Shown here piece by piece: positions 1-64,000 of a stretch of 64,000 nucleotides of DNA. Location of the stretch: the NCBI GenBank assembly GCA_019925095.2, contig CM034389.1, positions 26,786,935 to 26,850,934 on the forward strand, written 5' to 3'. Each line of letters opens with the position of its first letter. The stretch's first letter is position 1. The notes beneath the pieces were generated by a model that saw nothing but the letters and a program-made list of their open reading frames with translations, searched no databases and was not told the origin of the DNA. Position numbers and translations under genes: made by a program. The DNA comes from Dendrolimus kikuchii (Eukaryota; Arthropoda; Insecta; Lepidoptera; Lasiocampidae).

Positions 1-45
1 ATAAATATTAAAGTTATTGAAATAGTAAAATTTATTTAAAAGACT

Positions 46-95
46 ATGGCTGAAATATCGTGGCCTTGGCAGTACAACTTTCCTCCTTTTTTTAC
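46..95 (+). CDS. Vps25: VPS25 coding exon 1
   Basis: Sixteen codons plus two bases, starting at ATG 46-48 and ending before a consensus donor GTAAGT (96-101). It encodes the start of the protein through the FPPFF motif. If the intron is not removed, translation ends at once on TAA 97-99. Confidence 0.93.
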
Positions 96-3000
96 GTAAG
101 TAGTCACTTGTTTGTCTTTATAAATTTATATCCTATCTTATAAAACATGAAGTTATTGGGACAAAACTGGAAGTATATAAACGAAGGGAACGCTCATATA
201 GTTCTGGAATTACTGGACACAGACTATGTGCTTCGTTTAATCAAAGAAGACGGAAAGCCGACCGAAATTCATCATGTACGAACTTCAGTTGATTTTGTGA
301 ACAGGGTAATGTCTCCCTTACTTCTGCTTGGTGAATATAATAAACAGGAAACAGTTACAATTTCCGAAGAAGAATTATGTAATATCAGTCGCGAATTACA
401 TGAGCTACGCCCAGAACATCGAAGGCATAAGTCAACACTGAGCCCTCATGCTATAAAAGCACCAAATTTATCTATAATCAGCCCACAATGTGCAGTGAAC
501 TATTGTGTAGAGATAAAACCTAAAGAAGGGTTTCTATCAAAAAGTTTAAACAAATATAATAAGTGTTATTTTTGCCTTAAACAATACTTGAAACTGGAAA
601 ATAAAGAAATCTCATCGCTGAGTAAATATTGTCCTTTGAATCTTTTTTCTGGAGACAAGACGAAAATGAAACATGCTCTTAAGAGTTTAATAGAATGCCC
701 ACAGAATAATTTTAAATTGTTTGAAAATGGAATTTTGATTTATGGGGATGAGTGTAAGGAAAATGTTTTTGATGATATTGTAAAGGATAAAATTAATTTT
801 CAGTCTGTTGATATTTTTGTTGATTTTATAATAGATATTTTATCCAAGGATGTCTGTAATGCATATAAAATTCCTCATATGCCCAATCTATATAGAACAG
901 ACTATAAAGACAATTACCCATTAAAAAATGCAATATTAGATAGGTTGTTAAAAATTCAGAAACTTACAGATAACATTGAAATCAATGTTGCCAGCATTAA
1001 TATAAAAAACCTTGAATATGTACCAAAAATTTTGCAAGAAATAGAAATTAACAATTTTAGTCTTAAATCAGACAAAGACAGAGATTTATTTTTAAAGACC
1101 ACGGACCCGATATATTTGGCACTTATATCAGCTGTCGCAAAGGACTGTTCAATTATGATAAGTTTTTCATCAGATGTAGATGAAAACCATTCATTGATAC
1201 AAGTTGGTGACAAAACTATGTGTTACAAGGTGTCTTTAACAGATTTGGAGCCAAAATCTGTGACAACATTAACTAAAAGATTGGTTACTGAAAGAGATAT
1301 AACTCGAGCATATGAGAACTTTTTAATGGATGGAAGAGAGATAGAATGTAAGTATTGTGAATGATGTTTGATTGTTTATACCCTAGATTAAAATTGTCCT
1401 GTAGTTATTGATATTTTGCTATTTTATTAAAAAAAGTGTAATATTGATTAAGTTTATTATAGTTTTGGTATGTTAATTGTTAATCTATAATACTATTATA
1501 AAATTGTACAAGTGTCTTAGATTTTTTGTGTGCTGTTTATTCAGGATTCACGTAAAAACTGCTGGACCAATTCTTAGACTTAAAATCGGTGGTATTTTAT
1601 ATCCCAGGAATCCCACCAGAATTTTTCGGGTGTGGTTTAAAGTGGCCTGCTTAAAAAAAATTTAGATTTTGATATAATATTTTCACTGATAGGTTGCAAA
1701 TTGTCTATCATAAAATCTGTAATACTTTATGTCCCGGGAATTTAGCGGAACTTTTACCAGGAGTAGTTCCAAGTTATGAGGACACATATAAATTAGCTTA
1801 TTCCGTCCAACGTGGACAAAGTCCCGAGTGAATCCTAGTCTATAATATAATTAATTTGCAGAAGGTTCGAGTTTGTACAGTGCTATAAAAAATTGTGGTG
1901 GGTTTACTACCCTAGAAATAGGAAGACCAGAGCTCAGTAGTGATAAGTTTATGGGCTAATATCCACCATAGACATGCATTGTCTATGGTCCTGGATAACA
2001 AAAGTCTATTATATAAATCACTGTTTACTTTTTGATTCAGTAGAGATGTGAAACAAGAATCGTTGCATTTTGTATGCCACTTAAACCAGTGAAATTCTAA
2101 TTTCTTTATTTTCAGAATCCAACCTCACACAGAAACAAAAGCAAAGCAATTAGAAGCATGGGAACAACTAATAGCGGAGTACATGAAAACCACAAAACAA
2201 TCAACGTTAGATATAAGAGAATCACAGAACAGTCCATTATTTAGCAATGCGAGTATTAACAGAAAGCTGTCTCAGGAGTCAATTCTAACAATACTAGAGG
2301 ATATGGCGAAAACGGGAAGAGCCGCACCCGTGGACAAGAGTAAGAATGTATGGGAAGTTTACTGGCATTCACTGGACGAGTGGGGCAATATGGTGTACAC
2401 TTGGGCATGTAATAATGGTATGAATAATTCTGTCTGCACCTTGTTTGAGTTGAGAGAAGGCGACAATACAGCCGATGAAGGTAAAATGTTTAATTTAACT
2501 TTTAATAATTATATCCTTATCTATTTAATGTACTTAATGTTGGTATATATAATAATATCAGCCCATTAATGTCCCCGTGCAGGGCTCGGGCCTCTCATTA
2601 TATCTGCCATGCTTATGCTTGTCCAAGGCTTGGCAGGTTTGACACATCGACATGCAGGTTGCATCACGATGTTTTCCTTCAACGTTGTTAGCATGTGGTA
2701 ATTATAACGATATGCACATTAGGTCAGAAAACTGCCTAAATGGTGTATCCATTCCAGACAGGATCGAACCCGCGCCCTGTGAGTTTGGGACGCGTACGCT
2801 AGCCATTACACTACCACGACTTTATGATAAATATAACATTTGTGTATTTATTACTAAAATGTAAGTAGTCATACTATAATTTGCCTATACCAGCTTCATC
2901 ATTATCATCTCAATTCATTTCTGGGATTGTCTGGAAGAAATCTCTTTTAGCAATATGATTGCTCTTCTTGCATAATTATGTGTAGTTTGTTTGTAAGTTC

Positions 3001-5635
3001 ATTGTTTGTATTGGCATAATCAAAATTCTTACTAATACTTTTAAAGTGAGTTGGTTTGTTCCTCCCATTAGTCATATTTGATTTTGTGTAATTTGATACA
3101 TATTTTATAATATGTTCTTTATAAACTGACGATGAACATAGATAATTATTATCATCATATCATATAAGAGTACTAGTGGAATAGACAACAAATATATATA
3201 TATAGTATTGGTGTAAAACAGTTGCAGGTTGACTTGTGTGTTTGTGTGGATTGTTTTTTTTTTTTTTAATAATCGGCAGACAAACACACACATTGTATAT
3301 CCCCAAATTAAGCAAGTTACGCTTGTGTTATGGGTAATATACAACGGACTACTCTGGGACCGATCCCAGACACCCAGACTATAGTAAATAACGGAGAAAA
3401 GACGTTTTCTGAAATTTACTATACCAGGAATCGAACCCGGAGCCTCTGCGTTGCAGTGAGGTAGGCCGGCAAAGGCTTAGCCCGCTCAACCACAGAGGCC
3501 GTCAATGTGTTTCCACAGTTTTCTGAGGTGTGAAAAGACCAACAATTTTATTGAGTTGGTATTAGAATGTGAATGAATGAATGAATGTTCTTTATTGCAT
3601 ACATAAGTTACATATACAATAGGAGGTCTTATCGCCGCCGGTGATATCTTTCAGACCACCTTTGCAATTATTAAAAATAATGGATTTATTTTATATTATT
3701 TTATTATGTTTAAGGCTTGGCAACTAGGCCTTTAAGCCAAGCGCCGTTGTATTGTAGGCTACAAGCGACGTCATTCAACGGAGTTCTTGTGAAAACTCGA
3801 AAGGCCACATTTGGCTATATAGGTCACATTTCTCGCAAAAACACATAATTACTACTCAAAAACTCAATATCCCACAACTATTGTTCATTTTAGAGTAATT
3901 TTACACATTTTTAGAAAATAAAACTGCACAGCGCAACGTTTCCTTTCAATTCCCACCAAAAACTCTAAAAATAATGGAAAAAAAGAAAAAAATTAACATA
4001 GATTATAAAACAAAGAGAAAATTTAATTAAATGTCAAAAAAAGAAAAACTAATATTGATGAACGCATGTGTTTATTGATTCCTTAATATTTTAATGTATT
4101 ATTAAGTTAATTAGTTAAGTTAATTAGTAATGTAATTAATACATCTGACAAGATACTTATGTCAGGTTTCTATAGGTATCTTACAACCCATTCTGTTACC
4201 TTTGCTAGGAGATTGTCCTCATTGCTCCATACAAGCCACATAAATACTAGTTTCGCACGGTCTTCGACGATCTCCATTTATGATCATCGGTACGCATGTC
4301 ATACTTTATGACGTCAAGTCAGTATTACTTGGGCCTACCCTATAGACCGGGACCTGGTGGAGTTTTACCCAACGTAACCAGCCGATTTCCGCAAACCGTG
4401 GCCGTACGAACGTAGGCGACACTCTTGCAGTTTCTCCGTTATGTCGCGAATATGGAGGCTGCCGCAGATGCGAGTTTCTAACGCGGTCCTTCCGCGTGAA
4501 TTCACAAGTCTACCGCAGTATATTCATCTCCGTGACAAGCAGCTCTTGCTTGTGTCAAGTACAGGCCACGCTTCACTGCCATACGAAAGAGCAGGTCTAT
4601 TGATAGATTTATATATCTGCCCTTTTAGCTTAACCGGCATTTTCATGTCACAAATAAACGTCGTCGCGACACGAATTAAGATTTTGAAACCAGTAATTTG
4701 TTTTTTTTTTCGTTGTGTCAAACCTACATAGGGTACGTTCCATTAGGGAATACAACGACCACGTTCACGACCGCGATTGCTTACCTCCGTTACAATCGTA
4801 AACCCAAGTTAAAATTGGGCATACATATTGTACTTTTTTTTTATTGCAGGAGTTCAGCAGACAGGCAGACGGCCCACTTGAAGGAAAGCGGTTACCATCG
4901 CCTATGGACATTTGCAACACCAAAGGTGCTACAAATGCGCTGCTGCTCTCTTAAAGGAGACTGGAACCTGGTCACTAATGCCGGAACACAACTCAAGGTT
5001 GTTATGACGACATACTCTAGACCAGGAGTGGTAGCCATCCAGTCGGGCAAACGCCCTAAAACCTGGCTTTGGGTTGTTAAGTCGCCTCTTACGACAGGCC
5101 GCCCGGCCGCAGGTAATTGTATTCTTTCTCCGTTCCTGCACGGATAAACTTTCTTATTATTGTTCTTTCTAATCTTAAAACCATGAGCCTGATGATAGTA
5201 ATGGCTACGTTCCATTAGAGTCTCACAACGACCCCGTTCAAGACCGCGATTTTCCCCGTTCCACTTGCTTGCCATCGTTACAGTCGTAAACCCATTCGAC
5301 CCCCTCTTAACATGGGTTGTTGTGAGCGTTGTGTGATCGAAAATGATGTCGTCATTAGTGACGTTTTAGCCATGACCACAACGACCGCAGCCGACTTGTG
5401 GAACGGCTAACGGTGCATTTTGGGCATTGTGAGCTACTAATGTTCCACCTATAATGGAAGGCCCGAGCCCAGCAGTGGGACATTTATGGGCTGATATAAT
5501 TTATTATACTTTGTGTTTTCAGAATTTCATGGCCTAGACATGAATGTATTGATAAAGGCTCTGAAAACACTAGAACTGAAAGGAAGATGTGAGCTAATGG
5601 AATTTGACGACAATCAAGGTGTAAAGTTCTTTTAA
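46..5635 (+). CDS. Vps25: VPS25, ESCRT-II complex subunit (three exons, complete)
   Basis: The protein is the small winged-helix subunit of ESCRT-II, which acts on endosomes in sorting ubiquitinated membrane proteins into multivesicular bodies and recruits ESCRT-III. Joining 46-95, 2116-2480 and 5523-5635 gives 528 bases, that is 175 residues plus TAA; human VPS25 is of nearly equal length. All junctions are GT-AG, with phase 2 then phase 1. Exon 1 carries the N-terminal WPWQY..FPPFFT segment; in the family the PPFF-type motif contacts SNF8 and VPS36. Exon 2 holds the ESPLF-like, NNSV.TLFEL segments and exon 3 ends in GVKFF, the typical C-terminus. The start has A at -3 and G at +4. Intron 1 contains the whole IPPK gene on the same strand; intron 2 is filled with repeats. 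A likely poly(A) signal lies at 5743-5748. Recognised from memory of the family, with high confidence. Confidence 0.95.
147..1364 (+). CDS. Ippk: Inositol-pentakisphosphate 2-kinase (IPK1), intronless, nested in VPS25 intron 1
   Basis: The enzyme phosphorylates the 2-position of inositol pentakisphosphate with ATP to make inositol hexakisphosphate (phytate), the last step of that branch of inositol phosphate synthesis. The 405 residues show the family marks in order: N-lobe nucleotide-binding loop EGNAHIVLEL (13-22), the hallmark EIKPKEGFL (122-130) followed by the CYFC.KQYLK region (140-149), YCPLNLFSGD (161-170), the PQNN...L.ENG segment (185-195), and near the C-terminus AKDCSIMI (331-338) with DLEPK (366-370), the counterpart of the conserved D-L-x-x-K. 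The length fits animal members (about 400-490). The start at 147 has A at -3 and precedes all conserved parts. There are no introns, whereas vertebrate IPPK is many-exon; a retrocopy origin is possible, but the frame is intact. TATAAA at 120-125 lies too near the start to be an ordinary TATA box, so use of the VPS25 promoter is inferred. Confidence 0.93.
   Translation: MKLLGQNWKYINEGNAHIVLELLDTDYVLRLIKEDGKPTEIHHVRTSVDFVNRVMSPLLLLGEYNKQETVTISEEELCNISRELHELRPEHRRHKSTLSPHAIKAPNLSIISPQCAVNYCVEIKPKEGFLSKSLNKYNKCYFCLKQYLKLENKEISSLSKYCPLNLFSGDKTKMKHALKSLIECPQNNFKLFENGILIYGDECKENVFDDIVKDKINFQSVDIFVDFIIDILSKDVCNAYKIPHMPNLYRTDYKDNYPLKNAILDRLLKIQKLTDNIEINVASINIKNLEYVPKILQEIEINNFSLKSDKDRDLFLKTTDPIYLALISAVAKDCSIMISFSSDVDENHSLIQVGDKTMCYKVSLTDLEPKSVTTLTKRLVTERDITRAYENFLMDGREIECKYCE
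1387..1431 (+). promoter_or_regulatory. Possible poly(A) signals for IPPK inside VPS25 intron 1
   Basis: Two ATTAAA hexamers, 1387-1392 and 1426-1431, follow the IPPK stop by 22 and 61 bases. They would end an IPPK transcript before VPS25 exon 2. Hexamers are frequent in AT-rich DNA, so this is suggestive only. Confidence 0.45.
1432..2115. other. Rest of VPS25 intron 1, no recognised element
   Basis: AT-rich intronic sequence between the IPPK 3' end and VPS25 exon 2. No coding signature or recognisable repeat seen; the short open frame at 1477-1665 has no family features. Confidence 0.5.
2116..2480 (+). CDS. Vps25: VPS25 coding exon 2
   Basis: Acceptor TTTTCAG ends at 2115 and donor GTAAAA begins at 2481. 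The exon encodes most of the first winged helix and the start of the second (from TIQPHTETKAKQLEAW to the DNTADE acidic turn). An ATG-initiated reading from 2183 is only the internal part of this exon running on into the intron. Confidence 0.94.
2549..2824 (-). mobile_element. SINE-U copy, tRNA-derived
   Basis: Read on the minus strand it begins with a tRNA-like head (GTCGTGGTAGTGTAATGGCT as A-box region, GGGTTCGATCC as B-box) and ends with a tail containing GGGACATTAATGGGCTGATAT. The same element occurs at 62174-62476 on the plus strand. It sits 68 bases after the VPS25 exon 2 donor. Confidence 0.8.
2880..3060 (+). mobile_element. Old Jockey-like LINE-J 3' tail
   Basis: Carries a decayed version of the tail shared with 15440-15530 and 58430-58555 (ATCATCTCAATTCATTTCTG, then GTCTGGAAGAAAT and a short stem-loop). 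Diverged, with no tail repeat visible. Confidence 0.5.
3268..3503 (-). mobile_element. SINE-T copy 1, tRNA-derived
   Basis: The minus strand begins GGCCTCTGTGGTTGAGCGGG (A-box-like TGGTTGAGCGG), has B-box GGGTTCGATTCC about 70 bases on, and ends CTGCCGATTATT. Near-identical copies lie at 35571-35815 and 46441-46680. It is in VPS25 intron 2. Confidence 0.85.
3573..3660 (-). mobile_element. LINE-J tail with (ATTC)n end
   Basis: The minus strand reads a stem-loop region ending in AATAAAGAACATTCATTCATTC. It matches the tails at 6140-6265 and 51222-51370. The short tandem repeat at the 3' end is typical of this family here. Confidence 0.65.
3712..3971 (-). mobile_element. rep-H copy 1 (retroposon-like)
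   Basis: About 260 bp shared with 7885-8203 and 29515-29826, recognised by the block TTGTTCATTTTAGAGTAATT and the end near GGCTTGGCAACTAGGCCTTT. Class uncertain; copy 2 shows poly(A) and a target-site duplication. Confidence 0.7.
4728..4805 (+). repeat. MITE-I fragment
   Basis: A partial left end of the MITE-I family (GGTACGTTCCATTAGGGAAT, then ACGACCACGTTCACGACCGC). Only about 75 bases remain. Confidence 0.55.
4834..5146 (-). mobile_element. rep-A copy 1 (about 310-bp poly(A) retroposon)
   Basis: On the minus strand the element starts TATCCGTGCAGGAACGGAGA and ends CTCCTGCAATAAAAAAAA, i.e. an AATAAA-containing poly(A) end. This suggests a SINE or the 3' end of a LINE; no coding region is confirmed. 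The flanks match the uninterrupted sequence at 6524-6600, so the insertion can be placed to within a few bases. It is in VPS25 intron 2. Confidence 0.85.
5200..5446 (+). mobile_element. MITE-I copy 1
   Basis: About 250-bp repeat with imperfect inverted ends: left GCTACGTTCCATTAGAGTCT, right GAGCTACTAATGTTCC (elsewhere GAGCTAGTAATGGAACGCG). It has no coding capacity. Copies at 6594-6860, 7639-7876 and 56456-56640 (-). Confidence 0.7.
5450..5502 (+). mobile_element. SINE-U 3' tail fragment next to VPS25 exon 3
   Basis: Matches the last 50 bases of SINE-U (GGCCCGAGCCCAGCAGTGGG, then ATGGGCTGATAT). It ends about 20 bases before the exon 3 acceptor and is complementary to 2555-2602 at the other end of the same intron. 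Confidence 0.7.
5523..5635 (+). CDS. Vps25: VPS25 coding exon 3 and stop
   Basis: Acceptor GTTTTCAG ends at 5522. The exon supplies the second half of the second winged helix (FHGLD....LIKALKTLELKG) and the conserved end GVKFF before TAA 5633-5635. It is too short to show as a separate open frame and was found by family comparison and phase. Confidence 0.93.
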
Positions 5636-5742
5636 ATCACTTGTGGTTTGTTGTTTCTATGTAATTAGAGGTGTATTACCTTTTTAATAACATTATGTTA
5701 AATGCATTTTTGTTAAGTTATGTATTTAATGTTAATTAAGGA

Positions 5743-5748
5743 ATTAAA
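5743..5748 (+). promoter_or_regulatory. Possible poly(A) signal of VPS25
   Basis: ATTAAA about 108 bases after the VPS25 stop codon. Position is reasonable; not otherwise supported. Confidence 0.45.
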
Positions 5749-5876
5749 GTCTTATTTACAATGATTGGATGTTTTCTTTTTTTATGTAATGAATGGAATG
5801 TAGAGATTATTATAGACACTAACAGAATATAAGCTAGTTTAGTTTCAACGGATTTGATAACATTTGTAAATATCTT

Positions 5877-5978
5877 TACATACATAACTTCACGCCAGTT
5901 CCCTTGCGGGGTAGGCACGAACAACAAAGCGCCATTTAGGCTTATTGTTATACACCTCACTTGCTTCTTTCATTCATA
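5877..5978 (-). mobile_element. RTE-B 3' end, short truncated copy
   Basis: Contains the family's end CATACATAACTTCACGCCAG and the CCTTGCGGGGTAGGCACGAA block. Only about 100 bases of the 3' end are present. Confidence 0.75.
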
Positions 5979-6139
5979 ATTTTTACAGTATGTATGTATA
6001 TCGTATTAGTATAATTTTTATATTTTTATTAATGTGTGTATATTATATCATGTATTCATATGCCTATATTTATAAGATATTGATTCGGTAGTGAGAATAG
6101 TGCAACATACCACTGTTCTTATCAAATTTTTGTCCATAC

Positions 6140-6265
6140 AAAGGTTGTCTGGAAGAAATCGTTAATAGCGATAAGACCGCCTGTTGTATTGTAAAATTTT
6201 ATTTCTGTTAATTGTATCTTTTAAAACACAATAAAGTATATTCATTCATTCATTCATTCATTCAT
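6140..6265 (+). mobile_element. LINE-J 3' tail with (ATTC)n
   Basis: GGTTGTCTGGAAGAAATCG, a stem-loop around GCGATAAGACCGCC, then AATAAAGTATATTCATTCAT. This is the terminal part of the Jockey-like LINE-J. Confidence 0.7.
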
Positions 6266-6593
6266 GAAGTGGAAGTTATTTATCAAGACTGTGGCAAGTG
6301 GAGATTCATTGTCTCTATTGACTGCCTACCCCCATGAGAAACAAGCGTGATAATACGTATGTATGTTAATTAAAAGGGACTCAATAAAATTCAGTCAATT
6401 ATCATCATATTTTAATACAATCAATCAGTGTAAAATTGTACAGTTTCAAAATTGTTCGCCTTATTTGCTATACACATACAACACAATAAAAGAGTATAAT
6501 TGTAAAAAGTGTTCTATCTTAAAATTGGGCATACATATTGTACTTGCTTATTATTGTTCCTTCTAATCTTAAAACCGTGAGCCTGATGATAGT

Positions 6594-6860
6594 AATGGCT
6601 ACGTTCCATTAGAGACTCACAACGACCACGTTCAAGACCGCGATTTTTCCCGTTCCACTTGCTTGCCGGCGTTACAGTCGTAAACCCAAGTGGACCGGTT
6701 ATTCGACCCATCTCTTGACATGGGTCGTTGTGAGCGTTGTGTGATCAATAATGATGACATCATTAGTCACGTTTTCGCCACGACCACAACGGCTGCGGTC
6801 GCCTTGTGGAACGGCTAACGAAGGATTTTGGGCGTCATGAGCTAGTAATGGAACGCGCTG
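6594..6860 (+). mobile_element. MITE-I copy 2
   Basis: Best-preserved copy: left end GGCTACGTTCCATTAGAGAC, right end GAGCTAGTAATGGAACGCGC, which is an imperfect inverted match over about 15 bases. The preceding 6524-6593 matches the rep-A-interrupted flank at 4810-5200. Confidence 0.72.
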
Positions 6861-6869
6861 TACGAAACA

Positions 6870-7630
6870 CCTATAATTAAAAAAACATTAATAGTGTGGT
6901 TTGAATACTGATTAAGGTTTGAAAAATTGTATATTTTTCTATCAAAACCGATTAAAATTTTTCGCACTAAAGCCTCTATATTTAATATTTACAAATGTCT
7001 GATTAAAACCAATATTATGCAAGGACAATCAACACACACTAGGAGACAATCGCCCTGTAAAAATGTTACTTTAATAACGGCTCTAAGTCTTAAAGGAGAC
7101 GGAGACATTTTCATACATTCTTGGGCCCAGATTGTAAAAAGGTGAGATTGTAAGATTTCTTTATATTATGTTGATATTTTTTATAATTGTTGTGTGAAAT
7201 TAGCTATTACTTGTTGAAATTCATTCACATAAATAGTTATGGTAATTGTTAACTTATTTTGTGATCTTATTTTTAAGATAGAATTTAGGACTGATATTTT
7301 CCATTTTGTAATAGAAAAATATAACGGATTTTTTAAGACATATATCTCAACTGATTACATTTCATTGGCCCGAAAGTCCTCGTCTCCTTTCTAGAGGGCG
7401 CGAAACTCTTTCTCTTGCGTTTTGCTATAGCAATGCACCAGTAGGATCAATTGACATTTTATATTTAAAAATTATAAAAAAATCTTAATAATATACTTTT
7501 TAATTTAATTGAATTACAAATGTTGACCGATTTGTTTTAAATATTAGATTAACATGTTTAATATTGGTTGAAAACCCAATGGCCATTTGTTAAGTATATC
7601 AAAACGCAAGTGAAGAAAGACTTGTAGAGT
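6870..7630. other. Intergenic AT-rich DNA, nothing recognised
   Basis: No repeat family of this window and no convincing gene seen here; the short open frames (for example 6927-7145) lack any family signature. Confidence 0.45.
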
Positions 7631-7638
7631 TGTCACAC

Positions 7639-7876
7639 GAAGGCTACGTTCCATTAGAGACTCACAACGACCGCGATTTTTCCCATTCCACTTGCTTGCG
7701 AAAGTCACAACCGTTATTCGACTCACCTCTTGACATGGGTCATTGTGAGCGCTGCGTGAGCGAAAATCATGACGTCATCAGTGACGTTTTCGCCACGACC
7801 TTAACGACCGCGGTCGCCCAGTAGAACGGCAGACGGAGCATTTTGGGCGTTGTGAGATACTGAAGGAACGCGCCCG
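7639..7876 (+). mobile_element. MITE-I copy 3, cut by rep-H
   Basis: Same element as 6594-6860, with several differences. Its right end runs into the rep-H insertion whose target duplication begins at 7873. Confidence 0.7.
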
Positions 7877-7884
7877 AAATAAGT

Positions 7885-8203
7885 TTTTTTTTGGATTTTA
7901 TGGCTTGGTAACTAGGCCTTTAAGCCAGATCTTAGATTCAATGTAGTTACTTCATTTTCTTACACCTATGTGCCGCACAGCTGAACTGTAGGTTATCAGC
8001 TAGTGCCATTCAACGAAGTTCTTGTGACAACTCAAAAGGCCACATTTGACTTTACAGTTCACATTTCTCACAAAAACACATAATTACTACTCAAAAACTA
8101 TCAATATCCTACAACTATTGTTCATTTTAGAGTAATTTTACACATTTTTAAAAAATAAAACTGCGCAGCACATCATCTCCTTTCAGTTCCCGCCAAAAAC
8201 TCC
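7885..8203 (-). mobile_element. rep-H copy 2 with 12-bp target-site duplication
   Basis: Flanked by CCCGAAATAAGT at 7873-7884 and 8204-8215. The left side begins with a run of T, i.e. poly(A) on the minus strand, so this is a retroposon (SINE-like) rather than a cut-and-paste element. About 320 bp, no coding frame. Confidence 0.82.
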
Positions 8204-8215
8204 CCCGAAATAAGT

Positions 8216-8578
8216 CCCGCAGAGGCGGCCCTACGGTCGCGCAACGGAATGTTATTTAATTGTAGAACGATTCCGATTTGATAGTCAATGAAATAATTAT
8301 ATAAACTGACATGTATCTAGATTAAAAAACTTAATGAAAGCAACATAACAACGTTGCTGGTTTTATCATTATATTTGTTCACTTTTAACCGCGAGACTTT
8401 TATCGTGAAATGCACTCTACCTACAATGGTAGGCTCTACTGACTTTTCAACAAAACTTTCTAGGTTATTGTTGCGCCGCTATATAATAACCTTAAAAACT
8501 ATCGTCTCTCCTGTATATTAAAGTTACATAATATTCTTAGATTAAATTAAAAAAATAATAAAATTGCGTATCACTAAT
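8216..8578. other. Intergenic DNA, nothing recognised
   Basis: AT-rich stretch between rep-H and the next MITE. No gene or repeat of this window recognised. Confidence 0.45.
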
Positions 8579-8980
8579 GGCCGTTTCCTATGTCTTAATA
8601 TACATCCACTTGCGCTATGATCGGTTAAACGTTAACAGTACTTATACAAAGCGCAGGGTCGTCAGGGAGGAGGGGGTTTTTAGTGGGTATTGGGGTTGCT
8701 CGCCCGTGCAGCAACGCTCGGAGTCTTCCACACTATTCTGTGACGTCGATCGCGGACGGAGCGCTGCCAAGAGCATACTATTGCTGCAGTGTTATCGCCC
8801 CCGACCGACGCGTGTCGTTCCCCTAGCAATGACCCAGTTTGTGCGTAAATCGGTTAAGCATTTTCCCTCGCCTCAAAACAAAAAAAAAAAAAAAAAAACA
8901 TTAACAGTACTTGTTACGGAGCTTATTATATTGACCGATAGTAACGCAAATGTAAGGTCGGTAAGGTATAGGAACCGGCC
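8579..8980. mobile_element. MITE with about 20-bp inverted ends, interrupted by a retroposon
   Basis: Left end GGCCGTTTCCTATGTCTTAA and right end GGTAAGGTATAGGAACCGGCC pair as imperfect inverted repeats. A poly(A) retroposon (8644-8900) lies inside. A related, uninterrupted element is at 57602-57745. Superfamily unknown. Confidence 0.65.
8644..8900 (+). mobile_element. 5'-truncated poly(A) LINE/SINE insertion, 12-bp TSD
   Basis: GC-rich insert ending in a run of 18 A, bracketed by TTAACAGTACTT at 8632-8643 and 8901-8912. It contains TTTTTAGTGGGTATTGGGGT, a motif resembling the 3' UTR of the R1-like LINE ends elsewhere in the window (for example the complement at 45930), so it is probably an R1-type 3' end. 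The 144-codon frame across it is not a gene. Confidence 0.78.
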
Positions 8981-9149
8981 GTATAAATACACAACCCAAC
9001 ACGCTATATAACAAAATGAACTTATTTCTATATTTCCACACATTATCAACTACATAATAAATATAAAACAGTCAGTCTTCAACCAAAATATACAATAACA
9101 AATATCAATGGCGAAAAGTTCATAACTGCATAAGGCATCGTACAGTTTT

Positions 9150-9300
9150 AGGGCCGATTTTTATATTTTACTGACCGTTCATTTGCCTTACTCACGGTTA
9201 ATATTTTACGTAAGCTCCAAGTGATGTCAAAATTCAACCGATCGTAGGGCAAGTGAGTGAATAGTTGATCGGCAGTTTTGCCGACCGGTTTCCGAGATGT
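9150..9300 (-). repeat. Relic of the MITE at 57602-57745
   Basis: Shares GATGTCAAAATTCAACC and GGCAAGTGAGTGA with that element in reverse orientation. Diverged. Confidence 0.45.
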
Positions 9301-9607
9301 GAAATCTATATTGAACTTTATTCGCAAGCGGAAATGGCTGCATGTGACATCTCAAGTGACAGTAGGGAAGATCGTGCATTGTAAAGATGGACTGGTTAAG
9401 TTCTATTGATAAAGCTGTTGCTGCCTTTGAAGCGCAGCGCGTGGAACACTGACGAGCAACGCCTTATCAAAAAGAACCGCCCTAAAATCTCCTACAGCTA
9501 CACATATGACTCATCAGGACGGCTGTATTGCGCTCCATGCAGAACCATCGCTAGCCACCTGCGCTCGCACAGCCGGACTTGACGCATACGTCAAGGAGGA
9601 CTATATG

Positions 9608-9862
9608 CGAGGGTTGAAAGGCTATTTGTTTTAAGCGACATTTGGAAAATGTGTAGGAAGAAAACTTTCAAGTTACAAATGACTAGAAAAACGCATATTC
9701 AATAAACTTTATACCATACTTTAAAAAGAAGTACACCCATAGATTTAATTGTCAATTAGGTTCCTTGTATTTTCTTATGTTTGAGGTATTAAAATGATAC
9801 AAGCCCAACATTTTATGCATGTCACAAAATGTCGCTTAAAGCATATAGCTTTTCACCCCTCG
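9608..9862. mobile_element. MITE-O copy 1
   Basis: Begins CGAGGGTTGAAAGGCTATTT and ends with the inverted counterpart (ATAGCTTTTCACCCCTCG). The ends continue inward as GCGACATTT / AAATGTCGC. No coding capacity. Confidence 0.72.
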
Positions 9863-9863
9863 A

Positions 9864-10098
9864 CGAGGGTTGAAAGGCTATTTGTTTCAAGCGACATTTT
9901 GTATGAGACTTAACAACACTATGCGTTTGTTTTATCCTATTATCTCAACTTAAAGAAATATAAAGAATCTGATGTCTAGTTTTAATCTATAGATGTTCTT
10001 TTTTTAAATATGGTACATAGTTCGTTAGTGATGTGTTTTTCTGGATCACTTGAAACTTCAAACTTTGTCGTTTAAAACAAATAGCCTTTCACCCATCG
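9864..10098. mobile_element. MITE-O copy 2, directly adjacent
   Basis: Same inverted ends (CGAGGGTTGAAAGGCTATTT / AAATAGCCTTTCACCCATCG), starting one base after copy 1 finishes. Confidence 0.72.
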
Positions 10099-10099
10099 A

Positions 10100-10830
10100 T
10101 ATATATTCTTAGTATACGATTTTACATTGTCGCGCGCTATTAAAGTTGGCCTACTGCGCAGATACATCTGGAGCAATTATCAATTGTGTAAAACTGCCTT
10201 ATTACAAAATCTTGCGAATATCATATTGTCACATATCATACCTTGAAATTGCCTAGGAATATAGTGATAAACAGCCTCAACTCATGAAATGTCGAAGACT
10301 TGCAGAAGTACCTAGTTTATTTATATAAACCCCTCACCATTGCCGTACTAACCTTAAAAAGGTAGGCCTTTACTTTAAAAACAATAAAACTACCTAAAGG
10401 TGGAAAGATCAGCTAAAACTAACAAATCATAGAAATATATATTACGCTGATTTTTTGCTCAGTTTTTTGACGTAAGTATAATTATATTAATGTAGAAAAT
10501 TCAACAAATAAATATTTACATTTACTAATTTCACCGTACAATAATAGTAAAGTCCAACAGATAAATCCTAATTTATATTCAAAATAATAATTGGGCTTCT
10601 TTATTATTTATTAATACAGTAGATTCCGTCTATTATGACTCGGACTTATACTTCATATTAAGCAGTTGGCCAATCCGACCGCTTAATATGAAGTAATTAC
10701 ACGGCTTAGTTTGGGTTGTCATATAAAATCTATGCATATAATAAAACTATAGAGGTCGAATTTCTGTACAATGAAAAAAAATGCTAAAAACCGAGTCAGG
10801 GGGATGTAAGAAGTGGAATGGAACTAATTT
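10100..10830. other. Intergenic DNA, nothing recognised
   Basis: A short inverted repeat GACTTATACTTCATATTAAGC / GCTTAATATGAAGTA (about 10645-10695) is the only structure noted. No gene seen. Confidence 0.4.
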
Positions 10831-10835
10831 AATTT

Positions 10836-11425
10836 TTTTTTCAAAATTTTTATTTCTTTGTTTGTCTGTTTGTACGGGCTAATCTCCGAAACGACTGGAC
10901 CGATTTAAATGAAATTTTGTATGGTGATAGCTTATATCCCTGGTCAACATATAGGATACTTTTGATTCTGAAAAATTAAAGAGTTCCCGTGGGATAGTTA
11001 AAAAACTTTAATTACTTAAACAGCTTATTATACGACTTATTCACCTAATTAAGTATTGATTTTTTTTTACTGCAGGAGATCAGCAGACAGGCAGACGGCC
11101 CACTTGGTGGAAAGCGGTTACCATCGCCTATGGATATTTGCAACACCAAAGTTGCTACAAATGCGCTGCTGCTTTCTTGAGGGAAACTGAAACCTGGTCA
11201 CTAATGCCGGAACACAACTCAAGGTTGTTATGGCGACATACTTTATACTAGAGGTGGTAGCCATCCAGTCGGGCAAATGCCCTACCACCTGGCTGTGAGT
11301 TGTTTAGTCGCCTCTTACGACAGGCCGCCCGGCCGCAAGAAATTGTATTCTTTCTCCGTTCCTGCACGGATAGAATATTGCCGGTATCATCATACAATCA
11401 TACAATAAAATAATTTATACATTAA
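10836..11425 (+). mobile_element. Helitron-like element interrupted by rep-A
   Basis: The 5' part shows the family sentence TGTACGGGCTAATCTCCGAA and GACTGGACCGATTTAAATGA; the same element in reverse and without interruption occupies 16458-16835. Non-autonomous; ends not fully resolved. Confidence 0.6.
11060..11372 (-). mobile_element. rep-A copy 2
   Basis: Full-length copy inserted into the Helitron above at ...AAGTATTGAT/ATTGCCGG. The corresponding unbroken site is at about 16635-16655 (reverse). Confidence 0.82.
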
Positions 11426-11429
11426 AAAT

Positions 11430-11663
11430 ACTAATATATAAAGCTGAAGGAGCTTGTTTGTTTGCTTGAACGCGCTAATCTCAGGAACTACTGGTCTGAT
11501 TTGAAAAATTCTTTCAGTGTTAGAAAGCCCATTTATAAGGAAGGCTATAAGCTATATATCATAACGCTAAGACCAATAGGAGCGGATCACCAATGAAGAA
11601 TGTTTCAAAATCGGGTGGTTTTGAAAACAAATTCCACGCGGACGACGTCGCGGGCACAGCTAG
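11430..11663 (+). mobile_element. Non-autonomous Helitron
   Basis: Starts near CTAATATATAAAGCTGAAGG, contains GAACGCGCTAATCTCAGGAA, and ends GCGGGCACAGCTAG followed by T, the CTAG/T end expected of Helitrons. A truncated relative lies at 42484-42570. Confidence 0.7.
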
Positions 11664-12017
11664 TTCTTTATAAAAAAGTAGGCTATAATAATCTCGCTTA
11701 TTATGATCCATTTTTATAAATTATGTCCGGTTATAGTGAAAATGATAGCAATTTTAGTAAGGAACTTGAGCATAAAATGGTCAAATGCCTTGATTCTAAT
11801 GAAATCAACTCTTCTACAAAAATAACAGTGCTAAATGGCAATTCTTACGATTAAATGATCCCTGGAACAAAATGTATTAATAATATATTATAATAACTTC
11901 CTGATTATGTATGTGCTTTGTATGAGGTGTTTGTCACTTCCCTTCGACGCCATTATAAACGGATTCTACTGTAATATTGGCTGTTATTAAAAATTATTGG
12001 TTTTTGGTTGGTTTGGT

Positions 12018-12280
12018 CAGGGCCGCATTTACCTTAAGTGCCGCCTTGGGGCACCGTGAAAAGTACCGGCCTATTATCTATGCACTGTAACTGGATTTCT
12101 AAACGTAAATATCCAATGAGAACTCGATTTTTAAGATTTGGCATGAAACCAATAACTTCCCAATTTTTGAAAATTATTGATTATTATTGCAGAAATTTAT
12201 TATCAATTTTTTGACTGACACTCCAAATTTTGCCGCCCTGGGCACTAGCCCATAGTGCCCTTAGTGTAAATCCATCACTG
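12018..12280. mobile_element. hAT-type MITE with 8-bp TSD
   Basis: Flanked by GGTTTGGT at 12010-12017 and 12281-12288. Ends CAGGGCCGCATTTACC and GTAAATCCATCACTG form imperfect inverted repeats beginning CAG-GG/CAGTG, as in hAT elements. 263 bp, no transposase. Confidence 0.78.
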
Positions 12281-12608
12281 GGTTTGGTTAGTTGTAGAAA
12301 TTATCAAGTTCTCTGTATTGATATGAAAAACAACTTTAAAATTGAATAAGAAATCACGGATAGGTAAATAAATGAGCGGACAAACATTTGAAAATAATTG
12401 ATTATTATTGCAGAAATTTATTATCAATTTTTTGACTGACACTCCAAGATTTCCGCCCTGGGCACTTGCCCATAGTGCCCTTAGTGTAAATCCATCACTG
12501 GGTTTGGTTAGTTATAGAAATTATCTAGTTCTCTGTATTGATATGAAAAACAACTTTAAAAATGAATAAGAAATCACTGACAGGTAAATAAATGAGCAGA
12601 CAAACATT
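12167..12608. repeat. 221-bp tandem duplication (two units)
   Basis: Units 12167-12387 and 12388-12608 are nearly identical, each holding the right end of the hAT MITE plus its downstream flank. The duplication therefore happened after the MITE inserted. Confidence 0.8.
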
Positions 12609-12609
12609 A

Positions 12610-12800
12610 TGTTAGTATATTCACAAGATAAGAAAGTTACGTTTTTATCATATGGGCATGGAAGAAGAATTTTCCATGTCATGGGACATAACAGTCAATT
12701 CAAAATCCAGACCAGAATAAATAAAGAAAAGTCCATTTACAAAATTTACCTTGCCGGAAATTGAACCCAGGAACTTTGCGTTTTAATGAACTTGCGGAGC
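12610..12800 (-). mobile_element. Degenerate SINE-T relic
   Basis: Retains the order AAGTTACG...CCAGACC...AAATTTACC...GAAATTGAACCCAGGA...TTTGCG seen in SINE-T, with many changes. Confidence 0.45.
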
Positions 12801-12879
12801 TACCTAAACCAATGGACCAATGAAGCCATCAAGAATTACAAAGCTAGTATAATATTATATTATAATCGTAACAGAAGAG

Positions 12880-13452
12880 TGAATTTGGGGAATAGTTTGA
12901 ATGGAGCGTTAGGTAAACTTCCAGGCGCTGAGAACCTCAGCCAGAAGGCCCAGCTTGCCATACACAACGCGGTGCTGGTACCTACGCTCACGTATGGATG
13001 CGAGAGTTGGGTATGGAAGAGAGAGCATGAAAGTAGAGTAAACGCGGTCGAGATGCGAGCACTGCGCAAAATCTGCGGAGTGACGCTCGCGGACCGCGTT
13101 CGTAATACCGAAGTAAGAAAGAGAGTTGCTCTGAAAGAGAGTGTCGGGGTGAAGGTAAGGAAAAGAATGCTCTGGTGGTTCAGGCATGATGAAAGAATGA
13201 CTAAACAGATATAAAATGCAAAAGTGGATGGATGCAGAAGTCGTGGAAGGCCACGACACATCTTCCATGATCACATTGATCGTGTACTAGCGGAGGGTAA
13301 TGTCAGGAGCCTTAAGAACAGACGAGCGTGCATGACAAGAGTTATGAATGTCAAAGAAGCAAGTGAGGTGTGTAAGAATGGGCTTAAATGGCGCTCTGTT
13401 GTTCGTGACTACCCCGCAAGGGAACTGGCGCGAAGTTTTGTATGTATGTAAT
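12880..13452 (+). pseudogene. RTE-B LINE, 3' part of reverse transcriptase ORF, broken
   Basis: Encodes the C-terminal end of a non-LTR retrotransposon polyprotein (…AENLSQKAQLAIHNAVLVPT…LTYGCESWVWK…ALRKICGVTLADR…), with a stop at 13212-13214 and continuation from 13224 (DGCRSRGRPRH…) to the short ATGT tail. One of the three longest copies. Not a host gene. RTE-like placement is inferred from the short-repeat tail and variable 5' truncation. Confidence 0.82.
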
Positions 13453-13459
13453 AAACAGC

Positions 13460-14130
13460 CTTGACTTCCAGTGAATCCAACAACAAAATAATGTTTATAC
13501 AGTGCACAGCATTTGTTGTTTTGCATTGTTTACATTTAACTAAACAATTTTCATTCGAACCAACTTCGTTCTGAGCATATTCATCTCTCAATCTTTTATT
13601 TCGACATCGTTACTTATAAAAGTCTAATTGAAGACATGAGTGAATGAAAGGGATATGTTACAATTGTTAAATATTGATAAACTGGCCTACAAAGCTCTTT
13701 TACTATCACTTTGTTACACATATAACTCCTTCATTACTTACTATTATCAAAATCTAATTCGAAAAGCGTTGTTTTAAGTTCTAATATGGTTTTCTTGCCT
13801 GTTTACATTACATATTTTACACATTACATTTTCCTTTAACGTATTTTTTTTTATGTCACATAACTCCTTCGTCTACTCATGTCTTCAATTGATATTTACC
13901 TATTTGTCCATTACTTAATAGTAACATGAAAATATCGTGATATGGGTTCTATGGGAGACATTTAGAAGTACCTATCCTACGCTGGGACATCACAGATATT
14001 TAACAATTTATTCTAATTTTAATATTATATTAATATGTATAAGACTTATTGACAACGGTCGACACTCAGAACAATGTTGCTTTAGCTAGTGTAACGGCGT
14101 AGGCAACGCTCGCGCAACGTTACGGAGATG
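13460..14130. other. Intergenic DNA, nothing recognised
   Basis: AT-rich stretch between RTE-B and the minisatellite with no gene signature. Confidence 0.4.
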
Positions 14131-14140
14131 AAACCTGAAA

Positions 14141-14438
14141 TTGAATCACGGATTGCAAAGACTGCAAGAAGATTTTAAGGTTAATTGAATCACGGATTGC
14201 AGACTGCAAAAAGATTTTAAGGTTAATTGAATCACGGATTGCAGACTGCAAGAAGATTTTAAGGTTAATTGAATCACGGATTGCAGACTGCAAGAAGATT
14301 TTAAGGTTAATTGAATCACGGATTGCAGACTGCAAGAAGATTTTAAGGTTAATTGAATCACGGATTGCAGACTGCAAGAAGATTTTAAGGTTCATTGAAT
14401 CACGGATTACAAATACTGCAAGAAGATTTTAAGATTAA
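14141..14438. repeat. Minisatellite, 7 units of 42-44 bp
   Basis: Unit begins TTGAATCACGGATTGCAGAC and ends with GATTTTAAGG plus TTAA. Units start at 14141, 14185, 14227, 14269, 14311, 14353 and 14395; the five inner units are 42 bp and nearly identical, while both outer units are 44 bp and more divergent. It lies 62 bases beyond the Oatp stop. The minus-strand open frames across it arise because 42 is divisible by three. Confidence 0.92.
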
Positions 14439-14470
14439 TTGAACTGTAATGTTTCTGAGTGCGACAGATT

Positions 14471-14476
14471 TTTATT
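14471..14476 (-). promoter_or_regulatory. Possible Oatp poly(A) signal
   Basis: AATAAA on the minus strand, 24 bases after the Oatp stop codon. If used, the 3' UTR is very short and the minisatellite is outside the mRNA. Confidence 0.45.
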
Positions 14477-14499
14477 TTTTTGATGAGAGTTTTTGGACT

Positions 14500-52161
<37,662 letters not shown>

Positions 52162-52235
52162 CTGATAACAATAAAAAGGACATTTTAAATACACATTTTA
52201 ATATAATTTTCATATAAATAAAATAACTATAACTA

Positions 52236-52600
52236 GTGGTCGCCTAGTGGTCGAAATTCGACCATAATTTAAATTATTTTTTAATAAATATTATTTTATA
52301 ATTAGTTTGAACATTATTAAGGTTCTGTTGTCAAAGACTATACTTCTATAATCATAGATTTCGCCAAGTCTACACTGTTAATTTGACTTTAATAATAAAC
52401 AAAAGAGTATATATGCGTGTGTGTGTCAAATACATGGTAGTGTGTGTAATGTTTTTTTATGCATAATTTTAAAAAAATATTAGCATTCTGCACTCCTTCT
52501 CTATATAGACTATAAGTATGCGAAATTTCATACTCCTCCGTCGGAGCAATTTTCGTAAAAATGGGTACAAAGTTTTTGCTTCACGTATTAATATAATGAT
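52236..52600 (+). repeat. rep-M copy 4
   Basis: GGTTCTGTTGTCAAAGACTA, (GT)n, TGCACTCCTTCTCTATATAG, AAAGTTTTTGCTTCACGTAT. Confidence 0.65.
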
Positions 52601-52616
52601 AATGTAATATAAACTA

Positions 52617-52828
52617 CTAGCTGTCCCGGCAGACGTTGTTCTGCCCTTAAGCAATAAAATTTAGAACCCGAATCCAGCGCCACCTACCGGGTCCAAATGT
52701 AGCTTATCCTTAGCCTATCTTTCAAGTCGGATCAAACTGCACACGGTGTGTAAATTTGATTAAAATCGGTCAAGTAGTTTAGGAGTCCATCGCGAACAAA
52801 CAACGTGACACGTAATTTATATATTAAA
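52617..52828 (-). mobile_element. Helitron, short copy
   Basis: T/CTAG end at the left (minus sense) with hairpin GGCAGAACAACGTCTGCC; TC end decayed. Confidence 0.78.
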
Positions 52829-53039
52829 CTATATAACATCAGAACAAGAACTAAAATAATATAAAAAAAAATGTTATAAAAATAAGTTAATATAAAGCTA
52901 TGTAACAAATCGCTGCCAGAGGGAAGGGCACAAGGCTGGCTGCATTGCCTCGCTGTATGACAATGCTTATTTGTTGGGCGAAATATCAACCAGCCTTCTA
53001 GTCACGGGTAGCATTAAAGAGTTCTTAAGAATTACATTG

Positions 53040-53350
53040 AAATAGTTTAAAACTACGTTTTAACGGTTTAAAGTGCGGTAGTTTATTTGATTTTTATTAT
53101 TTCGATGTTTCGGCCGCTTTTCAGTAGCCGTGATCACGGAAGACAAAGATGTCAAGTATCAATGAGTATTGTTAAAGTTCTATTTGGCTTACCGCCAACT
53201 TGTTCATTTTAATTATTTAGTTTTAATTTTGTTTACGGTTATTAGTTACTCTATGGGAGCCTAGTCTATTTTACTACTGCTTCGCAACATGTTGTGCCTC
53301 GAAAAGAAGAAGCGGCGCAATAAACTCTTCAGCAAACATGCCTAGCTCTA
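53040..53350 (-). repeat. rep-N, long copy
   Basis: Contains GGCCGCTTTTCAGTAGCCGT-GATCACGG and GCTTCGCAACATGTTGTGCC with AGAAGAAGCGGCGC. Reverse of 63035-63330. Confidence 0.65.
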
Positions 53351-53366
53351 ATAATTTTATATAATA

Positions 53367-54300
53367 CTAGCGGCCCCGGCACACGTTGTCCTGCCTTTAA
53401 AAAATAAAATTCTAGAATCCGATCCCAGAGCCACCCACCGGTTCTAATTGCGAATCTAAACCATCCGGGTACCCACTCAAACACACAAAAACAAAATCGC
53501 TTCAGGTGATTAGGAGGATTCCAGAACCAGATCTCAGCGCCACCTACCGGTTCTAATTGTGAATCTAAAAGAGTAATATAATTTTCTTTATTCTAAGTCA
53601 TGAGAAAATAAGTTTAAAAATCTTGCCAAAAAATTAAAGTTTATAATTAACAAATAAAAAATAGGGGTTGATCGTAGAGGGGTGAAAATTTAGGGTAGTA
53701 TGTATTTTTTTAATGCAACATTAAAAAAAATAAAAAAAAGACCAAAAATTAAAAAAAAATGTTAGGGGTGGACAACTCTTTCACTTTAGGGGTATGAAAA
53801 ATAGATAGTAGCCGATTCTCAGAGCTACTGAATATGCATATAAAATTTCATAAGAATCGGTCAAGCCGTTTCGGAGGAGTATGGTATCTAGCACTGTGAC
53901 ACGAGAATTTTATATACATACATACATACATAACTTCACGCCAGTTCCCTTGCGGGGTAGGCACGAACAACAGAGCGCCATTTAGGCTTATTCTTACACA
54001 CCTCACTTGCTTCTTTGACATTCATAACTCTTGTCATGCACGCTCGTCTGTTCTTAAGGCTCCTAACATCACCTTCTGCTAGTACATGATCAATTTGATC
54101 ATGGAAAGTGTGTCGTGGCCTTCCACGACTTCTGCATCCATCCACTTTTGCATTGTATATCTGTTTATTCATTCTTTCATCATGCATTCTTTCTACATGT
54201 CCGAACCACTGGAGCATTCCTTTCCTTACCTTCACCCCGACACTCTCTTTCCGACCAACTCTCTTTCTTACTTCGGTATTACGAATTTTATATAATAAGA
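53367..54300 (-). mobile_element. Long Helitron with nested RTE-B
   Basis: CTAG end at 53367-53370, TC end at 54299-54300 (minus sense), interrupted by RTE-B at 53917-54282. Relative of 43169-44068. Confidence 0.8.
53917..54282 (-). pseudogene. RTE-B copy with 12-bp TSD inside Helitron
   Basis: GAATTTTATATA at 53905-53916 and 54283-54294. Intact 99-codon C-terminal frame. Confidence 0.9.
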
Positions 54301-54764
54301 TTAAAATGGATAGCAGGTATGCTAGTCGCGAAAACTTAAGAGAATATTATATATTGAAATAGCTATGCCAGCGACCTCCTTCACGCGGTGTCGACACTTA
54401 TCGTAATGTTAATATTTGATGAGCCAGCCAAATGAAAACAATTTCATTTAAAGGCACAGAACTACAAGTAAACAACAATGTTCAATGTCATTGAATGATT
54501 CAATTTTATATTTAAGTACATCACTTTGGTTGAATTATCCAATTTTTTTAATTTTTTAACAAACCCATAAACCTCATAATTATTATAGACTGTAATTTAT
54601 AATTAATAAGGATGTGTATAAAAAAACTAAATAAGTTTTAACGGTATTAAAATACCGCGCTTAAAACCGTTAAAATGTAGTCTTATTATGTGTACTAGTT
54701 GCAAAAACTTAAGAGAATACTAAAGATATATGTGTCGTTCTTATGTAGATAGATATCTGTAAAC

Positions 54765-54990
54765 TTTTTTTTTTTGAGGCGTGGGAAATGCATTTCGCAC
54801 ACTACCGAGTCTTTTGCTAGGGATTAGACCAAAGCGATGAGAGTTAGCCACTGAAGATAGCGCAGCTAACAGAGTCAATCGCCGGCATGTGTGGAGACTC
54901 AGTACCTCCCTCTATGTGGAGAGGTCACCCATGGGCCAATGCTCCACTGAAACCACCTTCCTCCCATGTGCCCCGCGCTGCAAACTTTTT
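54765..54990 (-). mobile_element. R1-like LINE 3' UTR, first
   Basis: Poly(T) then GAGGCGTGGGAAATGCATTT to CATGTGCCCCGCGCTGCAAAC; inserted at or into the poly(A) end of the next element. Confidence 0.68.
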
Positions 54991-55680
54991 TTTTTTTGAG
55001 GCGGTAGAGATTCATTTCGCACAATACCGGGTCCTTTGCAAGGGATTACGACCATAGTCGATCATGGAGGCATTCTCAGAAGGGGCAACCCAAACAATAA
55101 TCAATCGGCTTGTGTGGAGACTCGAGCCCAAAATGGCTAATACTCACTAAAACCACCCTCCTCCGATGCCCCGCGCTTATGGCAGGAAAGGCATGAGACT
55201 TAGAACGTAGTTACGCCCACGCCGATCCTAGCGCAATAAGCGCTTGAGAAAGCCCCTGGAAAAGATAACTCACTTCGACGACAGGGGTGAAGACTCCTCT
55301 GCTCCCTTGATGCATGAGGGCCCCTGAAGCGGTAATAATCATCGCTCTGCAGCATGGCTTGCACCAGGCTGCCAAGCGAATCAATCGGACCTACTATTGT
55401 CTCGAGTTCAAACCTCTGTGGTGCCCAGGCTGCGCACTCGACTAGCGTATGAAACGGCGTGTCAAGCGCGCCACACTGGTGGCATTGGGATGAAGGCTGA
55501 CAGCCTGCAATCTGAAGGTCAGAGTCCCGCGTTTCCGCGAGAGCCATCGTAACAGCTGCGGTCGAGTCGCTTCCACCGTATCAACGCCGGCCACAGGGTT
55601 TTCCAACTCTCGCGACCAAGATTAGCAGAACCGCGCTGGGCGGAGCAGAGCTCGACGCTGGCGGTCGTCGTCGGAAGGGA
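54988..55680 (-). pseudogene. R1-like LINE 3' end with C-terminal ORF
   Basis: On the minus strand, frame 55547-55200 encodes a zinc-knuckle CHQCGALDTPFHTLVECAAW and the DSLGSLVQAMLQSDDYYRF region that ends R1-clade polyproteins, then frameshifted remains, 3' UTR and poly(A). Confidence 0.75.
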
Positions 55681-55689
55681 GGGGTGTTT

Positions 55690-56450
55690 GGGGAGGAGGT
55701 GGGGAGGAAGGGGAAGGAATACAATGATTTGGAGTGGATAGGTGGGACACCACTGTCACGGAGTGAAGGGGGGAATGTGACAGTGGCCGCTAAGGGCCCC
55801 GGGGACGCATCCCCTTGTACCGCTTCCTGGACGAAGACAAGTCCAGGGCGGCACCCCCTAGTTGCACTGAAGATAGTACATCAATATTCGTTAAGTAGTT
55901 TCTGTGTAAAAGAGTAACAAACATGATTCCTCACGAACTATCTCGTTTATCAATAGTAGGATTCAGCAACAAAATATTAATATTACATTCATGAAAGGAT
56001 TCATATTTAGTACATTGAATTTTAATACAGTTTTTAACGTTACAGTTTGTAATCACGATTACAGTGAAATCGAAACGTGAAACTGAAAAAAACACCAATT
56101 TAATGACGCTCCAACCGTTATATCCGTCTTTAATGACTGTTTTATCACATATCTTAAACTTGTCCTAGAATTGAAGTTGAAAACTAACCTCTATATCATT
56201 TAATATTTAAATTTATATTATCTACTTACATAAAACACACATATATTTAAATTTGTGAGAAAGTAAGCATTATGTAAATGCAGTTTACTTATGCGTTCGG
56301 GTCAAGATTTCTGATCGAAAAATCGACACAAAAAGAAAATTTCCGGAACGTAGAATACAGAAACAAACTCTGGGGATAATTTTAAAAAAGTAGTGGAATT
56401 TATACGATAATTTGATTCACTGAGTTACCAGTCCTAAAAATTAACGTCAC
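55690..56450. other. Upstream/first-intron DNA of Oatp, nothing recognised
   Basis: 55684-55917 is GC-rich and may still be LINE-derived; the remainder is AT-rich with no gene signature. Confidence 0.4.
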
Positions 56451-56455
56451 ATTCA

Positions 56456-56640
56456 GCGCGTTCCTTTAGTAGCTCACAACGCCCAAAATGCTCCGTCTGC
56501 TGTTCCACAAGGCGACCGTGGTCGTTATGGTCGTGGCGAAAAGATCACTAATGACGTCATCATTTTCGATCACACAACGCTCATAACGACCCATGTCAAG
56601 AGGTGGGTCGAATAACGCGCGCAACTAGAGGTGCGTTCCG
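56456..56640 (-). mobile_element. MITE-I copy 4
   Basis: GCGCGTTCCTTTAGTAGCTC at the left is the inverted right end of the family; 3' part lost. Confidence 0.65.
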
Positions 56641-56781
56641 AGGTAGCCAGAGAGACCCAGATCTCCCCCTAGCACGCGAGACAAAGGGACCGACCGCCGT
56701 CCGTCCGGGCTGGAGGTGAATGCGCAAGCGAGCCCACATCCCGGACAAAGGACGCTAGAGGATCACCAGGGTTGCCTGTAT

Positions 56782-57357
56782 CCCTGTGAGCTCGCTTCGT
56801 AGCATGGTCGAAGCGATGCTTCAGGGTCAACATTCTTGGCTTGCGGTCTCCTCCTTCTGCGAATCCGTCATGTCGCAGAAGGAGGCCGCTGAAAGAGCGA
56901 GGGAGGAGGACGCGTACGCAGACCCCATCCGCAGGAGGCGGACCGGCGGTCGTAGGCGCCGCTACGCGCATCTTCTCCTCCCATAATTACCGTCACAGGG
57001 GGCCGCTGTCACGGGGGCGACAGCGGCCTTCCTCCCCCTGCTGTACGAAGTGGGTCACTCTGCTCCCCGGAGTGGCCCAGTTACAGGGCGTAGGGGCGTC
57101 ATGGTGCAGTTACTCTGTACAAGATCCCATGACGCCCCGTAAAAGCGCTATAAATGGGGTGCAGGTTTAGGTTTAGTGGGTAGTTTGGCGGCTGTTTCTC
57201 GCGACAACTTCGTTTTAGAAGCGAGCGTGGAGGACCGGTCGCTGAGAGTCCCACACACCCTCGATGCAGGCCTTATGTCTGCATTTAGGCCCTTCCCCCG
57301 AAGGACCCGAGGATGGTGTCCAAAGACATTCCCCCTGCCTTATCAAAAAAAAAAAAA
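56782..57357 (+). pseudogene. R1-like LINE 3' end with 14-bp TSD
   Basis: AGGGTTGCCTGTAT at 56768-56781 and 57358-57371. Encodes the very end of the polyprotein (SLRSMVEAMLQGQHSWLAVS, CESVMSQKEAAERAREEDAY, arginine-rich tail), then a GC-rich 3' UTR and poly(A) at about 57344-57357. Confidence 0.9.
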
Positions 57358-57601
57358 AGGGTTGCCTGTATAAAAAAAGGTATGCGTGTATAAAATCCAT
57401 GAAGGTTGCAATGTTCTTTTGTTTTGTCTATTCGTGAGTCACTGTAACGGCCCCAGCGGAAGATCAGCGCTGGTTGAGTCAACCAGTATATGCTGAGTTA
57501 GGTCCGATTTAGAACTTCATTTCATAGTTGTATTGTTTTATTTATAAGTATGTTTTGGTTTGTATTTAGTTCTAAATACATTTATTTTCTTTCTTTCTTT
57601 C

Positions 57602-57745
57602 TTTAGTGATCGGTTTCTATATCTTATTACTCACTCACTTGCCTTAGTATAGGTTGAATTTTGACATTAAGTATATGGAACTTATGTCAAATTTAAACCG
57701 ATAATAAGGCAAATGAACAGTTGGTAAGATATAGGAACGTGCCTT
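57602..57745. mobile_element. Short MITE
   Basis: GATCGGTTTCTATATCTTAT at the left pairs with AAGATATAGGAACG at the right; inner GGCAAGTGAG/AAGGCAAATGAAC also pair. Related to 8579-8980. Confidence 0.62.
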
Positions 57746-57824
57746 AAGGCGACAAAAGGTATCTCAACAGATTTGATTGTCAGCATCCCTAATACCTTGT
57801 CTTTACCTTGAAAGTAATTTGTAC

Positions 57825-58555
57825 TGCCATTTGCTATCAGACAAGCAAAATCACTACCGATATTTAAAACAATGATCAGAAAATTTTAACTGTCCTTGGA
57901 ATATGATCATATTTAAATGTATGTACATCTATATTTATCTATAAATATTTATGTATTTTCGTAGATATGTATTTGTATGTTATGTATATTAAGTACTAGC
58001 GGCCCCGGCAGACGTTGTCCTGCTCTGAAAAAATAAAAATCTATAACCCGATCTCAGCGCCACTTACCGGTTCTAATTGCTAATCTAAACCATCCGGGAA
58101 CCCACTCAAACAAACAAAATCACCAAAATCGTTCTAGGTGATTAGGAGGATTCTAGAACCCGATCTCAGCGCCACCTACCGGTTCCAGAGGGATATAAAG
58201 TATCCTATGTCCGTCTCCTGGTTCTAAGCTACCTCCCTACCAATTTTCAGCCAAATCGGTACAGCCGTTCTTGAGTTATAAACAGTGTAACTAACACGAC
58301 TTTCTTTTATATATATAGTAGATATATCTATTTAGTATATAAAACAAACAAAAAAAAAACATCTGTATATAGGTATACTGCATTTATATATTTATTACTA
58401 GAATGTAAGAAATCCTACATGTAGTATGTATACCACCATCGTCATTATAATCTCAATTTATTCTTGGGGTTGTCTGGAAGTGATCGTTTATTTGTGAGTG
58501 ACCGCCGTTTGTGGTATTGGTGTACAATAAAAAGTTATTGATTGATTGAGTACTT
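57825..58555 (+). pseudogene. LINE-J 3' end interrupted by a Helitron
   Basis: LLSDKQNHYRYLKQ-type remains (CAGACAAGCAAAATCACTACC) to the 3' tail with GGTTGTCTGGAAGTGATCG and (ATTG)n at 58540-58555; broken by 57996-58322. Confidence 0.7.
57996..58322 (-). mobile_element. Helitron inside LINE-J
   Basis: T/CTAG end (57996-57999, minus sense) with hairpin GGCAGACGTTGTCCTGC; two CGCCACYTACCGGTTCTAAT-like blocks. Confidence 0.8.
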
Positions 58556-58647
58556 CTAAAGCTTTTAAATCAAATTTTGCAGTACTTTTTGATCTGACTG
58601 ATAGGATAACTTAATATAATCGAATATGTTTTTTCAATCATATATGA

Positions 58648-58812
58648 TGAGTTATGAAGAAGAAGAAGAACCTTAAGAACAGACGAGCTTGCATGACAAG
58701 AGTTATGAATGTCAAAGAGGCAAGTGAGGTGTGTAAGAATAAGCCTAAATGGCACTCTGTTGTTCGTGCCTACCCCGCAAGGGAACTGGCGTGAAGTTAT
58801 GTATATGTATGT
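58648..58812 (+). mobile_element. RTE-B short copy with 12-bp TSD
   Basis: AATCATATATGA at 58636-58647 and 58813-58824; last 140 bases of the LINE, with an extra (GAA)n at the 5' junction. Confidence 0.86.
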
Positions 58813-58824
58813 AATCATATATGA

Positions 58825-59262
58825 CTACAGTTCGATAACAAACATCTCAGATACGGAATCGTAATTGAAAGTATGAACGCTCGCGTCACTGATATCAAAC
58901 GAATCGGCAGCATTGAAGCATCAAAGGTCATTTCCTGACCGGATGTGGCACAAAAATTGTTATTTAAGTCATTTTAGATTATTTGATTCGCATCAGCAAA
59001 TTGGTAAATAATGACACTAATATTACACAACTTTTAAATGTATATGAGCGTGGATTAGATAGATTATATATATACAAAGTTATCTGCGACGATCTGCAAT
59101 GGCGAGTGATAGAAACACAGTGCTTCTATTAGAAGACTGTTTGTTGTAAATTCATTAGATTCCAATGCCACAAATGTATCTAGAAGTTCTACTCATATTC
59201 GAGTCTAGACATCGATATGATGATAGCATCACTGAGATCTTGCAAGAAGACCGTATCCTGTG
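58825..59262. other. Nothing recognised
   Basis: AT-rich, no repeat or gene signature seen. Confidence 0.4.
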
Positions 59263-59266
59263 TGTT

Positions 59267-59582
59267 TATCCGTGCAGGAACGGAGAAAGAATACAATTTC
59301 CTGCGGCCGGGCGGTCTGTCTTAAGAGGCCACTAAACCACCCACAGCCAGGTGGTAGGGCATTTGCCCGATTGGATGGCTACCACCCCTGGTCTAGGGCA
59401 TACCGCCATAACAACTTTGAGTTGTGTTCCGGCATTAGTGACCAGGTTCCAGACTCACTTAAGAGAGCAGCAGCGCATTTGTAGCAACTTTGCTGTTGCA
59501 AATGTCCGTAGGCGATGGTAACCGCTTTCCATCCAGTGGGCCGTCTGCCTGTCTGCTGAACTCCTGCAATAAAAAAAATAAA
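59267..59582 (+). mobile_element. rep-A copy 16
   Basis: Full length with AATAAAAAAAATAAAAA end. Confidence 0.86.
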
Positions 59583-59639
59583 AAGACATTGTGTTTCTGT
59601 CATCTGTTTATTACGGAGAACTCACTAAGAAAACGCTCA

Positions 59640-60000
59640 TCGGTATATCTGTCAAGAGACCAGATGGAATGTCGTTGGTGGCATAAAAGATGGAACCCCT
59701 CTAGTATAGTACGCAACATGTGTTGATACTTTGGCGGCATCCCATCTTCCAGACACAGCTGTGACAGCCGGGGCTGCTGCCGCAGATAAAGAGGCCCTGA
59801 AATGTCGCAAATATGTGTCCATTGGTAGTGGGTACGTATTTGTGGCTTTGGGGGTCGAGACCTTGAGCTCATCACCTCTATCGAGACCTCTCAACGCGTC
59901 TAATTCAGGTCATACGTGACCAAAACGCTAGCTTGCACCTAGGGCAACGCATCAGCATTGCCATCCAACGCGGAAATGCGGCCAGCATTTTGATTTTGAA
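59640..60000 (+). pseudogene. LINE C-terminal fragment
   Basis: Frame 59731-59919 reads AGAAAADKEALKCRKYVSIG then FVALGVETL, and a later frame reads QRISIAIQRGNAASIL: both are typical last blocks (K…KY…F…P/A-LGVETLG; A-I-QRGNA-S) of a widespread arthropod LINE reverse transcriptase. Frameshifted. Confidence 0.65.
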
Positions 60001-60214
60001 ACATTTTTTTATTGTTATTTTGTAAATATAGATTTATTTATAGTAGAACATCTTGTAATTTCTCTTCATTTGCTTCTGGGGCAGCGGATTCTCGAAAGAC
60101 GATTCTTTCCCAGCATTAAAGGTCCAATACTAGCTCAAAACAAAAAGGGGTTTAGTTGACCTATCTTGACATTATATCCCGTTCCTTCCTACAGATAATA
60201 TATAAGATCTCTCA

Positions 60215-60420
60215 GGTCGAAGTAGCTCAGTGGCTAATCCGCCCACAATCCCACATCTCATTCTAATTTCGTTGGTTCGAATTTCACTCAGGAAGCATGC
60301 ATCAATTAGACAGTCTTTATGACCTTTAAACTACCACGAATTGCGGGTGAAACTTTTACATCCAGATAACCGGATTATGCCACTGTCCAAACCACCATAG
60401 ACAATCATGATAGATAACCC
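60215..60420 (+). repeat. Possible tRNA-derived SINE, decayed
   Basis: GAAGTAGCTCAGTGGCTAAT resembles an A-box head and GTTGGTTCGAATTTC a B-box; no clear tail. Confidence 0.45.
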
Positions 60421-60569
60421 TTTCTCCCGATATTGCGAAACCTATATAGTTATGGGGTGGATTACTTCTTTTATTAATTTCCCAATTAGCAAGAACACGT
60501 TTGCCGAAAATAGGCGAAGTTTCATGCTAATTTATATTGTTAATTTAAATAAACAATAGATAACGTATA

Positions 60570-60860
60570 ATGAAAATCGACGTATGCCAGTCTATTTCTG
60601 TCTGTCAGCCTGTCGGTGCAGACGTCCATTCAATATGTGAAACTTTAATAACCGAGAGCCAATGGATCGACGGGACCAGGGAACGATTTCCGCAAGACCT
60701 ATTTTTAAACGTCAATATGTTATTGCGAGGAGGATTGCAACTGATCGACAGACAGATTTTTATTATATGTGAGATGACCAAAATGATAACAAGAAAAATA
60801 GAAAGGCACAAACAACAACAAGAATATAGAGAAATAAGGAAATTATATTTATCCTTGTGA
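60570..60860 (+). CDS. Orphan open frame, 96 codons, unknown
   Basis: MKIDVCQSISVCQPVGADVH … RKIERHKQQQEYREIRKLYL ends in a lysine/glutamine-rich helix-like stretch. No family recognised, no signal peptide, no splice context. The opposite strand is also open here, so a chance frame is quite possible. Confidence 0.2.
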   Translation: MKIDVCQSISVCQPVGADVHSICETLITESQWIDGTRERFPQDLFLNVNMLLRGGLQLIDRQIFIICEMTKMITRKIERHKQQQEYREIRKLYLSL

Positions 60861-60899
60861 CGGTATAAATATGAAATACATAGTTTCAAGTGCAACACA

Positions 60900-61740
60900 C
60901 AATGTGACGAGGATTCAAAATTCCAAAGTTTTTATACAAATATGAGAGTGAGATGATATGAGACTATATATTAAGGACTATATATTATTTGTAATTTTTT
61001 TATTAGGCAATTGTACATAATTTAACCTTTATATTATTTATTTAGCACTTCATTTCCTTCAGTTTCACTGAAGAACATTTTTGAAGGTCATACATATACC
61101 TAAGTCAAAAATTAACTGTATTACCTAAAGTTTATTTCGAATAGGAAAATATAGCTGACGCATCCATAAAATGTTGTACTAGTAGCGTACTAGTAACGTC
61201 CTAGTAGCATTATCGTAAACTTTCCTACGAAATAAATGTTATTTTTAACCGACTTTAAAAAGAAGGACATTCTCAATTCGTGTGTAATTTATTTTTGTAT
61301 GTTCGTTAATCGATTTCTCCGTTAATTGTAGACCGATTTTCAAAAAAATGTAATCAAACATATACATCCGAATTGGTCCCACTGTCACCATGTCAGGACC
61401 TGATGTGTGGATCCCAGGGAAATCGAGAGAAACCCTCGAAAATTGTTAACCGTATTCTTTGTTACACGATATCTCTGTTAATTGTTGAGAGATTTTCATT
61501 TTTTTTCTTTATTAGTAAGTATATCTGAGGTGAATCTGATGAATGGATCCCAAGGAAATCGAGAGCAACCCTTGCTGACGAGCGTTTACACCCAAGATTG
61601 AGATAGCAACCTTTTATACGCGTGCTAGTAGTACATTTTCTACAGGCACTTAGTATATCATTTCTAAAGCTATTCAAATATTTGCGCAACTAAAAAGTAA
61701 AAAAATACAGAAACAAAAACAACTTCATAATACTTAAAAA
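60900..61740. other. Nothing firmly recognised
   Basis: A twice-used sentence ACTTTAAAAAGAAGGACATT … GGATCCCAGGGAAATCGAGA / GGATCCCAAGGAAATCGAGA (61410-61425 and 61546-61562) suggests an old internal duplication. Confidence 0.4.
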
Positions 61741-61747
61741 AAAACCT

Positions 61748-61880
61748 AAAGGTTGCCTAAAAAAAGATTGCTTTTAGCAATAAAGCCGCCCATTGTACTA
61801 CCTTTTAGTATTTAAGTTTATTGTGTATTTTTTCTCTCTAATATTAGTGTACAATAAAGAGTATTGTATTGTATTGTAAA
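61748..61880 (+). mobile_element. LINE-J 3' tail
   Basis: GGTTGCCTAAAAAAAGATTG, stem-loop TTTTAGCAATAAAGCCGCCC, AATAAAGAGTATTGTATTG tail. Confidence 0.65.
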
Positions 61881-62173
61881 CCGTTATTTAAAAAAAAAAC
61901 AAAAAACGCATCCATAGTATACTCTACAATTATGCCGCCACTCACCACGTCTAGTCTAAATTTATGCCGCTCCTCCACGCGGCCGTAACGCTTTTCGTGA
62001 CAGAAAAATCCTAAGACCCCCAGTTTATATAGAAGTTTTACTTCAAAAAACAACAACAAATTTGCAAAATGTAGTAATTTTTATATTTTACTTCGCAACG
62101 ACTTTAAAATGTTGTAGAAAGAAATTGGTTAAATATTTATTCATTATATAAACATACATACATACATACAAAA

Positions 62174-62476
62174 CAAGTCGTGGTAGCGTAATGGCTAGCG
62201 CACGCGTCCCAGACTCAGAGGGCGCGGGTTCGATCCTGGCCGGCACGCATGCACCTCTTAGTCAGTTTTCTGATCTAATGTGCATATTGTTACAATTACC
62301 ATGTGCTAACAACGGTGAAGGAAAACATCGTGATGCAACCTGCACATCGAGATAACCGATGGGTCAAACCTGCCAAGCCGCCTTGGACAAGCGTGGCGGG
62401 TATACTGTCTGTTCCCCCTATAATGGGAGGCCCGAGCTCAGCAGTGGGACATTAATGGGCTGATATTATATATATT
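62174..62476 (+). mobile_element. SINE-U, full copy
   Basis: tRNA-like head GTCGTGGTAGCGTAATGGCT and B-box GGGTTCGATCC, body with GTGCATATTGTTACAATTAC, tail GGGAGGCCCGAGCTCAGCAG to GGGCTGATAT. No functional tRNA fold was confirmed; it continues into a non-tRNA body, so SINE rather than tRNA gene. Confidence 0.85.
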
Positions 62477-62478
62477 AT

Positions 62479-62752
62479 ACATACATACATAACTTCACGC
62501 CAGTTCCCTTGCGGGTTAGGCACCAACAACAGAGCGCCATTTAGGCCCATTCTTACACACCTCACTTGCTTCTTTGACATTCATAACTCTTGTCATGCCC
62601 GCTCGTCTGTTCTTAAGGCTTCTAACATCACCCTCCGCTAGTACACGATCAATTTGATCATGGAAGGTGTGTCGTGGCCTTCCACGATTTCTGCATCCAT
62701 CCACTTCTGCATTGTATATCATCTGTTTAGTCATTCTTTCATTATATAAAAA
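62479..62752 (-). pseudogene. RTE-B copy
   Basis: About 274 bp of the LINE 3' end in reverse, encoding KVEDGCRN-like to SVVGA; located at the SINE-U tail. Confidence 0.82.
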
Positions 62753-63034
62753 TATATTTAATTCTGTTACCATTTAATAATAACCTCTTACTATAGAATA
62801 ACGATTTTTATTTCCCTATTTACTTAACTTCTCGCATACCGTCCTATTTGAAATAGACTACTCTATGTCCATGTTTGGGATCCAATTATTAAAACTATTA
62901 AGACCCAAACCCAGCAAAAACCAGCTGCCAGACCTCAAGACACTGTGAGCCCTTTCTGCGTACAACGAAACACAAACCAACTTGACTGATAATTACTTTT
63001 ATTTTTCCTTCCACCCATTTTAATATTATATAAA

Positions 63035-63415
63035 ATTATTAGAGCTAGGCATGTTTGCTGAAGAGTTTCTTGCGCCGCTTCTTCTCTTCAAGCCATAACA
63101 TGTTGCGAAGCGGTAGTAAATTAGATTAGGCTCCCATAGATTAAATAATAACCATAAACAAAATTAAAATTAATAAGTTGGTGGTAGGCTAAATAAAACT
63201 TTAACAATACCCGTTGACACTTGACATCTTTGTCTTCCGTGATCACGGCCACTGAAAAGTGGCCGAAACGTCGGAAAAACCAAAATCAAATAAAATTACC
63301 GCGCTTAAAACCGTTAAAACGTAGTTTTATTATTATACTCTATGTCCACTGCTTCGCAACGTGTTATAACTGCATTAGCGGCAATAAACTCCCTAGCAGT
63401 ACGTCTGGCTAAAAC
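63035..63415 (-). repeat. rep-N, long copy
   Basis: GCTGAAGAGTTTCTTGCGCC, TAACATGTTGCGAAGCGGTA, GATCACGGCCACTGAAAAGT-GGCCGAAACG and CGCTTAAAACCGTTAAAACG; reverse of 53040-53350. Confidence 0.65.
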
Positions 63416-63419
63416 ACTT

Positions 63420-64000
63420 ATTATATTTTTATATGTGATCGCCTGTCCCTATTAACAATGTAGGATATGCAATTTTCGACATTTTGGTTTTATTTCACTA
63501 ATGACCCTAAAAAAGCATTGTTTTTCAATAGCAGCAACAAAAAGGTAATTTTTCCTCATAGTTTTTAAAATAGCCACATTAACAATGTCATATATGCCAC
63601 CATCTCCCATTAACAATGACGAATGTTAACTCCCGACGTTATTAGCGGGGCGCGAGGGGGGTATGCGGGGTATATTTTTGTAAGAAAGAAATTACTAAGA
63701 CTGATTATCTAAGCTAATGAAACCTGAAATGTGATTATTAAGTGCCATTCATACAGGTAGACTTTATAATTAATGATTTTAACAAATTTTATGGCAAAGA
63801 TTGTTTTCATTTTGTCCCTAAATTGTCAATTATGTTTGATTATTTGTTATTTGTGAAACAAATTTATTAAAAATTGGATTTAATTTATAATATCAATTTA
63901 AATACGACATAAACTTAAACAGGATTTACTAATGACAATGTTGTATGTGGCACTTCTTACAAAGAATAAATATGTTTGTCCATGTAACTTTGTTGGATGT
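63420..64000. other. Window end, nothing recognised
   Basis: AT-rich. Three AACAATG blocks (CCTATTAACAATGTAGGATA, CACATTAACAATGTCATATA, CCCATTAACAATGACGAATG) recur between 63450 and 63620, spacing irregular. Confidence 0.4.

What the first reader, a model, noticed from the sequence alone, without database searches (positions are those of the whole stretch)
46..5635. Complete IPK1 kinase gene nested, same strand, in the first intron of VPS25
An intronless, intact inositol-pentakisphosphate 2-kinase occupies VPS25 intron 1, starting 51 bases after the donor. Same-strand nesting so near exon 1 leaves almost no room for a separate promoter and suggests one promoter serves an ESCRT-II subunit and an inositol phosphate kinase. 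Inositol phosphates are linked to membrane traffic, so co-control is plausible but inferred.
Basis: partly seen in the sequence, partly recalled or inferred. Interest (0 to 1): 0.8.

Follow-up and report, generated by a model that had tools for sequence, protein, structure and literature searches.

The report
Kinase gene inside moth VPS25 intron
In this moth genome, and apparently across moths and butterflies, the only gene found for the enzyme that makes inositol hexakisphosphate sits intact inside the first intron of the membrane-sorting gene VPS25, in the same direction and about 50 bases after its first exon, so the two genes probably share one promoter region.

Summary
VPS25 exons lie at 46-95, 2116-2480 and 5523-5635 (175 aa). 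An uninterrupted 405-aa IPPK (PF06090, E 3e-66) lies at 147-1364 in intron 1, 51 bases after the donor. It is the only IPPK match found in the 705-Mb genome. The pairing recurs across sampled Lepidoptera. Four gene models (Operophtera, Danaus, Eumeta, Spodoptera exigua) join IPPK to VPS25 exon 2. In seven species IPPK is named 'isoform X1' and VPS25 'X2' or 'X3', on contigs of equal length. One Vanessa-like record has VPS25 exon 1 unspliced 48 bases upstream of IPPK. Outside Lepidoptera, 10 of 11 comparable species have the genes on contigs of different length. No splice acceptor lies between exon 1 and the IPPK start, so IPPK mRNA must either keep exon 1 unspliced or start between about 49 and 146. 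Unspliced, exon 1 reads MAEISWPWQYNFPPFFT-stop, a 17-codon upstream ORF. A shared promoter region with alternative RNA processing seems most likely, but no transcript data were available. The nearest known arrangement is the cholinergic locus (VAChT inside ChAT intron 1), which shares exon 1 by splicing; this locus cannot. Interest is moderate to high.

The parts
46..95 (+). VPS25 exon 1 (MAEISWPWQYNFPPFFT, phase 2 end)
   Evidence: nearly the same N-terminus in lepidopteran VPS25 proteins read in full (P0122, P0136, P0141; P0133, P0137)
46..99 (+). 17-codon upstream ORF if intron 1 is retained; its stop TAA (97-99) lies inside the splice donor
   Evidence: translation of the unspliced stretch; one search shows 46 and 147 are the only ATGs in 46-160 and none in 1-45
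96..101 (+). splice donor GTAAGT of VPS25 intron 1
96..146 (+). 51-base leader between donor and IPPK start; AG only at 99 and 102, both within or next to the donor
147..1364 (+). intronless IPPK (inositol-pentakisphosphate 2-kinase), 405 aa
   Evidence: only match in own genome
1387..1431 (+). two ATTAAA candidate poly(A) signals for IPPK (1387 and 1426), with T/GT-rich sequence downstream of 1426; no more frequent than chance (2 seen, 1.8 expected for AATAAA or ATTAAA in 1365-2115)
2116..2480 (+). VPS25 exon 2
5523..5635 (+). VPS25 exon 3 with stop

Best explanation
This is a conserved lepidopteran two-protein locus. An intronless copy of IPPK settled in intron 1 of VPS25 before the sampled Lepidoptera diverged and became the only IPPK gene. 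Transcription starts at or just upstream of VPS25 exon 1. If intron 1 is spliced out, the mRNA makes VPS25. If the transcript is not spliced and is cleaved after IPPK (candidate ATTAAA signals at 1387 and 1426), the mRNA makes IPPK, and VPS25's first 17 codons remain as an upstream ORF that scanning ribosomes must leak past or reinitiate after. Shown here: the anatomy, the single copy found, the intact kinase motifs, the recurrence across sampled Lepidoptera, the absence of a splice route from exon 1 to IPPK, and the upstream ORF in the unspliced sequence. Inferred: the shared promoter, intronic cleavage, the translation route, and origin by retroposition.
For: Anatomy. Single IPPK. Chimeric models joining IPPK to VPS25 exon 2: P0026, P0041, P0084 and P0241. 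Isoform naming: 21 of 33 named lepidopteran IPPK rows are 'isoform X1' and none has a higher number; 10 of 22 named lepidopteran VPS25 rows are 'X2', one is 'X3' and none is 'X1'. Controls: 3 of 12 labelled non-lepidopteran IPPK rows are 'X1', and 2 of 4 labelled non-lepidopteran VPS25 rows are 'X1'. P0023 carries exon 1 plus its stop in a shifted frame, with the donor 48 bases before IPPK, the only hit of 178,488 tests over 279 proteins. Lepidopteran IPPK forms one clade at 100*.
Against: No transcript of this or any species was seen. That X1/X2 numbering means one gene model with shared exons is recalled knowledge of RefSeq practice, not tested here. 12 of 33 lepidopteran IPPK rows and 11 of 22 VPS25 rows carry no isoform label, and in species such as Vanessa cardui and Pieris napi the two proteins may be annotated as separate genes. 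The start context of VPS25 (A at -3, G at +4) and the 47-base gap after the upstream ORF predict poor IPPK translation from an unspliced RNA. The ATTAAA signals are no more frequent than chance. The long stem to lepidopteran IPPK is weak support for a relocation burst: the gene is fast in general, and single end branches such as Ptiloglossa (2.01) and Lutzomyia (2.66) are as long as that stem.
Confidence: 0.52

Rival explanations
1. IPPK has its own TATA-less start site within VPS25 exon 1 or the 51-base leader (about 49-146), with promoter elements embedded in and upstream of VPS25 exon 1. Start-site position, not splicing, then decides which protein is made, and IPPK escapes the upstream ORF.
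For: A relaxed initiator match TCACTT lies at 104. A start there gives a clean, short IPPK leader. Single-exon nested genes often have their own promoters (recalled). Some lepidopteran records carry no isoform labels.
Against: No TCAKTY initiator in 1-200 and no TATA box about 30 bases upstream of 104. The X1/X2(X3) numbering in 7 paired species suggests that IPPK models share exon sequence with VPS25.
Confidence: 0.35
2. The pair is a passive nested retrogene with no regulatory coupling beyond position; IPPK's relocation and retention in the intron are neutral history. This is not exclusive of the other readings, so its odds do not add to theirs.
For: Nesting is common: about 6% of Drosophila genes are intronic (abstract of PMC3786989 as shown in the listing). 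Lepidopteran retrocopies are numerous (PMC11675541, passages).
Against: The pairing is found from Eumeta and Plutella to nymphalids, and the donor-to-start spacing is 51 against 48 bases in two lineages. Two spacings are too few to show constraint.
Confidence: 0.4
3. Gene-model or assembly artefact, or an IPPK pseudogene.
For: The chimeric database models themselves are probably annotation errors.
Against: Intact ORF and conserved motifs; sole IPPK found in the genome; records from many species.
Confidence: 0.02

Closest known systems
Cholinergic gene locus (VAChT ORF inside ChAT intron 1)
   Same: A single-exon ORF in the first intron of a host gene that encodes a different protein, near a common first exon; described as similar in other metazoans (tick locus, passages of PMC7524744)
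   Different: In the tick locus an 82-bp exon 1 is shared by both genes and the VAChT ORF is on a second exon. Here no acceptor exists between exon 1 and IPPK, exon 1 is coding, and I know of no pathway that links the two products
H13/Mcts2-type nested loci
   Same: A nested gene in a host intron, where transcription of the nested gene promotes host intronic polyadenylation (abstract of PMC13309782)
   Different: Mcts2 has its own methylation-controlled promoter and the pair is imprinted; here the nested ORF starts 51 bases after the exon 1 donor, with little room for a separate promoter
Lepidopteran retrogenes (catalogue PMC11675541)
   Same: Single-exon intact gene in a new place
   Different: The catalogue's method needs an intron-containing parent gene, and the word inositol does not occur in its main text (passages); here no second IPPK was found, so an orphan retrogene of this kind would be missed by such a survey

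Membership tests
Inositol-pentakisphosphate 2-kinase (IPPK/IPK1) | PF06090 domain over its whole length with conserved motifs | tested here: met
   E 3e-66, profile 1-374/375; EGN, EIKPK, DCS and D-x-x-PK columns invariant in 20 sequences including the window
Inositol-pentakisphosphate 2-kinase (IPPK/IPK1) | Phosphorylates IP5 to IP6 | not testable with these tools
   needs an enzyme assay
VPS25 (ESCRT-II) | PF05871 domain and full-length similarity | tested here: met
   E 4.5e-40 for exon 2; up to 87% identity over 100% of 175 aa to lepidopteran VPS25
Cholinergic-locus-type nested gene | Same-strand single-exon ORF in host intron 1 | tested here: met
Cholinergic-locus-type nested gene | First exon shared by splicing into the nested ORF | tested here: not met
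   the only AGs in 96-146 are at 99 and 102, within or next to the donor
Cholinergic-locus-type nested gene | Common promoter giving both mRNAs | not testable with these tools
   no RNA data; indirect isoform naming only
Retrogene | Intronless relative to intron-bearing ancestor | tested here: inconclusive
   intronless here; intron content of non-lepidopteran IPPK genes was not seen
Retrogene | Poly(A) remnant and target-site duplications | not tested
   insertion is probably too old for these to be expected

The most novel reading that the evidence does not exclude
Across Lepidoptera one promoter makes two unrelated proteins by a single splice decision: splicing gives the ESCRT-II subunit VPS25, failure to splice gives the sole IP6-making kinase, and the first 17 codons of VPS25 double as an upstream ORF that throttles kinase translation, so IP6 synthesis is tied to the VPS25 splicing rate.
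Probability: 0.3. Interest if true: 0.72.

Novelty: new variant of a known kind. Interest (0 to 1): 0.56.

Why it matters
Nested same-strand genes that share a promoter region serve as models of how one transcription unit makes two products. This one joins two genes from different pathways, seems widespread and old in Lepidoptera, leaves no splice route between exon 1 and the nested ORF, and turns the host's own N-terminal codons into a candidate translational control element. It also affects annotation: four public models fuse the two proteins, and knock-down or editing of one gene in a moth could hit the other.

Tried and rejected
Pseudogene or chance ORF: rejected. A second IPPK elsewhere in the genome: none by protein or profile. 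A real fusion protein: the four chimeric models differ in where the parts are joined (after TDLEPK in Danaus, after KDCSIMI plus unrelated residues in Spodoptera exigua, across the acceptor in Operophtera), so I read them as annotation errors that reveal adjacency, not as real proteins. Sharing exon 1 by splicing: rejected for lack of an acceptor. A TATA-driven start in the leader: rejected on spacing. Structured RNA in 1-6600: none at Rfam gathering scores. Viral and prokaryotic contigs as a source of related loci: none confirmed. Papers, by listings only: 'Vps25'+'nested gene'+'intron' 0 papers; 'Vps25'+'CG30295' 0; 'inositol-pentakisphosphate 2-kinase'+'Vps25' 0; 'Vps25'+'Lepidoptera' 4, judged unrelated from titles and abstract starts; 'IPPK'+'VPS25'+'intron' 1, a lymphoma paper. 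Broader nested-gene searches showed none on this pair among the rows listed. The gene symbol CG30295 for Drosophila Ipk1 is recalled. Whether VPS25 is single-copy in this genome was not settled (requests unanswered).

The tree used 52 of the 279 proteins then held plus the window. P0026, P0041 and P0084 were cut to their IPPK part; P0241 was left out. Eight unnamed rows were labelled lepidopteran by me because they ranked above the first named non-lepidopteran hit. The rate comparison used 22 proteins plus the window for each gene, with P0041 cut; the species match except for Danaus and Pieris-independent cases named here: Danaus (two species), the fly (Culex or Lutzomyia) and the outgroups. 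All used the quick method.
Full report
What is there. The first 5.6 kb of the window hold VPS25 in three exons: 46-95, 2116-2480 and 5523-5635. The spliced product is 175 aa. Exon 2 matches the ESCRT-II subunit profile PF05871 at E 4.5e-40, and the best relatives are lepidopteran VPS25 at up to 87% identity over the full length. Intron 1 (96-2115) contains on the same strand one uninterrupted ORF, 147-1364, coding a 405-aa inositol-pentakisphosphate 2-kinase. It matches PF06090 over positions 1-374 of 375 at E 3e-66 and the solved IPPK chain 5mw8 at E 2e-26. In an alignment of 20 IPPK sequences reaching to fish, the columns EGN, EIKPK, DCS and D-x-x-PK are invariant, window included.

Copy number. 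A search of the window's own genome (705 Mb, 49 contigs) with the protein and with the Pfam profile finds this place only. The first look of these searches is loose, so a very divergent or finely split second copy is not strictly excluded. VPS25 copy number was not settled, because those requests did not complete.

Conservation across Lepidoptera. Four public gene models fuse IPPK to VPS25 exon 2 and onwards: Operophtera brumata, Danaus chrysippus and Eumeta japonica and Spodoptera exigua. The join differs between them, so I take them as mis-predictions that nonetheless show IPPK directly upstream of VPS25 exon 2 in four families (family placement recalled). Twelve lepidopteran species appear in both homology lists with a contig length for each protein. 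In 11 the length is the same: Maniola jurtina, Vanessa cardui, Galleria, Aphomia, Battus, Bicyclus, Amyelois, Aricia, Pieris napi, Plutella and Pectinophora. The exception is Manduca, whose two records seem to come from different assemblies. Pararge is in both lists but one record has no contig. Of 11 non-lepidopteran species with a length in both lists (Ptiloglossa, Cloeon, Anabrus, Neocloeon, Hetaerina, Onthophagus, Periplaneta, Ceutorhynchus, Polyplax, Macrosteles, Hypothenemus), ten have different lengths. Hypothenemus has equal lengths, but its locus tags 006750 and 006816 suggest the genes are not adjacent. These counts cover only the 120 best rows printed per search. Contig length is a proxy for contig identity, and the length printed is the longest for a 90% cluster. 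Two unnamed pairs also share lengths, P0018 with P0185 (3,023) and P0035 with P0191 (3,601), but so do P0078 and P0175 (1,412), which come from different sources and look like a chance match. The named sample is, as far as I recall, all ditrysian, so nothing is known here of the oldest moth lineages.

Isoform naming. Among 33 named lepidopteran IPPK rows, 21 are called 'isoform X1' and none has a higher number. Among 22 named lepidopteran VPS25 rows, 10 are 'isoform X2', one is 'X3' and none is 'X1'. Seven species show the complementary pair in both lists: Maniola jurtina, Galleria, Bicyclus, Amyelois, Aricia, Plutella and, with X3, Pectinophora. Among 12 labelled non-lepidopteran IPPK rows 3 are 'X1', and among 4 labelled non-lepidopteran VPS25 rows 2 are 'X1'. 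In RefSeq practice (recalled) isoform numbers run within one gene, and transcripts are put in one gene when they share exon sequence, usually on RNA-seq evidence. This is the best available hint that IPPK transcripts include VPS25 exon 1. It is indirect, and 12 of the 33 IPPK rows and 11 of the 22 VPS25 rows have no isoform label.

A direct view of the junction in another lineage. If VPS25 exon 1 runs unspliced into IPPK, its codons should appear in a shifted frame in any IPPK prediction that extends upstream. I tested the 14-residue stretches of 279 fetched proteins, in two frame shifts, for compatibility with WPWQYNFPPFFT-stop; a protein's first residue was left free because an alternative start codon is printed as M. 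Of 178,488 tests one passed: the first 14 residues of P0023. P0023 is an unnamed IPPK that groups with Vanessa (support 94). Its IPPK start is 48 bases after the donor, counting from its printed sequence, against 51 here. Whether that contig is genomic or a transcript is unknown. Six VPS25 exon 2 predictions (P0170, P0185, P0191, P0193, P0216, P0218), those I read by eye as unspliced at exon 2's start and end among the 16 proteins printed, all read R-I-Q across the acceptor, as the window does, which fits the same phase-2 intron 1 acceptor.

History. The lepidopteran IPPKs form one clade (38 rows with the window, support 100*; eight unnamed rows were labelled lepidopteran by me) separate from the other insects sampled. 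In near-matched sets of 22 proteins plus the window per gene, the stem leading to lepidopteran IPPK is 2.01 changes per column and the stem leading to lepidopteran VPS25 is 0.20. Much of this is a general difference: the median lepidopteran end branch in the same trees is about 0.71 for IPPK and 0.11 for VPS25, some six times, and Ptiloglossa (2.01) and Lutzomyia (2.66) have IPPK end branches as long as the stem. The stem is therefore weak evidence for a burst at the move. Intronless structure and sole-copy status fit a retroposed copy that replaced its parent before these families split. I did not see the intron structure of IPPK in other orders, so retroposition is an inference. A survey of lepidopteran retrocopies required an intron-containing parent (PMC11675541, passages) and would not list such an orphan.

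How it could work. Between the donor and the IPPK start the only AG dinucleotides are at 99 and 102, within or next to the donor itself. Exon 1 therefore cannot be spliced to IPPK, unlike the cholinergic locus of ticks, where an 82-bp exon 1 is shared and the VAChT ORF is a second exon within ChAT intron 1 (passages of PMC7524744). Two routes remain. In the first, transcription from the VPS25 promoter is not spliced and ends after IPPK. Candidate ATTAAA signals lie at 1387 and 1426, but two such hexamers are about the chance number, 1.8. In that RNA the first ATG after base 1 is VPS25's own at 46, which opens a 17-codon ORF closed by TAA inside the donor, 47 bases before the IPPK ATG. IPPK would then depend on leaky scanning or reinitiation and would probably be made at low level, unless VPS25's 5' leader is very short and scanning leaky. 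In the second route, a separate TATA-less start lies between about 49 and 146. A relaxed initiator match stands at 104, but there is no strict TCAKTY, and the TATAAA motifs at 119 and 139 are too close to the ATG. The stretch upstream of the window reads N in the genome source, so the promoter could not be examined. I put the shared-promoter route at about one half and the separate-start route at about one third.

Compared with what is known. The kinase and the ESCRT-II subunit are ordinary members of their families. The arrangement works like a cholinergic-type nested locus but fails the shared-exon-by-splicing feature, so it is a variant, not a member. H13/Mcts2 (abstract of PMC13309782) shows that activity of a nested gene can force host intronic polyadenylation, so interference with VPS25 is also possible here. 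Term searches of the held library found no description of a VPS25-IPPK pairing; most subscription papers are not in that library.

Verdict. Its recurrence across Lepidoptera makes it more interesting than a one-genome curiosity. The co-control idea is plausible but unproven, and the upstream-ORF consequence is a sharper and testable form of it.

Noticed in passing
23313-23711 (-) and 48308-48646 (-): Two exon-like ORFs of an organic anion transporter (OATP, PF03137, E 2.3e-16 and 1.9e-14), perhaps one long gene or two neighbouring ones on the minus strand.
   Followed up: partly
4680-5144 (+), with similar ORFs at about 17725-18168, 21042-21404, 22331-22672, 27447-27848 and 43510-43935: A repeated sequence (motifs such as [19 protein letters not shown] in several copies), without a Pfam match for the one copy tested, lies in VPS25 intron 2 and recurs through the window; probably a mobile-element remnant.
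   Followed up: no
31171-31791 (+): Likely retrotransposon remnant with weak RNase H and zf-RVT matches, both below the Pfam cut-off.
   Followed up: no
P0142 (Pectinophora VPS25 isoform X3): A VPS25 model with a different N-terminus (MSNTSVQHKNKLLV) joined at exon 2, suggesting another first exon or start inside or near intron 1 in that species.
   Followed up: no
P0143 (unnamed source, contig 1759): VPS25 exons 2 and 3 joined, preceded by a short N-terminus (MNLKIKII) that does not read across a retained acceptor, so perhaps an alternative first exon.
   Followed up: no
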